Part shown: positions 1 to 64,000 of the stretch, piece after piece
Numbering within the stretch: the stretch's first letter is position 1
How the letters are laid out: the number at the start of each line of letters is the position of its first letter
Assembly (NCBI GenBank): GCA_030685065.1
Contig: JAUXQH010000024.1
Coordinates: forward strand, 2,501 to 66,500
DNA: 64,000 nt
DNA from: Pseudomonadota bacterium
GTDB taxonomy: Bacteria; Myxococcota_A; UBA796; SXON01
Reading direction: 5' to 3'
Made by a program: the position numbers and the translations under genes
The notes under the pieces: generated by a model
What the model was told of the DNA's origin: nothing
The model's database searches: none
What the model saw: only the letters and a program-made list of their open reading frames with translations

Positions 1-418
<418 letters not shown>

Positions 419-508
419 CTCGGAATCCAATTCGAACGTCTACCACCATTACCTTGCATTCAAATATGGACCCCCAGCAGTGCCTTGGCGCAGCGGGGAT
501 CCGACAGT

Positions 509-630
509 CTGGCCGGTGGCGATAGCGGAAGGGTCATACCCGTTCCCATTCCGAACACGGAAGTCAAGCCTTCTTGCGCCGATGGTACTGCAGCGGCAAC
601 GCTGTGGGAGAGTAGGTAACTGCCGGCCGC
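509..630 (+). rRNA. rrf: 5S ribosomal RNA
   Basis: This is a complete 5S rRNA gene about 90 bases after the 23S gene. The conserved loop-B/C sequence CCCGTTCCCATTCCGAACAC and the segment GAGAGTAGGTAACTGCC near the 3' end are diagnostic. The ends are set by helix I, where GGCCGG at 511 pairs with CCGGCC at 623. The exact termini are uncertain by two or three bases. Confidence 0.95.
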
Positions 631-638
631 CTTACAAC

Positions 639-684
639 AAATAGCCCTCTTCAGGTAACTCTGAAGAGGGCTATTTCGGTTTTG
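639..684 (+). terminator. rRNA operon intrinsic terminator
   Basis: A perfect 16-bp inverted repeat (AAATAGCCCTCTTCAG at 639-654, complement at 661-676) with a 6-base loop is followed by CGGTTTT. It sits right after the 5S gene, so it should end the rRNA transcript. It is the clearest intrinsic terminator in the window. Confidence 0.92.
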
Positions 685-690
685 GATTCC

Positions 691-722
691 GTCGCTCCGT
701 CGCTCCGTCGCTCCGTCGCCCC
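691..722. repeat. 8-bp tandem repeat
   Basis: The octamer GTCGCTCC is repeated four times (the last copy has one change) between the rRNA terminator and the 3' end of the reverse-strand reductase gene. It does not appear to be coding. It looks like a simple slippage repeat. Confidence 0.7.
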
Positions 723-780
723 GTCGGCCGCAGCGCGCTCGCGCTCGCGCCCCGAGCCGCTGCACCACGACCGGACGCCC

Positions 781-1830
781 CTACGCCACGTCCTCGCGGA
801 CCACCCCGTCGAACCCGAGGATGAAGTCCGCGCCGAACACCCCCGCGGGGGTTCCGAAGCCGGTACGGCCAACGCCCCCGAGCGCCCGGCTCTCGAGCAT
901 GCGCCGCGCCGCCTCGACGGCCGTGCGCGCGGTGAGCGCATAGGCCTCGGGGGTCGTGAGACGGGCTTCCGCACGCAGCCCCGCGGGGTCGCACACATCC
1001 CCCCAGATGTAGGATCTGCCCGTCGTCCGCTGCTCCACAGAGGGCCCGGCCGGCGCCGCGTCGATGCGGGACTGGACGATCCGCTTCACCAACTTCGTCC
1101 GCAGCACGGGCCCCATCCAGTTGCCCATCTTGAGCGCGGCGATCGCCAGGGGAGGCATCGCCGCGTACACCTCGATGTCGGGGATCTGCGTGGTGTGCCA
1201 CGCGGTCGCCACGTCTCCCCACGGGATGCTCGCCGCCGGGCGCGGGCCGCGGCCGAAGTCGACGTCGAGCGTCTTGTGCGCGTTCGGGACGCTCACGATT
1301 CGGCCTCCCTGGCGGATCGCCCCGCCCGCACCGAGGTGCTCGGTCGCGGTGGTCGCGGTCCCGCGGGACCAGCCGCCGCCGCTCGAGCTGATCGCGAGCC
1401 TCAGGCGCGTGGCGGTTGGGAGCCGCTGCTTCAGGTGGAGGGCCAGGCAGTCGGTCGGGACCACGTCGAAGCCCACACCCGGGAGGAGCAGAACGCCCGC
1501 CGCCTTCGCCTCGGCGTCCCGTCGCGCGAGCGCCTCGAAGACCCCGATCTCTCCGGTGATATCGAGGTAATGGGCGACCTCGCGCAGGCACGCGTCCACC
1601 AGGGGGCCCGCCGTGCGGGAGAAGGGCCCCGCGCAGTTCAGGAGCACGGTGACATCCGCCAGGTCGGGTGCGTCGGCCGGGAAGGCCCGCGTCACGAACC
1701 CGGTTCGCGCGCCGAGCGCGGCGACCTTCTGCGGATCGCGCCCCGCGAGGATCGGCTCGAGGCCGCGCGCTTGCGCCTCCGCGACAATCAGCTCGCCGGT
1801 GTAGCCGGTGGCTCCGTAGATCATCAGCAT
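781..1830 (-). CDS. Saccharopine dehydrogenase-like / trans-acting enoyl reductase family protein
   Basis: About 349 aa. The N-terminus has a Rossmann NAD(P)-binding core, with GATGYTG near residue 6, the second-strand AGRDPQK, and LLNCAGPFSRTAGPLV. This is the layout of the saccharopine-dehydrogenase NADP-binding family that includes mycobacterial trans-acting enoyl reductases. Those proteins reduce polyketide or lipid enoyl intermediates, but the substrate here cannot be read from the sequence. I chose the ATG at 1830 because GAGG lies 8 bases upstream and the protein then starts directly at the first beta strand (MLMIYGATG). A longer frame to 1914 would add 28 residues without an obvious role. 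The gene stands alone, divergent from rlmN. Confidence 0.8.
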   Translation of the reverse strand: MLMIYGATGYTGELIVAEAQARGLEPILAGRDPQKVAALGARTGFVTRAFPADAPDLADVTVLLNCAGPFSRTAGPLVDACLREVAHYLDITGEIGVFEALARRDAEAKAAGVLLLPGVGFDVVPTDCLALHLKQRLPTATRLRLAISSSGGGWSRGTATTATEHLGAGGAIRQGGRIVSVPNAHKTLDVDFGRGPRPAASIPWGDVATAWHTTQIPDIEVYAAMPPLAIAALKMGNWMGPVLRTKLVKRIVQSRIDAAPAGPSVEQRTTGRSYIWGDVCDPAGLRAEARLTTPEAYALTARTAVEAARRMLESRALGGVGRTGFGTPAGVFGADFILGFDGVVREDVA

Positions 1831-1934
1831 GAGCTCGTCCTCGGGGGCGCCAAAGGTACCCCATCCGGTCCGTTCGAGCGGTCGACCCTGCAAATCATCG
1901 CCGTGGGCGGTCATCGGGTTAGGCCGCTCGAGCC

Positions 1935-3062
1935 ATGCCCCGCTACCCTCGCGCCGACGGGCGCCTCGACTTCAAGAGCCTCACCCTCGACGAGATCGAG
2001 TCCGAGATCGCCGGCCTCGGCTCCGAAAAGTTCCGCGCGCTCCAGGCGTACAAGTGGGTGTGGCAGCGCGGGGCCACCACCTTTGCGGAGATGAAGAACA
2101 TCCTCACGTCCGTTCGCGCCGCGATGGACGAGCGGTTCTACATCCCCGTCCTGGCATGTGACGGCGTGCTCGAAAGCGCGGATGGCACGACCAAGTTCCT
2201 GTGGCGGACGGATGACGGCTACGCCATCGAGTCCGTGCTGATCCCCGACGGGGATCGTCTCACGCTCTGCGTGTCCTCCCAGGTCGGCTGTGCGATGGCC
2301 TGCACCTTCTGCCTCACGGGTGACCTCGGGCTGAAGCGCCACCTGCGCCCCTCCGAGATCGCGAATCAGCCCCTGCAGATCAGGGCCGGCCTCGCGCCGG
2401 GCACCCGCATCACCAACATCGTGATGATGGGCATGGGCGAGCCCCTCCACAACTTCGACAACCTCGTGGCCGCGCTCCGCACCTACCTCTCGGCGGACGC
2501 GCTGGGATTTTCCCACCGGAGGGTCACCGTGTCCACGGTGGGGCTGGTGCCGGCGATGCAGAAGCTCACCGAGCTGCTCCCGGTCAACCTGGCGGTGAGC
2601 CTCAACGCGACCACGGAGGAGCAGCGCCTCGCCGTGATGCCGATCACGCGCAAGCACTCCATGGCGGAGCTCCTCGAGGCGTGCCGCACGCTCCCGATCA
2701 TGCACCACAAGCGCATCACCTTCGAATACGTGATGATGGCCGACTTCAACGACGCGATGGAGGACGCCGCGCGGCTCTTCCTGCTGCTCGGCGGAATGAA
2801 GACGAAGGTCAATCTCATCCCATACAACGAAAACCCGTCGCGCGACATCAAGCGCCCGTCCGACCAGCGGGTCTACGATTTCCAGACCTTCCTCGTGGAG
2901 CGCGGCGTGCAGTGCTCCGTGCGGCACACGCGGGGGATCGACATCAGCGCCGCGTGCGGCCAGCTCGGCAAGGCGGACTCGCGCAGCGCGACGGATTGGT
3001 TTTCCCGGAACCGCGTGATAGGACCGCGCGGCGACGGAGCGATCGGATGCGCATCGGGGTGA
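1935..3062 (+). CDS. rlmN: Dual-specificity RNA methyltransferase RlmN (radical SAM)
   Basis: 375 aa, the usual family length. It methylates C2 of adenosine 2503 in 23S rRNA and of A37 in some tRNAs. The radical SAM cluster motif is CAMACTFC (Cys119, 123, 126). The second essential cysteine, which carries the methyl group, lies in ISAACGQL at about residue 341. MMGMGEPLHNFDN and the C-terminal RHTRGIDI segment also match RlmN. The last ~20 residues after the conserved core are not conserved. The stop overlaps the start of mtnP by 16 bases, which suggests co-transcription. Confidence 0.95.
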   Translation: MPRYPRADGRLDFKSLTLDEIESEIAGLGSEKFRALQAYKWVWQRGATTFAEMKNILTSVRAAMDERFYIPVLACDGVLESADGTTKFLWRTDDGYAIESVLIPDGDRLTLCVSSQVGCAMACTFCLTGDLGLKRHLRPSEIANQPLQIRAGLAPGTRITNIVMMGMGEPLHNFDNLVAALRTYLSADALGFSHRRVTVSTVGLVPAMQKLTELLPVNLAVSLNATTEEQRLAVMPITRKHSMAELLEACRTLPIMHHKRITFEYVMMADFNDAMEDAARLFLLLGGMKTKVNLIPYNENPSRDIKRPSDQRVYDFQTFLVERGVQCSVRHTRGIDISAACGQLGKADSRSATDWFSRNRVIGPRGDGAIGCASG

Positions 3063-3907
3063 TCGGCGGCAGTGGCCTGTACCGGATGGATGGCCTCGAG
3101 GAGGTGCGGGAGGAGCGCGTGTCGACGCCCTTCGGTGACCCCTCGGACGCCCTGATTCACGGGCGCCTGGGCGATGCCGAGCTGGTGTTCCTTCCCCGCC
3201 ACGGCCGGGATCACACCTTCAATCCGACCGAGGTCAACTACCGGGCCAACATCTTCGCCATGAAGACCGCGGGCGTCGAGTGGATCATCTCGGTGAGCGC
3301 CGTCGGGTCGCTCCGGGAGAACATCGCCCCCGGCGAGGTCGTGATCATCGACCAGTTCATCGACCGCACGCGCCTCCGCAAGAACACGTTTTTCGAGAAT
3401 GGCATCGTGGCTCATGTCGCCTTCGGCGACCCCGTGTGCCCGACCCTGCGGCGCTTCCTGCTCGCCTCCGCGAAGGAGGCCGGCGCCGTCCACCACGACG
3501 GTGGGACCTACGTGTGCATGGAGGGCCCGGCCTTCTCCACGCGCGCCGAGTCCAACCTGTACCGGTCCTGGGGTGCCTCCGTCATCGGAATGACGAACCT
3601 GCCCGAAGCCAAGCTGGCGCGGGAGGCCGAGATCTCCTATGCCACGCTCGCTATGGCCACCGACTATGACTGTTGGCATCCCCACCACGACGACGTGACG
3701 GTGGACACCGTGGTGGCCGTCCTCCACGCCAACGCCGCCCTTGCCCGGCGCATCGTCGCCGCCACGGTGCCGAAGATCCTCGCGCACGAGGGGCCCGGCC
3801 CCCAGTCGAGCGCGTTGGCGACCAGCATCCTCACGCCCGCCTCGGCGGTCTCCACCGAGACCCGGCGCGCTCTCGCTCCGCTGATCGGGAAGTACATGCC
3901 GGCCTGA
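3047..3907 (+). CDS. mtnP: 5'-methylthioadenosine phosphorylase
   Basis: 286 aa. It cleaves methylthioadenosine with phosphate to adenine and 5-methylthioribose-1-phosphate in methionine salvage and polyamine recycling. The N-terminal IGVIGGSGLY, the phosphate-site region FLPRHGRDH, and the purine-site sequences CMEGPAFSTRAE and MTNLPEAKLAREAE all match the MTAP/PNP-II family. The ATG at 3047 is used because it begins exactly at the conserved first strand, although the reading frame is open further upstream. It overlaps the end of rlmN. A related purine nucleoside phosphorylase activity cannot be excluded. Confidence 0.92.
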   Translation: MRIGVIGGSGLYRMDGLEEVREERVSTPFGDPSDALIHGRLGDAELVFLPRHGRDHTFNPTEVNYRANIFAMKTAGVEWIISVSAVGSLRENIAPGEVVIIDQFIDRTRLRKNTFFENGIVAHVAFGDPVCPTLRRFLLASAKEAGAVHHDGGTYVCMEGPAFSTRAESNLYRSWGASVIGMTNLPEAKLAREAEISYATLAMATDYDCWHPHHDDVTVDTVVAVLHANAALARRIVAATVPKILAHEGPGPQSSALATSILTPASAVSTETRRALAPLIGKYMPA

Positions 3908-3924
3908 CCGGCTCCGGGGTTTCC

Positions 3925-4770
3925 ATGCGCGCTCTCCTCGTCATTGGCATGCTCGCGCTGGTCGCCGGCTGCGTCTCGCCGACTCGAATCGCGCGTTCGG
4001 CGGCCAAGGTCGATCTCGGCGCCGCCTATTATCGGGAAGGCAACACCGAAGGGGCGATCACGACCCTGCGAGACGCCGCGAAGCTCGATCCGCGCGCCTG
4101 GCGCCCCCAGAACGCGCTCGCCATCGCCTACATCGCGAAGGGGGAGCTCGATCTGGCGGACGAGGCGTTCCGTCGCGCGCGCCGCGTCGCGCCCGGCGAG
4201 GCCGAGGTGCTCAACAACCACGGCACCCTCCTCCTCAAGACCGGTCGTCTGGACGAGGCCATCCTCGCCTTCGAGCTCGCCCTCCAGGACCTCGATTACC
4301 GCACCCCGGCGATGATCCACAGCAACCTCGCGTACGCCCTCGTTCAGGCGGGCCGCGCCGACGAGGCGCTTCCGTACGCCCGCGAGGCCACGCGTCGGGC
4401 CCCCACGATGTGTGAGGCCTGGTTCCATCTCGGGTTGGTGCAGGAGGCGCGGACGGACGCCCTCGCGGCGCTCGAGGCGTACCGGCAGGTCTCGGAGCTC
4501 TGTCCCGCCGATTCGCTCGGCTCTCGCCTGCGCACCGGGTGCCTGCAGGTGCAGGTGGGCCTGGCGGATGAAGGCCGCGCGGCGCTGGAGGATGTCGTCA
4601 TCACCGCGCCCGGCACGCCCTTCGCCGATGAGGCACGGGCGTGCCTCGACACGCTGCCGTCTTCCCTGCGGGCTCCTCCCACGCGGGGCCCCTCGAGCCT
4701 GGCTCCTTCCGCCCTGGCTCCTTCAACCCTGGCTCCTTCAACCCTGGTTCCTTCAAGCCTGGGGCGCTGA
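3925..4770 (+). CDS. TPR lipoprotein, PilF/PilW-like
   Basis: 281 aa. The short signal peptide ends at Cys16 (LALVAGC), so it is a predicted lipoprotein. Residues ~30-240 form tandem tetratricopeptide repeats, such as LGAAYYREGNTEGAITTLRDA and LNNHGTLLLKTGRLDEAILAF. These resemble PilF/PilW, the outer-membrane lipoprotein that helps assemble the type IV pilus secretin. The position between rlmN/mtnP and a rodZ-like gene matches the rlmN-pilF-rodZ order of many proteobacteria, which supports the assignment. The C-terminal ~30 residues are low-complexity, made of repeated LAPST units encoded by a 15-bp DNA repeat. The stop overlaps the next start (TGATG). No pilus gene is visible nearby. Confidence 0.8.
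   Translation: MRALLVIGMLALVAGCVSPTRIARSAAKVDLGAAYYREGNTEGAITTLRDAAKLDPRAWRPQNALAIAYIAKGELDLADEAFRRARRVAPGEAEVLNNHGTLLLKTGRLDEAILAFELALQDLDYRTPAMIHSNLAYALVQAGRADEALPYAREATRRAPTMCEAWFHLGLVQEARTDALAALEAYRQVSELCPADSLGSRLRTGCLQVQVGLADEGRAALEDVVITAPGTPFADEARACLDTLPSSLRAPPTRGPSSLAPSALAPSTLAPSTLVPSSLGR
4698..4762 (+). repeat. 15-bp in-frame tandem repeat in the TPR lipoprotein gene
   Basis: About four copies of a 15-base unit close to CCTGGCTCCTTCAAC encode LAPSA/LAPST/LAPST/LVPSS at the very end of the TPR lipoprotein. The unit is a multiple of three, so copy number can change without a frameshift. It ends directly before the start of the next gene. Confidence 0.85.
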
Positions 4771-5390
4771 TGTCCTCCGGGCGGGACCTCCGCGAGGCCC
4801 GTGGGCGGATGGGGCTGTCCATCGAGGACGCCGCGCAGCGCGCGCGGATCCCGCTGCGCTACCTCGAAGCCCTCGAGCGCGACGATCTGGCGATCTTCGG
4901 GAAGGGCCCGTTCGCCCTCGGGTACACGCGCCAATACCGGCGCTTCCTCTCCCTGCCCGACGCGCCCCTCCCCGTGGCCGAGCCCGAAACCGAGCAGACG
5001 CTCCCCACGCAGACCGCGCCCATCATCCCGTCGCGGCCGCGCCTCGTGGCGCTCGGCGTGGCGGTCGCCCTGACGTTGGGGCTCGCGCTGCTCGTCGGCC
5101 GCACGGCGATGGACGCGGAGGAGCCGCAGGTGGGGATCGCGCCCGACCAGGTGGTGTTGCTCACCACCGGCGAGCCGCTGCGCGCCACGATCGTGGCCGA
5201 TGGGCGCGAGGTGTTCAAGGGGGCGCTGGCCGCGGGCCAACAGCAGCGCTTCGAGGCGCACGACCGCCTCGAGCTCGACCTCGCGCGCCTGAACGGCGTG
5301 GGCGTTATCTACAACGGCCGCACCCTCAAGCCCCTCGGCGCCCAGTCGCGCCCGCGCCGACTCGTGTTCATCGACGACCGCGGGAGATGA
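4770..5390 (+). CDS. RodZ-like helix-turn-helix membrane protein
   Basis: 206 aa. An N-terminal Cro-like helix-turn-helix domain (residues ~5-62, LREARGRMGLSIEDAAQRAR) contains YLEALERDDLAIFGKGPFA, the typical RodZ signature. One transmembrane helix follows (91-110), then a small beta-rich periplasmic domain of the DUF4115 type. RodZ links the MreB cytoskeleton to the rod-shape peptidoglycan machinery, with the HTH domain facing the cytoplasm. The start ATG overlaps the preceding stop by one base, so translation is probably coupled. The protein is shorter than E. coli RodZ. Confidence 0.85.
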   Translation: MSSGRDLREARGRMGLSIEDAAQRARIPLRYLEALERDDLAIFGKGPFALGYTRQYRRFLSLPDAPLPVAEPETEQTLPTQTAPIIPSRPRLVALGVAVALTLGLALLVGRTAMDAEEPQVGIAPDQVVLLTTGEPLRATIVADGREVFKGALAAGQQQRFEAHDRLELDLARLNGVGVIYNGRTLKPLGAQSRPRRLVFIDDRGR

Positions 5391-5394
5391 GCAC

Positions 5395-6747
5395 ATGGCC
5401 GAGTCTCTCCTCAACAAGCGGGTGGATGCCATCCGCCGCCTCGCACGGCGCGGCGCCATCCAGGCGCTCGCCAAGGTCGTAGCGACCACCCGCGCGGAGG
5501 ATCTCGCCGCCGCGATGGGCCACCTCGCGCGCAACGAGCAGCGGATGGTGTTCGGGCAGGTGCGCTCCGACGCGACGGCCGCCGATCTGCTCGTTCGCGT
5601 GGGGGACCAGGACTTCCGTGCGTTGACCGCCGATCTCCCGGTCGAGCGCCTCGTACGGCTCTTCAGCGAGATGGAGGCGGACGACCAGACCGATCTGATC
5701 GAGCTGCTCCCCGAGGACAAGCGCGAGGCCGTCCTGGCGCTCCTCCACGGCGAAGAACGCGAACAGATGGAAGAGCTGCTGGGATATCCGCCCGACAGCG
5801 CCGGCGGAATCATGTCGCCGCTCGCGTTCCGCCTCTCCGAAGCCTTCACCTGTCGCGACGCCATCGCGGCCGTGCAGGAGGCCTCGGATCACGAGCTGGT
5901 CTACTACGTGTACGTCGAGAGCGAGTCCGGCCAGCTCGTCGGCGTCACCTCGCTGCGCAACCTCCTGACGCACCCGCCGTCCACCCGCCTCGCCGACATC
6001 ATGACGACCGACGTGATCGCGGTGGACGCGCACACCGACCAGGAAGAGGTGGCGCGCATCGCCGGCCGCTACGATCTGCTCGCCGTGCCGGTCGTAGACG
6101 ATCAGCGGCGCCTGCTCGGCATCGTCACGGTCGACGACGTGATCGACGTCATCCGGGAGGAGGCCGCCGAGGACATGTTGCTCATGGCCGGCGTCGGCGA
6201 GGAGCCGGCGGACAGCGCCGCGGGCAACCGCCTCGCCAATGCGAGCCGTCGCCTCCCGTGGCTGCTCCTCACCCTGCTCGGCGGGGTGATCATCTCCGAG
6301 ATCATCCACCAATTCAGCGGCGTCCTCTCGGCCGATCTCATCCTCGCCGGCTTCATCCCCATGCTCACCGGCATGTCGGGCAACGTCGGCATCCAGAGCG
6401 CGACGCTCACGGTGCGCAACATCGCCCTGGGGCGGCTGGACAGCGGCGTCGGCACCCGGCTCGTGGGAGAGGCGATCACCGGCCTCCTGCTCGGGGTGGT
6501 GTTCTCCACCCTGATCAGCGCCTACTGCATGGTCCGCTATGCGGACTTCCACACGGCGCTGGCCGTCGGCATCGCCATCGCGTGCAACACCACCGCCGCC
6601 GCGATGATGGGGATGCTCGTCCCGGTGACGCTGCGACGGTTCGGCGTCGATCCCGCGATCGCCACCGGACCTTTCGTCACCACCGCGATGGACGGCGTGG
6701 GGGTCACGATCTACCTGGGTATCGCCGCGGGGTTGATGAGCCTCTGA
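5395..6747 (+). CDS. mgtE: Magnesium transporter MgtE
   Basis: 450 aa, normal length. The N-terminal superhelical MgtE_N domain (~20-130) is followed by a tandem CBS pair (~135-255), which senses cytoplasmic Mg2+, and then five membrane helices from about residue 285. The pore signature IPMLTGMSGNVGIQSATL (~321-338) and the PAIATGPFVTTAMDGVG segment near the C-terminus, with its conserved Asp, are intact. It is predicted to be a gated Mg2+ channel of the inner membrane. It starts four bases after the rodZ-like stop, so it is likely in the same transcript. Confidence 0.95.
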   Translation: MAESLLNKRVDAIRRLARRGAIQALAKVVATTRAEDLAAAMGHLARNEQRMVFGQVRSDATAADLLVRVGDQDFRALTADLPVERLVRLFSEMEADDQTDLIELLPEDKREAVLALLHGEEREQMEELLGYPPDSAGGIMSPLAFRLSEAFTCRDAIAAVQEASDHELVYYVYVESESGQLVGVTSLRNLLTHPPSTRLADIMTTDVIAVDAHTDQEEVARIAGRYDLLAVPVVDDQRRLLGIVTVDDVIDVIREEAAEDMLLMAGVGEEPADSAAGNRLANASRRLPWLLLTLLGGVIISEIIHQFSGVLSADLILAGFIPMLTGMSGNVGIQSATLTVRNIALGRLDSGVGTRLVGEAITGLLLGVVFSTLISAYCMVRYADFHTALAVGIAIACNTTAAAMMGMLVPVTLRRFGVDPAIATGPFVTTAMDGVGVTIYLGIAAGLMSL

Positions 6748-6776
6748 CCCACCCGCTCACCAGATTGGAGCCCACG

Positions 6777-7565
6777 ATGTCCCGTTTCATCGGCCGCCAT
6801 GTCGTCGTAACCGGCGCGTCCAGCGGCATCGGCCGCGAGATCGCCAACCGCCTCGCTTCGGAGGGCGCTCGCGTGTCGCTGCTGGCGCGGCGCCTCGACC
6901 GGCTCGAGGAGGCCGCCGCAGAGCTCCGCTCCGCCGGGGGCCAGGGCGCCGCGTTCGCCTGCGACATCACGGACAAGGCCTCGGTCGACACCGCGTTCGA
7001 CCGGGCGGTGACGGCCTTCGGGCCCATCCACGCCATCGTCGCCGCGAGCGGGATCGGCGGACCCAACCGCGTCCCGAGCGATCCCGCCGGCCCCACGGAC
7101 CGCTTCGACGCCATCCTGCAGACCAACGTCTACGGGACCTACAACACGCTCCGCGCCGCCGAAGCTCGCCTCGCCGACGGGCCGGATACCCGGCACTTCG
7201 TCGTGATCTCGTCCGTGCTCGCTCGCTTCGGCGTCCCCGGATACACCGGCTATTGCACGTCGAAGGCGGCGCTGCTCGGCATGGTGCGCGCCTTCGCGCT
7301 CGAGCTCGCCGGACAGAACGTGCAGGTCAACGCGATCTGCCCGGGTTGGGTCGACACCGAGATGGCCTGGGAGGGCCTCGACGGGATGGCGGCCGCCATG
7401 GGTGTCACCCGCCAGAAGGCGCATGACATCGCGATGCGCGCGGTGCCGCTCGGCCGAATGGGGCAGCCCGCGCACGTCGCAGGCATGATCGCGTGGCTGC
7501 TCTCTCCCGACGCGACGGGCGTGACCGGGCAGACCCTCGACATGAACGGCGGCGCGTGGATGTGA
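6777..7565 (+). CDS. Short-chain dehydrogenase/reductase
   Basis: 262 aa, a classical SDR. The cofactor motif TGASSGIG is at residues 12-19. The catalytic Ser145/146 lies in VVISSV, and Tyr159 and Lys163 form YCTSK. The PG motif is ICPGWVDTEMA, and the C-terminus GVTGQTLDMNGGAWM is typical of FabG-like members. An NAD(P)H-dependent alcohol/ketone oxidoreductase is expected; the substrate is unknown. The common NNAG motif is replaced by VAASGI. The ATG at 6777 was chosen at the start of the Rossmann strand, although the frame is open far upstream. It lies 29 bases after mgtE. Confidence 0.88.
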   Translation: MSRFIGRHVVVTGASSGIGREIANRLASEGARVSLLARRLDRLEEAAAELRSAGGQGAAFACDITDKASVDTAFDRAVTAFGPIHAIVAASGIGGPNRVPSDPAGPTDRFDAILQTNVYGTYNTLRAAEARLADGPDTRHFVVISSVLARFGVPGYTGYCTSKAALLGMVRAFALELAGQNVQVNAICPGWVDTEMAWEGLDGMAAAMGVTRQKAHDIAMRAVPLGRMGQPAHVAGMIAWLLSPDATGVTGQTLDMNGGAWM

Positions 7566-7591
7566 CGGCGGCGGTTCGTGGGGCGGGGGGG

Positions 7592-7625
7592 TTCTTGGGG
7601 CGGGGTCCCCCCGCAACGCCCGGAG
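7592..7625. repeat. GC-rich REP-like element, copy 1 (intergenic)
   Basis: A short partly palindromic element (GGGGCGGGG facing CCCCCCGC, then CAACGCC and CGGAG) sits between the SDR and hydrolase genes. A close relative lies in the opposite orientation at 62491-62530. The shared core includes TTGGGGCGGGG and CCCCCCGCAACGCC, which is too long to be chance even at this GC content. Confidence 0.65.
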
Positions 7626-7629
7626 CCAC

Positions 7630-8298
7630 GTGACGATCCGCATCGTCGCCCTCCATGGGGTCCCGACCTCCCCGGCGTTGTGGGGGCGCCTGCCCCTGGC
7701 GATCGAGGCCCCCGCGCTGCTCGGTCTCGCCACCCCGAATGACCGCCCGGATTGGTCGCTCGACAGCTTCGTCGCCGAGGTCCTCCCGCTCCTCGACGCG
7801 GACACCGTGCTGATCGGCCACGACCTGGGCGGGGTCATCGCGGCGATGGCGGCGCTCCGCGTGCGTGTGAGGCGCCTCGTCCTGACGGGCACGGCCCTCG
7901 GCGCGTACTGGGCCCCCGTCCGGCTCACGGCCCGCGCGCCCCTCCACCTCTATTTCTATGACCGGTATGGTGGCCGGCGCTTCCTCACCGGCGGTGTGGC
8001 GCCCGCGCGTGCCGACGATGTGCTCGCCGCGTTCCCGCCCGTCCCCGACGTCTCGGCGCGGATGCGCGCGATGGCGAGGGAGATGCGCCCGCCCCCCGGC
8101 CTTGCGCGAGCGGCGGCCGCCCGGGTGCCGGTTTCGCTCGTGTGGGGGCGAGACGATCGGTGGTACCCGCCGTGGGTCGCGCGCGCGGTGGCGCGGGGGA
8201 CCGGGGCCACGATCACGTGGGTGCCGGGCGGGCACCTGTGCATGTGGGAGGCCCCCGAAGCGTACGCACGGGGGCTGGAGGGGATCCTCGGCCGGTGA
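7630..8298 (+). CDS. Alpha/beta hydrolase fold protein
   Basis: 222 aa, compact. HGVP at 9-12 gives the oxyanion loop, GHDLGG at 63-68 is the nucleophile elbow, and the catalytic His is probably in GGHLCMWEAPEA near the C-terminus. The elbow residue is Asp65 rather than Ser. In this superfamily that is characteristic of haloalkane dehalogenases and epoxide hydrolases. The lid appears minimal. Start is GTG, with no strong Shine-Dalgarno. The stop overlaps the next gene's GTG (GTGA), so it is coupled to a radical SAM gene and may act in the same unknown pathway. Confidence 0.8.
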   Translation: MTIRIVALHGVPTSPALWGRLPLAIEAPALLGLATPNDRPDWSLDSFVAEVLPLLDADTVLIGHDLGGVIAAMAALRVRVRRLVLTGTALGAYWAPVRLTARAPLHLYFYDRYGGRRFLTGGVAPARADDVLAAFPPVPDVSARMRAMAREMRPPPGLARAAAARVPVSLVWGRDDRWYPPWVARAVARGTGATITWVPGGHLCMWEAPEAYARGLEGILGR

Positions 8299-10049
8299 CC
8301 CATTCGGGCTACGTTCCCGCCTCTTCCCGGAACGCCGTGCCGCCCCGCGTCCTCATCGTGTACGCCAACCCCGCCGTCACCGCCACGCCCGTGGCTCCGT
8401 ACGGCGCCGAGCGCATCGCGCACGCGTTCCGGGTCGCGGGGTGCGAGGCGCAGGTCGTCTCGCCGTGGCTCCAGTGGAAGCCGGCGCAGGCGCTCGACGC
8501 TGCGCTCGACACGTTTCGCCCCGATCTGGTGGGGTTCTCCGTCCGCAACGTCGATGACGCGCTGGTCGTCCGCTCCGCCGAGGGAGCGGGCGATCTCGAC
8601 ACGACTTTCTACCTCCCGGCGATCCGACGCCTCGTCCGGCGCGTGCAGGCGCGGAACATCCCCATCCTCCTCGGCGGCGCCGCCCTCGCGACCATGCCCG
8701 AGGGGGTGATGCGCTACCTGCGCGTTCCGCACGCGATCCTCGGCCCCGCGGACGACCTGGTGTGGCGCCTGGGGCGCGCCCTTGCGCAGGGCACGCCGTT
8801 CCCCGCCGCCCTTCCGAGCGATCCGCGCGTCGCGACCCTCGGCGCGCTCGCCGTCCCCGACCGCACCCGTGGCGATGCCGACGCGTGGCGCCCGGTCCCT
8901 GGTCCCACTCCCCGGCAGCCGGAGTGGCTCGCCCTCGCGCGCGCCCGCGGCGGCCGCGTGCCGGTGGCGTTCTCGGCGGGCTGCGATCGCCGCTGCCACT
9001 TCTGCGTCGAGGCGAGCTTCCTCGGGTGGCGCGTGCGCCCTCGCCCGGTCGACGAGATCGTGCACGAGGTCACGCTGCTCCGTCGCGCGGGGGTGCGGCG
9101 GGTGTGGCTCGCCGCCTCCGAGCTCAACGTGCCGGACGCCCGACATGCCACGGCGGTGCTCCGTGCGCTCGCGGCGGCGAAGCTCGACGTGGAGGTGACC
9201 GGCTTCCTGCAGCCCGCGCCGGTAGACGACGCCCTGCTCGACGCCTTCGTGGCCGTCGGCGTCGATCCCGCGACGCTCTCGTGGGAGCTCGGACACCTCG
9301 ACGACGCGCTCCTCCGCGCCGGCGCCGGCCCCGCGAACCGGGCGAGCCTCGATCGGCTCCTCGACACCTACGTCCGCCGCGGCCACGCCGTGCTCGGCGG
9401 CTCGATCCTGCTCGGCGCGCACCCCCTGGAGACCGACACGACCGTCGACAACGCCATCGCTACCGCGCGAATGTACGACGCCGCGCTTCCCGGCGGGCTC
9501 GGCCTTGCCTACGCCGCCGGGGGCCGGGTCTACCCCGCCGCGCCGCTCGGCCGCTGGGTGCGCGACCACCGGCTCGAGGCGGCGCCCCACCTCTACGGGC
9601 GGCGGAGCGTCGGGTTCGTGGCCCCGCTCGTCTTCTGCCGGCCGGGCTCGCCGCGCGAGCTCCTCGGGCGCATCCAGGCGGGCCTCGCCGGCTGCAAGGG
9701 GCCCATGGCCCCGCTCAACGCGGAAGCCGCGGACAGCCCCGCGGCCCTCGCCGCGGAGAAGTGGGTGAACCTCGCCGTGCTCTACGCCGACGCCGAGAAC
9801 GTGCCTGCCGCGGAGCGCGCCGCGCGCGCCGCCCTCCGTCGCCACCCCGACCACCCCGAGGCGCTCAAGCAGCTCGGGCTCCTCCTGGCCAATCGAAAGG
9901 GGGATGTAGCCGGCGCGCTCGTGGCCTTCCGCCGCCTCGCGAGCGTCGTCACCGCGCCCGCGCATGTCTCGGAGGTGGAGGGGGTGATCCGGCAGCTCGT
10001 GACGCTCTCCGCGACCCCGCCTTCCGCCCCCTCCGCGGAGGCCCCGTGA
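8295..10049 (+). CDS. Radical SAM protein with N-terminal cobalamin-binding-like domain and C-terminal TPR
   Basis: 584 aa. Residues ~17-165 resemble a B12-binding Rossmann domain (RVLIVYANPAV ... ILLGG), but the usual cobalamin-ligating DxHxxG is not evident. The radical SAM cluster is CX3CX2C at Cys230, 234 and 237 (GCDRRCHFC). A TIM-barrel core follows, and the C-terminal ~100 residues look like TPR helices (VNLAVLYADAENVPAAERAA ...). The reaction is unknown. The start GTG at 8295 overlaps the preceding stop (GTGA), and the stop overlaps the next GTG in the same way, so the three genes form a coupled operon. Confidence 0.85.
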   Translation: MTHSGYVPASSRNAVPPRVLIVYANPAVTATPVAPYGAERIAHAFRVAGCEAQVVSPWLQWKPAQALDAALDTFRPDLVGFSVRNVDDALVVRSAEGAGDLDTTFYLPAIRRLVRRVQARNIPILLGGAALATMPEGVMRYLRVPHAILGPADDLVWRLGRALAQGTPFPAALPSDPRVATLGALAVPDRTRGDADAWRPVPGPTPRQPEWLALARARGGRVPVAFSAGCDRRCHFCVEASFLGWRVRPRPVDEIVHEVTLLRRAGVRRVWLAASELNVPDARHATAVLRALAAAKLDVEVTGFLQPAPVDDALLDAFVAVGVDPATLSWELGHLDDALLRAGAGPANRASLDRLLDTYVRRGHAVLGGSILLGAHPLETDTTVDNAIATARMYDAALPGGLGLAYAAGGRVYPAAPLGRWVRDHRLEAAPHLYGRRSVGFVAPLVFCRPGSPRELLGRIQAGLAGCKGPMAPLNAEAADSPAALAAEKWVNLAVLYADAENVPAAERAARAALRRHPDHPEALKQLGLLLANRKGDVAGALVAFRRLASVVTAPAHVSEVEGVIRQLVTLSATPPSAPSAEAP

Positions 10050-11179
10050 GCGACCAGGCGAAGCTCGAGGTCAAGGTCCTCGACGGGGTGTCGAGGCTCC
10101 GCGAGGCCGACTGGGACGCACTCGTGGGGGAGGGGAGCCCCTTTCTCGAGCACGTCTTCCTCGCCACGCTGGAGGACGCCGGGAGCGTAGGGGAGGGGAC
10201 CGGGTGGGTGCCCTGCCCGGTGACGGTCTGGCGCGGGGGGAAGCTCGTGGGCGCCGCGCCGGCCTACATGAAGGGCCACTCGTACGGCGAGTTCGTGTAC
10301 GACTGGCAGTGGGCCGCCTTCGCGAAGCGCAGCGGGATCCCGTATTACCCGAAGCTCATCGTCGGCGCCCCGTTCACGCCCGTCACGGGCGAGAGGCTCC
10401 TGGTGGCCCCGGGAGAGGACGCCTCCGTGCGCGCCGCGCTCCTCGCCGGGCTGCGCTCGCTCGGGCAGCAGGCCGGCGGCCTGCACGTCCTGTTTCCCAC
10501 CGCGGGCGAGTCCGAGTGGCTCGAATCGAGGGGCGGCATGCTGCGGCTCCAATGGCAGTACCACTGGGAAAACCAAGGCTTCCGGACCTTCGAGGATTTT
10601 CTTGCCACGCTGCCTACCAAGCGACGCACCGCCATACGCAAGGAGCGCAAGTCTGTCACCGGGCTCCGGATCGTCGCGAGCGAAAACCCGGATCCGGCCC
10701 TGGGTCCGTGGATGTGGCGCTTGTACCGTGACACGCACCTGCGCCACACCGGCGCGGAGGGGTACCTCGACGAGCGCTTCTTCGAGCTCCTGTTCCAGCG
10801 GTGGGGCCATCGCCTCCACACGGTGCTCGCCTATGACGGCACCTCGGATGGCGCGCGGCCCATCGCGGGCACGCTGAACGTCCGGAAGGGGGCCCGCCTC
10901 TATGGCCGGCACTGGGGCGCGCTGCCCGGAGCTGGCCAGGCCGAGGTGCCGTTCCTGCACTTCGAGGTGGCCATCTACGCGGCCGTGGATTGGTGCATCG
11001 CGAACGGGGTGTCCGTCTTCGAGCCCGGCCACGGCGGGGAGCACAAGCGCGCGCGCGGCTTCACCCCGCGCCTCACCAGCTCGATCCACTGGCTCACCGA
11101 TCCGCGGCTCGTCGCCGCGCTCCGCGACTTCTGCCAGCGCGAAGCAGCGGCGGTGCGCAGCGCAATCGACCCTGGGTAG
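10046..11179 (+). CDS. FemAB-like/GNAT acyltransferase (DUF482 type)
   Basis: 377 aa. It resembles the FemAB_like/DUF482 family, which has a GNAT-type fold. Matching features are the N-terminal DWDALVGEGSPFLEHVFLATLE, the DWQWAAFAKRSGIPYYPKL segment, TKRRTAIRKERK, and the conserved C-terminal FEPGHGGEHKRARGF. Members are thought to transfer acyl or aminoacyl groups, but characterised activities are scarce. GTG start with GGAGG six bases upstream, overlapping the radical SAM stop (GTGA). It presumably modifies or attaches the product of the two preceding enzymes; that is inference from operon structure only. Confidence 0.82.
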   Translation: MSDQAKLEVKVLDGVSRLREADWDALVGEGSPFLEHVFLATLEDAGSVGEGTGWVPCPVTVWRGGKLVGAAPAYMKGHSYGEFVYDWQWAAFAKRSGIPYYPKLIVGAPFTPVTGERLLVAPGEDASVRAALLAGLRSLGQQAGGLHVLFPTAGESEWLESRGGMLRLQWQYHWENQGFRTFEDFLATLPTKRRTAIRKERKSVTGLRIVASENPDPALGPWMWRLYRDTHLRHTGAEGYLDERFFELLFQRWGHRLHTVLAYDGTSDGARPIAGTLNVRKGARLYGRHWGALPGAGQAEVPFLHFEVAIYAAVDWCIANGVSVFEPGHGGEHKRARGFTPRLTSSIHWLTDPRLVAALRDFCQREAAAVRSAIDPG

Positions 11180-11245
11180 CCTGAACGCGGGGCGTCGCCG
11201 TTTCCGCGATCCGTTCGGCGCCCGCTTGCGTTACCATCCCGTCCC

Positions 11246-11608
11246 ATGCGCGTCCTCACGATGGTTTTGATTGTCGCCGCCCTGGCCGCCGCAGGCTGGG
11301 CATGGTTGTTCGGCCCCTACTGGGTCGATTACTTCAAGATGCAGGACGTGGCCGGGAGCGCCGTGCTCTCCTGGGCCGCGTACGACGAGACCCGCGGAAG
11401 GAGCGAGCTCGCCGAACAGCTCAAGTTCCGGGAGATCCCCGACTACCTGACGCCCGACGCGTGCCGCTTCTACATCGAGGCCGGCGGCATCAAGGTGGTG
11501 GACTGCGCGTGGACGGTCGATGTCTACATCCCCCTCGTGGAAGAGGCGCGGCGGCTGAGCTTCTCGGTGGTCCAGTCGGCTTCCACCGACGGCCGCCTCC
11601 TCAAATGA
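11246..11608 (+). CDS. Small membrane-anchored protein of unknown function
   Basis: 120 aa. A single N-terminal hydrophobic helix (residues ~3-24, LTMVLIVAALAAAGWAWLF) is followed by a soluble domain ending in a VDVYIPLVEEARRLSFSVV strand. The layout vaguely recalls DUF4845 proteins, but I cannot assign it. The stop overlaps the pyrR start (ATGA), so it is translated with the pyrimidine operon and is probably its first gene. Confidence 0.7.
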   Translation: MRVLTMVLIVAALAAAGWAWLFGPYWVDYFKMQDVAGSAVLSWAAYDETRGRSELAEQLKFREIPDYLTPDACRFYIEAGGIKVVDCAWTVDVYIPLVEEARRLSFSVVQSASTDGRLLK

Positions 11609-12114
11609 TTCAGTTGCTCGACTCGGCGGGCCTCGCCGCCGCCGCCGATGCGCTGTCCGAGAGCGTCGCGACCGCGATGAAGGACGTGCCCCGGTGGGCA
11701 TTGGTCGGCATTCGCGCCGGCGGCGTGCCGCTCGCGGATCGCATCGCGGACCACGTGTTCGCGCGCACCGGCCGCCGCCCCCTCCGCGGCGACGTCGACA
11801 TCACGCTCTACCGGGACGACCTGTACACGGGCCTCGAGAAGCCGGTCCTCGGCGACACCGATCTCCCCTTCGAGGTGAGCGGCTGCGGCATCGTGTTGGT
11901 GGACGACGTGTTGTTCACCGGCCGCACCGTGCGGGCAGCGATGGGCGAGGTGTGGGACTTCGGCCGGCCTTCCTTCATCCGCCTCGCCGTGTTGGTCGAT
12001 CGCGGCCACCGGGAGGTCCCCATCGCGCCCGACTTCGTGGGCGTTACATTCGCGACCGCCCTGCATGACAAGGTCGTTGTCGACTGGGAGGCTCAGGAGG
12101 TGGTGGTTCGATGA
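11605..12114 (+). CDS. pyrR: Bifunctional pyr operon regulator / uracil phosphoribosyltransferase PyrR
   Basis: 169 aa. The PRPP-binding motif VLVDDVLFTGRTVR (97-110) is the exact PyrR type, and WALVGIRAGGVPLADRI and DITLYRDDL are also characteristic. PyrR in Bacillus binds pyr mRNA to cause attenuation and converts uracil plus PRPP to UMP. Whether it regulates RNA here is unknown, because no attenuator is evident in the coding sequence just upstream. It overlaps the previous gene and pyrB by four bases each (ATGA). Confidence 0.93.
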   Translation: MIQLLDSAGLAAAADALSESVATAMKDVPRWALVGIRAGGVPLADRIADHVFARTGRRPLRGDVDITLYRDDLYTGLEKPVLGDTDLPFEVSGCGIVLVDDVLFTGRTVRAAMGEVWDFGRPSFIRLAVLVDRGHREVPIAPDFVGVTFATALHDKVVVDWEAQEVVVR

Positions 12115-13064
12115 AGCGTCGCAAGGACATGCTCGGCTTGCGGGGCGTCGAGCGCGCGGACATCGAGGAGATCCTCGACACCGCCGAGCAGATGCGCGAG
12201 ATCTCGCGGCGCAAGGTCAAGAAGGTGCCGACGCTCCGCGGGCGCACCGTGGTCACGCTCTTCTTCGAGAATTCGACCCGCACCCGCACCTCGTTCGATC
12301 TGGCGGCGAAGCGGCTCTCGGCCGATACCCTCGGGTTCTCGGTGAGCACGTCGTCGACCACCAAGGGCGAGACCTTGATGGACACCGCGCGCACCATCTA
12401 CGCGATGTCTCCGGATGCCGTCGTGGTGCGCCATGCCTGCGCCGGAGCCCCGCACCTGCTCGCGCGCCACTTCCCGTGGACCGTGCTCAACGCGGGGGAC
12501 GGCATCAACGAGCACCCGTCGCAAGCCCTGCTCGACATGCTGACGATGCGTGACCGCTTCGCCGAGATCGACGGCGGCGGGCTCGAAGGGCGAAAGGTCG
12601 CGATCGTGGGCGATGTCCAGCACTCGCGCGTCGCGCGCTCCAACATTTTCGGGCTCACGACGATGGGGGCCAAGGTCCTCGTCGCAGGGCCGGGGACGAT
12701 GTGTCGCTCCGATCTTGCCGCGTTGCCGGTCGAGATCCGCCACACGGTGGACGACGTGGTGGCCGAAGCCGACGTGATCATGATGCTCCGCATCCAGCGC
12801 GAGCGTCTCGGCCGCGCGGTGCTGCCGAGCGCCCGTGAATACGCCGCCTTCTACGGCCTGGATCTCGACCGGCTCAAGCGCGCGCGCCCGGACGTGGTGG
12901 TGATGCATCCGGGCCCGATCAACCGCGGCGTCGAGATCGCCGCGGACGTGGCGGACGGCCCCAACAGCGTGATCCTCGACCAGGTGACGAACGGCATCGC
13001 CGTCCGGATGGCCCTCCTCTTCCTCCTGCTCGGCAATGCGGACGATCATGCCCAGGCTCCTTGA
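12111..13064 (+). CDS. pyrB: Aspartate carbamoyltransferase catalytic chain
   Basis: 317 aa, normal length. It condenses carbamoyl phosphate and aspartate in de novo pyrimidine synthesis. STRTRT (55-60) binds carbamoyl phosphate. The 80s-loop lysine is in STTKGETL, HPSQALLD carries the active-site His, and HPGPINRGVE near the C-terminus binds aspartate. It is flanked by pyrR and an inactive dihydroorotase homologue, as in species where ATCase assembles as a PyrB-PyrC' dodecamer without PyrI. Confidence 0.96.
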   Translation: MKRRKDMLGLRGVERADIEEILDTAEQMREISRRKVKKVPTLRGRTVVTLFFENSTRTRTSFDLAAKRLSADTLGFSVSTSSTTKGETLMDTARTIYAMSPDAVVVRHACAGAPHLLARHFPWTVLNAGDGINEHPSQALLDMLTMRDRFAEIDGGGLEGRKVAIVGDVQHSRVARSNIFGLTTMGAKVLVAGPGTMCRSDLAALPVEIRHTVDDVVAEADVIMMLRIQRERLGRAVLPSAREYAAFYGLDLDRLKRARPDVVVMHPGPINRGVEIAADVADGPNSVILDQVTNGIAVRMALLFLLLGNADDHAQAP

Positions 13065-14247
13065 GGTCACTGTCTTCGGCGAGCACGCCCCGCGCGATGT
13101 CGTGGTGGGCGCGGACGACGGCACGGTCGACGCCCGCGGATTGGTCCTGATCCCGAGCCTCGTCGACCTCGGGTGTGACCCCGGCTTCCCCGGGTTTCCG
13201 GCGCGCGAGGACCTCGGATCGTTGTCGTCCGCGGCGCTCTCGGGCGGCTTCGGGGACCTCGTGACACACCCCCTCGTCGACCCCGTGGTGGACACCCCTG
13301 AGCACATCGCCGCCGCGCCGCGCTTCGGGCCGGGCGGGGTGCGCTTGTGGCCCGCCGGCGCCGTCACGCGCGGGCTCGGGGGCGAAGAGCTGGCCGAGAT
13401 CGGCCTGATGGGCGCCGCCGGTGCCGCCGCGATCTCGGACGGGGGGCGCCCGATCCGGGACACCGTCGTGTTGAGAAATGTGCTCGAATACGCGCGCGGC
13501 TTCGGGTTGCGCGTGTTCCTCCGCGCTGCCGACGCGGATCTCGACGTGCTCGGCGTCATCCACGAGAGCGGCGTCGCCGCCGAGCTGGGGATGCGCGGCA
13601 ACCCCGCCGCCGCCGAGGAGATCGGCATCGCGCGCGTCGTGGCGCTCATGCGCACGACCGGCGCGACGGTCCACCTCACCCGCGTCGGCACGGCCAGAGG
13701 CGTCGAGGCCGTGCGCGCGGCCCGCGCCGAGGGGTTGCCGCTCACCGCCTCGACCCCCGCTCGCAACCTCCTCCTCGACGAGACCGAGCATCTCTTGCGC
13801 CCATACGACACGCGCTTGCGCCTCCACCCGCCGCTCCGCGGCCCGGCCGACCGGCTGGCGCTGATCGCCGGCGTGCGGGACGGTACGCTGCTGCTCACGT
13901 CGGACCACTCTCCGCGCGCGCCCGAGGAGAAAGACCTGGAGTTCGAGCTCTCCACGCCCGGGTCCACCGGCCTGGAGTCCGCGTTCTCGACCGCCCTGAC
14001 CGCCCTCGAGGGCGATCTGGCGGCGTTGGTCGAGGCGTTCTGCGCCGCTCCGCGCGCCTTGTTGCCCGAGCGTACGGGGGGCTGCGTGCTCGTCGATCCG
14101 AACGCTTTCATCGTCGTCGACGCAGCGCTCCACCGCTCGCGTGCTCGCAACGATGCGCTCGACGGTCATCGGCTCCGCGGGCAGGTTTGCGCCTGCTTTC
14201 CGGCAGCGTCGATCCCATGGGTGGGCCCAGGCGCTGGAGGCAGTTAG
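13036..14247 (+). CDS. pyrX: Dihydroorotase-like pseudoenzyme (PyrX / inactive PyrC')
   Basis: 403 aa with the amidohydrolase fold and pyrC context, but the metal site is gone. The usual DxHxH after the first strand is DLGCD (LVDLGCDPGFPG), the PHHL motif is replaced by PARNLLLDE, and the HxS His region reads HLTRVGT. Only the late SDHSPR motif remains. In Pseudomonas and others such inactive homologues are structural partners needed for ATCase assembly, so the same role is inferred here. The start is ATG 13036 (or ATG 13048); both overlap the pyrB end. A catalytic dihydroorotase must be encoded elsewhere. Confidence 0.87.
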   Translation: MRTIMPRLLEVTVFGEHAPRDVVVGADDGTVDARGLVLIPSLVDLGCDPGFPGFPAREDLGSLSSAALSGGFGDLVTHPLVDPVVDTPEHIAAAPRFGPGGVRLWPAGAVTRGLGGEELAEIGLMGAAGAAAISDGGRPIRDTVVLRNVLEYARGFGLRVFLRAADADLDVLGVIHESGVAAELGMRGNPAAAEEIGIARVVALMRTTGATVHLTRVGTARGVEAVRAARAEGLPLTASTPARNLLLDETEHLLRPYDTRLRLHPPLRGPADRLALIAGVRDGTLLLTSDHSPRAPEEKDLEFELSTPGSTGLESAFSTALTALEGDLAALVEAFCAAPRALLPERTGGCVLVDPNAFIVVDAALHRSRARNDALDGHRLRGQVCACFPAASIPWVGPGAGGS

Positions 14248-14256
14248 TCTGTCGGG

Positions 14257-14733
14257 ATGCAACGCCTTCCGATGACGCCAGTCGGCTACCAGAAGCTCCT
14301 GGCAGAGTTCAAGCACGTCCGTGAAGTCCTGCGCCCCCAGGTGGTGCGCGACATCGAAGAAGCTCGCGCCCACGGTGACATCAGCGAGAACTCCGAGTTC
14401 GAGGACGCCAAAGAGCGCCAGGCCCATCTGGACGGTCGCATGCGCGACATCGAGGCGCGCCTCTCCCTCGCCGACGTGATCGACATCACGAAGGTCGAGC
14501 CGTCGGAGCGTGTCATCTTCGGCACCACCGTCGAGCTCGAGGACACCGACACCGGCGAGGCCACCACCTACAAGTTCGTGGGCGCCGAAGAGATGGACGT
14601 GAAGGCGGGCCTGATCTCCTTCTCCTCCCCCATCGGGCGCGCGCTGATCGGCCGCTCCGTCGGCGACGAAGTGCGCTTCGAGACCCCCAAGGGCACGCGC
14701 ACCGTGGTGATCAACGCCGTTCACTACCGCTAA
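14257..14733 (+). CDS. greA: Transcription elongation factor GreA
   Basis: 158 aa, the standard length. An N-terminal coiled coil carries the acidic tip DISENSEFEDAK (~42-53), which enters the RNA polymerase secondary channel and stimulates cleavage of backtracked transcripts. The C-terminal FKBP-like domain includes GRALIGRSVGDEV. It follows pyrX by nine bases and is probably read through from the pyrimidine operon. Confidence 0.96.
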   Translation: MQRLPMTPVGYQKLLAEFKHVREVLRPQVVRDIEEARAHGDISENSEFEDAKERQAHLDGRMRDIEARLSLADVIDITKVEPSERVIFGTTVELEDTDTGEATTYKFVGAEEMDVKAGLISFSSPIGRALIGRSVGDEVRFETPKGTRTVVINAVHYR

Positions 14734-14748
14734 GGACTACCCCCCAAG

Positions 14749-17721
14749 ATGACCGCTGCGTCTGTACATGAGGCGCTCGCCGTCCTGGGTCGCACCGCCG
14801 GCTGGCTCGCGCGCGATGGCAACGTTGCCCGCGCCCGCTACGTCGAGGCGACCCTCGGCCGTTGGGCATCGCTCCCCTCCGAGTCGCCGGAGGGCGACAT
14901 CACGATCGGCTTCCAGGCCATCCGTGACGAGATCACCGGCTTCGACGCCGAGCCCGAAGAGGCCCGTCGCACGCGCGCGTCCCGCCTCGTCGGGCACATC
15001 GAGGCGCTCCGGGCGCGGTTCGGCACCATCGAGCTGCCGACCCCGTTCCCGCGCGCGGTGCTGCTCCCTCCCGGGATCCTCGCGGACCTCCCGCCCAAGC
15101 CTCCCCCCCCGCCCGCGTACGAGCTCCCCGTCTACGAGCTGCCCGTCGGCCCGACGGACGAGCTCGAGGCCCGCGCGCCGGAAGCCCGCCGGGAGCCCCG
15201 TGCGGATCGCGCCGAGCGTGCGGACCGGCCCGAGCGTGCGGCTCGGCCCGAGCGCGCCGAGCGTACGGATCGGCCCGAGCGCGCCGAGCGTTCGGAACGG
15301 CCCGAGCGGGCCGAACGTCCCGCGCGCGGAGAGCGCCCCGAGCGCGCTGACCGCCCCGAGCGCACCGATCGTCGCGAGCGCGGCGAACGCCGTGATCCCG
15401 CGCGCCGTCGTCCCGACGACCGCGAGCAGGGAGATGGGCGCCGCGGCGGTGACGCCAATCGCCAGGGTGACGAGCGGATCGGCGAGGCCATCGTCGTCGA
15501 GGCGCCCGTGGTGGTGCCCGAGCCGCCGAAGCCCCCGCCCCCCGAGCCGCGCGTGTTCCCCCTCGGCCATCCCGAAGGCACGGGTGAGCCGGTAGAGGCC
15601 CTCGGCGTGCTGGACGAAGCCGAGCTCGCCCTCCTGGCCGCCGCCGACATCACGACGGTCGCCGATCTCCTCCTCCGCCCCCCGATCGCGACCGATCGCG
15701 CCGGCGAACGTTGGCCGCCGCTCTCGCCCTCCGCGGGAACGCCCGTCGAAGGCGCCGAAGCCTCGCGCGTCGTCGTCGTGCGGGGCACGGTCAAGGCGCG
15801 CCTCACCCGGTTCACGCCAGGCGTTCGTCGCCACGAGATCATCCTCGCCCACGACAAGGGAGAGGTGTGCTGCCGCTGGCTCGGGCCCGTGCCGGCCGAG
15901 GTCGCCGTGCTCCGCGCCGGTGTCGACGCGGGGTTCGCGGGGCTGCTCGAGATCGACGCCGACGGCGACCAGGGCGCCGGGGTCGAGGGCGCCGCGCCCG
16001 CCCGGGCCGTCCTGTACGAGGGCGAGCCCCTCGGCGTCGACGGTCGCGGCGGAGATTGGTTCCCCCGCTACGGCATTCCCGGCCTCGACGATGTGCGCGT
16101 CCGCGCGACGATGCGCGCGGCGTTGCGGAAGCACGCGGACAGCCTGCAGGATCACCTCCCGCCCGAGGTCATCGAGCGCTACCGCTTGCTGTCGCTCCCG
16201 CTCGCCCTCCGGGACGTGCACTTTCCCAGCAACGCGAGCCGAAAGGGGCGTTCGCGGCTGGGGTTCGACGAGCTGCTCCAGGTGCAGCTCGGCGTCGCGC
16301 TCCTCCGCGCGCGGGAACGTCGGGACCGTGGCCTCCCGCATCCGGTCAGCCACACGCTCGTAGCGCAGGCGCACGGCATGGCGGGCTGGCAGTTCACCGA
16401 CGAGCAGGAGCTCGCGTTCGACGACATCCGGCGTGATCTCCGCCGCCCCCAGCCGATGACCCGCCTCCTCCAGGGAGATGTCGGCGTCGGCAAGCACGCG
16501 GTCGTGCAGGCGGCGATGGTGCTCGTGGCCGAGGCCAAGCACCAGGCGCTGTTCCTCGCGCCGGACGCGCTCGCGGCCGAGCACCGCTACCTGTTCGCCG
16601 ACGCCTTCTTCAAGTCGGTCGGCTTCGAGCCGATGCTGCTCACGGGGCCGCCCACGCGCGCCCAGGCCGACCAGATCAAGAAGGGCGACGCCCTCATCAT
16701 CTACGCGACGCACGCGCTCGCGCGCGACGTGCCGACCTTCCGAAAGCTCGGGCTCGTCGTGTACGAGGAGCAGGGCACCTACGGCGCGGCCGACATCACC
16801 CCCTTCGAGGTGCAGGGGCAGCGCCCCGACCTCCTCGTGTTCACGCCCACGCCCGTGCCGAGCGCGTTGACGCTCAACATCTACGGCCAGCTCGCGATGA
16901 CCGTGATCAACAGCGGCACGTCGCGCGGGGTGGACACCACGGCGTGTGACACCGAGCATCGGGACGAGGCCTACAACCGCGGTCGCGAGGCCATCGAGGC
17001 CGGGCACCAGGTGATGATCGTGTTCCCCGTGATCCGGGGCCAGGATCTGCTCTCGCCGTCCGAGGCGCGTCGGCTCTCCGAGGTGCTCGCCACGGAGACC
17101 TTCCCCGGCGCCCGGGTCGGCATCTTCAACGGCGGCATGTCGCGCGAGGAGCGCTTCCGCGCCTACGACGACTTCCAGCACCGCCGCACCGAGGTGCTGC
17201 TCGCCACCACCCACGTCGAGCACGGCCCCGTGGTTCCGAACGCTTCGGTGATGATCGTCGAGCAGGCCCAACAGTTCGACCTTGTGCGGCTGCATCGCCT
17301 GCGTGGCCACATCGGGAACGGCTGGCGCCGCGGCAAGTGCCTGCTCGTCGTCGGGGACGACCCGCGCCCCGAGGCGCGGCACAACATCGACCTCCTGCTC
17401 CAGGAGACCGACGGGTACCGCATCGCCGAGCTCGATCTGCGCCACCGCGGCATCGAGGCCGCGCTCGGGGATCGCGCGGCCGACGCCCCCGACTTCGCCT
17501 GGGCCGATCCCGTCGTCGAGCGTGATCTCATGGTGCGCACCCGCCAGGAGGCCGTGCGGCTCCTGAACGCGGATCCGGGGCTCAAGCGGCGCACCAACCG
17601 CCCGCTGCTCAACCTCGTTCGCGCCCGCTTCGGGGAGGACGCCGTACCCGAGGGGGGCGCGCCCCCGCCGCCCACGGTCGACGCCAACGCGCGCCGCCGC
17701 CGCCGCCGCCGCGGGAGGTAG
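14749..17721 (+). CDS. RecG-like protein with degenerate helicase motifs and Arg/Pro/Glu repeat linker
   Basis: 990 aa. The C-terminal ~500 residues align with RecG motif by motif, but most catalytic positions are changed. The Walker A is LLQGDVGVGKHAV (~574-586; Thr replaced by His), and DEQH is YEEQG (~672). TATPIPR has become FTPTPVPSAL, and the RGRVGRG arginine fingers read RGHIGNG. The wedge-like OB region (~340-430) seems kept. Between an alpha-helical N-terminus and this core lies a proline-rich segment and a run of RPERAxR repeats (~148-222). ATP-driven fork reversal looks unlikely, and a structural or regulatory DNA-binding role is inferred. A true RecG may exist elsewhere. Confidence 0.85.
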   Translation: MTAASVHEALAVLGRTAGWLARDGNVARARYVEATLGRWASLPSESPEGDITIGFQAIRDEITGFDAEPEEARRTRASRLVGHIEALRARFGTIELPTPFPRAVLLPPGILADLPPKPPPPPAYELPVYELPVGPTDELEARAPEARREPRADRAERADRPERAARPERAERTDRPERAERSERPERAERPARGERPERADRPERTDRRERGERRDPARRRPDDREQGDGRRGGDANRQGDERIGEAIVVEAPVVVPEPPKPPPPEPRVFPLGHPEGTGEPVEALGVLDEAELALLAAADITTVADLLLRPPIATDRAGERWPPLSPSAGTPVEGAEASRVVVVRGTVKARLTRFTPGVRRHEIILAHDKGEVCCRWLGPVPAEVAVLRAGVDAGFAGLLEIDADGDQGAGVEGAAPARAVLYEGEPLGVDGRGGDWFPRYGIPGLDDVRVRATMRAALRKHADSLQDHLPPEVIERYRLLSLPLALRDVHFPSNASRKGRSRLGFDELLQVQLGVALLRARERRDRGLPHPVSHTLVAQAHGMAGWQFTDEQELAFDDIRRDLRRPQPMTRLLQGDVGVGKHAVVQAAMVLVAEAKHQALFLAPDALAAEHRYLFADAFFKSVGFEPMLLTGPPTRAQADQIKKGDALIIYATHALARDVPTFRKLGLVVYEEQGTYGAADITPFEVQGQRPDLLVFTPTPVPSALTLNIYGQLAMTVINSGTSRGVDTTACDTEHRDEAYNRGREAIEAGHQVMIVFPVIRGQDLLSPSEARRLSEVLATETFPGARVGIFNGGMSREERFRAYDDFQHRRTEVLLATTHVEHGPVVPNASVMIVEQAQQFDLVRLHRLRGHIGNGWRRGKCLLVVGDDPRPEARHNIDLLLQETDGYRIAELDLRHRGIEAALGDRAADAPDFAWADPVVERDLMVRTRQEAVRLLNADPGLKRRTNRPLLNLVRARFGEDAVPEGGAPPPPTVDANARRRRRRRGR
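15190..15414 (+). repeat. Coding repeat for RPERAxR units in the RecG-like gene
   Basis: A degenerate tandem repeat with CGGCCCGAGCG-like units (consensus translation D/A-R-P-E-R-A-E-R) spans about 75 codons. It encodes a highly charged, probably disordered linker rich in Arg and Glu. Units vary, so it is older or more diverged than a fresh slippage repeat. Confidence 0.8.
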
Positions 17722-17727
17722 GCCCCC

Positions 17728-18156
17728 ATGCCCGTCGCCCGCCTCAGCATCGACATCGACGTGCCCCCGGCGGCGCTGATGCGGGTGATCTGCGACTTCG
17801 CGGCCTATCCGCGGTTCCTCCCCGACATGGAGGAGGCCACGGTGCTGCGCGCCGAGCCGGCCCGCTGGACGGTGAGGTACGCCGTGCGGATCATCCGTCG
17901 CGTCGAGTACACGCTGGATCACGTGCGCGAAGGGGACACCCGCCTCCGCTGGGCGCTCGTCGAGGGCGCCTTCAAGTCGAACAACGGCGCGTGGGACCTC
18001 GAGCCGCTCGATGACGGCACGCGCACCCGCGCGACCTACACGCTCGAGATCGATCTCGGCATGTTCGTACCGGGGAGCGTCGTGAAGACCCTCCTCGAGC
18101 AGAACCTCCCGGCCACGCTCGCGGCGTTCAAGCAGCGCGCCGAGGCGAAGGGTTGA
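17728..18156 (+). CDS. SRPBCC/START family protein (COQ10-like)
   Basis: 142 aa, normal for the family. The sequence starts like a polyketide cyclase/COQ10 domain (IDVPPAALMRVICDFAAYPRFLPDM) and ends with the long C-terminal helix (VVKTLLEQNLPATLAAFKQRAE). These helix-grip proteins bind hydrophobic ligands such as quinones or lipids. It begins six bases after the RecG-like stop. The stop overlaps the TTG start of the next gene. Confidence 0.88.
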   Translation: MPVARLSIDIDVPPAALMRVICDFAAYPRFLPDMEEATVLRAEPARWTVRYAVRIIRRVEYTLDHVREGDTRLRWALVEGAFKSNNGAWDLEPLDDGTRTRATYTLEIDLGMFVPGSVVKTLLEQNLPATLAAFKQRAEAKG

Positions 18157-18422
18157 GGGCCCGCTCCTGGGCTACCGCTTGGGTCCTGTGCGCGCTCCTT
18201 TTGGCCGCTTGTGGCCCGCCCGCCCCACCCAAGCCTCCCGGCGGTGTCGATGTGGGCGATGGCAGCGGAACGGACGATGACACATCCGAACAATGTGTCA
18301 CCTGTGAGCTGACCGACTGCGAAGACGACTCGGACCCCGACGGCGTGGAGTCGGAGGACGACTGTGCGGACGCCGCGGAAGAGCAGGGATGCGGCGAATA
18401 TTCCTTCGACGAGGGGTGCTGA
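18153..18422 (+). CDS. Small acidic cysteine-rich lipoprotein
   Basis: 89 aa. The signal peptide ends at the lipobox LLAAC (Cys20). The mature part is short, very acidic and has seven or so cysteines (CVTCELTDCEDD ... GCGEYSFDEGC), suggesting disulfides or metal binding. The start is TTG overlapping the upstream stop (TTGA), with GAAGGG just before it. No family recognised. Confidence 0.65.
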   Translation: MRARSWATAWVLCALLLAACGPPAPPKPPGGVDVGDGSGTDDDTSEQCVTCELTDCEDDSDPDGVESEDDCADAAEEQGCGEYSFDEGC

Positions 18423-18507
18423 GAGGCCCTCGGAACGCCGCGCATCTCGTGACCGCCCCTGACACGTCCGGGCTCTATCTACCCTAGGAGATGGAGCTCG
18501 AGAACCC

Positions 18508-19677
18508 ATGATCATCCTGTCCGTGTTGCTGGCCGGCTGCGGCGAATTCGTGGAGCGATTGAATCCCTTCGACAAGGAGGACGACCCCGAGCTGCCACCG
18601 GGAGACTCCAGCGTCGAGCCGCAGCAGCCGGCGCCGGGCGCCGGCTTTCCGTTCGCGGACGATCAGGTCTTCGAGCTCGAGCTGACGCTCCCACCCGCGT
18701 CGGCCGACGCGCTCGTGTACGAGGGCGACTACGTGCCCGCCACGCTCGCGTTCGCGGGCTACGAGGCGGAGACGGGCGTGCGCCTCAAGGGTGCCGGCAC
18801 CTTCGAGAACCTCGACGGCAAGCCGTCCTTGAAGCTGAACTTCGGGGCATTCACGCCGGGCGCGAAGTTCCTCGGCAACGAGCGGCTCACCCTGAACGCG
18901 ATGAAGTACGACCGCACGAAGATGCGGGAGGCCGTCGCCTACCGGATGTACGAGAGGATGGGCGTTCCGTCGCCCCGGCATGGGTACGCGCACCTCACCA
19001 TCAACGGCGAGAACTACGGCCTCTACTCGATCGTCGAGACGCTGGACGAGAACTTTCTCGACCGCGCCTATCCGGACGACGGCAACGGCAACCTGTACGA
19101 TTCGACCTTCATCTACGCGGACCTCACGGGGGCCGGCCTGGTGAATTTCGACCTCCAGGAGGGGGAGCCGGCGGCGTCCCACACCGATCTCCAAGCGTTG
19201 GTCGGCGCGTTGGACGCCGGCAATTTCTGGGATGTCTTCCAGACACGCTTCGACGTGGATGCCACGTTGTCGTTCCTCGCGGTCGATCTCGCGTCTCCGA
19301 ATTGGGACGGATACTCGCGCAACACGAACAACTTCCTCGTCTACCATGCGACCGTCGCGGATCGGTGGTCGATCGTCCCGTGGGGGCAGGACTCCGCCTT
19401 CTACGGAGGTGGGTTGCTGTATGGCGGGGTGAGGGCACGCATCACCGTGGCGTGCCAGAACGATGTGTCCTGCCGGGCCGCGCTCGAGGAGCGGATCAGC
19501 GAGGTGCTCGCGGTGTGGGAAGGGGAGGACCTCCACGGTTGGGCGGCGGTCACCGCGGACCTGATCGATCCGACCTGCCAGGCCGATCCGCGCAAGCAGG
19601 AGGACTGCCAGCAGGAGGACATGTTGGATCTGCTGCTCGAACGCCCCGAGGAAGTGCGGCGCGAGCTTGGCCCGTAG
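18508..19677 (+). CDS. CotH kinase-like lipoprotein
   Basis: 389 aa. A very short signal (MIILSVLLAGC, lipobox Cys11) is followed by a CotH-type domain. Matching features are VRLKGAGTFENLDGKPSLKL, the region RTKMREAVAYRMYERMGVPS, the IVETLDENFL segment, and NWDGYSRNTNNFLVY with IVPWGQDSAF. CotH proteins are atypical kinases that phosphorylate spore-coat or extracellular proteins, and many bacterial homologues are surface proteins of unknown substrate. This one is presumably lipid-anchored outside the inner membrane. Activity is not assured. Confidence 0.82.
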   Translation: MIILSVLLAGCGEFVERLNPFDKEDDPELPPGDSSVEPQQPAPGAGFPFADDQVFELELTLPPASADALVYEGDYVPATLAFAGYEAETGVRLKGAGTFENLDGKPSLKLNFGAFTPGAKFLGNERLTLNAMKYDRTKMREAVAYRMYERMGVPSPRHGYAHLTINGENYGLYSIVETLDENFLDRAYPDDGNGNLYDSTFIYADLTGAGLVNFDLQEGEPAASHTDLQALVGALDAGNFWDVFQTRFDVDATLSFLAVDLASPNWDGYSRNTNNFLVYHATVADRWSIVPWGQDSAFYGGGLLYGGVRARITVACQNDVSCRAALEERISEVLAVWEGEDLHGWAAVTADLIDPTCQADPRKQEDCQQEDMLDLLLERPEEVRRELGP

Positions 19678-19694
19678 GGCTCAGGGGCCGTCCA

Positions 19695-20087
19695 TCAGTC
19701 GCTGGTTGACGCGTACACCACACCGTCCCACGTCACGCGCCCCGTCGTGCGGTGGAACGTCCCCGGGTGGGTCGTTCCTCCGCTGGACGTGGCGGTCAAC
19801 TTGTTCTCCGCGTCGCAGGTGACGGTGCCGGTCTCGCCCGTGTCCGAGTAGGACCACTCGTAGGTGCCCTCGCCGAAGGTGAGGGTCCAGTGACACAGCT
19901 CCGGGCCATCCGGGCCGAGCCCGCACTCGAGCTCTTCGAGCGACGAGAAGGTCTCTCCCCAGAGGCCGGAGCCACAGTCGCGCTCCCCCTCGGGAGCACC
20001 GGAGTCGACGTCGCTGCTGGCGGTGCAAGCGACGAGCAGCAGGGTAGGCAGCCGCGTGAGCGGCGACAGGAGCAAGCCAGGGGACAT
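19695..20087 (-). CDS. Small lipoprotein, unknown function
   Basis: 130 aa from the ATG at 20087 (a TTG at 20114 would add nine residues). The signal peptide ends in the lipobox LLVAC (Cys21). The mature part has two cysteine pairs (DCGSGLW, ECGLGPDGPELCHW) and beta-rich sequence ending in VTWDGVVYAS. It is alone on the reverse strand between two forward genes. No family recognised. Confidence 0.65.
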   Translation of the reverse strand: MSPGLLLSPLTRLPTLLLVACTASSDVDSGAPEGERDCGSGLWGETFSSLEELECGLGPDGPELCHWTLTFGEGTYEWSYSDTGETGTVTCDAENKLTATSSGGTTHPGTFHRTTGRVTWDGVVYASTSD

Positions 20088-20137
20088 GGAGGGGAGGCCG
20101 GGTGACCTCCGCAACGTAGCACCGCCGCTCTAGTACC

Positions 20138-21199
20138 ATGCACCCGATGGGCTCCCTCCTTGTCGTCGTCCCGGTCCGCGATGGCGCGAACACGCTTCCA
20201 CGCTGCCTCGACGCGCTCGTCCGCGCGCTCCCCGCGGGGGCCGAGATCGTGGTGGTGGATGATGGCTCGCACGACGCCTCGGCGGCCGTCGCCGCGAGGT
20301 TCCCCGTTCGCCTGGTCGCCCACGCGCAGAGCCGGGGCGCGTCCGCGGCGCGCAACACCGGCGCGGCCGCCTCCGACGCCGCCCTGGTGGCCTTCGTCGA
20401 CGCGGACGTGGTCGTGCGTCCCGACGCGCTGACGCGCCTGGTGGCCGTGCTCGCCGCCGAGCCCGAGGCCTCCGGCGCCAACGGGATCCTCTCGCTCGAC
20501 CTCTCCACCCCCGGATGGATGAGCGCTTTTGCCAACACGTCGATCCATTACCAACACCTGTGTCATGGGCTTCGCGTCGCGAGCGCGTTCACGTCTGTTT
20601 GCGTGCTTCGGCGCACGGCGCTGGTGAAGATGGGCGGTTGGGAGGCGGACACCTCGCGGTATGCCGATGACGTCGCGACCCGCTGGCACCTGCCCCCCGG
20701 CTCGATCCTGCTGGACGTGTCCGCCCAGGGCGAGCACCTCAAGCGGGTGTCGGTCACCGGGCTGCTGAAGCACCGCTTCAACATCGGGTGGTTCTACTTC
20801 AACTCGATCGTCTCGCATTGGGGGCAGGTCCGCGAACGGCCGGCCACCACGGTGCTCGCGCTCCGCTACCCGCTCAACACCGCCGCGGCCGCGCTCTCCG
20901 TCGCGCTCCTCCCGGTGATGGCCTGGGCGCCGGCACGTCCCGCGATGCTCCTTCCTGCCGCCCTGTTCGTGCTGGCGAACAGTCGCTTCGCCCTCTTCAC
21001 GCTCCGCGCCCGGGGAGCAGCGGAAGCGCTGATCGCGATCCCTCTCTCCACGATTGAGGGGTTTGCGTACATGTTTGGGATCTGCGCCTCTGCTACCATG
21101 CGCGTTTGGAGGGCTCGTGAGCGCGCACCAACCGCCGTTGGCCCAGTACGCGTTCCGGTACGCGAAGGCCGGCCTGAAGAGCCGCCTCCTGACGCATGA
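20138..21199 (+). CDS. Family 2 glycosyltransferase
   Basis: 353 aa. The GT-A N-terminal domain carries the nucleotide-sugar motif VVVDDGSHD and the DXD-like FVDADVVVRPDAL. SRGASAARNTGAA is the common GT2 helix. The C-terminal third has two or three membrane helices (LNTAAAALSVALLPVMAW, MLLPAALFVLANSRFALF). It is likely an inner-membrane-associated transferase making a lipid-linked or surface sugar. The last 27 codons overlap the next gene in another frame. Start ATG at 20138 (MHPMGSLLVVVPVRDG). Confidence 0.87.
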   Translation: MHPMGSLLVVVPVRDGANTLPRCLDALVRALPAGAEIVVVDDGSHDASAAVAARFPVRLVAHAQSRGASAARNTGAAASDAALVAFVDADVVVRPDALTRLVAVLAAEPEASGANGILSLDLSTPGWMSAFANTSIHYQHLCHGLRVASAFTSVCVLRRTALVKMGGWEADTSRYADDVATRWHLPPGSILLDVSAQGEHLKRVSVTGLLKHRFNIGWFYFNSIVSHWGQVRERPATTVLALRYPLNTAAAALSVALLPVMAWAPARPAMLLPAALFVLANSRFALFTLRARGAAEALIAIPLSTIEGFAYMFGICASATMRVWRARERAPTAVGPVRVPVREGRPEEPPPDA

Positions 21200-22235
21200 G
21201 CCCCTGTTCCTCACCGTGTTCGTCACGGCGAGGTGCGGGCTCAACTGCGGGCACTGCTTCTACCGGGAGGAGCTGCTCAACGGAAACGTCAAGGACGAGA
21301 TGACCTTGGCCGAGTACGACACGTTCACGTCGAAGTGTCCGCCGTTCCCCAAGCTCATCATCACGGGGGGCGAGCCGTTCCTCCGCGCGGATCTGCCGGA
21401 GATCGCCATCCTCTTCTACGAGAATGCCTCGAAGGCCCGCCAGATCACGATCCCGACCGCGGGCACCCACACCGACCGCATCGTGGGCCTCGTGGAGAAG
21501 GTGCTCCTGCCCCGGAAGGATCTCATCCTCGAGATCCAGCTCTCGATCGACGGTGTGGGGGCGGATCACGATGCGGTGCGTGGCAAGGGCCAATTCGACC
21601 GCCTCCTGCGCACCTACGAGGCGCTCAAGCCCATCCAGGACGTGAACGAGGGGCTGCGCATCCGGTTCAACTACACCTTCTCGCGACGCACCCAGGACTG
21701 GTTCGAGAAGACCCACGATTTCGTGACCCGCGAGCTCGGAAACCCGCACTTCGACATGGTCCTGGTGCGCCGTACCACCGTCGACGACGAGTACTGGGGC
21801 CAGGTCGACATCGCCAAGTATCGCAAGGCAACCGAGCTGTTGCAGGCCGCGGAGCTGAAGAAGGCGGGGGACTCCACGTTCCGCCAGCTCCTCGCCCAAC
21901 GCGTGCAGGTCGAGCGGGAGATCATCGCGGAGCACCACCAGGGCAACCCCGTCATGACCGGGTGCCAGGCCGGGACGCTCACCGCGATCGTGAGCGAGAC
22001 CGGGAGCGTGCGTCCGTGCGAGGTCCTCGACACGACGTTCGGAAACCTCCGCGACAACGACTACGACTTCATGAAGTTGTGGGAGAACGGCCTCGCAGAC
22101 GCGCACCGCAAGTTCGTGAAGGACACGGGCTGCTTCTGCACGTTCGAGACCTGCGTGCGGACCACCATGTCCTTTCAGCCGAAGTGGTACGGCAAGATGG
22201 CCGCCACCTACGCGAGACAGCGGCTGGGCCGATAG
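21117..22235 (+). CDS. Radical SAM protein with SPASM-like C-terminus
   Basis: 372 aa. The cluster motif is CGLNCGHC (Cys40, 44, 47), followed by GGEPFLR. The C-terminus has an auxiliary-cluster-like arrangement, GCQAGTLTAIVSETGSVRPC then CFCTFETC, of the SPASM/twitch kind. Such enzymes often modify peptides or sugars. The GTG at 21117 is chosen because GGAGG lies four bases upstream; this gives an 83-base overlap with the glycosyltransferase. The next gene starts at the last base of the stop codon. The substrate is unknown. Confidence 0.86.
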   Translation: MSAHQPPLAQYAFRYAKAGLKSRLLTHEPLFLTVFVTARCGLNCGHCFYREELLNGNVKDEMTLAEYDTFTSKCPPFPKLIITGGEPFLRADLPEIAILFYENASKARQITIPTAGTHTDRIVGLVEKVLLPRKDLILEIQLSIDGVGADHDAVRGKGQFDRLLRTYEALKPIQDVNEGLRIRFNYTFSRRTQDWFEKTHDFVTRELGNPHFDMVLVRRTTVDDEYWGQVDIAKYRKATELLQAAELKKAGDSTFRQLLAQRVQVEREIIAEHHQGNPVMTGCQAGTLTAIVSETGSVRPCEVLDTTFGNLRDNDYDFMKLWENGLADAHRKFVKDTGCFCTFETCVRTTMSFQPKWYGKMAATYARQRLGR

Positions 22236-24502
22236 TGTCCCGGGTCACCCCACGCCGGCTGCTCCCCGCCGCGCTCCTGCTCGCGGCGATGAACCTCGCG
22301 CTCGTCGGTGTGGCCTGGGTCTTCCGGCAGACCGTGGCGCCCGGCTGGAAAAAGGGCCCGCTGATCGATCCCGCGTCGCCCTACGCGCCCGAGAACGCGA
22401 TGGTGCTGTTCGCGTTCGCCGCATGCGTGGCGCTCGACATCTACGTGTTCGTCCTGGCCCTCGCGCGCGCGCGGGCCGCGGATCGCGGAGCGCGCCATTG
22501 GGTCCCATGGGCGGCGCTGCTCCTCGCCGCGTGCGTGTCCGAGCTGGGCGTGCGCGGCTGGCTCGCGGTCGACATGGTCACCTACTTCCGGCCCCACCCC
22601 ACCCTGCACTGGGTGGTCCGCCCGAACCTCCGCGGCTTCGCCAACCTCAAGGGCGGGGGCACGGTCACGACCAACGCCGACGGGATGCGCTTTGCGACGG
22701 TCGCCGGCGCGGAAGCGCCCCGAACCAAGGCGCTGGGGGAGTTCCGGGTGCTCGTCCTGGGGGACTCGTCGAACTTCGGGCACGGGGTCGAGGGGAACGA
22801 GATGTGGTCGAGCGTCCTCGGCGAGCTCGTCCCGCGGTTCGAGGACAAGGCGGTCACCGTGCTCAACGGCGCCACGCCCGGGTGGACCACCTACCAGGCG
22901 GTCGAGTACCTCCGCGAGACGGGCCTCGCCTACGCGCCCGACCTGGTGATCGCCGGCTTCAACAACGATCCGGGGCCGGAGTACCTCTCCGACCGCCAAC
23001 GCGTGCCCGGAGGCTTCGTCCGCGCCGCGAACCGAGTGGCCTTCGGTTTCGAGACCTTCCTGCTCTCGCGCGAGGTGCTGCTCTCGCTCGTCCGCCACGC
23101 CAACGACCGATACGTGCAGCGCGTGGGTGGCGACGAGCCGGTGTATGGAAAGCTCGCCGCCGCGGAGTCCGCGGGGCTGGTTCCGCGCGTGAGCCTCGAC
23201 GAGTTCCTGGCGAACCTCGCCACGCTGGACGACCTCGCGCCCGCGTTCGCCTGGATCGACATGCCGATCAACCGCACCGAGCCGGAGCTGGTCGACCGCT
23301 ACGTCAACCCCAGCTACCGGAGCGCCGCTGCGAAGCTCGCCGCCGAGCGCGAGTTCACGTTGGTCGAGGTCGACAGCCGCTGGAGTCGCACCCGCGAGTC
23401 GGGGCTGTTCCAGGAGGGGCACGTGTTCCACCCGAGCGCGACCGGCCACCGGCGCCTCGCGGAGCAGGTCGCGCAGCAGGTGTTCGCGCGCGGGGGCGAG
23501 ATGTCGGGGCCACCCCCGGCCGCTACCGAACCGACGCTGCGCCTCGGCATCTCCTCGCTCACGCCCGTCCACGCGCACGTCCTCGCCGTGCTCCAGGCCA
23601 TGCCCGAGCTCGCGGCGAAGCATGGGCTCGACCTCGTCGTGTCCGCCTACGCCAGCGGGAAGTCCCAGGGCGAGGACGTCGCGAACGGCGCGCTCGATGC
23701 CTTCTTCACGTGCGAGGTGCCCGCGATCCAGATGATGGAGCGACGCACCGACGTTCGTGCGGTGGCGACGCCCGGGGCGCTCGGCCGGATCGCGGTGGTC
23801 GCGCGCGGGGTCGACACGCTCGCGGGGCTCGCCGGCAGGCGCATCGGCCTCGCGCCGGGCTCCACGCCCGCGATGGACTGGCAGACCTGGAGCACGTCGC
23901 TCGGCGCGACCGTCGTCGAGCTCACGACGGAGGACCTCTTCCCCGCCCTCGTCGAGGGTCGGGTGGACGCCGTGGTCGGCTGGGACCCGTGGGTGGAGGA
24001 CTGGCTCCGGAAGGACCCGGCGCTGCGGGTGGTCGCCGAGCGGACGTTCCGATCGGTGCTCGCGGTGTCCGCGCCGTGGAGCACGGCCGAAGCGAGCCGG
24101 GCGCGCCGGCTCACGGCGTTGGTCGAGGACACGCTGCGCATCGCCGCGGCCGATCGCACCCGATGGGACGCGGCGGTGGCCGCCCTCTCGGGCTGGCCGG
24201 TCGGCGTGGTCGCGGCCGTGGCCGATCAGAACGAGCTCCTCGCGGGCGTGGGCGGCGGCTCGATGGCCTGGACCAAGGGGGACAGCGACGGGCTGGAGCG
24301 GGCCGCGCGCTTCGCGACGCAGGGCCGTGTGAACGGGCTGGAGCTCGTCGGCCTGGAGCTCCTCGAGGGCCACGCGCCGGCGCGGCGGGCGGGCCCCCCC
24401 AGCGACCCCAAGAGCGGCCCCCCGAACGGACCCAAGAGCGGCCCCCCGAACGGACCCAAGAACGGCCCCCCGCGCGGGCCCCCGCTTCCGAAGGCCCCGT
24501 GA
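22235..24502 (+). CDS. Fusion of membrane-anchored SGNH-hydrolase-like domain and ABC substrate-binding-like domain
   Basis: 755 aa. Three N-terminal hydrophobic segments (~9-29, 54-77, 90-108) are followed by an SGNH-like domain with the GDSSNFGHGV nucleophile block (~176-185) and a C-terminal FHPSATGHRRLAEQV block. From about residue 430 the chain becomes an NMT1/TauA-like periplasmic binding protein: LRLGISSLTPVHAHVLAV, DAFFTCEVPAI, RIGLAPGSTPAMDW and VDAVVGWDPWVEDWL. It ends in a Gly/Pro/Lys repeat tail. No stop separates the two halves, but an internal ATG at 23501 could start the second as its own protein. The start GTG overlaps the radical SAM stop. Confidence 0.8.
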   Translation: MSRVTPRRLLPAALLLAAMNLALVGVAWVFRQTVAPGWKKGPLIDPASPYAPENAMVLFAFAACVALDIYVFVLALARARAADRGARHWVPWAALLLAACVSELGVRGWLAVDMVTYFRPHPTLHWVVRPNLRGFANLKGGGTVTTNADGMRFATVAGAEAPRTKALGEFRVLVLGDSSNFGHGVEGNEMWSSVLGELVPRFEDKAVTVLNGATPGWTTYQAVEYLRETGLAYAPDLVIAGFNNDPGPEYLSDRQRVPGGFVRAANRVAFGFETFLLSREVLLSLVRHANDRYVQRVGGDEPVYGKLAAAESAGLVPRVSLDEFLANLATLDDLAPAFAWIDMPINRTEPELVDRYVNPSYRSAAAKLAAEREFTLVEVDSRWSRTRESGLFQEGHVFHPSATGHRRLAEQVAQQVFARGGEMSGPPPAATEPTLRLGISSLTPVHAHVLAVLQAMPELAAKHGLDLVVSAYASGKSQGEDVANGALDAFFTCEVPAIQMMERRTDVRAVATPGALGRIAVVARGVDTLAGLAGRRIGLAPGSTPAMDWQTWSTSLGATVVELTTEDLFPALVEGRVDAVVGWDPWVEDWLRKDPALRVVAERTFRSVLAVSAPWSTAEASRARRLTALVEDTLRIAAADRTRWDAAVAALSGWPVGVVAAVADQNELLAGVGGGSMAWTKGDSDGLERAARFATQGRVNGLELVGLELLEGHAPARRAGPPSDPKSGPPNGPKSGPPNGPKNGPPRGPPLPKAP
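24392..24463 (+). repeat. 24-bp in-frame tandem repeat
   Basis: Three copies of a 24-base unit (GGCCCCCCGAACGGACCCAA plus four bases) encode GPPNGPKS-type octapeptides at the C-terminal tail of the SGNH/substrate-binding fusion. A partial fourth unit follows. Confidence 0.88.
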
Positions 24503-24506
24503 CCCT

Positions 24507-25544
24507 TCACCGCATGTCGATCTCACGCGCGGTCTGGCGGCGCGCCCCGCTCTCGGCGGCGTGGGTGCGGAGCTTGCCGAGCACCACGCCGAGGGCCTCG
24601 GGCGTGTGGTCCCCGGGGAGCACGCGCGCCAGCGACAGCCCGGCCCGCGCCTCTTCCAGATAGGCGAGGGCGTAGTCCTGGAGGCTCTCGGTGCGTGCGC
24701 GCTCGAGCGCCAGGCTCGCGCGGTGCTCCAGGAGACGCTCGAGGTGGCCCGCCGTCCCCTGGCGACGTTCGCGGATGAAGGCGTCCTCGTTGGGGCCGCC
24801 CTCCCGCAGGGCGAACAGGCGCGCGCCGACCGAGATCGGATCGATGCGGGCGAGGTCCGAGTCGAGGGTCTGGAGGGTGAGCGCGAGGCGATACACCCAG
24901 GCGGCCACCTCGGAGAGCCCAGCGCGCGTCGCGCGGTCGGGGGCCTGCCCGTCGAACGACTGGTCGAGCTGCCAGGCGCGCATGGCGGCCGCGCGGTAGG
25001 GCGCCGCGAGCGCGACCTGGATGCGGCCGGGGGAGGGGATGCGCGTCGGGAGCGACCACCGCAACGTGCCCGGAAGGAGCGCCTGCGCCGTGCAGATGCC
25101 GACGACCGCCCCGGCCCAGAGCGACGAGGTGACCGAGAACCCCCCGAGGAGCCCCAGCCCATCGGCCGCGAAGAGCCCGACACCCGCGCCGGCGATGCCC
25201 GCGAGCAGGCTCTCGACCCGCGCCACGCCGTCTCCCCCGCCCACCGCCACGCCCGCGGCCGCGCCGGCCGCCACCGCCGCGGGAAAGCCGAGCCCGGCCA
25301 GGAGCAGCGTGGCCGCGACGACGAACACCATCACGAGCGGCAACAGGTAGATGCGGGAAGGTCGCGTCGCGACGACGCCCACGCCGGTCGCGATGGCGAG
25401 CGCGAGCGTGGGGTTCGTGAACTCCAGCCCGGCGAGCGCGAGCCCGCCCGCTGCGAGCGCCTGCGCGGAGGCCCACGCCACCTGTCGCTGGAGCAGGCGC
25501 CGCCCCTCGGAGGGCGGGAGCTCGAAGCGAGACCACAGGGTCAT
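24507..25544 (-). CDS. Multi-pass membrane protein with helical cytoplasmic domain, unknown function
   Basis: 345 aa. The N-terminal half is hydrophobic with about five or six helices (LAAGGLALAGLEFTNPTLAL, IYLLPLVMVFVVAATLLLAG, and others). The C-terminal ~150 residues are soluble and helical, with many Arg/Glu. The architecture loosely recalls FUSC-type efflux proteins, but no motif confirms this. The start ATG at 25544 has GGGAG seven bases upstream; a GTG at 25586 would add 14 residues and overlap the VWA gene. It is downstream of the VWA gene on the same strand and probably co-transcribed. Confidence 0.65.
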   Translation of the reverse strand: MTLWSRFELPPSEGRRLLQRQVAWASAQALAAGGLALAGLEFTNPTLALAIATGVGVVATRPSRIYLLPLVMVFVVAATLLLAGLGFPAAVAAGAAAGVAVGGGDGVARVESLLAGIAGAGVGLFAADGLGLLGGFSVTSSLWAGAVVGICTAQALLPGTLRWSLPTRIPSPGRIQVALAAPYRAAAMRAWQLDQSFDGQAPDRATRAGLSEVAAWVYRLALTLQTLDSDLARIDPISVGARLFALREGGPNEDAFIRERRQGTAGHLERLLEHRASLALERARTESLQDYALAYLEEARAGLSLARVLPGDHTPEALGVVLGKLRTHAAESGARRQTAREIDMR

Positions 25545-25569
25545 CGGGGCGCTCCCTTCGGAAGAGCTG

Positions 25570-26967
25570 CTATCGGGAGAGGTCACGGCCGGCCTCGCTT
25601 GCGGCTTTCGCCGCGTAGGACGCCCCTTCGGAAGAGCCGAGGGACTCGATGGTGGACATGGTCTCGCGGTCGGCGCGGAGCCCGGGGTCGTCGACCTCGG
25701 CCAGCGTCTCGGCGATGACGCTCGACGCGCTGCGCATCATCGCCTTGGCCTTCGCGCCGTCCCCGTCGCGCCAGGCGTCGGCCGAGGCGCGGGTGAGGGC
25801 CCCGGCGCGGGCGCGGGTCGCCGCGACGGTGGCGGCCTCGTCGATCGAGGCGCTCACCGCGGCGGGGCTGGTGGTGATCTGCGCGGCCACGCTGGCGTCG
25901 GCGCCGAGCCGCTCCCCGTCGTCGACCGGAGCCCACGAGAGCTCGGCGCGCAGGACGGACAGGTCGCCGAGCGCTTGGGCGGGGACCTCGACGGCGAGCA
26001 CGATCTTTCGCGTCTGGCCCGCGCTGACGTCGCCCAGGAACACCTCGGCTCCGCCCCCCGCCTCGGTGTCGAGGGTGGAGGTCCAGCCGTAGACCTCGCG
26101 GATCCGCACACCGACACCGGCGTGCAGCCGCACGAGCGCCCGCCGCGCCTGGGTCTTCGTCGTCCGCTCGAGCTCGGCGGCGATCACGGTGGGCAGCTCC
26201 TCGGGGTTCCCCACGAAACGGTACGACCCGCCCCCGGCGTCGGCCATGGCTTCGAGCAGGTTCTCGTTGAAGTCTCGACCCAGGCCGATGGCTGAAACGC
26301 TCACGCCTGCCGACGCGTACCCCTGGGCGAGCCGCGCGAACGCCTCGGGGCTGGTCTCGCCCACGTTGGCCTGCCCGTCCGACACGAGCAGCACCTTCCG
26401 CGCGTACGCGGAGCTGTACGCCCGGGTCGACGAGAGCTGGTCCTCGCCGAGCTCGAGGCCATCCCACAGGTTGGTGCCGCCGTCGTCGCGGAGGCCCTCG
26501 ATCACGCCGTGCAGGCGCGCGGTGTCTCCGTCGAAGCGGGCGCCTTCGACCAGCACGCGGGCGCGGTCGTCGAAGCTCACGAGCGCGAAACGGTCGCCCT
26601 CCCGGAGCGAGTCGACCAGCTCGTCCGCGGCGGCGCGGGCGGCCTCGATCTTGCCCTCCCGCCCCATCGAGCCGGACGTGTCGACAACGACCGCGATGTC
26701 CACCGGCACGCGCTCGCTCTCCACGTCGGGCGCGGTGACGCTCACGACGACGTAGCGGAGGTTGTCCCCGTGCTGGAGCACGGTGTCGCGATCCATCCGC
26801 ACGTCGAGCGCGAGCTGTCCGCCGCGGGCGAGGGCCGCCTCGGGGATCAGCTCCGGATCGGCCGCCGGGTCGAGGGGCGTCGCGACGGGAATGGCCCGGT
26901 ACCGCGCGTCGAGGGTGGGCGCGACCAGGGCGCCGAGGGTCGCCGCGGCGGCGAGGAGGAGGGTCAT
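25570..26967 (-). CDS. von Willebrand factor type A domain protein
   Basis: 465 aa. A signal peptide or anchor (MTLLLAAAATLGALVAP) is followed by a beta domain and a VWA domain with an intact MIDAS, DTSGSMG at ~96. The metal-site Thr is probably in DDGGTNLWDGL, and VLLVSDGQANVG carries the later Asp. The C-terminal part is a beta domain plus helices. VWA proteins of this layout (like YfbK) are secreted or membrane-tethered and mediate Mg2+-dependent protein contacts. The start ATG 26967 is preferred to GTG 26982. It is paired with the membrane protein downstream. Confidence 0.85.
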   Translation of the reverse strand: MTLLLAAAATLGALVAPTLDARYRAIPVATPLDPAADPELIPEAALARGGQLALDVRMDRDTVLQHGDNLRYVVVSVTAPDVESERVPVDIAVVVDTSGSMGREGKIEAARAAADELVDSLREGDRFALVSFDDRARVLVEGARFDGDTARLHGVIEGLRDDGGTNLWDGLELGEDQLSSTRAYSSAYARKVLLVSDGQANVGETSPEAFARLAQGYASAGVSVSAIGLGRDFNENLLEAMADAGGGSYRFVGNPEELPTVIAAELERTTKTQARRALVRLHAGVGVRIREVYGWTSTLDTEAGGGAEVFLGDVSAGQTRKIVLAVEVPAQALGDLSVLRAELSWAPVDDGERLGADASVAAQITTSPAAVSASIDEAATVAATRARAGALTRASADAWRDGDGAKAKAMMRSASSVIAETLAEVDDPGLRADRETMSTIESLGSSEGASYAAKAASEAGRDLSR

Positions 26968-27098
26968 GTGCCAGCGTTCCACGCGCGCTCCGGTGCGAAT
27001 AGGGTCGGCCTTGCCCGAGGGGCAGCCGGCTCGACAACGGCGGCCCTCCCAGGTTCCTTACGGCGTTCCGGAGGAGCCCGTCTGCTATTGTTCGGGGA

Positions 27099-28013
27099 AT
27101 GCTGCCCTTCACGCTCCTGATGTCCCTCCTCTTGGGCCAGGCCTTCGCCCGCGCCGACATCGCCATCCTCGTGTCGGACCCGCTCGAGGCCTACGAGGCG
27201 CCCGTCGCCCAGTTCCAGGACGCCATCGGGCGCTCCACCACCGTGTTCCAGATCGACGGAAGTCGTGCGCGCGCCGACTCCATCGTCAAGCAGCTGCGGG
27301 CCGACCTGCCCCCGCTCGTCTTCGCCGTCGGCGCCAAGGCCGCGTACATCGCCGTCAACGAGCTCCCCGAGGTGCCCGTCGTCTATGCGTTGGTGCTCGA
27401 GCCGGGCAAGTACGGCATCTCCGGGACCCAGGTGACGGGGGTCTCGATGGAGGTGCCGGCCGAGGCCACGCTCTCCCAGTTCCAGCTGTTCGCGCCCGCC
27501 GTCAAGCGGCTCGGCGTCCTGCTCTCCACCAGCAACAAGTCCCCCCAGGTCACCGAGGCGCTCGCGTCGGCGCGCCGCCTCGGCTTCGAGACCTCGGTGC
27601 AGCGCGTGACCAACGCGCGCGATCTACGCGCCGCGTGGCAACGCACGGCCGGAAACGTGGACGCCCTCTGGCTCCTCCCGGATCCCGTGGTGATGACGCC
27701 CGATGTCTTCCGCTGGCTGAGAAACGACACCATGCGTCGCCGCGTGCCGATGCTCGCGAGCACCGAGAACCTCGTCCGAGCCGGCGCGCTCCTCTGTGTC
27801 GCCCCGGATCGCCAGGTGGCCGGGCAGCAGGCGAGCGACCTGGCCCGCCGCATCCTCGAGGGCGGCGAGCTCCCCGGCACCATCGAGCCGCCCGCGCCGG
27901 GCTCGATGCGCGTCGTGCTCAACCGGGACACGCTCGACAGCATGGGCATCGCGGTGGACGAGATCATGCTCGACTTCGCGGACGAGGTCGTGCGCGAGAC
28001 CGAGGGCCGCTGA
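27099..28013 (+). CDS. ABC-transporter-type periplasmic substrate-binding protein (PF04392-like)
   Basis: 304 aa. The signal peptide MLPFTLLMSLLLGQAFARA is followed by the two-lobe fold typical of the ABC_sub_bind family (TrpX/DUF534-like): IAILVSDPLEAY, FAVGAKAAYIAVNE, PVVYALVLEPG, TGVSMEVPAEATL and LPDPVVMTPDVFRWL. No permease or ATPase gene is adjacent. In several proteobacteria orphan members sit next to TonB-dependent receptors or signalling proteins, and a receptor lies about 1.8 kb downstream here. The ligand is unknown. Confidence 0.85.
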   Translation: MLPFTLLMSLLLGQAFARADIAILVSDPLEAYEAPVAQFQDAIGRSTTVFQIDGSRARADSIVKQLRADLPPLVFAVGAKAAYIAVNELPEVPVVYALVLEPGKYGISGTQVTGVSMEVPAEATLSQFQLFAPAVKRLGVLLSTSNKSPQVTEALASARRLGFETSVQRVTNARDLRAAWQRTAGNVDALWLLPDPVVMTPDVFRWLRNDTMRRRVPMLASTENLVRAGALLCVAPDRQVAGQQASDLARRILEGGELPGTIEPPAPGSMRVVLNRDTLDSMGIAVDEIMLDFADEVVRETEGR

Positions 28014-28058
28014 GAGAGAGCCGGGGGCGCTGACGCGCCGTCGCTCCGCTCCGAGCCG

Positions 28059-28442
28059 CTACTTGTCGCTCTTCGCGCTGTCGACCGTCACGCCCGCGAA
28101 CAGCGAGTCCCCGAAGCCGAGCACGCCGATGGGCTCCGTCTGCTCGCCGTTGGAGACGAGGATGAAGCCGTGGATCATGGGGACGTACGGCAACATCACC
28201 ATCGGAAAGAGGAAGAACCCGAGCCCGCACGTGACCATGGAGATGGTGAAGTACACCATCAGCAGCACGACCCAGAGCAGGTACGCGACCGCCGCCTGCT
28301 TCGCGTGGTAGAGCGCGAACGCGTCGTTCCGCTGGATGAACGGGACCACGAACAGCGGGAAGCCGACGAACACGGACGCGTAGGACAGGTAGGCCCAGGT
28401 CCGGCCCTCCTGCGTGATCGGGAGCTGGGGTTCGGTGGACAT
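28059..28442 (-). CDS. DUF4870-like membrane protein
   Basis: 127 aa with three membrane helices (~17-35, 50-70, 72-95). The motif FALYHAKQAAVAYLLW matches the DUF4870/Tic20-like family of small integral membrane proteins of unknown role. It starts nine bases after the stop of the upstream TPR-like gene, on the same strand as the TonB receptor. Confidence 0.8.
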   Translation of the reverse strand: MSTEPQLPITQEGRTWAYLSYASVFVGFPLFVVPFIQRNDAFALYHAKQAAVAYLLWVVLLMVYFTISMVTCGLGFFLFPMVMLPYVPMIHGFILVSNGEQTEPIGVLGFGDSLFAGVTVDSAKSDK

Positions 28443-28451
28443 CGGGTGGGT

Positions 28452-29810
28452 CTAACCGGGCCGCGAATCGATCGTGCTCGGCGGTGGGGCGGGGGCCGCG
28501 CACGGGATCGCGTCGAGCGACGAGGCCGCCCGTCTCCCTGCGTCCAACAGCGCGCGGAGCCGCTCGTCCTCCGCCGTGACGCGCGCCAGGATGGCGGCCC
28601 CGCCGAGCCGCTCCAGGCGAGCGGCTTCCTCGTCCAGCGACGCCACGGCAGCGTCGGCGGCTCCGGGGCGCCAGCCGGCGCGCTGCTTCTCGACGAGCCC
28701 CCGCTCCGTCTCGATGCGTGCGAGCTTGCGACCAATCGTCCCCACCTCGACGCCGAGCTCCGTCCGCAGCTCCACGGGCAGGTCCACGGGCCGCTCCCCG
28801 GAGAGCTCGGGCTCCGCGAAGCGCCGGTAGATCCACTCCAGGCGCTGGAAGTCGGGGTCGTCCAGCCCGGCCTCCGTCGTCCAGCGCTCGAGCAGGGTCC
28901 CGACCTGGGCATGGACCGGCCGGAAGGTCGCCTCCGCGGACTCGAGCTGCCGGACGAAGGCGGCTCGATCCGCACACACGTCCCGCGCGGCGGCGTCCTG
29001 GAGGAGGGCCTCGAGACGCGCCGCGGCGGCGCCCTCCGCGTCCGTTCGCTGCGCCCGCCGCGGGAGCCCTGGCTGCATCCACGCGAGGATCAAGTGGGCG
29101 TCCGCCCGCCGCGGCGACGTTCCGGGGACCGAGCGGAGGATCTTGACGGCCTCCAGGTCCATGCCCGCGTGCGCGTACAGGCGCGCGATCCCGAGGATCG
29201 CGTGCTCGCGCGATCGGTCAAGCTCGGCGGCCCGGTGCTCCGGGACCAGATGGCCGTCGTGACGGCCGACCGCGCGGAGCACATCCACGAAGGCGCGATG
29301 GGCGAGGTGTGGCTTCCCGAGGCGGCCCTGGATGAGGCCGGCGAGGTAACGGGCGCGGATCGCCGCATCGGAGGAGAGGGGGATCGCGGCGAGCAATCGA
29401 CGGGCTTCGGCGAGATCGTCCGCGTCCGCGCCGTCGGCCATGCCCTCGAAGAGCGCGCGTGCCCGCAGCCACCCGAGCCAGGCCTTCTCCTGCTTGGGCC
29501 AGTGGCTCTCCGGGACATCGAGGATGCGGCCGCGCAGCAGGCTCCAGTCGTCGGTCAGGGCGGCGATGCGGACCAGGCGGCCGAGGGCCTCGCCGTACCC
29601 GGGGGCGGCGGCGCCGCGGTCGAGGATCGCGATGAATTGAGCCTCGGAGGCGACCGGCAGCCCCAGGTCGTAGAGCGACCGGGCTGATACATCCAGCGAA
29701 CCATCAGCTGATACATTCGCTGATACATCGGCTGATACATCGGGTGCGGCAGCCAGGGCGCCGCCGGTGTGCAGAAGCAGGCACAGAGCGATCACTTGGA
29801 GAGCCATCAT
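28452..29810 (-). CDS. Exported helical (TPR-like) protein of unknown function
   Basis: 452 aa. Signal peptide MMALQVIALCLLLHTGGALA. The next ~20 residues are DVSA-type repeats encoded by a 12-bp DNA repeat. The body is alpha-helical with TPR-like stretches (ARYLAGLIQGRLGKPHLAHRAF, HAILGIARLYAHAGMDLEAV). A long coiled-coil-like segment follows (IGRKLARIETERGLVEKQRA ... DEEAARLERLGG). It follows the TonB-dependent receptor by 34 bases on the same strand, so it is probably an accessory periplasmic protein. No family named. Confidence 0.72.
   Translation of the reverse strand: MMALQVIALCLLLHTGGALAAAPDVSADVSANVSADGSLDVSARSLYDLGLPVASEAQFIAILDRGAAAPGYGEALGRLVRIAALTDDWSLLRGRILDVPESHWPKQEKAWLGWLRARALFEGMADGADADDLAEARRLLAAIPLSSDAAIRARYLAGLIQGRLGKPHLAHRAFVDVLRAVGRHDGHLVPEHRAAELDRSREHAILGIARLYAHAGMDLEAVKILRSVPGTSPRRADAHLILAWMQPGLPRRAQRTDAEGAAAARLEALLQDAAARDVCADRAAFVRQLESAEATFRPVHAQVGTLLERWTTEAGLDDPDFQRLEWIYRRFAEPELSGERPVDLPVELRTELGVEVGTIGRKLARIETERGLVEKQRAGWRPGAADAAVASLDEEAARLERLGGAAILARVTAEDERLRALLDAGRRAASSLDAIPCAAPAPPPSTIDSRPG
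29683..29742. repeat. GCTGATACATCG tandem repeat, coding copy
   Basis: Three 12-base copies close to GCTGATACATCG plus a diverged stretch lie inside the N-terminal coding region of the TPR-like gene (translated as DVSA units on the reverse strand). The same unit occurs in tandem at 49586-49630 in an intergenic position, 20 kb away. Confidence 0.85.
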
Positions 29811-29844
29811 CGCCCGAGGCTATCCGTCTGCGGAGGGGGCGCGA

Positions 29845-31953
29845 CTAGAACGCGACCTCGACCCCGACCTGGATCGAGCGCCCCTCGCCTGCGGGGTCGA
29901 CCGGATACTTGGCCTCGTCCCCCGACATCTCGTTCGCGTCGTCCCGGTACAACCAGGTCGTGTATTGTGTGTCGAGCAGGTTGTAGGCGGCCACGTCGAC
30001 CCGAACCCGGCCGCCGAGCGCGTTCGTCGCCAGGCCCGCTCCGAGCAGCGCATACGCGGGCGCGTCCACGGCGCCGGCGTCGGGGCTCCACGCCGTCCGC
30101 GTGCGGGGCCCGATGACATCGAGGATGAGCGACGCGCGCATCGCGTCCAACACCCGCGCGCCGACCCGCGCATGGGCCATGTGCTCGGGGAACTCGTACT
30201 GCTGGAAGCCGGTGTCCCGGTCGGTTGCGCGGGTGTAGCTGTAGCTGCCGTCGAGCTCGAAGGCGCCCACCGCCACGGTGGCCTGCGCCTCGCCGCCGAA
30301 GATGTCGGCGCCGCCCGAGTTGTCGTAGTAGTCGTCCCCCAGCGGGCCGGGGGTCGCGACGGTCACCTTGTTGATCTCGTCGGCGATGGAGGAGTAGAAC
30401 CCGGTCACCTTGAGGCTGACGCCGCGCGAGGGCGTCACCGCGAGCTCGGTCTCGACCGTGTGGATCGACTCGGGCAGGAGGTTCGGGTTGCCGGCGGTGA
30501 AGTCGTTCTTCCCGTCTTCATCCGACGACACGTGCACCAGCCACTCGCGGGCCGTCGGGGCACGGAAGGCGCGGCCGTACAACACCTTCCAGACCACCGC
30601 GTCGGAGGGGAGGATCAGCACGCCCGCGCGCGGGGAGGGGAACGCCCCGTACGTCCCGTGGTAGTCGAGCCGCGCCCCCGCCGTGATCTCGAGGAACGGC
30701 AGCGCCGTCCACGTGTCCTGCGCGTAGGCCCAGAGGCCCCACAGCGTGGTGGGATCGGCCTCGTAGCGGCCCTCGATGCCCTCGTGCGACAGGTCCTCGT
30801 AGTACACGTCGGCGATGCGATCGACGAACAGGGCCTCGCCCCCAACGCCGCCGACCAGCACGTGCGCGGGGATGGGCCGGGCCTCTACGTCGACGCCGAA
30901 CGTGGCGGCCTGCGTGAGCTTGAACGTCTCGACCAGGGTGGTGTCCCAGTCCGTGGCGTAGGTGGTCACGCCGGCGTCGTCGGTCGAGGCGGTGGTGACG
31001 GGGGAGCCGAAGAACGCATATTGGCCGGGATCGTCGTGACGCCGCCACGAAACGCGCGGCGTGATCGTCAGGCGTGGACCGAGCGAGAGCGCATAGGACG
31101 CCGCGGCTTGTTGGTCATGGTACTGGAGCCAGAAGTCCTGCTCGTCCATCAGCAACACATCGAACGCGTCGTCCTGATCGTTGGTGTAGTAGGTGTGCCG
31201 ATAGTCCACGCCGTCCCAGCGCAGCGAGAAGTCGCCCAGGGTCAGCTTCACCCCGGCGTTGATGGCCCGCTTCGGGTCGTCCCCGCTCACGTTGGTGCGC
31301 CCGCGCGGGCTGATGTCGAGGCCGTCCCCGTCGGCCTCGTAGTAGCGCGCGTAGGCGGTGACCCCGCCCTCGACCGCGCCGAGCTCGAAGGGTTGTCCCA
31401 CCACCGCGGAGACCCCCCGCCGCGCGGTGGTGCCCCCGAGCACGCGCACGAAGCCGCCGGAGAGCTCCTTCGCCGTGTAGGTCACGACGTTGATCACGCC
31501 GGAGAAGGCGTTGGTGCCGTAGATGGTCGAGCCGGGGCCCTTGATGATCTCGATCTGGCGCACGTTTTCGAGCGGCAGGTACTCGTCGATCCACGCGTGC
31601 GTGTACACGCCGTCGTACCAGGGCACCCCGTCGATCAGGAGGAGGATCTTGTTGTCGTCCGCGCTGATCACGCCGCGGAACCAGGCGATCTTCCTGGACT
31701 CCTTGGTCGTCGTGACGTACACGCCGGGAAGCGTGCGCAGGGCATCGGAGAGGGTGCGGAACCCCCGCTCGCGGATCTGCCGATCCGTGAGCACCGTGAC
31801 GATCGCCGGGGCGTCCTGCACCGTCTGCGCGTACCGCGCCGCGACCGTGACGATCTGCTCGTCGAGCTTGTAGAGGTCGGCCTCGTCCGGCTCGGTGAAC
31901 GGGTCGACCGGGGCGGCGGCCAGGGACAGGGGAAATGCGGCGAGCAGGAGCAC
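29845..31953 (-). CDS. TonB-dependent outer-membrane receptor
   Basis: 702 aa. Signal peptide MLLLAAFPLSLAAA. The plug domain (~30-165) has VTVLTDRQIRERGFRTLSDA, LLLIDGVPW and IEIIKGPGSTIYGTNAFSG, as in TonB receptors. A 22-strand barrel of normal length follows, ending in the outer-membrane terminal Phe (VGVEVAF). It imports a siderophore, cobalamin or carbohydrate; ligand unknown. The start is probably GTG at 31953, since no better in-frame start precedes the hydrophobic segment. It is the first gene of a reverse-strand run with the TPR-like and DUF4870 genes. Confidence 0.9.
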   Translation of the reverse strand: MLLLAAFPLSLAAAPVDPFTEPDEADLYKLDEQIVTVAARYAQTVQDAPAIVTVLTDRQIRERGFRTLSDALRTLPGVYVTTTKESRKIAWFRGVISADDNKILLLIDGVPWYDGVYTHAWIDEYLPLENVRQIEIIKGPGSTIYGTNAFSGVINVVTYTAKELSGGFVRVLGGTTARRGVSAVVGQPFELGAVEGGVTAYARYYEADGDGLDISPRGRTNVSGDDPKRAINAGVKLTLGDFSLRWDGVDYRHTYYTNDQDDAFDVLLMDEQDFWLQYHDQQAAASYALSLGPRLTITPRVSWRRHDDPGQYAFFGSPVTTASTDDAGVTTYATDWDTTLVETFKLTQAATFGVDVEARPIPAHVLVGGVGGEALFVDRIADVYYEDLSHEGIEGRYEADPTTLWGLWAYAQDTWTALPFLEITAGARLDYHGTYGAFPSPRAGVLILPSDAVVWKVLYGRAFRAPTAREWLVHVSSDEDGKNDFTAGNPNLLPESIHTVETELAVTPSRGVSLKVTGFYSSIADEINKVTVATPGPLGDDYYDNSGGADIFGGEAQATVAVGAFELDGSYSYTRATDRDTGFQQYEFPEHMAHARVGARVLDAMRASLILDVIGPRTRTAWSPDAGAVDAPAYALLGAGLATNALGGRVRVDVAAYNLLDTQYTTWLYRDDANEMSGDEAKYPVDPAGEGRSIQVGVEVAF

Positions 31954-32005
31954 GGCGGAAGGGTACCACGCGCCGTCACCCCTCCCGGACCCTACAAGAA
32001 GCAGG

Positions 32006-33994
32006 GTGCCGCCTCCGTCCCCCGCGATCCTCGTCGACCTCGCGATCATCTTCGGCGTCGCGGCGGCGACCGTCGCGGCGTTCGGCCGTGTGGGACTGCC
32101 TTCCGTCGTCGGCCTGCTGGTCGCCGGCGCCGTTCTCGGCCCGCTGGGCCTCGCGATCGTCCCGGAGGCGCACCGGATCCAGGGGCTCGCCGAGATCGGC
32201 GTGATGGTGCTGCTCTTCATCATCGGCACCGAGCTGTCGATCGCCCGGCTGCGCCGCATGGGGCGCGCGCTCCTTTTGGGGGGCGGGCTCCAGGTGGGGG
32301 TGACGGTCCTGGTCACCGTGTGCGTGCTGTCGTTGCGCGACGTCCCGCTCCGGCAGGCGCTGTTCTGGGGCTACCTCGCGGCGCTGTCGAGCACGGCGAT
32401 CGTGTTGCGCGCGCTGGACGAGCGCGGGGAGGTGGACGCCCAGCATGGGCGGCTGGTGCTCGGGATGTTGCTGTTCCAGGACCTCTGCGTCGTGCCGATG
32501 ATGATGTCCCTCCCGATGCTCGCCGCGGAGGAGGTCCAGACGGGCGCGCTCCTGCTCGTGCTGGTCCGGGCGGTCGCGGTGCTCCTGGCGGCGCTCCTGC
32601 TCGCACGCCGGGCAGTCCCCTGGCTGCTCGGCCACTTCGCCGCGTCCCAACGCCGTGAGGTGTTCCTGCTCGCCGTGGTGGCGCTCTCGCTCCTGGTGGC
32701 GTTGCTCACCGCCCAGCTCGGGCTCTCGCTCGCGCTCGGTGGCTTCCTGGCCGGCGTCATCCTGGCGGACACGCCGTACGTCTACCAGGTCCAGAGCGAG
32801 CTGGTGCCCTTCCGTGACGCGTTCGCGAGCCTGTTCTTCGTCTCGATCGGGATGTTGCTCGACCCCACGTTGATCAGCGAGGCGCCGGGAGAGGTGCTCG
32901 GCTGGTTCGGGGCCCTGCTCGTCGGGAAGCTCGTGATCGCCTCGCTCGTGGGGCTGCTCCTGCGTTTTCCGGCCCGGGTCGCGCTGCGCGCGGGCTTCGC
33001 GGTCGCCCAGGTCGGGGAGTTCTCGTTCGCCCTCCTCCAGGCGGGGCAGCGCGCGGGGCTCGCGGAGCCGCAGGAGGCCTCCCGGTTCCTCGCCGCGAGC
33101 GTGCTCACGATGTTGGTCACGCCGCTGCTCCTCGTGGTGGGGACCCGTGTGGCCGAGTCGCACGCGCTCACCGGGCTCCTCGATCGCGTGTTCGGGGCGA
33201 GGGGGGACCGGGACTCCCGCGCGGAGCCGCTCCGCGACCACATCATCGTGGCCGGCCTCGGCCTGGGCGGTCGCACGTTGCTCCGGGCGCTCGAGGCGGC
33301 GGGGCTCCCCCACGTCGCGCTCGACATCGATCCGGAACGGGTACGCCAGGAGCGGCACGAAGGCCGGAACGTGCGCTTCGGCGACGCGTCGAACATCGAG
33401 GTGCTGGCGCGCGCCGCCCACGCCGAGCGGGCCTCCACGCTGGTGCTCCTCCTCTCCGACGTCGACGCGATCCGCCGCGCGGCGGTCCTCGCGAAGCGAC
33501 GGTGGCCCGAGCTTCGCGTCCTCGCCCGTGTCCACCGCGCGGGGCCGGTCGACGCCGATCTCGCGGCGCACGGCGTGGAGGTCGTCAGCGAGGAGTGGGA
33601 GACGGTCCTGGAGGTGGTCGAGCGCGTGGTCCGGAGGCGGGGCCGGGGGCCCGGCGAGGAGCGAAGGGGCTGGCCGGAGGGGCACTTTCCCGAGTCGAGC
33701 TCTCCCGAACGGAGATGTCCGACGGCAGAGATGGGCGCCATGCCCGACGTGGCGCTCGATCCGGTCGTCGTGCGGGCCGGGGATCGGCTCGCGGGGACGA
33801 CCATCGCGGCCAGCCGCTTGCGCGAGCACAGCGAGGCGGCGATCGTGGCGCTCTCGCGGGGGGCCCGCGTGCACACGGAGCCGCCCGGAGAGACGCGCGT
33901 CGAGCCCGGAGACGTGGTGCTTCTCCTCGGTACGCATGCCGAAGTGGCCCGCGCGCGCGGCTGGATCCGTCGTGAGGAAGGGGCCGACCCTTGA
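32006..33994 (+). CDS. KefB-type monovalent cation/proton antiporter (CPA2)
   Basis: 662 aa. About twelve membrane helices of the Na+/H+ exchanger fold (~5-385) include GLPSVVGLLVAGAVLGPLG, IGVMVLLFIIGTELS and LALGGFLAGVILADTPY. An RCK N-domain follows (~411-530, HIIVAGLGLGGRTLLRALE), then an RCK C-domain at ~580-655. Family members exchange K+ or Na+ for H+ under nucleotide or thiol control. The linker between the RCK parts is unusually Arg/Glu-rich. GTG start; divergent from the TonB receptor with 52 bases between them. Confidence 0.9.
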   Translation: MPPPSPAILVDLAIIFGVAAATVAAFGRVGLPSVVGLLVAGAVLGPLGLAIVPEAHRIQGLAEIGVMVLLFIIGTELSIARLRRMGRALLLGGGLQVGVTVLVTVCVLSLRDVPLRQALFWGYLAALSSTAIVLRALDERGEVDAQHGRLVLGMLLFQDLCVVPMMMSLPMLAAEEVQTGALLLVLVRAVAVLLAALLLARRAVPWLLGHFAASQRREVFLLAVVALSLLVALLTAQLGLSLALGGFLAGVILADTPYVYQVQSELVPFRDAFASLFFVSIGMLLDPTLISEAPGEVLGWFGALLVGKLVIASLVGLLLRFPARVALRAGFAVAQVGEFSFALLQAGQRAGLAEPQEASRFLAASVLTMLVTPLLLVVGTRVAESHALTGLLDRVFGARGDRDSRAEPLRDHIIVAGLGLGGRTLLRALEAAGLPHVALDIDPERVRQERHEGRNVRFGDASNIEVLARAAHAERASTLVLLLSDVDAIRRAAVLAKRRWPELRVLARVHRAGPVDADLAAHGVEVVSEEWETVLEVVERVVRRRGRGPGEERRGWPEGHFPESSSPERRCPTAEMGAMPDVALDPVVVRAGDRLAGTTIAASRLREHSEAAIVALSRGARVHTEPPGETRVEPGDVVLLLGTHAEVARARGWIRREEGADP

Positions 33995-34354
33995 CCGGAA
34001 CGCTGGTCCGTGCGACATGAGAGGTGTAGGTGCCCGATTCGGTTCAACCTGGGTGGGCATCCCAGCTTCGCATCTCAGCTTCGAATCCAGCTTCGCTTCC
34101 CGATCTTCACGCCAGCTTCTTCTCACATCGTTTCTACGCCTCTCGTCTACGCCGTTCATCAACCCATCTCTGGGCCGCCGCCTCCCCCACCTGCCGCTCC
34201 GCGCGGCGGGGCGCCCCGAGCCGAAGAGCGCTGGAGCAGCCACGACACGGACAACGTCCACGTCATATCGTTCATCCCCCGGGCAGCATGCCCGCGCGGG
34301 GCGTGAGCTGGCTCCCCGTACGGTTCCGCGCCGCATTCAATTGCAAAGGTCCGC
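33995..34354. other. Non-coding stretch upstream of ribonuclease G, probable 5' leader
   Basis: No convincing gene is seen in these 360 bases. The region 34065-34160 is pyrimidine-rich on the + strand and holds four CAGCTTC copies at irregular spacing. It probably contains the promoter and a long, partly unstructured leader of the ribonuclease G mRNA, which ends in the hairpin described next. Confidence 0.5.
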
Positions 34355-34375
34355 GGCGGTCTTTAGGAGACCGCC
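34355..34375 (+). promoter_or_regulatory. Hairpin holding the ribosome-binding site of ribonuclease G
   Basis: A perfect 8-bp stem (GGCGGTCT / AGACCGCC) with loop TTAGG ends exactly one base before the TTG start codon. The Shine-Dalgarno AGGAGA lies half in the loop and half in the 3' strand of the stem. Folding would occlude the site, so this may control translation, possibly by the enzyme acting on its own mRNA. The sequence shows the structure; the regulation is inferred. Confidence 0.7.
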
Positions 34376-35908
34376 TTGCCCACCGAAATCCTCGTCAACA
34401 CCACTGGAAAGGAAACCCGCGTCGCGCTGATGGAGAACGGGCAGCTCGTCGAGCTGCACGTCGATCGCGGCACGGACCGCGGCTATGTCGGAAATGTCTA
34501 CCTCGGCAAGGTCGTGCGCGTGCTCCCCGGCATGCAGGCGGCGTTCGTGGACATTGGTCTGGAGCGCGCGGCCTTTCTCTACGTGGGCGACATCTTCCCG
34601 CAGCTCCTCGACCACAAGCACGGCGAGGAAGAAGCCGAGGTCGACGACCCGGAGATGACCGTGGTGGAGGAGGGCCCCCCGCGCGAGGCCCCCAAGCCCG
34701 GCCAGCCCGCCATCCAGGACCTGCTGAACGAGGGGCAGGAGATCGTCGTCCAGGTCGCGAAGGACCCGATCGGAACCAAGGGCGCGCGCGTCACGACGCA
34801 CATCACCCTGCCCGGCCGCTACATGGTGTTCATGCCGACGGTCGATCACGTCGGCATCTCGCGTCGCATCGAGCGCGACAAGGATCGCCGTCGCCTCCGC
34901 GAGTTCGTGGACAAGAACCGGCCCAAGGGCGCCGGCTTCATCGTCCGCACGATCTGCGCGAACCAGACGAACCAGACGTTGAAGCAGGACATGACCTACC
35001 TGCTCGCCACCTGGGACAAGATCCAGGGCGCCTCGAAGAACCGCCGGGCACCCGCCCCGCTCCACATCGACCACGGCCTGGTCCTGCGCATGGTGCGGGA
35101 CGCCTTCCACGATGACGTGGAGCGCATGGTCGTCGACAACACGAAGCTCCACGAGGAGGTCTGCTCGTTCATGGACGAGTTCAGCCCGGACCTCAAGGAG
35201 AAGGTGCACAACTACAAGGGCGCCGAGCCGATCTTCGACGTGTTCGGCGTCGAGACCGAGATCCAGCGCTCGCTCGGCCGCAAGGTGTGGCTCAAGTCGG
35301 GCGGCTACCTGGTCATCGACCAGACCGAGGCCCTCGTCAGCGTGGACGTGAACTCCGGCAAGTACGTCGGCCAGGCGTCCCTCGAGGACACGACGCTCAA
35401 GGTCAACATGGAAGCGGTGAAGGAGGTCGTCTACCAGCTCCGCCTGCGGAACATCGGCGGGATCATCATCATCGACTTCATCGACATGGACAAGGAGCAG
35501 AACCGGGACAAGGTGTACCGGGCGCTCGACGAGGAGCTCAAGAAGGATCGCGCGCGCACCAACGTGCTGAAGATCTCCGAGCTGGGCCTGGTCCAGATGA
35601 CCCGCAAGCGCGTCCAGGAGGACGTGGTCCGCTACCTCTCCGAGACCTGCGTGTACTGCGACGGTCGCGGCAGCCTGCGCTCCCGCCAGACCATCTGCTA
35701 CGAGATCTTCCGCGAGCTCCAGCGCGAGGGCACGCGCTCCCTCGGCAAGGAGACGATGTACGTGAACGTGCACCCCTCCGTGGCCGACCTCCTCTACGGC
35801 GACGAGTTCCCCATGCTGGAGCTCTTCGAGACCCGCCTCAACAAGCGGATCGTGGTCCGTGCGCTCCAGCACCTGCATCCGGAGCGCTACGAGGTCTACG
35901 CGCGGTAG
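34376..35908 (+). CDS. rng: Ribonuclease G (RNase E/G family)
   Basis: 510 aa, matching RNase G rather than the long RNase E. An S1-like domain (~36-150) opens with GNVYLGKVVRVLPGMQAAFVDIG. The DNase-I-like catalytic part has both metal-binding Asp motifs (VSVDVNSGK and IIIIDFIDMD). The Zn-link CVYCDGRG (~423-430) bridges subunits. It is a 5'-end-dependent endonuclease maturing 16S rRNA and degrading mRNA. The start is TTG with AGGAGA six bases upstream, inside a hairpin. The S1 domain contains an acidic/proline insert (EEEAEVDDPEMTVVEEG). Confidence 0.95.
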   Translation: MPTEILVNTTGKETRVALMENGQLVELHVDRGTDRGYVGNVYLGKVVRVLPGMQAAFVDIGLERAAFLYVGDIFPQLLDHKHGEEEAEVDDPEMTVVEEGPPREAPKPGQPAIQDLLNEGQEIVVQVAKDPIGTKGARVTTHITLPGRYMVFMPTVDHVGISRRIERDKDRRRLREFVDKNRPKGAGFIVRTICANQTNQTLKQDMTYLLATWDKIQGASKNRRAPAPLHIDHGLVLRMVRDAFHDDVERMVVDNTKLHEEVCSFMDEFSPDLKEKVHNYKGAEPIFDVFGVETEIQRSLGRKVWLKSGGYLVIDQTEALVSVDVNSGKYVGQASLEDTTLKVNMEAVKEVVYQLRLRNIGGIIIIDFIDMDKEQNRDKVYRALDEELKKDRARTNVLKISELGLVQMTRKRVQEDVVRYLSETCVYCDGRGSLRSRQTICYEIFRELQREGTRSLGKETMYVNVHPSVADLLYGDEFPMLELFETRLNKRIVVRALQHLHPERYEVYAR

Positions 35909-35935
35909 CCCCCTCGGCGCTCGGGCTCGGCGGAA

Positions 35936-36223
35936 CTACGCCACGGGCACGCCGAGCTCGACCAGCCCCTCGAACCGAAACAGCCCCACCCGGTAGAGCA
36001 GGCGCTCGGCCCCGTCCCTGAGCCAGGCTCTCCAGATCGTGCGGCTCCACGCTTCCCCGCCGGGGCCGAAGCCGTAGACCTCCGGGTCGAGGTGCACGGG
36101 CTCTACGAGATCGCGCGCGCGGCCGTCGTAGACATGCAAGAAGAAGCCTCTTCGATCCGTGTACACGGCGAGGTCGTAGCGGTGCCCGCGAATGGACGCG
36201 ACATAGGATGCCATCGGTTGCAT
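35936..36223 (-). CDS. Small protein of unknown function
   Basis: 95 aa, no signal peptide or membrane segment. It is rich in aromatic residues (YDLAVYTDRRGFFLHVYDG, WSRTIWRAWLRDG). The ATG at 36223 has an excellent AAGGAGG ten bases upstream, which strongly supports expression. It converges with rng. No family recognised. Confidence 0.7.
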   Translation of the reverse strand: MQPMASYVASIRGHRYDLAVYTDRRGFFLHVYDGRARDLVEPVHLDPEVYGFGPGGEAWSRTIWRAWLRDGAERLLYRVGLFRFEGLVELGVPVA

Positions 36224-36656
36224 GGGGCGTCATCCTCCTTGCGTGGGAGTATGTCCTCGGGCGCGCCAATCAGGCACACTTGTCGGGAACGAGCATTGTT
36301 CGCCGACTTCTTGCGGGGGCGTGGCGCGATCGCCGCCCGGCCGTCCCCCACCGGATTGTCGGAGTCGGAACGCCCGACCTTGGGATCCCCGCGTTGCCAC
36401 CCCCTCCCGTTCAGTCGCCCTCGGAATTCGCCGTGACGCTCACGACGGCCTCGCCCCCTTTGTCCCACTGGCCGTGGTGGCGCGGAGTCCGGTCTGACCC
36501 AGATCGGCGCCATTCATGGCCTGCCACAAGGGTTTTAAGCACATCGAAGGGCCTCGGAGCGCCGGAGACCCGTCGTGGACGTGCTCCCGGTGGCCGTTCG
36601 CGCCTTGACACCCGGGCGTGGACGCGGGAGTCTGCGCGCCACTCATCGAGGCTCAC
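36224..36656. other. Intergenic region between divergent genes
   Basis: 433 bases between the reverse-strand small protein and the forward membrane protein. No reading frame here has believable composition or a ribosome-binding site. A TTGACA occurs at 36605 but has no matching -10 box. Both divergent promoters should lie here. Nothing else was seen. Confidence 0.5.
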
Positions 36657-36986
36657 GTGCAAGCACCCAAGTCCTACACTGACGCTGGCGCCCTTACGAT
36701 CCTCTCGGGCGTGATGAACGTGCTCGTGGGCGGGCTCCTCTGTCTCTCCCTGCTCATGTTGTGCGTCGGCGTGTTCTGGGTCATCCCGATGGGCGTCGGC
36801 GTGTTCCAGATCGTGGTCGGCATCTCGATGCAGAAGGGCCAACGGAGCTCGGCCGCCGGCTACATCGGCATCGTGGGCCTCATCGCGGGGGTGTTCAACT
36901 TCAACCCGCTCGCCATCGGCGCCGCGGTGCTCGCCATGCTCAAGGTCAAGGAGCCCGAGGTGGCCGGGTACCTCTCCGGTTCCTGA
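36657..36986 (+). CDS. Small integral membrane protein
   Basis: 109 aa with two or three membrane helices (LVGGLLCLSLLMLCVGVFWVI and a second near GYIGIVGLIAGVFNFNPL), followed by a short basic tail. The GTG at 36657 has GAGG six bases upstream and begins MQAPKSYTDAGALTIL; a further in-frame GTG at 36618 is less likely. The C-terminal LAIGAAVLAMLKVKEPEV is seen in small uncharacterised myxobacterial-type membrane proteins. It is followed by recD2 after 37 bases. Confidence 0.68.
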   Translation: MQAPKSYTDAGALTILSGVMNVLVGGLLCLSLLMLCVGVFWVIPMGVGVFQIVVGISMQKGQRSSAAGYIGIVGLIAGVFNFNPLAIGAAVLAMLKVKEPEVAGYLSGS

Positions 36987-37023
36987 TCGCTCGGCCGCGC
37001 CCTCCGAAGGATAGACCCTCGGG

Positions 37024-39171
37024 ATGTACGCCGATCGCCTCGAGGGCGAGGTTGCCGGATTCAGCTTCAAGTCGCCGGACGGTGGCTTCGCCGTCGCGAA
37101 GGTGAAGGTGCAGACCGGCGCCGAGGTCACCGTCGTGGGCCAGCTCGCGCACCTGTTCGAGGGCCAGCGCCTCGTCGCCGAGGGCCAGTGGGTGAACGAC
37201 GGCCGGTTCGGCCGCCAGTTCAAGATCGAGAAGTGCCTGGTCCAGGAGCCGCGCACGCTGCGGGGCCTGGAGCGCTACCTCGCCGCGGCGATCCAGGGCG
37301 TGGGGCCCGAGATCGCGCGTCGCATCGTGGAGACGTTCGGGCTGGACGCCCTCCAGGTGCTCGAGAGCCAGCAGGAGCGCCTCTCGGAGGTGCCGGGCGT
37401 CGGTGACAAGACCCGCGAGAAGATCATCGCCGGCTGGGCGAAGGACGTGACGGGCCGCGAGCTCGAGGTGACCCTGCGCGGCTTCGGCATGGGGCCGGTG
37501 CTGTGCCGCCGCATCGCCGAGGAGTTCGACAAGGACGCGCTCAACGTCGTCCTGCGGCAGCCCTACCGGCTCGTCGACATCAAGGGGGTCGGCTTCCGCA
37601 CCGCCGACCAGATCGCGCGCGCCAACGGCATCGCGATGGACGACCCCTCCCGCGTGCAGGCCGGCGTGCAGTTCTGCCTGGAGGAGGCCGAGGGGGAGGG
37701 CAGCTGCTACCTCCCCGAGGGCGTACTGATCGAGCGCCTCGGCAAGCTGGACGTGCCGGAGGCGGCCACCCGCGTGGAGCTCGACCGGATGGCGGGGTTC
37801 GGTCGGGTCGTGCGGCACCGCGCGCCGCTGGAGGCCGAGCGCGCCATCTACAAGCCGCGCACCGAGCAGCTCGAGGCGCGCGTCGCCCGGTCGCTCACCG
37901 ATCGGCTCACCAACGTGCCGCCGGCCCGCGCGGTCGATGTGTCACGCGCCGAGGTGGCCTGCAAGCTCGAGCTGCACGAGGCCCAGCGCGCCGCGGTCGA
38001 GCTCTCCCTCGCGAGCGGCGTCTCCGTGATCACGGGCGGCCCGGGTACGGGCAAGACCACCATCCTCAAGGTGTTGCTCGCGGCGGGCCGGCAGCGCGAG
38101 GAGAAGTGGCTCTGCGCCGCGCCCACCGGGCGGGCCGCGCGCCGGCTCTCCGAGTCGAGCGGGCAGGAGGCGAAGACCCTCCACCGGCTCCTCGAATTCT
38201 CGATGACCGACATGGAGTTCACCCGCAACGCGACAAAGCCCCTCGAGGCGGACGGCGTGCTGGTGGACGAGTCCTCCATGCTCGACCTGAAGCTCATGGG
38301 CGCCCTGCTCGACGCGCTGCCACCCAAGTGCCGGCTCGTGCTCGTGGGAGATGTCGATCAGCTCCCGAGCGTGGGCGCCGGGCAGGTCCTACGCGATTGC
38401 ATCGACAGCGGCGCGCTCCCGGTGGCCCGCCTCACCGAGGTGTACCGGCAGGCGCGCGACAGCGGGATCGTCCGGAACGCGCACCGCATCAACGTCGGCG
38501 AGGTGCCCCGGTCCGGGGAGAAGGACACGGTGGAGTCGGGGGGGGAGGGCGAGGTGCGCGACTTCTTCGTGCTCACCCGGGAGGACGCCACCGACGCCCA
38601 GAACCTGCTCCTCCAGGTCATCCAGGAGCGGCTGCCGCGCCTCGGGTTCGACCCGAAGCGGGACGTGCAGGTGCTCACGCCGATGCACGGCGGCATCCTC
38701 GGCACCACCGCGCTCAACGAGCGGCTCCAGGCCGCGCTCAACCCCGACGGCGTGGCGATGGTGCGTGGCAACCGCACCTACCGCGTGGGGGATCGCGTCC
38801 TCCAGACGCGCAACGACTACGACAACGACATCTTCAACGGGGACACCGGGACCGTGCTCGCCGTCGAGTCGGGCTCCTTGACCGCCGACTTCGACGGCCG
38901 CGAGGTGACCCTGATTGGGGACAGCATCGACGCGGTCGAGCTCGCCTACGCGATCAGCATCCACAAGTCGCAGGGGAGCGAGTACCCGGCGGTGATCGTG
39001 GCGCTCCACAACAGTCACTTCGTGATGTTGCGCCGAAACCTGCTCTACACAGCCCTCACGCGGGCGCGCCGATTTGCGTGCCTCGTCGCGAGCCCCCGCG
39101 CGCTACGCACCGCAGTCGGTCGGTGTGGCGGGGACGAGCGGTACACGGGGTTGGCGGAGAGGATGCGGTAG
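37024..39171 (+). CDS. recD2: RecD2-like ATP-dependent DNA helicase
   Basis: 715 aa, as expected for RecD2 (RecD/TraA type outside RecBCD). An N-terminal OB-like domain is followed by helix-hairpin-helix motifs (IQGVGPEIARRIVETFG ~91-107; VPGVGDKTREKI ~124). The SF1B motor has Walker A GGPGTGKTT (~336-344), DESSMLD, GDVDQLPSVGAG and YRQARDSGI. The C-terminal SH3-like insert (YRVGDRVLQTRNDYDND) and IHKSQGSEYPAV / YTALTRARR complete the set. It is a 5'-3' helicase in DNA repair. All motifs are intact. Confidence 0.95.
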   Translation: MYADRLEGEVAGFSFKSPDGGFAVAKVKVQTGAEVTVVGQLAHLFEGQRLVAEGQWVNDGRFGRQFKIEKCLVQEPRTLRGLERYLAAAIQGVGPEIARRIVETFGLDALQVLESQQERLSEVPGVGDKTREKIIAGWAKDVTGRELEVTLRGFGMGPVLCRRIAEEFDKDALNVVLRQPYRLVDIKGVGFRTADQIARANGIAMDDPSRVQAGVQFCLEEAEGEGSCYLPEGVLIERLGKLDVPEAATRVELDRMAGFGRVVRHRAPLEAERAIYKPRTEQLEARVARSLTDRLTNVPPARAVDVSRAEVACKLELHEAQRAAVELSLASGVSVITGGPGTGKTTILKVLLAAGRQREEKWLCAAPTGRAARRLSESSGQEAKTLHRLLEFSMTDMEFTRNATKPLEADGVLVDESSMLDLKLMGALLDALPPKCRLVLVGDVDQLPSVGAGQVLRDCIDSGALPVARLTEVYRQARDSGIVRNAHRINVGEVPRSGEKDTVESGGEGEVRDFFVLTREDATDAQNLLLQVIQERLPRLGFDPKRDVQVLTPMHGGILGTTALNERLQAALNPDGVAMVRGNRTYRVGDRVLQTRNDYDNDIFNGDTGTVLAVESGSLTADFDGREVTLIGDSIDAVELAYAISIHKSQGSEYPAVIVALHNSHFVMLRRNLLYTALTRARRFACLVASPRALRTAVGRCGGDERYTGLAERMR

Positions 39172-39190
39172 GAATCGGGGCTTGGGTCGG

Positions 39191-39664
39191 TCAGTCCCAG
39201 TCGCTTCCGCCGCTGTTCAGTGAATCGCTCCACTCCTCATAGCTGAGCCCCGAGGACTCGTTGCCGAAGAAGGTGTCTTCGGTGACGTGACGGAGCACCG
39301 GGGGGCCGCCCTCGACGGTGTCGTAAGCGGCCAGGAGCACGCCTGCGCAGACGACGGGCGCGGCGCGGTCGGCCAGATCGGTCGAGGGATGGCACGTCGC
39401 CTCGACCTCCACGAGCGCCGTGACCTCCCCGAAGATCGGGCCCCAGGCGAGGGGGTAGACGGTGATGGTCGCGTCCTCGACGACCGCGCAGGTCTCGTCC
39501 GGGACGCACAGGTGGTCGACCATCAAGGGGTGGGCGCGGACCTCGGCCTCGATCTCCGCCTCATCCAGCTCGGGCCACAAGCCGAACGTCGGGATGCGCA
39601 GACAACAGCAGCTGGCGCAGCTGAAGAAGAAGATGCTGAAGCAACCGAGGGAGAAGCCGCGCAT
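39191..39664 (-). CDS. Putative lipoprotein of unknown function
   Basis: 157 aa. A hydrophobic N-terminus ending in cysteines (FSIFFFSCASCCC) suggests a signal peptide with a non-canonical lipobox. The mature part is acidic with paired cysteines (HLCVPDETCAVVED) and ends in an acidic Ser/Asp tail. Convergent with recD2. No family recognised. Confidence 0.62.
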   Translation of the reverse strand: MRGFSLGCFSIFFFSCASCCCLRIPTFGLWPELDEAEIEAEVRAHPLMVDHLCVPDETCAVVEDATITVYPLAWGPIFGEVTALVEVEATCHPSTDLADRAAPVVCAGVLLAAYDTVEGGPPVLRHVTEDTFFGNESSGLSYEEWSDSLNSGGSDWD

Positions 39665-39904
39665 GGGTGGCGCACCCTTAGCGCGCTACGGTTGGGGGGG
39701 CGCAGGGGGCGTCGCTGATGATCCCGGTTTGTTGACCGCCTCGCGGTCACAGGGCCCGATCATCGAAACTGGTTCCGCCTGCGTGGCCACCCAGCCGTAG
39801 CCGCGCGCACGCGACGCCGCGTGCCCGGCACGATGCCCGACAGGCTCCTACTTCAGCGGGGCAACGTGGGGAGGGAGGGCGAGAGTCAACGGGCGCCTGA
39901 CCGT

Positions 39905-39933
39905 TTGACGTGGTACGGGAGGTTGGATACGGT
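39905..39933 (+). promoter_or_regulatory. Possible sigma-70 promoter of the synthetase gene
   Basis: TTGACG at 39905-39910 and TACGGT at 39928-39933 are separated by 17 bases. The -10 box ends six bases before the chosen ATG at 39940, so transcription from it would give an almost leaderless mRNA. Neither box is perfect. The region is less GC-rich than its surroundings. Confidence 0.3.
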
Positions 39934-39939
39934 ATTGCT

Positions 39940-42519
39940 ATGCTTTGCGGCGACATATTCAAGATTGGTGAAATCGAGCAGTCGATCCCGCAACGCTTCG
40001 CGCAACAGGTCCTGCGCCACGGCGACCGCTTGGCGATCGTGACCCCCGATGGGCGCGTCACCTACGACGCACTCGACCGCGCGTCGAATCAGGTCGCCCA
40101 CGCCCTCGAGGCCAGCCCCCCCCTCGGCGACGGCGACTGCATCGCCGTCCTGCTGGAACCAGGCATCGCGCAGATCGCGGCGATCCTCGGGGTGCTCAAG
40201 AGCGGGAGGATCTATGTGCCGCTCGACCCTGCCTTGCCGCGTCGTCGGCTGAGCGAGATTCTGGACGATGCCGCGCCCCGCACCGTGCTCACCGACCGGG
40301 TCAACGCGTCGCTCGCGCGGCTGCTCGGTGGCGACCAGCGCCAGATCCTCGACGTCGCCGGCGATGTGTCGTCGTTTCCGACCGCTGCGCTGGCGAAGAC
40401 GGTGGCGCCCGATGCGCAGGCCTACATCTACTACACCTCGGGTACCACCGGCAGCGCCAAGGGCGTGGTCGACGATCACCGCAACGTGCTGCACAACATC
40501 GCGCGCTACACGAACAACCTGCGGGTCACGCACGAAGACCGCCTCACGCTGCTGCAATCGTGCGGTTTCAGCGGCGCCGTTTCGAACATCTTCACCGCCC
40601 TGCTCAACGGCGCCACCTTGCTGCCGTTCGACGTCCGCGCGGAGGGGCCGGCGGCGCTGGCCCGCTGGCTCGCCGCGCAACGGCCGACGATTTACCACTC
40701 GGTGCCGTCGCTGTTCCGGCACGTCATGGCCTGCGGCGTGGCGCTCCCGTCGCTGCGCGTCGTGCGCCTCGAAGGCGATCTTGCACGTGCGATCGATGTG
40801 GCGACCTTCAACCGGCACTTCGATGCACGCTGCGTGCTCGCCAACGGACTGGGCGCCACCGAAACCGGCATTTCGGCGCAATACCTGATCGAGCATGGCA
40901 CGGGGCTGGACGGGCAGACGGTGCCCGTCGGACATGCGACGCAGGACATGCGCATCGACGTTGTCGATGAATCGGGCCGCCCGGTGCCCGCCGGCACGCT
41001 CGGGGAGGTGGTAGTGACAAGCCGCTATCTCGCACGCGGCTATTGGCGGCGCCCGGACCTCAGCGCAGCAGCTTTTCGGGTGATTGACGGCGATGTGCGT
41101 GCATACCACACGCGCGACCTCGGGCGCATCGACGCGGCCGGGCGCCTCGAGTGTCATGGCCGCATCGATCAGCTCGTCAAGCTGCGCGGCGAGTGGGTCG
41201 ACCTGCGTGCCATCGAGCAGTCGCTGGCGCAGTGCGACGGTGTCGCGGACGCCATCGCCAGCGTCGTCGACGACCGCGACGGTAATTTCCGCCTCGTGGC
41301 GCACGTCGTCGGCGAGGGCGGCGCAACGCCGACGGCTGCGCGCTTGCGCGATGCCTTGCGCGCGTTGGCCCTGCCGCCGCAGGCCATGCCATCGCGATTC
41401 GTCGTCCTCGATCGCTGGCCGCTCGATCGGCACGGCAAGCTTGACCGCGACGCGTTCGCCGCCGCGACGGAGGCAGGGCGCTCGGGCGCGGCGCCGCAGA
41501 CGCCGGCGCAGCGCCTCGTTGCCGAGGTGTTTTCGCAGACGCTCGGGGTCCCCGCGGTCAGCGTGGCGGACGATTTCTTCGAGCTCGGCGGCGACTCGCT
41601 CCATGCCGTGGAAGCGAGCATCGAGCTCGGCCGGCGTACCGGTTCCGAAGTTGCGCTGGGCGCCTTCCAACATGCCTCCACTGTGCAGGCGCTGGCCGCC
41701 GTCATCGATGGCGTCACCACGGCAGGCAGTCTTGTGCCCCTGCAGCCGCAGGGGACAGCGCGGCCCGTGTTCTGCGTGCACGCCCACATGGGCCATGTGT
41801 TCAACCTGCGCGAGCTCGCGCGGCAGTTCGCTCCAGAGCGGCCCTTCTATGGCTTGCAGGCCAAGGGCCTCGACGGCATCGAGCGACCGGAAATGCAGCT
41901 CGAAGCCATGGCGGCCGGCTATTTCGACGAGATCCGCCGCGTGCAGCCGATAGGCCCGTATCTGGTCGCCGGGTATTGTTTCGGCAGCTGGGTGGCGATC
42001 GAGGTCGCCCGGCGGTTGCTCGCGCACGGCGAGGACGTCGATGCCCTGCTGCTCATCGCGCCGAGCCTGCCTGCGAGCGTCGCTCCGTCACACCAGGGCG
42101 CGTCCACCTGGCAGCGCTGCGTGAGGATGTGGAAGTGGATGCGCCGGGCCACGCCGCGCTCAGTGCGCACGTACCTGCGCGACCGCAGTACGTTGGCCAT
42201 CGACGAAGCGCTGGTGCGACTGCTGTGGCATGCCTCGAATCGCGGGCTCGCAGACCTCTGGCCGTTTTCCCGAGCATTACGGCGCCCTGCCGCGGCGATC
42301 GCCTTCATGTCGCTCGGCTATCGTCCGGAGCCATATGCCGGCGCCGCGACGGTGTTCCTGACGGCCGGCGCGCCGCTCGACGAGGCCTCGCGCCAGGCCT
42401 GGACCCAACTGATCCTCGGGCGGCTTGAGTTCGTGCCGCTGGCCGGTGACGCCAGGGATGTGATGCGCCCGCCCTACGCGCGCGACGTCGCGGTGTGTAT
42501 CCTGGCGCGGCTGCCTTGA
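39940..42519 (+). CDS. NRPS-like adenylation-carrier-thioesterase protein
   Basis: 859 aa, a stand-alone A-T-TE module. The adenylation domain (~20-505) has YIYYTSGTTGSAKGV (162-176), NGLGATETG, YHTRDLGRID (389-398) and the catalytic Lys in RHGKLDRD. The position that holds the conserved substrate Asp in amino-acid-activating domains is Ser (GFSGAVSNIF), hinting at a non-amino-acid substrate. The carrier has DDFFELGGDSLHAVE (Ser553). The thioesterase (~600-859) has GYCFGSW with Cys680 at the nucleophile elbow. Codon use is less GC3-biased than its neighbours and no pathway genes are adjacent, so transfer is plausible. Confidence 0.87.
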   Translation: MLCGDIFKIGEIEQSIPQRFAQQVLRHGDRLAIVTPDGRVTYDALDRASNQVAHALEASPPLGDGDCIAVLLEPGIAQIAAILGVLKSGRIYVPLDPALPRRRLSEILDDAAPRTVLTDRVNASLARLLGGDQRQILDVAGDVSSFPTAALAKTVAPDAQAYIYYTSGTTGSAKGVVDDHRNVLHNIARYTNNLRVTHEDRLTLLQSCGFSGAVSNIFTALLNGATLLPFDVRAEGPAALARWLAAQRPTIYHSVPSLFRHVMACGVALPSLRVVRLEGDLARAIDVATFNRHFDARCVLANGLGATETGISAQYLIEHGTGLDGQTVPVGHATQDMRIDVVDESGRPVPAGTLGEVVVTSRYLARGYWRRPDLSAAAFRVIDGDVRAYHTRDLGRIDAAGRLECHGRIDQLVKLRGEWVDLRAIEQSLAQCDGVADAIASVVDDRDGNFRLVAHVVGEGGATPTAARLRDALRALALPPQAMPSRFVVLDRWPLDRHGKLDRDAFAAATEAGRSGAAPQTPAQRLVAEVFSQTLGVPAVSVADDFFELGGDSLHAVEASIELGRRTGSEVALGAFQHASTVQALAAVIDGVTTAGSLVPLQPQGTARPVFCVHAHMGHVFNLRELARQFAPERPFYGLQAKGLDGIERPEMQLEAMAAGYFDEIRRVQPIGPYLVAGYCFGSWVAIEVARRLLAHGEDVDALLLIAPSLPASVAPSHQGASTWQRCVRMWKWMRRATPRSVRTYLRDRSTLAIDEALVRLLWHASNRGLADLWPFSRALRRPAAAIAFMSLGYRPEPYAGAATVFLTAGAPLDEASRQAWTQLILGRLEFVPLAGDARDVMRPPYARDVAVCILARLP

Positions 42520-42527
42520 AACCGGGT

Positions 42528-42578
42528 CCAGGGGGGCCTGGCCCCCCTGGCGGGGGCGGTGCGGCGGCAGCGCCCCCG
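42528..42578 (+). terminator. Paired GC hairpins after the synthetase gene
   Basis: Two adjacent inverted repeats: CCAGGGGGGCC with its complement (42528-42550) and CGGGGGCG with CGCCCCCG (42551-42578). They follow the stop by eight bases. There is no T-run, so this may be a factor-assisted terminator or a REP-like element; it faintly resembles the elements at 7592 and 62491. Confidence 0.55.
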
Positions 42579-42731
42579 CCGCAAGAATCGACGGCCGAAC
42601 CGTGAACGAACGAAGGAGCATGAAGATCGATTCGGCGAGGTACAGCTACACGCTCGGTCAGCACGCGGTTGCCAGTCCGGATCAGCCCTCCCGCCGCCAC
42701 TCGCGCTATGCTGCCCGGCCACGGAGGCGAC

Positions 42732-43895
42732 GTGCTTTTCCTGCTCACCGGCTGCATCGGCCTGAACGTCAGCGCGATCCCCACGCAAGACCTGTACGCC
42801 GACAACGGCGAGACGAAGGGCGGCCAGAGCCGCGTGGAGTTCGCGGTGGTGGGTGACGTTCGCCCGGCCATCCCCGGTGAAGAGGCGCGTGGCCGCGTCG
42901 CGACGCCCGACACCGAGGCCGCCGTGGTCAAGGACATCTCCGAGGCCATCCAGAAGGAGGACGTGTCCTTCGTCGTGCTCCTCGGCAACCTCGTGGCCAC
43001 CTCCAGCACCGCGGAGTGGAAGGGGTTTTCGCGCGACTGGTCGCTGGCGCTCTCGGGTAGCGAGCTCCCGGAGACAGGGACCGTGCGCGTCCGCACGGTT
43101 CCGGTGGCGGGCGCGAGTGACCGCGCGGGGGACGATCGGCTCGCCGGCTTCGGCGCGGCGTTTCCGGGCGTGGGCGCGGACATCGGGTACAATCGCGTCG
43201 CGAGCTGGTACGCGTTCGACATCACCGCGGGCAAGGCCACGTGGCGGTTGATGGTGCTCGACAGCGGCAAGGACACGCTCGGCTCGCGCTGGGAAGAGCA
43301 GATGGCGTGGATCCCGAAGGGGATCGAGGGCGAGTACGACGGGCTCCTGGTGTTCATGCACCACCCGCGCTGGACGCTGGCCAAGGGCGCCACTCCGGAC
43401 GAGGGCAACGCCCCGAGCGAGCTGCTCGCGGCGATCGACGACGTGACGAAGATCGGCGCGCTCAAGGCGGTGTTCTCCGGGCACGCCCACACGAACGAGG
43501 TGTACCTGCCGGGCGGGCGCTTCGGCGAGATGTACGTGGTCGCGGGCGGCGGCGGCGCGCCGGCCGACACCGTGAAGCGGTGGGGGCGCGTGGGCCAGGA
43601 AGACCTGAAGCTCGAGCCCATCTTCGATCTCGCGCTGATGAAGGAGTTCGGCCGGTGGGTCGAGCCACGCGGCATCTCCGAGGCGCTGCAGGAAAAAGCC
43701 AAGGCGGACGGGAGCTGGGCCGGCTTCGACGCCGAGATCGACGCGTCCGCGATGCCGATCCAGGGGTGGTGGAACGTGGCGCTCGTCGGAGACGACATGG
43801 AGCTCACCTTCCGCATGGTCGGCGCGGACAGCGTCGTAAAAGACCTCTACACCGTCAACTTCGACAGCAAGGACGGGTGGAAGATCGGCAAGTAG
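42732..43895 (+). CDS. Metallophosphoesterase-like lipoprotein
   Basis: 387 aa. The calcineurin-like fold is suggested by FAVVGDVRP, VVLLGNLVA, LVFMHHPRW and the well-kept FSGHAHTNEVY. The usual GDxxD and GNHE metal residues are altered (LLGNL; PVAGASDR), so activity is doubtful. The GTG at 42732 has GGAGG five bases upstream and gives a minimal signal (MLFLLTGC, lipobox Cys8); ATG 42708 or TTG 42669 would lengthen it. It starts soon after the synthetase hairpins, with typical host codon use. Confidence 0.72.
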   Translation: MLFLLTGCIGLNVSAIPTQDLYADNGETKGGQSRVEFAVVGDVRPAIPGEEARGRVATPDTEAAVVKDISEAIQKEDVSFVVLLGNLVATSSTAEWKGFSRDWSLALSGSELPETGTVRVRTVPVAGASDRAGDDRLAGFGAAFPGVGADIGYNRVASWYAFDITAGKATWRLMVLDSGKDTLGSRWEEQMAWIPKGIEGEYDGLLVFMHHPRWTLAKGATPDEGNAPSELLAAIDDVTKIGALKAVFSGHAHTNEVYLPGGRFGEMYVVAGGGGAPADTVKRWGRVGQEDLKLEPIFDLALMKEFGRWVEPRGISEALQEKAKADGSWAGFDAEIDASAMPIQGWWNVALVGDDMELTFRMVGADSVVKDLYTVNFDSKDGWKIGK

Positions 43896-43909
43896 GGCGG
43901 GCCGCGCTC

Positions 43910-45295
43910 GTGCGGAGGGCAGGCCGCGCCGCGCTCGTCGCCCTGCCCACGATCGCGGTGACGATCCGAAACCTGCTCGCGCCGATCGACCAGATCGTGG
44001 GGCGGGTGCCCGACGACGCGCTGTTCTACCTGGTCCTGGCGCGGAGGCTGGCAGCGGGGGAGGGGTTCACGTTCGACGGGGTGTCGCCCACGACGGGGTT
44101 CCATCCGCTGTGGTTGGCGCTGGTGACAGCGTTGGTGCCCACCCACGATCCCGAGTTGGGCCTGCGCGGCTTGCTCGCGCTGCACGGCGCGGTGACGGTC
44201 GTGAGCGTTCTGTTGTTGGATCGGGTCTCCCGAAGGGCCGGCGCGCCGTCGTGGTGGAGCGGCGTCGGCGCCGCGGCCGCCGGGGCCTGGGGCGCGAGCG
44301 CCTATGGCTTGGGGATGGAGACCGCGCTCGTGGGGGCGTTGGCCCTCGCCGCGTTGGGAGTCGAGCGGCGCGGACCCGCGGCCCTGGTGGGGTTCGTGAT
44401 GGGCCTCACCCGGGTGGACGCGATCCCCCTGCTGCTCGGCGCGGGGCGGCGGGCGCCCTCGGCGTTGATCGGTGGGCTCTGCGGCGTGGCGATCACGCTC
44501 GGGTTCAATCGGGGGGTGGCGGGCGAGTGGGTGTCGACCTCGGCGAGCATCAAGGCGCTGGGGACGGTCACGGAGCGGCTCTCCCGGTTGGATCCAGCGG
44601 TGGTGTGGCGGCATGTGCCGGGGCCCGCGGTGGCCGCCGTGATCGTGATCGCGGTGGGGCTCGCGGTCCCGCGGCGCTCTCCCGCTCCCGGCACGCGGAA
44701 TGTCACATTGGGAGCGCTCGGCGGAGTGACGTGGATCGGCGCTTCGTACCTGTTCAACAATCTGGTGGGTCCCTGGTACTTCATCCCGGTGACGTGGATT
44801 CTGGTGGCGGGAGCGCTGGGGCGGGGCGGGGTTCTCACCGCGCTGCCGACCGCGCTGCTCCTCCTGTCGCTCCTGCGCGGCGTGGGGCTCCCGGCGCCGG
44901 GGCTCCACGCCACGGTGGTGTCCTTCGCGCGGGAGGTCGCCGTGCGAGCGCCGCCCGCCGCCCGCATCGTGGCGGAGGATTTTCCGGGGGCGATCGCGTG
45001 GTTCGGCGAGCGGACGGTGTTCGCCGCGGACGGCCTCGCCGCGAGCCCCGCCTATCGAACTGCGCTCACGACGGGCACGGCGTTCGCTTGGTGGCAGGCC
45101 CGCGGGGCGACCCACTACGCGGTGACGCGCCGTCGGGAGGCGTGGCTGCTGGAAAGACCCCTGCAGGATTGGATCGCCCCGCCGTTCCTGCCCGTCCCGC
45201 GCTCCCCCGTGCCCCTGGACGCGACGCGCATCGTGGTGGAGCGCGCCGACGCCGGGGGGCGGGTGTTCGTGTTGGTGGGGATCGGGGCGGAGTAG
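43910..45295 (+). CDS. GT-C/GT39-like integral membrane glycosyltransferase
   Basis: 461 aa, about nine or ten membrane helices. The N-terminal DDALFYLVLARRLAAGEGF then PTTGFHPLWLALV is the loop signature of many polyprenyl-phosphate-dependent membrane mannosyl/arabinosyl transferases, with the first acidic residues facing the periplasm. A soluble periplasmic domain follows the last helix (IVAEDFPGAIAWFGERTVF). GTG start 14 bases after the phosphoesterase stop. The sugar is unknown. Its stop abuts that of the convergent pseudokinase gene. Confidence 0.78.
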   Translation: MRRAGRAALVALPTIAVTIRNLLAPIDQIVGRVPDDALFYLVLARRLAAGEGFTFDGVSPTTGFHPLWLALVTALVPTHDPELGLRGLLALHGAVTVVSVLLLDRVSRRAGAPSWWSGVGAAAAGAWGASAYGLGMETALVGALALAALGVERRGPAALVGFVMGLTRVDAIPLLLGAGRRAPSALIGGLCGVAITLGFNRGVAGEWVSTSASIKALGTVTERLSRLDPAVVWRHVPGPAVAAVIVIAVGLAVPRRSPAPGTRNVTLGALGGVTWIGASYLFNNLVGPWYFIPVTWILVAGALGRGGVLTALPTALLLLSLLRGVGLPAPGLHATVVSFAREVAVRAPPAARIVAEDFPGAIAWFGERTVFAADGLAASPAYRTALTTGTAFAWWQARGATHYAVTRRREAWLLERPLQDWIAPPFLPVPRSPVPLDATRIVVERADAGGRVFVLVGIGAE

Positions 45296-46933
45296 TCATA
45301 CCTTCGTCGGCGTCCGCGGCCGTGTCGGCCCCTCATCCGTGTCGTCCTCGGGCTCGATCTCGATCGGGCGGGGCGCGCTCGAAACGGGGAGCGCCCGCAC
45401 GGGGGGAGCCGACGCCAGCTCCTCCGTCAACGCGAGCGTCAGGGCGCCTTCGAAGCGGGCCAGGTCCGACTCCACCTCGGTGAGCTCGGCCCGCACCTTG
45501 CCTTGGCGCGCGCGCAGCTCCGCGTCCCCGCCGGCCGTCGCGAGCTCGGCCTCGTGGGCGCGCAGGATGTCCAGGCGCTCCTCGAGCCGGGCCACCTCGC
45601 TCCGAAGGTCGGCCAGGATGATCTCGGGCAGCTCCGCGGCGGCCACCCGACGGCGAAGGGCGCGCACCCGGGCCTCGGGGGCGGTGTCGGGGAGCGCGGC
45701 GCGCGCGCGGTCCTGGACGTGCAGGCGCGTCTCCGCGACGTCGAACATGCCTTTCAGGTTGACCGCGGCCATGTAGAGCAGGACCGCGGCGATGCCGCCA
45801 AAGGGGAGGAGGAGCGCTGGCCCCGCGACGAGCCCGATGACCGCCGACACGACGGCGAGCAGCCCGTATTGAATGACGCGCGGCGCCTTGGTGACGGCGA
45901 CCCGGCCGCCCTTCACGCCCGCGGCTTCGAGCCGTTGGAGGATGCGGTTCGCCTCGGCCTCGGTCTCGGCGGTGTCGATGCACCACGTGGCGCCCTTCTC
46001 CGCAGCCCGGCGCACGGCGTCGGGATCGGCGGCCGCGCGCGAGGCGATGACACGGACCGCGCTCGGGGACAAGCCGCGGAGGGGCACGACCACGGCCCAG
46101 GGGAGGATGGGCCCGCCCGCCGTCGTGAGCGTGGTGGGCGCCGCCGCCGTGACGCGGAGCGCGGTCGACGGCGCGCTGGGGGTGGCCGTAACGGGGGCGA
46201 TCGCCCCCTCGGGCAGGGTCACCGGGGCTTCGGGGAGCCCCGCGACGGCGATCCGGCGCGCGGCCGGCTCGGGGGAGAGCAGGCCCGACAACACCGCGTC
46301 CGCCTCATCGGAGTGCCCGAAGGTCGAGGCCAACGGCGGCCTGACGTCCGCCCGCGCGGGCCATGCCCCCGTGACCGCGCGGTACAACGTGACGCCGAGG
46401 CCGTACAGGTCGGCCTCGGGGGTGGCGGCGCCCTCGGGCGCGCGGTGATGCGGCACCCGCGCGACGCTCTCCGCGCGGGGCACGCCGGAAGGGGCGAGGC
46501 GCACGGCGCCGGCGTCGTCCACCACCAGGTCGTCGTCTCCGAGCTCGCCCCCGCCCACCCCGGTCCCGTCGGGGGCGGACCCCGCGAGGATCGCGGGCGC
46601 CAGCCACCCCGCGAGCGCGACGGCCTCGGCCGGAGAGAGGCGCGCGCCTTCGAGCGTGCCGCGGGTTGCTGCCCGCACGCGCACGGGCAGCCCGTCGACC
46701 ACGTCGGTGTCCAGCGTCGGGAGCGCGGCGGGGCGGTCGGCGAGCGCGAGGCGCAGGAACGACTCGCGCACCCCAGGACGCAACAGGACGTGGCCGGCGG
46801 GGGCCACGGCCTCGGCGATGCCGCCTTCAGCCGACACGGTGCCGTCGCGAACGCGGAAGCGCCGGAGGTCACCGGCGGCGGGCAGCTCCGCCTCGACGAT
46901 CCAGCGCCCGGCGACGCGCGTGCCTGGGCGCAT
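45296..46933 (-). CDS. Membrane protein with degenerate serine/threonine kinase-like domain
   Basis: 545 aa. Residues ~10-230 follow the C-lobe pattern of a bacterial Ser/Thr kinase: HRAPEGAATPEADLYGLGVTLYRAVTG (~163-189) is clear. However, the HRD catalytic loop is GELGDDDLVVDD, the DFG position is AVRLAPSG, and no VAVK lysine is visible. It is therefore a likely pseudokinase. A small alpha/beta domain (~277-350), two membrane helices (~353-392) and a coiled coil (~400-510) follow. ATG 46933 has GGAGG upstream and overlaps the previous stop (TGATG). Confidence 0.75.
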   Translation of the reverse strand: MRPGTRVAGRWIVEAELPAAGDLRRFRVRDGTVSAEGGIAEAVAPAGHVLLRPGVRESFLRLALADRPAALPTLDTDVVDGLPVRVRAATRGTLEGARLSPAEAVALAGWLAPAILAGSAPDGTGVGGGELGDDDLVVDDAGAVRLAPSGVPRAESVARVPHHRAPEGAATPEADLYGLGVTLYRAVTGAWPARADVRPPLASTFGHSDEADAVLSGLLSPEPAARRIAVAGLPEAPVTLPEGAIAPVTATPSAPSTALRVTAAAPTTLTTAGGPILPWAVVVPLRGLSPSAVRVIASRAAADPDAVRRAAEKGATWCIDTAETEAEANRILQRLEAAGVKGGRVAVTKAPRVIQYGLLAVVSAVIGLVAGPALLLPFGGIAAVLLYMAAVNLKGMFDVAETRLHVQDRARAALPDTAPEARVRALRRRVAAAELPEIILADLRSEVARLEERLDILRAHEAELATAGGDAELRARQGKVRAELTEVESDLARFEGALTLALTEELASAPPVRALPVSSAPRPIEIEPEDDTDEGPTRPRTPTKV

Positions 46934-47745
46934 CACTCCTCCGTGCAGGACTGGGTGATCCAGCAGGCGACGTTGTCCCGATAGAGCTCGGGCTCGGTCT
47001 GGGCGGCCTCGGCGTGATCCGCCCCCGGCACCAGCCACAGGCGCTTCGGATCGGTGGTGATCGCCTCGAAGATCTCCTCGGCGCTCTCGGGCTGGATGTA
47101 CGTGTCCGAGTCGCCGTGGATGACGAGGAAGGGGGAGGTGACCTCGGCGGCGGCCGCGGCGTTGTCCCACTCGTCCACCAGCAGCCAGCCGTCGGGGAGG
47201 TCGAGCCCGGAGCCGTCGTTCATCAGCTTCTGGCCGTTGGCGAACATGTCCTCGGTGATGAGCACTTTCGGGGCGTCGACCGACGCGACGCGCGTGGCCA
47301 CGGAGCCGCCGAGCGAGAGGCCGAGGAAGGGGATGTCCGCGACGGAGAGGCCCGTGGCGCCCTCGACGTAGTCGACCGCGGCGAAGCCGTCCGTGAGGAC
47401 GCCGTCGTACGTCGGCGAGCCCTCGGATTTTCCGTAGCCGCGGTAGTCGAAGATGAAGACCTCGTACCCGAAGGACCAGTAGTCACCGAGCTGACCCATG
47501 TACGCGTCGATGTTGTCGGCGTTGCCGTGAAAGTAGAGGAGCACCGGCGCGCTCGCGACGGGCTGGTGCGCCCACACGCCAGCGAGCGTCAGGTCGTCGT
47601 CGGTGGAGAAGCTCACCTCCTCGAGCGCCTCGGCCGGGATCACGTCCGACGCGAGCGTGTACTCGGTGACGGCGGTGCCGTTGAAGAAGAAGCTGTCGAG
47701 CGACATGCAGCCGGGGAGGAGGAGGCTGGTCAGGAGGAGGGCCAT
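46933..47745 (-). CDS. Alpha/beta hydrolase lipoprotein
   Basis: 270 aa. Short lipoprotein signal MALLLTSLLLPGC (Cys13). The hydrolase fold matches the FrsA/BEM46-like group: LLYFHGNADNIDAY, IFDYRGYGKSEG, nucleophile elbow GLSLGGSVAT, acid in HGDSDTYIQPESA and catalytic His in PGADHAEAA. All triad positions are present. It is probably an outer-membrane or periplasmic esterase/peptidase. The ATG at 47745 is chosen at the hydrophobic signal; it overlaps the upstream barrel gene by 16 bases and the pseudokinase start by one. Confidence 0.85.
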   Translation of the reverse strand: MALLLTSLLLPGCMSLDSFFFNGTAVTEYTLASDVIPAEALEEVSFSTDDDLTLAGVWAHQPVASAPVLLYFHGNADNIDAYMGQLGDYWSFGYEVFIFDYRGYGKSEGSPTYDGVLTDGFAAVDYVEGATGLSVADIPFLGLSLGGSVATRVASVDAPKVLITEDMFANGQKLMNDGSGLDLPDGWLLVDEWDNAAAAAEVTSPFLVIHGDSDTYIQPESAEEIFEAITTDPKRLWLVPGADHAEAAQTEPELYRDNVACWITQSCTEE

Positions 47746-48419
47746 CTGGCCGCCTTGGCCCGGACGCCGAGCCCGAGCTGAAAGGAGATCGCCCCGAGAT
47801 CGCCGGGGGTGTAGTAGTGCGGGGTGAGCGCCGCGCTCGACGCGTAGGGCGCGATCCACTCGAGCTGCGTCGTCACGCGTACAGCCTTCCCGAGGCCCCA
47901 TTGGTTGCCGACCGCCACCGTGCCGAGCGCGTACGGGCCCGGATACGGCAGGATGAAGCCGCCGAGCGAGGTGTAGAGGGAGTGCCGCGCGTCCTTGCCC
48001 CAGTCCCAGGACGCGGTGACGGTGGGCCGCGCGAAGAACCGGACGCCCCCCTCCGCGCCGTCGACATCGCGATCGCCGCCGGCGCCGATTACCGTGAGAT
48101 CGCCCATGAGGCGCGGGCGCGCGTCCTTCTGCGCGAGGAATTGCGTCGAGACGCCGACATCCGCCGCGAACACGCCGAAGAGCGCGAGCCCCGTGGGGTG
48201 CACCGCCGCGTGCACGTTCGTCTTGTCGCTGACGCCGACGGTGGCGCCGACCGTCGTGAGCGGGAGCGGCACCGGTGCGCCGAACAGCTCCGTGATCGGG
48301 CCGCCGAGCGACGCGTCGATCACGACCGCGCCCTCTCCGATGGGGCGGACCCCATGAACCGTGGAGCAGCCCGCGCCGAGGAGGGCCCCCGCCAACGAGG
48401 CAAGAATGAACGAGCGCAC
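47730..48419 (-). CDS. Outer-membrane beta-barrel-like lipoprotein
   Basis: 229 aa. Signal MRSFILASLAGALLGAGC (Cys18). The mature protein alternates short amphipathic strands with glycine-rich turns (VGATVGVSDKTNVHAAVHPT, LGTVAVGNQWGLGKAVRV), resembling small porin-like barrels. GTG start with GGGAGG eight bases upstream. First gene of a reverse-strand run with the hydrolase and pseudokinase genes; divergent from the DUF374 gene. Confidence 0.72.
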   Translation of the reverse strand: MRSFILASLAGALLGAGCSTVHGVRPIGEGAVVIDASLGGPITELFGAPVPLPLTTVGATVGVSDKTNVHAAVHPTGLALFGVFAADVGVSTQFLAQKDARPRLMGDLTVIGAGGDRDVDGAEGGVRFFARPTVTASWDWGKDARHSLYTSLGGFILPYPGPYALGTVAVGNQWGLGKAVRVTTQLEWIAPYASSAALTPHYYTPGDLGAISFQLGLGVRAKAARWPSS

Positions 48420-48480
48420 GCGACCACCTCCCGACCGCCCGCCACTAGCGCAAGCGCAGGCGACACGCTACACCCCTCGT

Positions 48481-49041
48481 GTGTCGCCCGTGTCGCTCGC
48501 CCCCTCGATCGCGCTCCTGGTCCGCGCGCTCGCGCGCACCTGGCGCGTGGAGCAACCGCCGTGGCCGGTCGAGGGCCCCTGCGTCGTCGCGTTCCAGCAC
48601 GGCGATCTGCTCCCCATGGTCGCGCTCCACCGCCATCGTGGCCTCGTGGGCCTCGCGAGCCGCTCGCGGGACGGCGGGCTGGTCGCCGCGGTGCTCGGCG
48701 CCCTCGGGTACGCGGTGGTGCGCGGCTCGTCCTCGTCGGGGGGCGTCGAGGCGCTGCGCGCGGCCGCCTCCGCGATCGCCGCTGGGCAGAGCCCCGCCTT
48801 CGCCGTGGATGGTCCCCGGGGCCCCGGGGGGGCGGTGAAGCCGGGCGCCGAGGCGCTCGCGCGGCTCGCCGGCGTACCGGTGGTCTACGGCGTCGTGACC
48901 GCGCGGGGGATGCGGCTACGCACGTGGGACCGGTTCGTGATCCCATGGCCCTTCGCCCGGGTGCGCGTGCGCTATGGCGTCTGGCGCGCCGGAGAGGGGA
49001 CGTTGGAGGAGGGGATTCAGGCTCTGAGGGCGGTCGGGTGA
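48481..49041 (+). CDS. DUF374 lysophospholipid acyltransferase-like protein
   Basis: 186 aa. Motifs of the DUF374 family, related to LpxL/PlsC acyltransferases, are present: VVAFQHGDLLPM, GLASRSRDGGLVA, VRGSSSSGGVEAL, FAVDGPRGPGGAVKPGAEALA and GVPVVYGV. It probably acylates a lipid A or phospholipid precursor at the inner membrane; the substrate is not established for the family. GTG start at 48481; other in-frame GTG codons lie nearby. Confidence 0.85.
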   Translation: MSPVSLAPSIALLVRALARTWRVEQPPWPVEGPCVVAFQHGDLLPMVALHRHRGLVGLASRSRDGGLVAAVLGALGYAVVRGSSSSGGVEALRAAASAIAAGQSPAFAVDGPRGPGGAVKPGAEALARLAGVPVVYGVVTARGMRLRTWDRFVIPWPFARVRVRYGVWRAGEGTLEEGIQALRAVG

Positions 49042-49060
49042 CGGCGGCGCTCCCGCCCGC

Positions 49061-49549
49061 TCACCACGTCCCCGAATAGCCCTCGCACGACCCCTCGTCG
49101 CACGTGAAGAAGTACGGGAACCACTTGGCCGGCACGTCCGCCATGTGCACCGCCTGGGCTCCGGTGCCCGCGAGCGCAGCGGCGTGGACCAGCACCGCGC
49201 CGTTCGCGGTCATGGCCGCCTGGCTCTCGGCCGCCTGCGCGGCGGTCATCTGCTCGAGGTCGACCGCGCCCTTCAGGTAGCGCTCCCCTTCCTCGGCGAG
49301 GAAGTAGAGGTTGGGCGTCGCGGCGGCGAGCTTCGGATCGGCCGCGCGGGCGGCGAGGAGCTGCCGGCACGTCGGGCACCACGACGCGACCACGACCCCC
49401 TCGAAGTGCCCCGACGTGTCCTTGGCCTGCCACACCAGCCCGTTGGCTCCCGGCGTGCCGACCTGGATGCTGGCGGGCACCTTGAACTCGTCCGCGTAGC
49501 CGGACTGCTTGGTGATCGGGCCACAGGCGAGGAGCGTGAGGAGGAACAT
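49061..49549 (-). CDS. Thioredoxin-fold lipoprotein
   Basis: 162 aa. Extremely short signal MFLLTLLAC (Cys9). The central VVVASWCPTCRQLLAARA has a thioredoxin-type CPTC active site after a beta strand, and the C-terminus carries a second cysteine pair (FTCDEGSCEGY). A periplasmic thiol-disulfide or TlpA/SoxW-like role is inferred. It lacks the cis-Pro region I would expect of a full thioredoxin, so assignment is tentative. No clear ribosome-binding site. Confidence 0.68.
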   Translation of the reverse strand: MFLLTLLACGPITKQSGYADEFKVPASIQVGTPGANGLVWQAKDTSGHFEGVVVASWCPTCRQLLAARAADPKLAAATPNLYFLAEEGERYLKGAVDLEQMTAAQAAESQAAMTANGAVLVHAAALAGTGAQAVHMADVPAKWFPYFFTCDEGSCEGYSGTW

Positions 49550-49585
49550 CCGGGCGATCTAACCCGCGGGAGGTGGCAGCGGGCG

Positions 49586-49630
49586 GCTGATACATCGCTG
49601 ATACACGGTGATACATCGGTGATACATCGG
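49586..49630. repeat. TGATACATCGG tandem repeat, intergenic copy
   Basis: Four imperfect copies of an 11-12 base unit (GCTGATACATCG, CTGATACACGG, then TGATACATCGG twice) end three bases before the stop of the CDF gene. The same unit is found inside the coding sequence at 29683-29742. Confidence 0.88.
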
Positions 49631-49633
49631 TCA

Positions 49634-50536
49634 TCAGTCGTCGTCGGGCGCGCCCTCCGCGTCCACGTGGACGAGCACCTGCAGCCCGGGCAGCGCCGCG
49701 GCCACGGCGCGTTCGACCTCGTGGGCGAGCGCGTGCGCGTCGATGAGCCGCATGTCGGCGGGCAGGACGAGGTGCACCTGGGCGAAGCGGGACGGGCCCG
49801 CGCGGCGCGTGCGTAGATCGTGCCAGCCGACGATGCTCGCGGCGAAGCTGTCGAGCACTCCCTCCACGACGGCGCGCTCCTCGTCGGGGAGGGGACGATC
49901 CATCAGCTCGCCGACCGCGTCCCGAAGGAGCCCGAGCACGTCCTTCGCCATCAGGCCGCACACGAGCAGGGACGCGACGGCGTCGGCGCGGGCCTCCCCG
50001 GTGACCAGGGTGATCACGAGGCCGAGCAGGACGGCGGCGCCCGTGTAGAGGTCCATCCGGTAGTGCACCGCGTCGCTGCGGAGCACCAGCGAGCCGGTTC
50101 GGGTGGCGGCGCGGGAGAGGAACGTGCTGATGCCGAACGAGCCCGCCATGGAGAACAGCATCGCGGCGATGGCGGGGGCGGCGCTGATCGGGGTGGTGAC
50201 GGCCGTGAGGAGGTGCGTGCCCGCGGTGTAGGCGATGCCGACGACCAGCCCCGCGAGCACCAGCGCCTGGGCGAGGCTCGCGAGCGCCTCGGCCTTGCCG
50301 TGGCCGTAGGGATGGCCGTCGTCCGCGGGCATGGCGGCCTGCCGCATCGTCCACAGGTTGAGGCCCGACACGGCCGCGTCGGTGAGGGAGTCCGTCGCGG
50401 AGGCGAGCACCGCCGTGGAGCCCGAGACGATCGCGACGGCGAGCTTCACCACGCCGAGGACGATCGTGGCGAGCACGGCGACGAGGAGGGGGTTCTGGGG
50501 CTCGCCCACGGGCTGCCCGGGGGTGCGCTCAGTCAC
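49634..50536 (-). CDS. Cation diffusion facilitator (metal/proton antiporter)
   Basis: 300 aa with six membrane helices and a C-terminal ferredoxin-like metal-binding domain. The transport site is indicated by DSLTDA in helix 2 and SDAVHYRMD in helix 5. HPYGHGKAEALASL is the typical CDF loop. It likely exports Zn2+, Fe2+ or Mn2+; the Asp-Asp/His-Asp set fits the FieF group. GTG start overlaps the MurF-Alr stop by eight bases. Confidence 0.92.
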   Translation of the reverse strand: MTERTPGQPVGEPQNPLLVAVLATIVLGVVKLAVAIVSGSTAVLASATDSLTDAAVSGLNLWTMRQAAMPADDGHPYGHGKAEALASLAQALVLAGLVVGIAYTAGTHLLTAVTTPISAAPAIAAMLFSMAGSFGISTFLSRAATRTGSLVLRSDAVHYRMDLYTGAAVLLGLVITLVTGEARADAVASLLVCGLMAKDVLGLLRDAVGELMDRPLPDEERAVVEGVLDSFAASIVGWHDLRTRRAGPSRFAQVHLVLPADMRLIDAHALAHEVERAVAAALPGLQVLVHVDAEGAPDDD

Positions 50537-53030
50537 CGACGAACACGCGCTGGACCCGGCGGCTCTCCACCTTGACGAGCAGCTCGTACGGGGACGTGCC
50601 GGCCGTCTGCGCGACCCCCTCCGGCCGAAGCACCTGGCCGTCGTGCGCGCCGAAGATCAGCACCTCGTCGCCCACGCCCGCATCGGGGACGCCCGACAGA
50701 TCGATCGCCATCGAGTCCATCGAGACGCGACCGATGATGCGCGCCGCCCGCCCGTTCACCCGAACCTCCCCCTGGTTGGAGAGGCGCCACGGCACGCCGT
50801 CGTGGTACCCCGCCTCGACGATGCCGACCCGGAGCTCGTCGGTCTCGACGGTGAAGGTGCCGTTGTACCCGACCCGCTGGCCACGCGCGTAGGTGGCGAC
50901 CTGCGCGAGCCGGCTCACGAACGCGACGGCCAGCTGCAGCTCGACCGCCTCGGCGACGGCGGGGGAAGGGTAGATCCCGTACAACCCGAGCCCGAGCCGC
51001 ACCAGGTCGTGCCGGGCGGACGGGAACCGCGCCGCGCCGGAGGTGGCCGCGGCGTGGATGACGAGCGGCTCGTCCCCCTCGGCGCGGATGGCGGCGACGG
51101 CTTCGTCGAAGCCGTGGAGCTGGGTGAGGGTGTAGTCGTCCGCCTCGGGATCGTCCGCGGAGGAGAGGTGGGTCATCAGCCCGGTGAGGCGCAACACGCC
51201 CGACGCGCGGACGAAGCGCGCCGCCGGTAGCGCGTCCGCGAGGCTCACGCCGAGGCGGCCCATGCCCGAGTCGATCTCGATGTGCACGTCACAGGAGGCT
51301 CCCATCGCCCGCAGCGCGTCCGACAGCGAGCGGGCGAGCGCCAACGAATACACGACGGGCGTGAGCCGGTAGCGCACGACCTTGTCGACCTCCTCCAGAT
51401 CGAGGAGCGTGACCAGGATGGGGAGGTGGACGCCGGCGCGGCGGGCAAACGCGCCCTCGTCGGCCGCGGACACGCCGATCCAGTCCACCCCGCTCGCCTG
51501 GAGGGCGGAGGCCACGCGGGCCAGCTCGGTTCCGTAGGCCCACGCCTTGAGCATCGCGAGGACCGCCACCTGTGGCCCGCACAGCTCGCGGAAGCGCGCG
51601 ATGTTCTCGCGGATGGCCCCGAGATCGACGAGCAGGCGCCGCGGCGACATCGACTCCCAGATCTCCCGCGCGGCGGCGGCGAGGCCCTCGTTGCGCGGGC
51701 CCTTCACGAGGATGGTGTCGCCCGCCTGGGCCAGCGGGCGGATCACGTCGCGGATGGCGCCGACGTTGGCGACCTCGATCACCGGCGCATCGGGGGAGAC
51801 CGCCCGCCAGGCGGCGGCGGTGTGCCGCAGGGCGGCGTGAGGCAACAGGACCAGGTGGGTGAACCCCTTCAGCGCCGCGAGGCGGCCGATCAGCGCGTGG
51901 TCCTGGGCGTCGCGCGCGCCGAGCTCCCGCATGCCGCCGAACACGAAGATGCGCCGGCCGGTGGCCTCGGGGCTGGAGGCGACCGTCTCGAGCGCCGCCT
52001 GCACGGAGAGGGGATCGGCGCTGGCGGCGTCGTTGACGATCGTGACGCCGTCGGGGGTGCGCCAGGTCTCCATTCGTGTCGGGCCGAGCGAGTAGTCGTG
52101 CAGGGCGGCCGCGATCTCGCTCGGGGTGACGCCGAGGCGATGGGCGGCGATCATCGCGAGGAGCAGGTCGTGGAGGAGGGGCGCGCTGCGGGTCCGCACC
52201 GGGACCTGGATGTGCTCCCCCTCGAACGAGAGGGTGAGCAGCGTGCCGGTGGGTGTGTTGCTCCGCTGGACGATGCGCGGGGAGCAGCCGGAGGGGCGCA
52301 GGAGCGTGCATCCGAGCGGGGAGGGGTCCACCACCGGATCGTCCGGGAGGAGCACCCAGCCGTCCGCGCTCACCGCGTGGAAAAGGCGTAGCTTCTCCCT
52401 GGCGATCCGATCGCGGCCGCCGAAGCGCGCGATGTGCGCGACGCCGACGTTGGTGAGCACGCCGTAGTCGGGCCGGAGGAGGTCGGCGATGGCGGGCATC
52501 TCTCCCGGCTCGGACACCCCGGCCTCGAACACGCCGATCTGGGTTCCGGGCGGCGCGGCGAGCACGGCCAGCGGCACGCCGATCTGGCTGTTCCAGCTCC
52601 CGGGGCTGGATGCCACGCGGTAGCGGGCCGAGAGCAGCGCGGTGAGCGCGTCCTTCACGACGGTCTTCCCGTTGCTCCCCGTGATCGCGACGACCCTCCC
52701 GATCGCGCGGGCCCGGTGCCAGGCCGCGAGGCGCTGGAGCGCCGTCAGCGGCGAGTCCACTTCGATTCGGAGGGGATCCCCGGCCGTGGGCACCCATCCG
52801 CGCGAGACGATGGCCACCGCGGCGCCGGCGGCCATCGCCTCGGTCACGAAGCGATGGCCGTCCGCGTGGCGGCCCCCGAGCGCGAAGAAGGCCTCTCCCG
52901 GGCGGACGTGGCGGGAGTCGATGGTGACGCCGTGCACCGGCTCCGCGATCACCGCCCCCCCGCCAGCAGGGCGCCCGAGGAGCACGCCCCCGGTGACGCC
53001 GGCCAACGCTGCGGGATCGGGGAGGGACAC
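50529..53030 (-). CDS. murF-alr: Bifunctional MurF ligase / alanine racemase
   Basis: 833 aa. Residues 1-460 are MurF: the UDP-MurNAc-tripeptide site VTIDSRHVRPGEAFFAL, P-loop ITGSNGKT (116-123), SWNSQIGVPLAVL and NDAASADP. MurF adds D-Ala-D-Ala to the peptidoglycan precursor. Residues 461-833 are alanine racemase, with PLP Lys495 in MLKAWAYG, VGYNGTF and GRVSMDSMAIDL. Supplying D-Ala and using it in one chain is well known in Bacteroidetes but unexpected in this kind of genome. GTG start at 53030 with GGAG nearby. In most racemases the residue after LysAla is Asp; here it is Trp. Confidence 0.93.
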   Translation of the reverse strand: MSLPDPAALAGVTGGVLLGRPAGGGAVIAEPVHGVTIDSRHVRPGEAFFALGGRHADGHRFVTEAMAAGAAVAIVSRGWVPTAGDPLRIEVDSPLTALQRLAAWHRARAIGRVVAITGSNGKTVVKDALTALLSARYRVASSPGSWNSQIGVPLAVLAAPPGTQIGVFEAGVSEPGEMPAIADLLRPDYGVLTNVGVAHIARFGGRDRIAREKLRLFHAVSADGWVLLPDDPVVDPSPLGCTLLRPSGCSPRIVQRSNTPTGTLLTLSFEGEHIQVPVRTRSAPLLHDLLLAMIAAHRLGVTPSEIAAALHDYSLGPTRMETWRTPDGVTIVNDAASADPLSVQAALETVASSPEATGRRIFVFGGMRELGARDAQDHALIGRLAALKGFTHLVLLPHAALRHTAAAWRAVSPDAPVIEVANVGAIRDVIRPLAQAGDTILVKGPRNEGLAAAAREIWESMSPRRLLVDLGAIRENIARFRELCGPQVAVLAMLKAWAYGTELARVASALQASGVDWIGVSAADEGAFARRAGVHLPILVTLLDLEEVDKVVRYRLTPVVYSLALARSLSDALRAMGASCDVHIEIDSGMGRLGVSLADALPAARFVRASGVLRLTGLMTHLSSADDPEADDYTLTQLHGFDEAVAAIRAEGDEPLVIHAAATSGAARFPSARHDLVRLGLGLYGIYPSPAVAEAVELQLAVAFVSRLAQVATYARGQRVGYNGTFTVETDELRVGIVEAGYHDGVPWRLSNQGEVRVNGRAARIIGRVSMDSMAIDLSGVPDAGVGDEVLIFGAHDGQVLRPEGVAQTAGTSPYELLVKVESRRVQRVFVGD

Positions 53031-53218
53031 GGAGCTCCGGGGGAGGGAGGGGCTCCTAACTCCCGGGCTCGGATTGCGGGGGACGTCCCCCCGGGTCAGG
53101 AGGGTGCGACCCGCGTGAAGATGTGTCCGAGCCGACCTTGCGGCGGCCCCCGACGGTCCTGGCAGGCAGCTGATCCGTTGGCTATGACTCGACCGCTTCA
53201 ACCTCGCCGGAACCAGAA

Positions 53219-56209
53219 ATGTCAGCCTCCCGCCCACTCGGAGTCCTCGCGCTGCTCGCGCTGGGATGCGTGCCCCCCGAAGACCCGACGAGCGGGCGCC
53301 AACTCTACGTGCTGCCCGCGGCCGATGGCGAGTGGGACGACCCAGACAGGATGCTGATCTCCGTCTCCGCGTTCACCACCGTCCAGGCGGCGATCGACGC
53401 GGCGTCGTCGGGGGACACCGTAAACGTGCCCAGCGGCACCTACACGGAGAACTTCGACATGAAGGAGGGGGTGAACGTTGTCGGTGCTGGCCAGGCGGAG
53501 ACGAGGCTGGTCGGGAACGCGACGTTCACCGGGCTCACCTCTGCAACGCTCTCCGACATGAGCTTCTACGACGGCGTCTACACCCGCGAGGGCCGGAAGT
53601 ACAGCGGCGTGGGCGTGTACGTCGATGGGGGCAACGCCGTCATCGAGGATGTGTCCGCCCACTACTACAATCACGGCATCTACATCGCCTATGGCGCTGA
53701 CGTCGTGGTGAACCGCGTGTACTTGCACGACAATTGGGTTGGGTTGTTCGCTCAGGGCACATCCAACTTCGAGCTGTCCAACAGCCTCCTCCAAGCCAAC
53801 CCGACCGCGGGTTTCGCCGCCGAGCTCGGCACGGGCGGGCGGGTCGTCCACAACACGTTCGTCGGCAACGGCTTCGGCACCACCACGCACTACCTCGTCG
53901 GCGCCGTCGCCATGGGCCGGATCGACGACCCGGTGATTGCCAACAACATCATCGTCAGCAACGACGACGGGCTCAACTGCTGGGGCTGCGATGGAACGTG
54001 GAGCAACAACCTGATCTGGGGGAACGTCACCGACTACATCAACGACGCGAGCCGCTCCGCCACCGACCTGTCGGCCGATCCCGGCTTCGCGGACCACGCC
54101 GAGGGGGACTACGGCCTGTCGTCCGCCTCCGTTTGTATCGACGCGGCGGCCGCGAGCTACGGTGCGTCCACGGACGCCGACGGCGAAAGTCGTCCCCAGG
54201 GCGCCGGGTACGACATCGGCATGGACGAGTACGCCGTCTCCTCGTTCAGCCTGTTGGTCACCGAGGTGATGGCGAACGCGGCCACGGAGTCCACGGGCGA
54301 GTTCGTGGAGATCTACAACGCCGGCGCCTCGCCGGTCGATCTCGACGGCTTCGTGCTCACGGACGGCGACAGCACCGACACCCTCCGGGCCTTCGGTTCA
54401 GGGAGCACCTCGCTGGCGGCAGGGGCCTACGCGGTTGTCCTCGACTCCGACTACTCGAGCGGGTACACCCTCGACGCCAGTGTCGTCCTGCTCACGACGG
54501 GTGACACGACCCTCGGCAACGGCCTGACCACCGCCGACCAGGTGACACTCTTCGAGTCCGACGGCAGCACGGTGGTGGCGACCTACGGCTACGCGAGCGA
54601 CCCCGGCGATGGCACCTCGATGGAGATGGTCGATCTCGGCACCGGTGATGCGTCGGGGAACTGGCGGGCCAGCGGGTGCTCGCGGGGGAGCTCTCCCGGC
54701 GGCGCGCACTGCTTCCCGGAGAGCGGCGACACGAACGACCTGGTGATCACCGAAGTGATGTCCAACCCGCTGTCCGAGTCGACCGGCGAGTACATCGAGG
54801 TCTACAACCCGAGCTCCAGCGAAATCGACCTCGCGGGGCTGGTCATCTCCGACGGCCACTCTACCGACAAGCTGGTGAGCTTCGGCGGCGGCTCGACCTT
54901 GCTCGGCCCGGGCGCGCACGCCCTCGTCCTCGACTCCGGCTACGCCTACGACTACGTCCTGCCGACCACTGTACTGCTGCTCAGCGGGGGCGCCCAACTC
55001 GGCAACGGCCTCGCAACCGCGGACTCGATCTATCTCTACGATACGGACGGCAGCACGCTGATCGACAGCTACACCAGCCCCACGAACCCGGGCGACGGGA
55101 GGAGCATCGAAAAGATCGCCTACGCCGGTGGCGACACCTCGGCCAACTGGGCCAGCGCTGGCAGGGCGTGCACCGAGGGAAGGAGCCCGGGCCGCCTCAA
55201 CGGCGCGGCGGGGGGGATCTGCGGTCCCATCGTGATTACGGAGGTGATTGCGAACGCCGACGATGAAGATGCCGAAGAGTTCGTCGAGCTGTACAACGCG
55301 GGGTCCGACACAATCGACCTGGCCGGTCTGGTCCTCTCGGACGGGGACGCGAGCGACACGCTCCAGTCCTTCGACGGCGGCTCCACCAGCCTGGCTCCGG
55401 GCGGCTGGGCGCTGATCGTGGACGCCGAGTACGCCGATACCTTCGTGCTCGACGCGGCCGTGGTCCTGGTGACCACGGGAGACACCACGCTCGGTAACGG
55501 CCTGGCCGTCACCGACCCGGTCACCCTCTACGAGGCCGACGGGAGCACCACCATCGACGCCTTCCTCTACCCACAGAACCCCGGGAACGCGATCAGCGTC
55601 GAACGCCTGGCCTGGTCCGGCGGCTTTGACGGCAGCACGAATTGGGCTGCGTCCACCTGCCCGTTGGGCGCCTCGCCGGGCGGTGAGAATTGTATCGGCG
55701 CCAGCGCCGGCGCCGCGGACACCTCGAGCTACGACATCGTCATCACCGAGGTGATGGCGAACGCCGACTCCGAGTCCACCGGCGAGTTCGTCGAGCTGTA
55801 CAACGCGGGCGCCAGCGAGATCGACGTCCGGGGATGGGTGCTCTACGACGGCGACGCCACCGATACCGTGCAGGGCTTCGCCGACCCCACCGACACCCTC
55901 CTCGCCCCCGGAGCCTATGCCGTCGTCCTCGATGCCGACTATGACGTGGATTACGCGACGATCCCGTCGGGCACGCTGTTGTTGACCACGGACGACGCCA
56001 CGCTGTGCTCCGGTCTCGCGACCGACGATCCGATCTACTTGTACGAGAGCAACGCGACGTCGCTGGTGGATTCCTTCACCTTCCCTCGGAACCCCGGCAA
56101 CGCCATCAGCGCCGAGCGGGTGGACGTGACCCTCGGGGACGTGGAGTCGAACTGGCAGTCCTCGACGTGCAGCGGTGGCTCGTCTCCGGGGCAGGGGGCG
56201 TGTCCGTAG
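53219..56209 (+). CDS. Large surface lipoprotein: beta-helix plus four lamin-tail domains
   Basis: 996 aa. Lipoprotein signal to Cys17 (LLALGC). Residues ~48-340 form a right-handed parallel beta-helix (FTTVQAAIDAASSGDTVNVP, NTFVGNG, ANNIIVSNDDG), as in PbH1/DUF1565 proteins. Four lamin-tail (LTD) domains then follow at ~345, ~506, ~669 and ~839, each beginning VITEVMANA...EFVELYNAG and ending with a Cys-containing SSPGG linker. LTDs in bacteria occur on secreted or cell-surface proteins. The gene is divergent from murF-alr. The C-terminus is plain, with no sorting signal recognised. Confidence 0.87.
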   Translation: MSASRPLGVLALLALGCVPPEDPTSGRQLYVLPAADGEWDDPDRMLISVSAFTTVQAAIDAASSGDTVNVPSGTYTENFDMKEGVNVVGAGQAETRLVGNATFTGLTSATLSDMSFYDGVYTREGRKYSGVGVYVDGGNAVIEDVSAHYYNHGIYIAYGADVVVNRVYLHDNWVGLFAQGTSNFELSNSLLQANPTAGFAAELGTGGRVVHNTFVGNGFGTTTHYLVGAVAMGRIDDPVIANNIIVSNDDGLNCWGCDGTWSNNLIWGNVTDYINDASRSATDLSADPGFADHAEGDYGLSSASVCIDAAAASYGASTDADGESRPQGAGYDIGMDEYAVSSFSLLVTEVMANAATESTGEFVEIYNAGASPVDLDGFVLTDGDSTDTLRAFGSGSTSLAAGAYAVVLDSDYSSGYTLDASVVLLTTGDTTLGNGLTTADQVTLFESDGSTVVATYGYASDPGDGTSMEMVDLGTGDASGNWRASGCSRGSSPGGAHCFPESGDTNDLVITEVMSNPLSESTGEYIEVYNPSSSEIDLAGLVISDGHSTDKLVSFGGGSTLLGPGAHALVLDSGYAYDYVLPTTVLLLSGGAQLGNGLATADSIYLYDTDGSTLIDSYTSPTNPGDGRSIEKIAYAGGDTSANWASAGRACTEGRSPGRLNGAAGGICGPIVITEVIANADDEDAEEFVELYNAGSDTIDLAGLVLSDGDASDTLQSFDGGSTSLAPGGWALIVDAEYADTFVLDAAVVLVTTGDTTLGNGLAVTDPVTLYEADGSTTIDAFLYPQNPGNAISVERLAWSGGFDGSTNWAASTCPLGASPGGENCIGASAGAADTSSYDIVITEVMANADSESTGEFVELYNAGASEIDVRGWVLYDGDATDTVQGFADPTDTLLAPGAYAVVLDADYDVDYATIPSGTLLLTTDDATLCSGLATDDPIYLYESNATSLVDSFTFPRNPGNAISAERVDVTLGDVESNWQSSTCSGGSSPGQGACP

Positions 56210-56231
56210 AGTCGGCCGCCCGATCTGACGT

Positions 56232-56292
56232 ACGCGCACCGACGGCGGGGCCGGCGGTGCGCGTCGTCATGGCGGGTGCGATCGCGCCCGCC
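56232..56292. terminator. Tandem hairpins between convergent genes
   Basis: Two inverted repeats, ACGCGCACCG/CGGTGCGCGT (56232-56264) and GGCGGGTGCG/CGCGCCCGCC (56271-56292, one G-T pair), lie between two convergent stop codons. Position and stability suggest a bidirectional terminator, although there is no T-run on either strand. Confidence 0.55.
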
Positions 56293-56302
56293 TCACGGTG
56301 GG

Positions 56303-57724
56303 CTACGGCTTGAGCAGCGTCACGGGCTCGTGGCTGCCGACCAGTGCGGCCAGGTCCGAGAGCGCGGTCTCGAATTCCGGCTGATTGAAGTAGGTGTCAC
56401 CAATCGTGCCATCGGACCATGCTTCGTTGCCGTCGTATTCCCAGTTCAGGAACATCCCCATGCTCGGCACCGTCGCCATGACATCGCCGTACTCGACGAT
56501 CTCCTCCGCCGACATCGCGAAGAAGCCCGTCCGCCACCCGGCCTGGCCGCTCGAACCGTCTCCACCGTCCGCGATGTTCAGCCCGTTGATCACGCCGAGG
56601 TTCAGCGCCAACGCCTCGGACTCGTTCTCGGCGGCGTAGGTCCGAACGTCGCCGTGCAGCGTCTCGTATTGGTTGACACACGCGTCGACGTACAGGTACT
56701 CCCCGCCGGAGGGCACGGGAATCATGCTGGCGCGCTCGCGCACGAAGGTCATGAGCCCGGGGAACATCTCCTTGCTGAAGCGCGCCATCTCGTCGAGCTC
56801 GTCGCCGGTCGGATTGCGGCTCGAGAAGGTCCGGATATCGTCCAGCAGCATGTGGCCGACGAACGTCCCGTCGTCGATGAAGGGCTGGATGTCCCAGCCT
56901 TCCCACTCGGCGAGCTGGGCCTTCCACAACGCGATGTCGAAGCGTCCCGACGTGGTGTAGACCGAGTGGTCCGGAGTCATCCGGAACGTGACCTTGAGGC
57001 CCGCGGCCTTCACCATCGGGAGCAGCGTGTTGATGCAATAGTTGGGCGTGTCGCAGGCCACCTGGAACACCGTCATGCCCAGCCGATCCCTCACGTCCGC
57101 GAAGCCTGAAGCGGAGGTGTAGCCGTTGAGCCCCCAGAAGCCGTAGAGGGGCGCGTCGCCGGTACCGCCCGGGTCCGGATCGACCGGGTCAGGATCGACC
57201 GGGTCCGTGCCGCCGGTGTCCACGCCGTCGCAGTCCTGGTCGATCCCGTCGCTGGAGATCTCGGTCTCGCCTGGGTTCACGGCCGCGCTCGCATCGTCGC
57301 AGTCGGTGCGGTCGAGCGTGTCGTAGGAGCCCGAGGCGGTGCAGTAGCAGGCGTCGTCAGCGGCGTCCCCGTAGCCGTCCCCGTCCGCGTCCGCGTAGTA
57401 GGTCGTGCACGCCGTCGCGTTCAGCTCGTTGGTGCTGAGGTTGCAGTTGTCGTCGTAGGTGGTCGCGCAGGTCTCCTTCGCGCCCGGATTCACGGCTGCG
57501 CGCGTGTCATCACAGTCCCTGCCCCACGGCGCCCGAGCGTACCCGTCCTTGTCGGCGTCGCGACGGAAACGCCGCTCTGCGGATGCCGTGTCGGTCGGAT
57601 CGTTCGGCTTGGAGGGGTCGTTGCCGGAGCCGGCACAACCAGCCCCGATGCAGAGCGCCAGGATCGTGACGCCGCGGAGGAGGGGGTGGACCCTCTGCGG
57701 AAAGCCATGGGAAATGCGCGTCAT
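56303..57724 (-). CDS. MopE-repeat lipoprotein with C-terminal barrel-like domain
   Basis: 473 aa. Signal and lipobox end at Cys30 (CIGAGC). Two calcium/metal-binding modules of the MopE (PF11617) type follow: DADKDGYARAPWGRDCDD ... AAVNPG (~56-85) and DADGDGYGDAADD ... DCDD ... AVNPGETE with DGIDQDCDG (~105-165). A repeated DPVDPDPVDPDP spacer leads into a ~280-residue domain that resembles a glycosidase-type TIM barrel (YGFWGLNGYTSASGFADVRD, GHMLLDDIRTFSS, FLNWEYDGNEAWSDG). ATG 57724 has GGAG eight bases upstream. Confidence 0.82.
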   Translation of the reverse strand: MTRISHGFPQRVHPLLRGVTILALCIGAGCAGSGNDPSKPNDPTDTASAERRFRRDADKDGYARAPWGRDCDDTRAAVNPGAKETCATTYDDNCNLSTNELNATACTTYYADADGDGYGDAADDACYCTASGSYDTLDRTDCDDASAAVNPGETEISSDGIDQDCDGVDTGGTDPVDPDPVDPDPGGTGDAPLYGFWGLNGYTSASGFADVRDRLGMTVFQVACDTPNYCINTLLPMVKAAGLKVTFRMTPDHSVYTTSGRFDIALWKAQLAEWEGWDIQPFIDDGTFVGHMLLDDIRTFSSRNPTGDELDEMARFSKEMFPGLMTFVRERASMIPVPSGGEYLYVDACVNQYETLHGDVRTYAAENESEALALNLGVINGLNIADGGDGSSGQAGWRTGFFAMSAEEIVEYGDVMATVPSMGMFLNWEYDGNEAWSDGTIGDTYFNQPEFETALSDLAALVGSHEPVTLLKP

Positions 57725-57945
57725 TCGAGACTCCGATGAGCTGCCGCTCGTCCTGGGTTGGACACTTGCTCTATCGGTCTCGACGGGGCTGTCATTCTTG
57801 CGTTGGTCTGTATTGGAGGTGTCCGGTCGCGTCCGGTCACTCATGACATTGAGCTTTATCATGGGCGGCGGCGACGAAATGCCTCGAGCTCCGCCACGTG
57901 GCGCTCCCCGATTCCGAACCGCGTCAAAGAATTGTCTGGGTGGCG

Positions 57946-58365
57946 TTACTGGTCGAGCTGGAGCTCCAGGAACAGCACGCCCACGAATTCAACGTCCAGG
58001 TCGAGCTCCGTGAAGTCGCGTCCGAATTCACCCGTCACGCTGAGCCCGAAGCCCGCGCGCTCGTAGGTGCACCAGAGGTCCTCCCCGGAGATGTGGACGT
58101 CCGGGATCTCGGTGACCTCCTTGCCGTCGAAGGTGCCGAGGGGGCCGTGGGTCTTCCCGCGCAGCGTCGCTTGCCCCGCGACACCGCCGTCTCCCGCTTC
58201 GAGCACCAGCACGAAGGAGCTGTTCTCCTCCTCGACGGTGATCCCGCGATCGAGGTCGGCTTCTCGCAGGTAGCCCGCGTAGGTGCCGTAGATCACGTCG
58301 TCGCCGGGCCCCCTGCAGGCGGAGGCGAGCAGGAGGACGAGGAGGAGGCCGAGCGGAGTGTGCAT
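57946..58365 (-). CDS. Small lipoprotein of unknown function
   Basis: 139 aa. Signal MHTPLGLLLVLLLASAC (Cys17). The rest is beta-rich and acidic (SSFVLVLEAGDGGVAGQATLRG, LTELDLDVEFVGVLFLELQ-like C-terminus), resembling a small beta-barrel/lipocalin-like fold by pattern only. An upstream in-frame GTG at 58380 would add five residues. The 220 bases downstream, before the MopE gene, show nothing definite. Confidence 0.66.
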   Translation of the reverse strand: MHTPLGLLLVLLLASACRGPGDDVIYGTYAGYLREADLDRGITVEEENSSFVLVLEAGDGGVAGQATLRGKTHGPLGTFDGKEVTEIPDVHISGEDLWCTYERAGFGLSVTGEFGRDFTELDLDVEFVGVLFLELQLDQ

Positions 58366-58535
58366 TAGCTTGCCTGTCACTCCTGGACCCTACGCACGCT
58401 CGCGCCTGTGCCACCCTCCCAAAGTGTCCAATAGAGAGGTCGGATGTCCGACGGCGGTATGGAATGTCTCGCGCCGTCCCCATGGAGCGGCGAGAACGCC
58501 TCCCGCGTCAGATCCCCCGCACGATCACGTCGTCG

Positions 58536-59834
58536 TCAGCGGCCTGCGGCGGCCGCGTTCGCCGCCAACGCGGCCTCCACCTTCGCCGCGAGGAGGCGGC
58601 GCTGCTCGGCCACGGCCCCCGCGACGGGCTCTCGGGTCAAGCTGAGCCAGTGGGCGCGCAAGACCTCCCGACGCAGGTCGTAGCGCTCTCCCCATCGCAG
58701 CGCGACGAACCCGGAGAGCGGCCCCGCCACCAGCATCCCCACCCCCGCCAGCGGACCGAAGGCCAGGGCGGCGGCGATTGCCCAGGCGATCCAGGTGACG
58801 GTCAGGATCGCCATGCCGAGCATCAGCTTCAAGGTGCCGACGATGTCCGCGTGGCCCCCCGAGAGGCGCAGGGCGAGCGGCTTGACGAGGCGATAGGGCG
58901 CCCACGCCAGGATCGCGCCGAGGAGCGCGACGGGCGCGAGCGCGAGCAGCGGCACGATCGCGCGGAGCGGGGAGGGGGCGTGGCCCGCGCGACGGGCCTC
59001 GATCGCGAACGGATCGGAGACCCCCACCTCGTCGAGGAGTCGGACGAAGTGGCGCGTGGCGTCGACCACCTCTACGATGCGCTCGGGTTCGCGCTCGTCG
59101 AGCGATCGGTACGCGGCGGCCAGCGTCCGCGCCCGGTGGTCGAGCGCCGCCATGTCCCTCCCGCCATCGGGGCTGGTCCACGCGGCCACGGCCACCAGGC
59201 CCCGCCACACCTCGCGATTCTCGGCTTCGAGCACCACCGCGGAGAGCGCTTCGGCGATGCGCGCGGTCAGCGCCCGGACGGCCTCCGGGCTCGGGTCCTC
59301 ACCGGGCGGGAGCGGAATCACCTCGATGGGGGTCCCGAACGTGAGGGCGACGCGGGTGCGGAACACCTCCTTGTCCTCGTAGAGCATGCCGACCGGCACC
59401 ACGCGCAGCCCCGGCGCCCGGCTCTGGAGGGCGATGCGCGCGGCGCCCGTCTTGAGCGGTTGGAGCTCGGGCTCGTCGTGGCTGATCCCCTCGGGGAACA
59501 GCGCGAGCCAACCTCGCTCTCCGAGCAGGCGCCGGCAGCGGACGAACGTCTCGTCGTTCTGGGCGGTGTCGGCCTCTTTTGCGCGGTAGATGGGGATGGC
59601 CGAGAACGCCTGGAGGATCAGGCGGGCGATCGGATTGGAGAACAGCGTGCTCTTCGCGAGGAACGCGACCGGGCGTTGCACGCCGATGCAGAGCACGAGC
59701 GGATCGAGGAGCCCGTTCGGATGGTTGGCCACGAGGATGACGGCCCCCGGCGCGGGCGGGGCGCCGGAGACGGTGATCTCCCGGTAGTAGAGGCGGATGA
59801 GGGCGAGCCAGGCCGCGCGGATCAGGGGGTTCAT
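58536..59834 (-). CDS. PlsC-type 1-acylglycerol-3-phosphate acyltransferase-like protein
   Basis: 432 aa. The acyltransferase core is N-terminal: motif I NHPNGLLDPL (with an N before H as in many divergent PlsC), then FLAKSTLF, block III FPEGISHDEPEL, and VVPVGMLY. The C-terminal half has two pairs of membrane helices (AIVPLLALAPVALLGAILAW; MLGMAILTVTWIAWAIAAAL), which ordinary PlsC lacks. It is probably a phospholipid or lipid-acyl transferase. The upstream region is shared with the divergent Asp-Thr lipoprotein. Confidence 0.88.
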   Translation of the reverse strand: MNPLIRAAWLALIRLYYREITVSGAPPAPGAVILVANHPNGLLDPLVLCIGVQRPVAFLAKSTLFSNPIARLILQAFSAIPIYRAKEADTAQNDETFVRCRRLLGERGWLALFPEGISHDEPELQPLKTGAARIALQSRAPGLRVVPVGMLYEDKEVFRTRVALTFGTPIEVIPLPPGEDPSPEAVRALTARIAEALSAVVLEAENREVWRGLVAVAAWTSPDGGRDMAALDHRARTLAAAYRSLDEREPERIVEVVDATRHFVRLLDEVGVSDPFAIEARRAGHAPSPLRAIVPLLALAPVALLGAILAWAPYRLVKPLALRLSGGHADIVGTLKLMLGMAILTVTWIAWAIAAALAFGPLAGVGMLVAGPLSGFVALRWGERYDLRREVLRAHWLSLTREPVAGAVAEQRRLLAAKVEAALAANAAAAGR

Positions 59835-59992
59835 CAGGGGGGCATCCGGGGGATCGCCGCTGCGCTCGGGGTTTGGGGCGGAGTGTATCCGGGCAGGTCG
59901 CGTGGGGGCGACGAAGAGCGCGGGGGCAATCGTTCTCCCGGGCGGCGGAGCCGTCGCGCCGCGAATCGGATACGCGGCCGGCGGAGTACCTC

Positions 59993-61204
59993 ATGCGCAA
60001 GCCTTTTCCCTTGTCGGCCGCCCTGCTCTTCGTTCCCCTCTTCGCCTGCCTGCCCGAGAAGGAGCCGGCGGACGACACGTCGGACACCGACGTCCCGGCG
60101 GATACGGACACCGACACGGACGCCGATACGGACGCGGATTCGGACTCCGACACGGACACGGACACCGACACGGACACGGACACGGACACCGACACGGACA
60201 CGGACACCGACTCGGACACCGACTCGGACACCGATACCGATACGGACACCGATACGGACGCCGACGCCGACTACAGCGGGTTCAGCGGCCAGGTGACGGT
60301 GTACACCGAGTCGGAGGAGGGCGTGGATTGTGACGTCGAGGCGTCGCTCACCGGCACTCCCTTCACGGGCGACTGCGTGGACTGTGACTTCGCGTTCGAC
60401 ATCAGCGCCAGCATCACCCGCGATGACAGCCCCGAGGGGTGTGGCGATTACCTGCCCCAGTACAGCTTCATCAACGAGGGGATCCCGTACGACCTCATCA
60501 TGGCGCACGCGGACGCGTACGAGTACTACGGGTACTTCGGCACCTACACCTACGACGACGCGTTCCTCCTCGGCTATTCGTACTCGGGCTCCGGCGCGAG
60601 CCCGTACTGGATCATGGTCGCCTACGACGGCAGCTACTACGGCACGTTCTCCCGCACGGGCAACGACATCGAGTGGAACGTGTCGGGAACCGACAGCTAC
60701 TACTACTACGGAGAGTCGACCTACCGCGAGTACTGCTCCGCGGAGTACTACGGTTACACCGGCAGCGGCTTCGCGGGTACGGAAGGCACCTCGACGGTCG
60801 ACTGCGAGGCCACCGTCCTCGACGTGTGGGAGTTCACCACCGATGGCGCCGCCCTCGACATCTCGGTCGACACGGTCGCGGCGGACACCACGTTCGATCC
60901 CGTGTTCTGGGTCAACGGGCCGGACGGGTGCACCATCGCGTACGAGGACGACGACTTCACCTGCACGTTCCCGCCGCCGAGCTACCTCTGCCCCTCGGCG
61001 CAGATCCCCGAGCCGGTCGCGGGCACCTACCAGGTGGTCGTGAGGGCCTTCGGCAGCTGCGCGGGCACCACCGCCGAATACGTGCTCCGGGTCGACGGCG
61101 CCAGCGATCTCGTGCTGGTGCACGACGACGCGGATGCCCGCGGGGAGAGCTTCACGATCGAGTCGAGCTACGAAGTCAGCGGCGAGGGAACGCTGCTGGA
61201 GTAG
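59993..61204 (+). CDS. Lipoprotein with Asp-Thr repeat stalk and tyrosine-rich C-terminal domain
   Basis: 403 aa. Signal to Cys19 (VPLFAC). Residues 36-92 are almost only Asp and Thr/Ala/Ser (DTDTDTDA...), an acidic extended stalk. The next ~150 residues are rich in Tyr and Gly (EYYGYFGTYTYDD, DSYYYYGESTYREY). From ~250 a beta-sandwich of the pre-peptidase/PPC type follows (WEFTTDGAALDISVDTV ... YVLRVDGAS). It is probably surface-exposed and may bind Ca2+ through the stalk. ATG 59993 has GGAG seven bases upstream. Confidence 0.78.
   Translation: MRKPFPLSAALLFVPLFACLPEKEPADDTSDTDVPADTDTDTDADTDADSDSDTDTDTDTDTDTDTDTDTDTDSDTDSDTDTDTDTDTDADADYSGFSGQVTVYTESEEGVDCDVEASLTGTPFTGDCVDCDFAFDISASITRDDSPEGCGDYLPQYSFINEGIPYDLIMAHADAYEYYGYFGTYTYDDAFLLGYSYSGSGASPYWIMVAYDGSYYGTFSRTGNDIEWNVSGTDSYYYYGESTYREYCSAEYYGYTGSGFAGTEGTSTVDCEATVLDVWEFTTDGAALDISVDTVAADTTFDPVFWVNGPDGCTIAYEDDDFTCTFPPPSYLCPSAQIPEPVAGTYQVVVRAFGSCAGTTAEYVLRVDGASDLVLVHDDADARGESFTIESSYEVSGEGTLLE
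60098..60268 (+). repeat. GACACG-type hexanucleotide coding repeat
   Basis: About 28 units close to GACACN encode the Asp-Thr stalk. Units differ at the third positions (GACACG, GACACC, GATACG) and occasionally encode Ser or Ala, suggesting selection on the protein rather than recent slippage only. Confidence 0.9.
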
Positions 61205-61232
61205 GCTGGCGGGGTATGGGCCGCTCCGCTGC

Positions 61233-63398
61233 TCACACCCCTACCAACCCCGCTCGCCGCACCTTCGCGAACGCGGGCGCGAAGCGCTCCCAGTCCCCCG
61301 GGAACGCCGCGCGGGCGTCGGTCCAACGCAGGGGCGGGCGCCCGGGCGTCGCGGCGTCGAGCACCTCGGCGAGCCACGCCATCGCGTCGCGTCGGGCCTT
61401 GACGCGGGTGGTGTCGTCCCGCGTGTGGAGGAGCAGGGCGCCGTCGTCCTCCAGCACCTCGCCACCGAGCCAGAGGAGCCGCTCGCCGGGCTCGGGAGCA
61501 GGGGCCGCGAGCGCCTTCGCGATGCGGTCGGGGGGCTCGCGGGTGGGCGCCACGCTCCCTCCGCCCGGGTGTGTGTCGAACCAGGTGTGCGCGGGGCGAT
61601 CCAGCTCGCGACCCCGCATCCACGCCTTGAGCGCGCGGGGGAGCACAGCGTCGTACTTGTCCGGATCGGCCCCCGTGGCATCGACGTGGAGCATGTCGTT
61701 CGCGGCGAAGAGGTGCTTGGAGAGGCGCTTGGACAATGGGGGGATGGTGACACCGTAGCGGGTGGGATCGACCGCGATCCCGGAGTGGCGTGTCAACACG
61801 AAGCGGTGCCAGAACGCCGAGCTCAACAGATCGGCGGCAAACAGTTGGCGCACGATCTCGAGCGAGTCCACCGTCTCCTCTTCGGTCTGGGTGGGAAATC
61901 CGTACATCAGGTAGGCGTGCACCATCACGCCGGCCTGTCGAAAGGCGCTCGCCGCGATCGCCACCTGCTCGATGGTGACGCCCTTCTCCATGCGCGCGAG
62001 CAGCCGGTCCGACGCGACCTCGAGCCCGCCGGTGACAGCGATGAGGCCCGCCGCGGCCAGGAGGCGACAGACGTCGGGCGTGAACGCGGCCTCGAAGCGG
62101 ATGTTGCCCCACAGTGTCACCGTCGAACGCCGCTGCAAGAGCTCGAGCGCGAGATCGCGGAGGCCCCGGGGCGGCGCCGCTTCGTCCACGAAGTGGAAGC
62201 CGGACTGACCGGTGTCACGAACCAGCTCGTCCATCACGTCCGCGAGGCGCTCGGCGCGCGCGGGGACATAGCGGGCGATGTAGTCGAGCTGGATGTCGCA
62301 GAAGGAACACTTGCGCCAATAGCAACCGTGGGCGAGCGTGATCTTGTTCCAGCGCCCGTCGGACCAGAGGCGGTGGGCGGGGTTGAGGCTGTCGACCAAC
62401 TGGAGATAGTGGTCGAGGCGAAGGTCACCGTAGAACGCGGCGATCGCGGCGGGGATATCTGCCTTGGTCGCGGGCGTGACGTCCGCGCTGCCTCCGGGGG
62501 CGTTGCGGGGGGAGCCCCCCGCCCCAACAACCGGAGCGTCCCAAATCAACCCGGCGCGCGTACGTGTCCGGTGCCGACGATCCGTGCCGCCCTCGAGGTG
62601 TTCGAGGATCGCCAGGAGCGGCCCCTCGCCGTCGTCGTAGGCGAGCGTGTCGACGTAGTCCCAGAGCCGCGGCTCCTGCATGTCCCGCAGCTCCGTGTTG
62701 ACGTAGCCGCCACCCAGGATGACGTGGACGCCACGGGCGCGCAGACGGCGGCCGATGCGGAGGGCGCCGTAGAGGTTGCCGGGGAAGGGGACGGAGAGGC
62801 CCACCACGTCGGCCTCGAGGGTGTCCGCCAGCTCGTCGAGCCAACCGTCGAGCAGGGTCGTGCGTGCGAGGCGCGTTGCCAATGCGTCGAACGACGCGGG
62901 ACCGACCGCGAGGTGGTGTTGGTAGCGGATGAGCGAAAATCCCTCGTCGACACAGGAGGTGACCAGGTCGGCCAGGTCTGCGAGGTAGAGCGTGGCGAGG
63001 TGACGGGCCGCGTCGTCCACCGCGAGGGGACCGAACCCCTCGAGGTCCGCGGCGGCGGATCGGGGGCCGCGCGGCAGGAACGGGGTGTCGAGGAGGCGCG
63101 GGGCGAGCGTGCGGTCCTTCCCCTGGAGGAAGCGGATGACGGGGCCGATCGCGGCCTCGTGGGCCTCCCGCAGGGCGATTGCGCGCCAGGCGGGCTCCGG
63201 GAGGTCATCGGCGTCGGCGAGGGAGTCGAAGACCTCGGCGAGACCGGCCTTGGAGTACAGGCGCAGCACCCACTCGATGCCGAGGTCACGCTGGGTCGTC
63301 GCGATGCCGTGATCGCGCAGCGCGCGCGCGAGGTAGGCGGGGCCCGGGTAGGGGGCGTTGAGCTGCGTCAGCGGCGGCAGCACCAGGGCCAGTTGCAT
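61233..63398 (-). CDS. Radical SAM protein with cobalamin-binding-like N-terminus (CX4CX2C)
   Basis: 721 aa. The N-terminus resembles B12-dependent radical SAM proteins (LALVLPPLTQLNAPYPGPAYLARAL; VVGLSVPFPGNLYGALRIGR; VILGGGYVNTEL). The cluster motif is CYWRKCSFC, that is Cys359, 364 and 367, with four residues between the first two cysteines rather than three. DEAAPP, a GGLEVASDRLLARMEKGVT segment and the FPTQTEEE loop belong to the TIM barrel. A ~15-residue insert at ~289-303, between the two domains, is encoded by a REP-like DNA element. The function is unknown. Confidence 0.85.
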   Translation of the reverse strand: MQLALVLPPLTQLNAPYPGPAYLARALRDHGIATTQRDLGIEWVLRLYSKAGLAEVFDSLADADDLPEPAWRAIALREAHEAAIGPVIRFLQGKDRTLAPRLLDTPFLPRGPRSAAADLEGFGPLAVDDAARHLATLYLADLADLVTSCVDEGFSLIRYQHHLAVGPASFDALATRLARTTLLDGWLDELADTLEADVVGLSVPFPGNLYGALRIGRRLRARGVHVILGGGYVNTELRDMQEPRLWDYVDTLAYDDGEGPLLAILEHLEGGTDRRHRTRTRAGLIWDAPVVGAGGSPRNAPGGSADVTPATKADIPAAIAAFYGDLRLDHYLQLVDSLNPAHRLWSDGRWNKITLAHGCYWRKCSFCDIQLDYIARYVPARAERLADVMDELVRDTGQSGFHFVDEAAPPRGLRDLALELLQRRSTVTLWGNIRFEAAFTPDVCRLLAAAGLIAVTGGLEVASDRLLARMEKGVTIEQVAIAASAFRQAGVMVHAYLMYGFPTQTEEETVDSLEIVRQLFAADLLSSAFWHRFVLTRHSGIAVDPTRYGVTIPPLSKRLSKHLFAANDMLHVDATGADPDKYDAVLPRALKAWMRGRELDRPAHTWFDTHPGGGSVAPTREPPDRIAKALAAPAPEPGERLLWLGGEVLEDDGALLLHTRDDTTRVKARRDAMAWLAEVLDAATPGRPPLRWTDARAAFPGDWERFAPAFAKVRRAGLVGV
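62491..62530. repeat. GC-rich REP-like element, copy 2 (inside coding sequence)
   Basis: On the reverse complement it reads TTGTTGGGGCGGGG, then a CCCCCCGCAACGCC core and CGGAGG, matching the element at 7592-7625 with small indels. It adds a Gly/Pro/Ser-rich linker in frame to the radical SAM protein. Opposite orientation to copy 1. Confidence 0.7.
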
Positions 63399-63423
63399 GC
63401 GCGAATGTAGCGCGATGGGATCC

Positions 63424-64000
63424 CTACTCGCAGGGCCACATGCCGAGCGCCGCGACGTTGTCGTCCTCGTCGCACTCGGCCACCCGGCCGGCGGCGTCGA
63501 CGGTCGCCACCAGCGCGCCGCCGCCCCACTCGACGCGGTTGAACCGGAGCGGGCCGAGCAGCATGCCCGCGCCCGATTCGAGGGAAGGCACGGTCTCGAC
63601 GCGCACGTCCACGCCGTCCGAGCGCGTGAACGTCACGTCGAAGTCCACGCCCGCGACCAGGCCCGCGTTCCGGATGGGCAGGTACAGGACCACGGTGCCG
63701 TCGTCGTAATCGGAGGTGCAGTCGGAGAGGCACCACTCCGGCGCGCCCGGCGCGAGGTCCGCGAGCCAGTGGGAGGGGCCGAGGATGGTGCCACCGGCCC
63801 GGAAGTTGTTCCACGTCTCCCAATTGTTCGATTGGATCGGGGGGATGCCCCCATCGTCCTCGACGTTGGTGATGTGGTAGGCGTGTTGGTTCCAGATGGG
63901 CCTCGCCGGGGCCCAGGAGGCATCGGCGTCTCCGATGACGGTGATGCCGTTCCAGCCGGTCCACCACATGTCGTTGGAGCCGACGATGATCTCGGTGGAG
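63424..64000 (-). CDS. Secreted protein with CARDB-like C-terminal domain (partial)
   Basis: About 192 residues of the C-terminal end; the 5' part runs beyond the window, since the frame stays open to base 64000. The sequence IWNQHAYHITNVEDDG ... NWETWNNFRAGG is the segment that follows FG-GAP/integrin-like repeats in many myxobacterial secreted proteins. The final ~110 residues look like a CARDB adhesion domain (LYLPIRNAGLVAGVDFDVTF ... ATVDAAGRVAECDEDDNV). It converges on nothing and lies upstream of the radical SAM gene on the same strand. Confidence 0.75.
   Translation of the reverse strand, partial: STEIIVGSNDMWWTGWNGITVIGDADASWAPARPIWNQHAYHITNVEDDGGIPPIQSNNWETWNNFRAGGTILGPSHWLADLAPGAPEWCLSDCTSDYDDGTVVLYLPIRNAGLVAGVDFDVTFTRSDGVDVRVETVPSLESGAGMLLGPLRFNRVEWGGGALVATVDAAGRVAECDEDDNVAALGMWPCE

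Follow-up and report, generated by a model that had tools for sequence, protein, structure and literature searches.

The binding proteins of importers are familiar chiefly as unattached delivery components, and SGNH enzymes as movers of acyl groups in the envelope. One gene in the window analysed here (a stretch of 64,000 nucleotides from a bacterium of the GTDB lineage Myxococcota_A) appears to encode both in a single protein, which raises the questions of whether such a chain is real and what it would do. Both domains belong to known superfamilies. The literature searched, consisting of openly licensed papers, yielded no description of an SGNH domain fused to a domain of the SsuA fold. If true, uniting the two in one conserved chain would be a novel means of supplying an envelope enzyme with its substrate.

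Table 1. Positions in the window of the fusion gene, its parts and its two upstream neighbours
Feature	Position	Strand	Basis or remark
GT2 glycosyltransferase gene	20138..21199	+	PF00535, 83.8 bits
SPASM-type radical SAM gene	21117..22235	+	PF04055, 36 bits; SPASM 18.9 bits, under the cut-off of 21.5; 7/71 genomes
SGNH and binding-domain fusion gene	22235..24502	+	755 aa, GTG start; open frame and conservation in relatives
Predicted membrane helix 1 (residues 6-30)	22250..22324	+	Secondary structure of the model; hydropathy peak at 17-23
Conserved loop joining helices 1 and 2 (residues 31-51)	22325..22387	+	W38, K40, G41, P42 and Y50 invariant, 74/74
Predicted membrane helix 2 (residues 52-81)	22388..22477	+	Model and alignment/hydropathy
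Predicted membrane helix 3 (residues 90-112)	22502..22570	+	Model; one weak hydropathy peak at 103
SGNH domain (residues 169-418)	22739..23488	+	
Predicted nucleophile Ser178, in GDSS	22766..22768	+	Sequence and alignment
HVFH motif (residues 396-399)	23420..23431	+	74/74 rows; His396 replaces the Asp of most SGNH enzymes (PMC9487903, in excerpt)
Variable Pro-rich linker (residues 419-433)	23489..23533	+	Mean identity 33%
SsuA/TauA-fold binding domain (residues 434-715)	23534..24379	+	
Pro/Gly-rich tail (residues 716-755)	24380..24499	+	Predicted disordered from 727

Architecture and Conservation of the Fusion

The gene is open for 755 codons from its GTG to its stop codon, and the TAG of the preceding radical SAM gene (22233-22235) ends on the first base of the GTG, at 22235; both the missing stop between the domains and the one-base overlap had been reported in an earlier note on this DNA. 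The openness of the frame is weak evidence on its own because the DNA is GC-rich and the other strand also stays open, for 991 codons, over the same stretch. The architecture is conserved in relatives. When residues 1-720 served as the query of a protein database search (in which only the 7994 candidates sharing the most words were scored), 79 of the 89 matches, self included, covered at least 91% of the query. Within the class of the window's genome, 13 of 71 genomes carry the full-length fusion, at 14 places in all, a count from which 14 of the 28 rows of the search were dropped since they covered the SGNH part alone. No split form was seen in the 71 genomes at E<=1e-30. Given this conservation among both the database matches and the class genomes, chance read-through and sequencing error are excluded, and the single-chain architecture described in the earlier note is real.

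Positions were compared in an alignment of 74 rows (A2), made up of the window protein and 73 of the 78 nonself matches with at least 91% coverage (P0011, P0012, P0013, P0043, and P0067 were omitted). The junction analysis took in 10 of 13 loci (L012, L019, and L020 were left out), and genes in the loci around relatives were called by a codon-score script rather than a gene finder. The structure model of the protein has a pLDDT of 92.7 and a pTM of 0.90 and contains complete SGNH and SsuA folds; the binding-like domain had been described as complete in the earlier note. The membrane anchor described for the SGNH part is likewise supported by the model and hydropathy, which predict three helices. 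The "repeat tail" of that note is a Pro/Gly-rich stretch that is probably not a domain, since pLDDT falls below 50 at residues 727-755 and gaps make up 49% of residues 716-755 in relatives.

The SGNH and Binding Domains

Pfam scores for the SGNH domain lie at or just under the cut-offs (31.9 bits versus 32.9 for PF13472; 23.6 versus 23.6 for PF00657), and fold comparison finds the SGNH fold in the predicted model. Ser178, Gly216, Asn244, and His399 are invariant in all 74 rows and occur in the order S-G-N-H, matching blocks I, II, III, and V by our own assignment. The acid of block V, three residues before the His, is replaced by His396, also invariant (74/74); this acid is missing in some SGNH enzymes (PMC9487903, in excerpt).

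The second domain is modeled as an SsuA fold, and its best fold and profile matches are the binders SsuA and TauA. The SsuA family profile TIGR01728 gives an E value of 5.7e-11 (42.2 bits, far under its cut-off of 163.5), and NMT1_2 reaches 18 bits versus a cut-off of 24.7. In TauA, Gln30 and the backbone of Gly61, Gly79, and Thr132 hold the sulfonate, Glu106, Thr132, and Asp205 hold the amine, and Trp176 also lines the site (PMC6906117, in excerpt). These positions were placed on the fusion by eye from the profile alignment, which does not extend to Gln30. Read in this way, Gly61, Thr132, and Trp176 fall on Gly475, Thr544, and Trp583 (each invariant, 74/74), and Gly79 falls on Cys493 (71/74). 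The amine-binding acids are replaced: Glu106 by Ala520 (69/74) and Asp205, which is also missing from SsuA, by Ser607 (74/74). A taurine site was dropped on this basis. Because the anion-holding frame is largely kept and the acids that bind the amine are missing, the ligand is probably a molecule with an anionic head other than taurine.

Proposed Function

The reading preferred here, to which we assign a probability of roughly 0.4, is that the fusion is an enzyme that transfers or removes acyl groups on what would be the periplasmic side and that its own binding domain holds its small-molecule substrate. Three helices would anchor the protein in the membrane, with the SGNH and binding domains both presumably facing the periplasm. 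The binding domain would catch a small ligand outside the inner membrane and hold it for the SGNH domain, which would then add an acyl group to the held molecule or remove one from it, ester chemistry being the presumed route.

A somewhat doubtful alternative is that the binding domain is a sensor, its ligand switching the SGNH domain on or off without being the substrate. In its favor, the pocket is kept, with Ser440, His446, Gln478, and Thr544 invariant across the alignment, and the high pTM of the whole chain suggests that the two domains are fixed relative to each other; against it, Pfam finds no regulatory or signaling domain in the chain. It is unlikely that the binding-fold domain has catalytic activity of its own, like Thi5, MqnD, and DszB, and that the protein is thus a two-enzyme chain, given that its best fold and profile matches are binders. 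A literature search for enzymes of the binding-protein fold, among openly licensed papers, gave no paper matching all terms.

The chain could also be a scavenging receptor in which the SGNH domain frees a compound and the binding domain hands it to an ABC importer encoded elsewhere, although we regard this as quite improbable. The SsuA fold is consistent with such a role, and permeases of the right Pfam family are encoded somewhere in all 11 fusion-carrying genomes examined (G052 and G054, the other two of the 13 carriers, were left out). However, among the matches listed for these 11, which do not include the weakest, no importer permease lies near the fusion, and the only one on the same contig is about 25 kb away, in G004. 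A permanent membrane anchor and fusion would also be unusual for delivery.

Split and SGNH-Only Relatives

A two-gene form of the architecture is found on an Omnitrophota contig (L021), where one gene encodes the SGNH part (109-2088) and another the binding part (2088-3089), with one base in common. Downstream lie a putative aminotransferase-type gene and a putative GT2 gene, as well as a B12 radical SAM gene, a GT2 gene, a SPASM radical SAM gene related to that of the window, an FAD oxidoreductase gene, and a PMT_2 gene. Three other relatives (P0085-P0087; 433-442 residues) end after the SGNH domain, which suggests that the binding domain may be absent or separate.

As read from its sequence, the L021 binding gene has its own hydrophobic segment at its start. 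In the window protein, no 19-residue window exceeds a hydropathy of 1.6 beyond residue 103, and a product starting at the internal ATG 23501 (Met423) would therefore have no export signal. Since the separate binding gene has its own hydrophobic start and the fused domain lacks an export signal, the Omnitrophota form argues for a working pair rather than for internal initiation in the window gene. The earlier note had raised homologues encoded as two genes with internal initiation as evidence against a single chain; two genes do occur, once and in a distant phylum, but there the hydrophobic start of the binding gene speaks against internal initiation in the window gene. Met is found at the column of Met423 in only 3 of 74 rows, and anywhere within 418-433 in 10 of 74, and internal initiation at 23501 was rejected. 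That the region makes two proteins in life, by initiation near 23501 or through an assembly error that deleted a stop codon, is thus most improbable despite the two Omnitrophota genes and the SGNH-only relatives, as the identical fusion recurs at so many places and among so many matches.

Neighboring and Co-Inherited Genes

The start of the radical SAM gene upstream of the fusion is most likely GTG 21117, because in its relative at L057 the matching residue is an ATG start. With this start, the gene shares 83 bases with the GT2 frame, in agreement with the overlap that had been noticed between them. The earlier note had treated GT2, radical SAM, and fusion as a three-gene set, and this stands in part. 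The radical SAM gene is present (E<=1e-60) solely in genomes that carry the fusion, seven in all, and relatives of both it and the GT2 gene occur in the Omnitrophota split cluster; but it is missing at that threshold from 6 of the 13 carriers, and it adjoins the fusion in the window's genome only, lying on a different contig in the other six. It was found in 2 of the 22 genomes of the window's family at E<=1e-20. GT2 and radical SAM form a pair of their own, adjacent in five of the seven genomes and joined in a single 697-residue frame in another (L102); in the seventh (L098) they were not recognized as neighbors. The proposal that these two genes are the main partners of the fusion is thereby weakened.

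Across genomes, another set of genes accompanies the fusion more closely. At one locus (L009), the fusion is followed by genes for two small membrane proteins (smA and smB), one for a B12 radical SAM protein, and a second SGNH gene, marked by a DGHW motif; a PEMT-family methyltransferase gene and a HEAT-repeat gene lie on the other strand. The second SGNH gene is within about 3 kb of the fusion at 5 of the 14 places, and the HEAT gene alone adjoins it at two more. At the remaining seven, one of which is a 3-kb contig, neither gene was recognized in the DNA seen. At one of these loci (L015/L091), smA is joined to the C-terminal end of the fusion. The window's own genome has the partners on another contig (L065), where the 17 kb covered contain no fusion.

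Among the 71 class genomes, the second SGNH gene (E<=1e-40) is present in 13, comprising 12 of the 13 carriers and 1 of the 58 others, and smB (E<=1e-8) in 12, of which 11 are carriers. In G048, smB was not found at this threshold, and a 29% relative lies beside that genome's partner SGNH gene. A second copy of the B12 radical SAM gene occurs in 16 genomes, 12 of them carriers; the 13th carrier has a contig-edge fragment beside smB. The criterion for this copy was set after the rows had been seen, as at least 73% identity or, for G055, position in the cluster; the other B12 radical SAM copy reaches 72%, and one contig-edge piece of G000 reaches 81%.

Fisher tests over the 71 genomes gave 1.3e-11 for the second SGNH gene, 3.5e-10 for smB, 1.7e-9 for the B12 copy, and 1.3e-6 for the radical SAM neighbor, values that serve as guides and not as probabilities because the genomes are related. 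The corresponding values were 2.3e-4, 2.3e-4, 0.0048, and 0.043 within the window's family (22 genomes), and in the next two carrier families (12 genomes) the second SGNH gene, smB, and the radical SAM gene gave 0.010, 0.030, and 0.071. By phyletic pattern, the second SGNH gene, smB, and the second-copy B12 radical SAM gene are thus better supported as partners than is the radical SAM neighbor. The association has exceptions: in G007, from the same genus, the second SGNH gene and smB are present with no match to the fusion, and four genomes (G002, G003, and G005 among them) have the B12 copy without the fusion.

The smB protein carries an LTPAQ sequence that recalls the LTxxQ motif of Spy/CpxP, and it has no Pfam match above cut-off. 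MBOAT proteins are the usual suppliers of acyl groups to SGNH enzymes of this kind. Their genes are found in all 13 carriers and are nondiscriminating, being present in 64 of the 71 genomes overall. Identification of the partner SGNH protein as AlgX was abandoned; the protein scores above the Pfam ALGX cut-off but has the order S-G-N-H, whereas AlgX is circularly permuted (PMC9487903, in excerpt).

The best reading of these patterns is that the fusion is part of a co-inherited gene set that would modify the envelope. A pathway for a surface glycan or peptide, as suggested in the earlier note, with one protein acylating or deacylating the product and sensing or shuttling it, is one possible setting. 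The frequent B12 radical SAM and PEMT-type neighbors hint at a lipid or lipid-linked product. In such a pathway, the radical SAM, GT2, and methyltransferase-type partners would build a precursor inside the cell, and the fusion, with the second SGNH protein, would tailor an envelope lipid or glycan. More tentatively, the fusion might be a self-loading envelope acyl enzyme, in which an importer binding protein, detached from transport, was joined to a membrane SGNH enzyme to serve as its substrate arm. It would then form the center of a co-inherited system with two SGNH proteins, so far undescribed, that also includes B12 and SPASM radical SAM proteins, GT2, and a pair of small membrane proteins and would produce a surface lipid or glycan in Myxococcota-type bacteria. 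The co-inherited set suggests an undescribed product and provides a short list of genes with which to find it.

Comparison With Known Systems

Thi5, MqnD, and DszB, compared by fold alone, have the same fold as the binding domain and use it outside transport; none is known to be fused to an SGNH domain. The alkanesulfonate binders SsuA and TauA appear to share the fold type of this domain, as judged from the model, but in the fusion it is joined to a membrane SGNH domain, the acids that bind the taurine amine are replaced, and no importer genes lie beside it among the matches listed. Esterases of the TesA type (GDSL/SGNH) differ in that the fusion has a membrane anchor, a second domain, and a block V His instead of Asp. 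As presumed for the fusion, the MBOAT-SGNH and AT3-SGNH envelope acyltransferases (PatAB and OatA) have the SGNH domain outside the membrane (PMC12148441, in excerpt). Unlike them, the fusion chain has no Pfam match to an AT3 or MBOAT domain and only three predicted helices.

A precedent for the layout is AlgX of alginate O-acetylation, which consists of an SGNH domain and a C-terminal carbohydrate-binding module and acts with a second SGNH protein, AlgJ (PMC4148444, in excerpt). AlgX/AlgJ and the fusion with its putative partner alike combine a periplasmic SGNH domain (on the presumed side, for the fusion) with a recognition domain at the C-terminus and with another SGNH protein. They differ in that AlgX is circularly permuted (H-S-G-N) with DxH (PMC9487903, in excerpt), while the fusion has S-G-N-H with HxxH, and in that the second domain is a carbohydrate-binding module in AlgX (PMC4148444, in excerpt) and an SsuA fold in the fusion. 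The binding domain of the fusion may be a former importer part that was recruited as a substrate-holding arm, much like the carbohydrate-binding module of AlgX.

Genes neighboring the SGNH-binding fusion

Relatives of the GT2 and SPASM radical SAM genes that directly precede the SGNH-binding fusion in the window form a single frame of 697 residues in another genome (L102 7324-9417, - strand). In locus L015 (4689-7592, + strand), and also in L091, a frame of 967 residues encodes the SGNH-binding fusion extended at its C-terminus by the small membrane protein smA. Upstream of GT2 the window carries a CotH-kinase gene (18508-19677, + strand; PF08757). The partner cluster of the same genome contains a 38% paralogue of it, located after the second SGNH gene (L065 9583-10896). 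The window also contains a further binding-protein gene (27099-28013, + strand; ABC_sub_bind, PF04392, 98.8 bits).

B12 radical SAM genes

A 721-residue frame in the window (61233-63398, - strand) groups with the B12 radical SAM genes. In two loci a carbamoyltransferase gene lies less than 10 kb from the fusion, accompanied by either a single B12 radical SAM gene or a pair of them (see table). The B12 radical SAM gene also exists as a widespread first copy, which likewise adjoins a PEMT-like gene in all four loci viewed; this hints at a common lipid-related pathway.

Loci pairing B12 radical SAM genes with carbamoyltransferase or PEMT-like genes
Feature	Locus	Coordinates	Strand	Pfam
Carbamoyltransferase with B12 radical SAM	L016	2277-6876	-	PF16861 + PF02543
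Carbamoyltransferase with B12 radical SAM	L019	17104-20278	+	
B12 radical SAM first copy + PEMT-like gene	L114	7445-9494		
B12 radical SAM first copy + PEMT-like gene	L115	7680-9750		
B12 radical SAM first copy + PEMT-like gene	L116	8179-10197		
B12 radical SAM first copy + PEMT-like gene	L117	8759-10785
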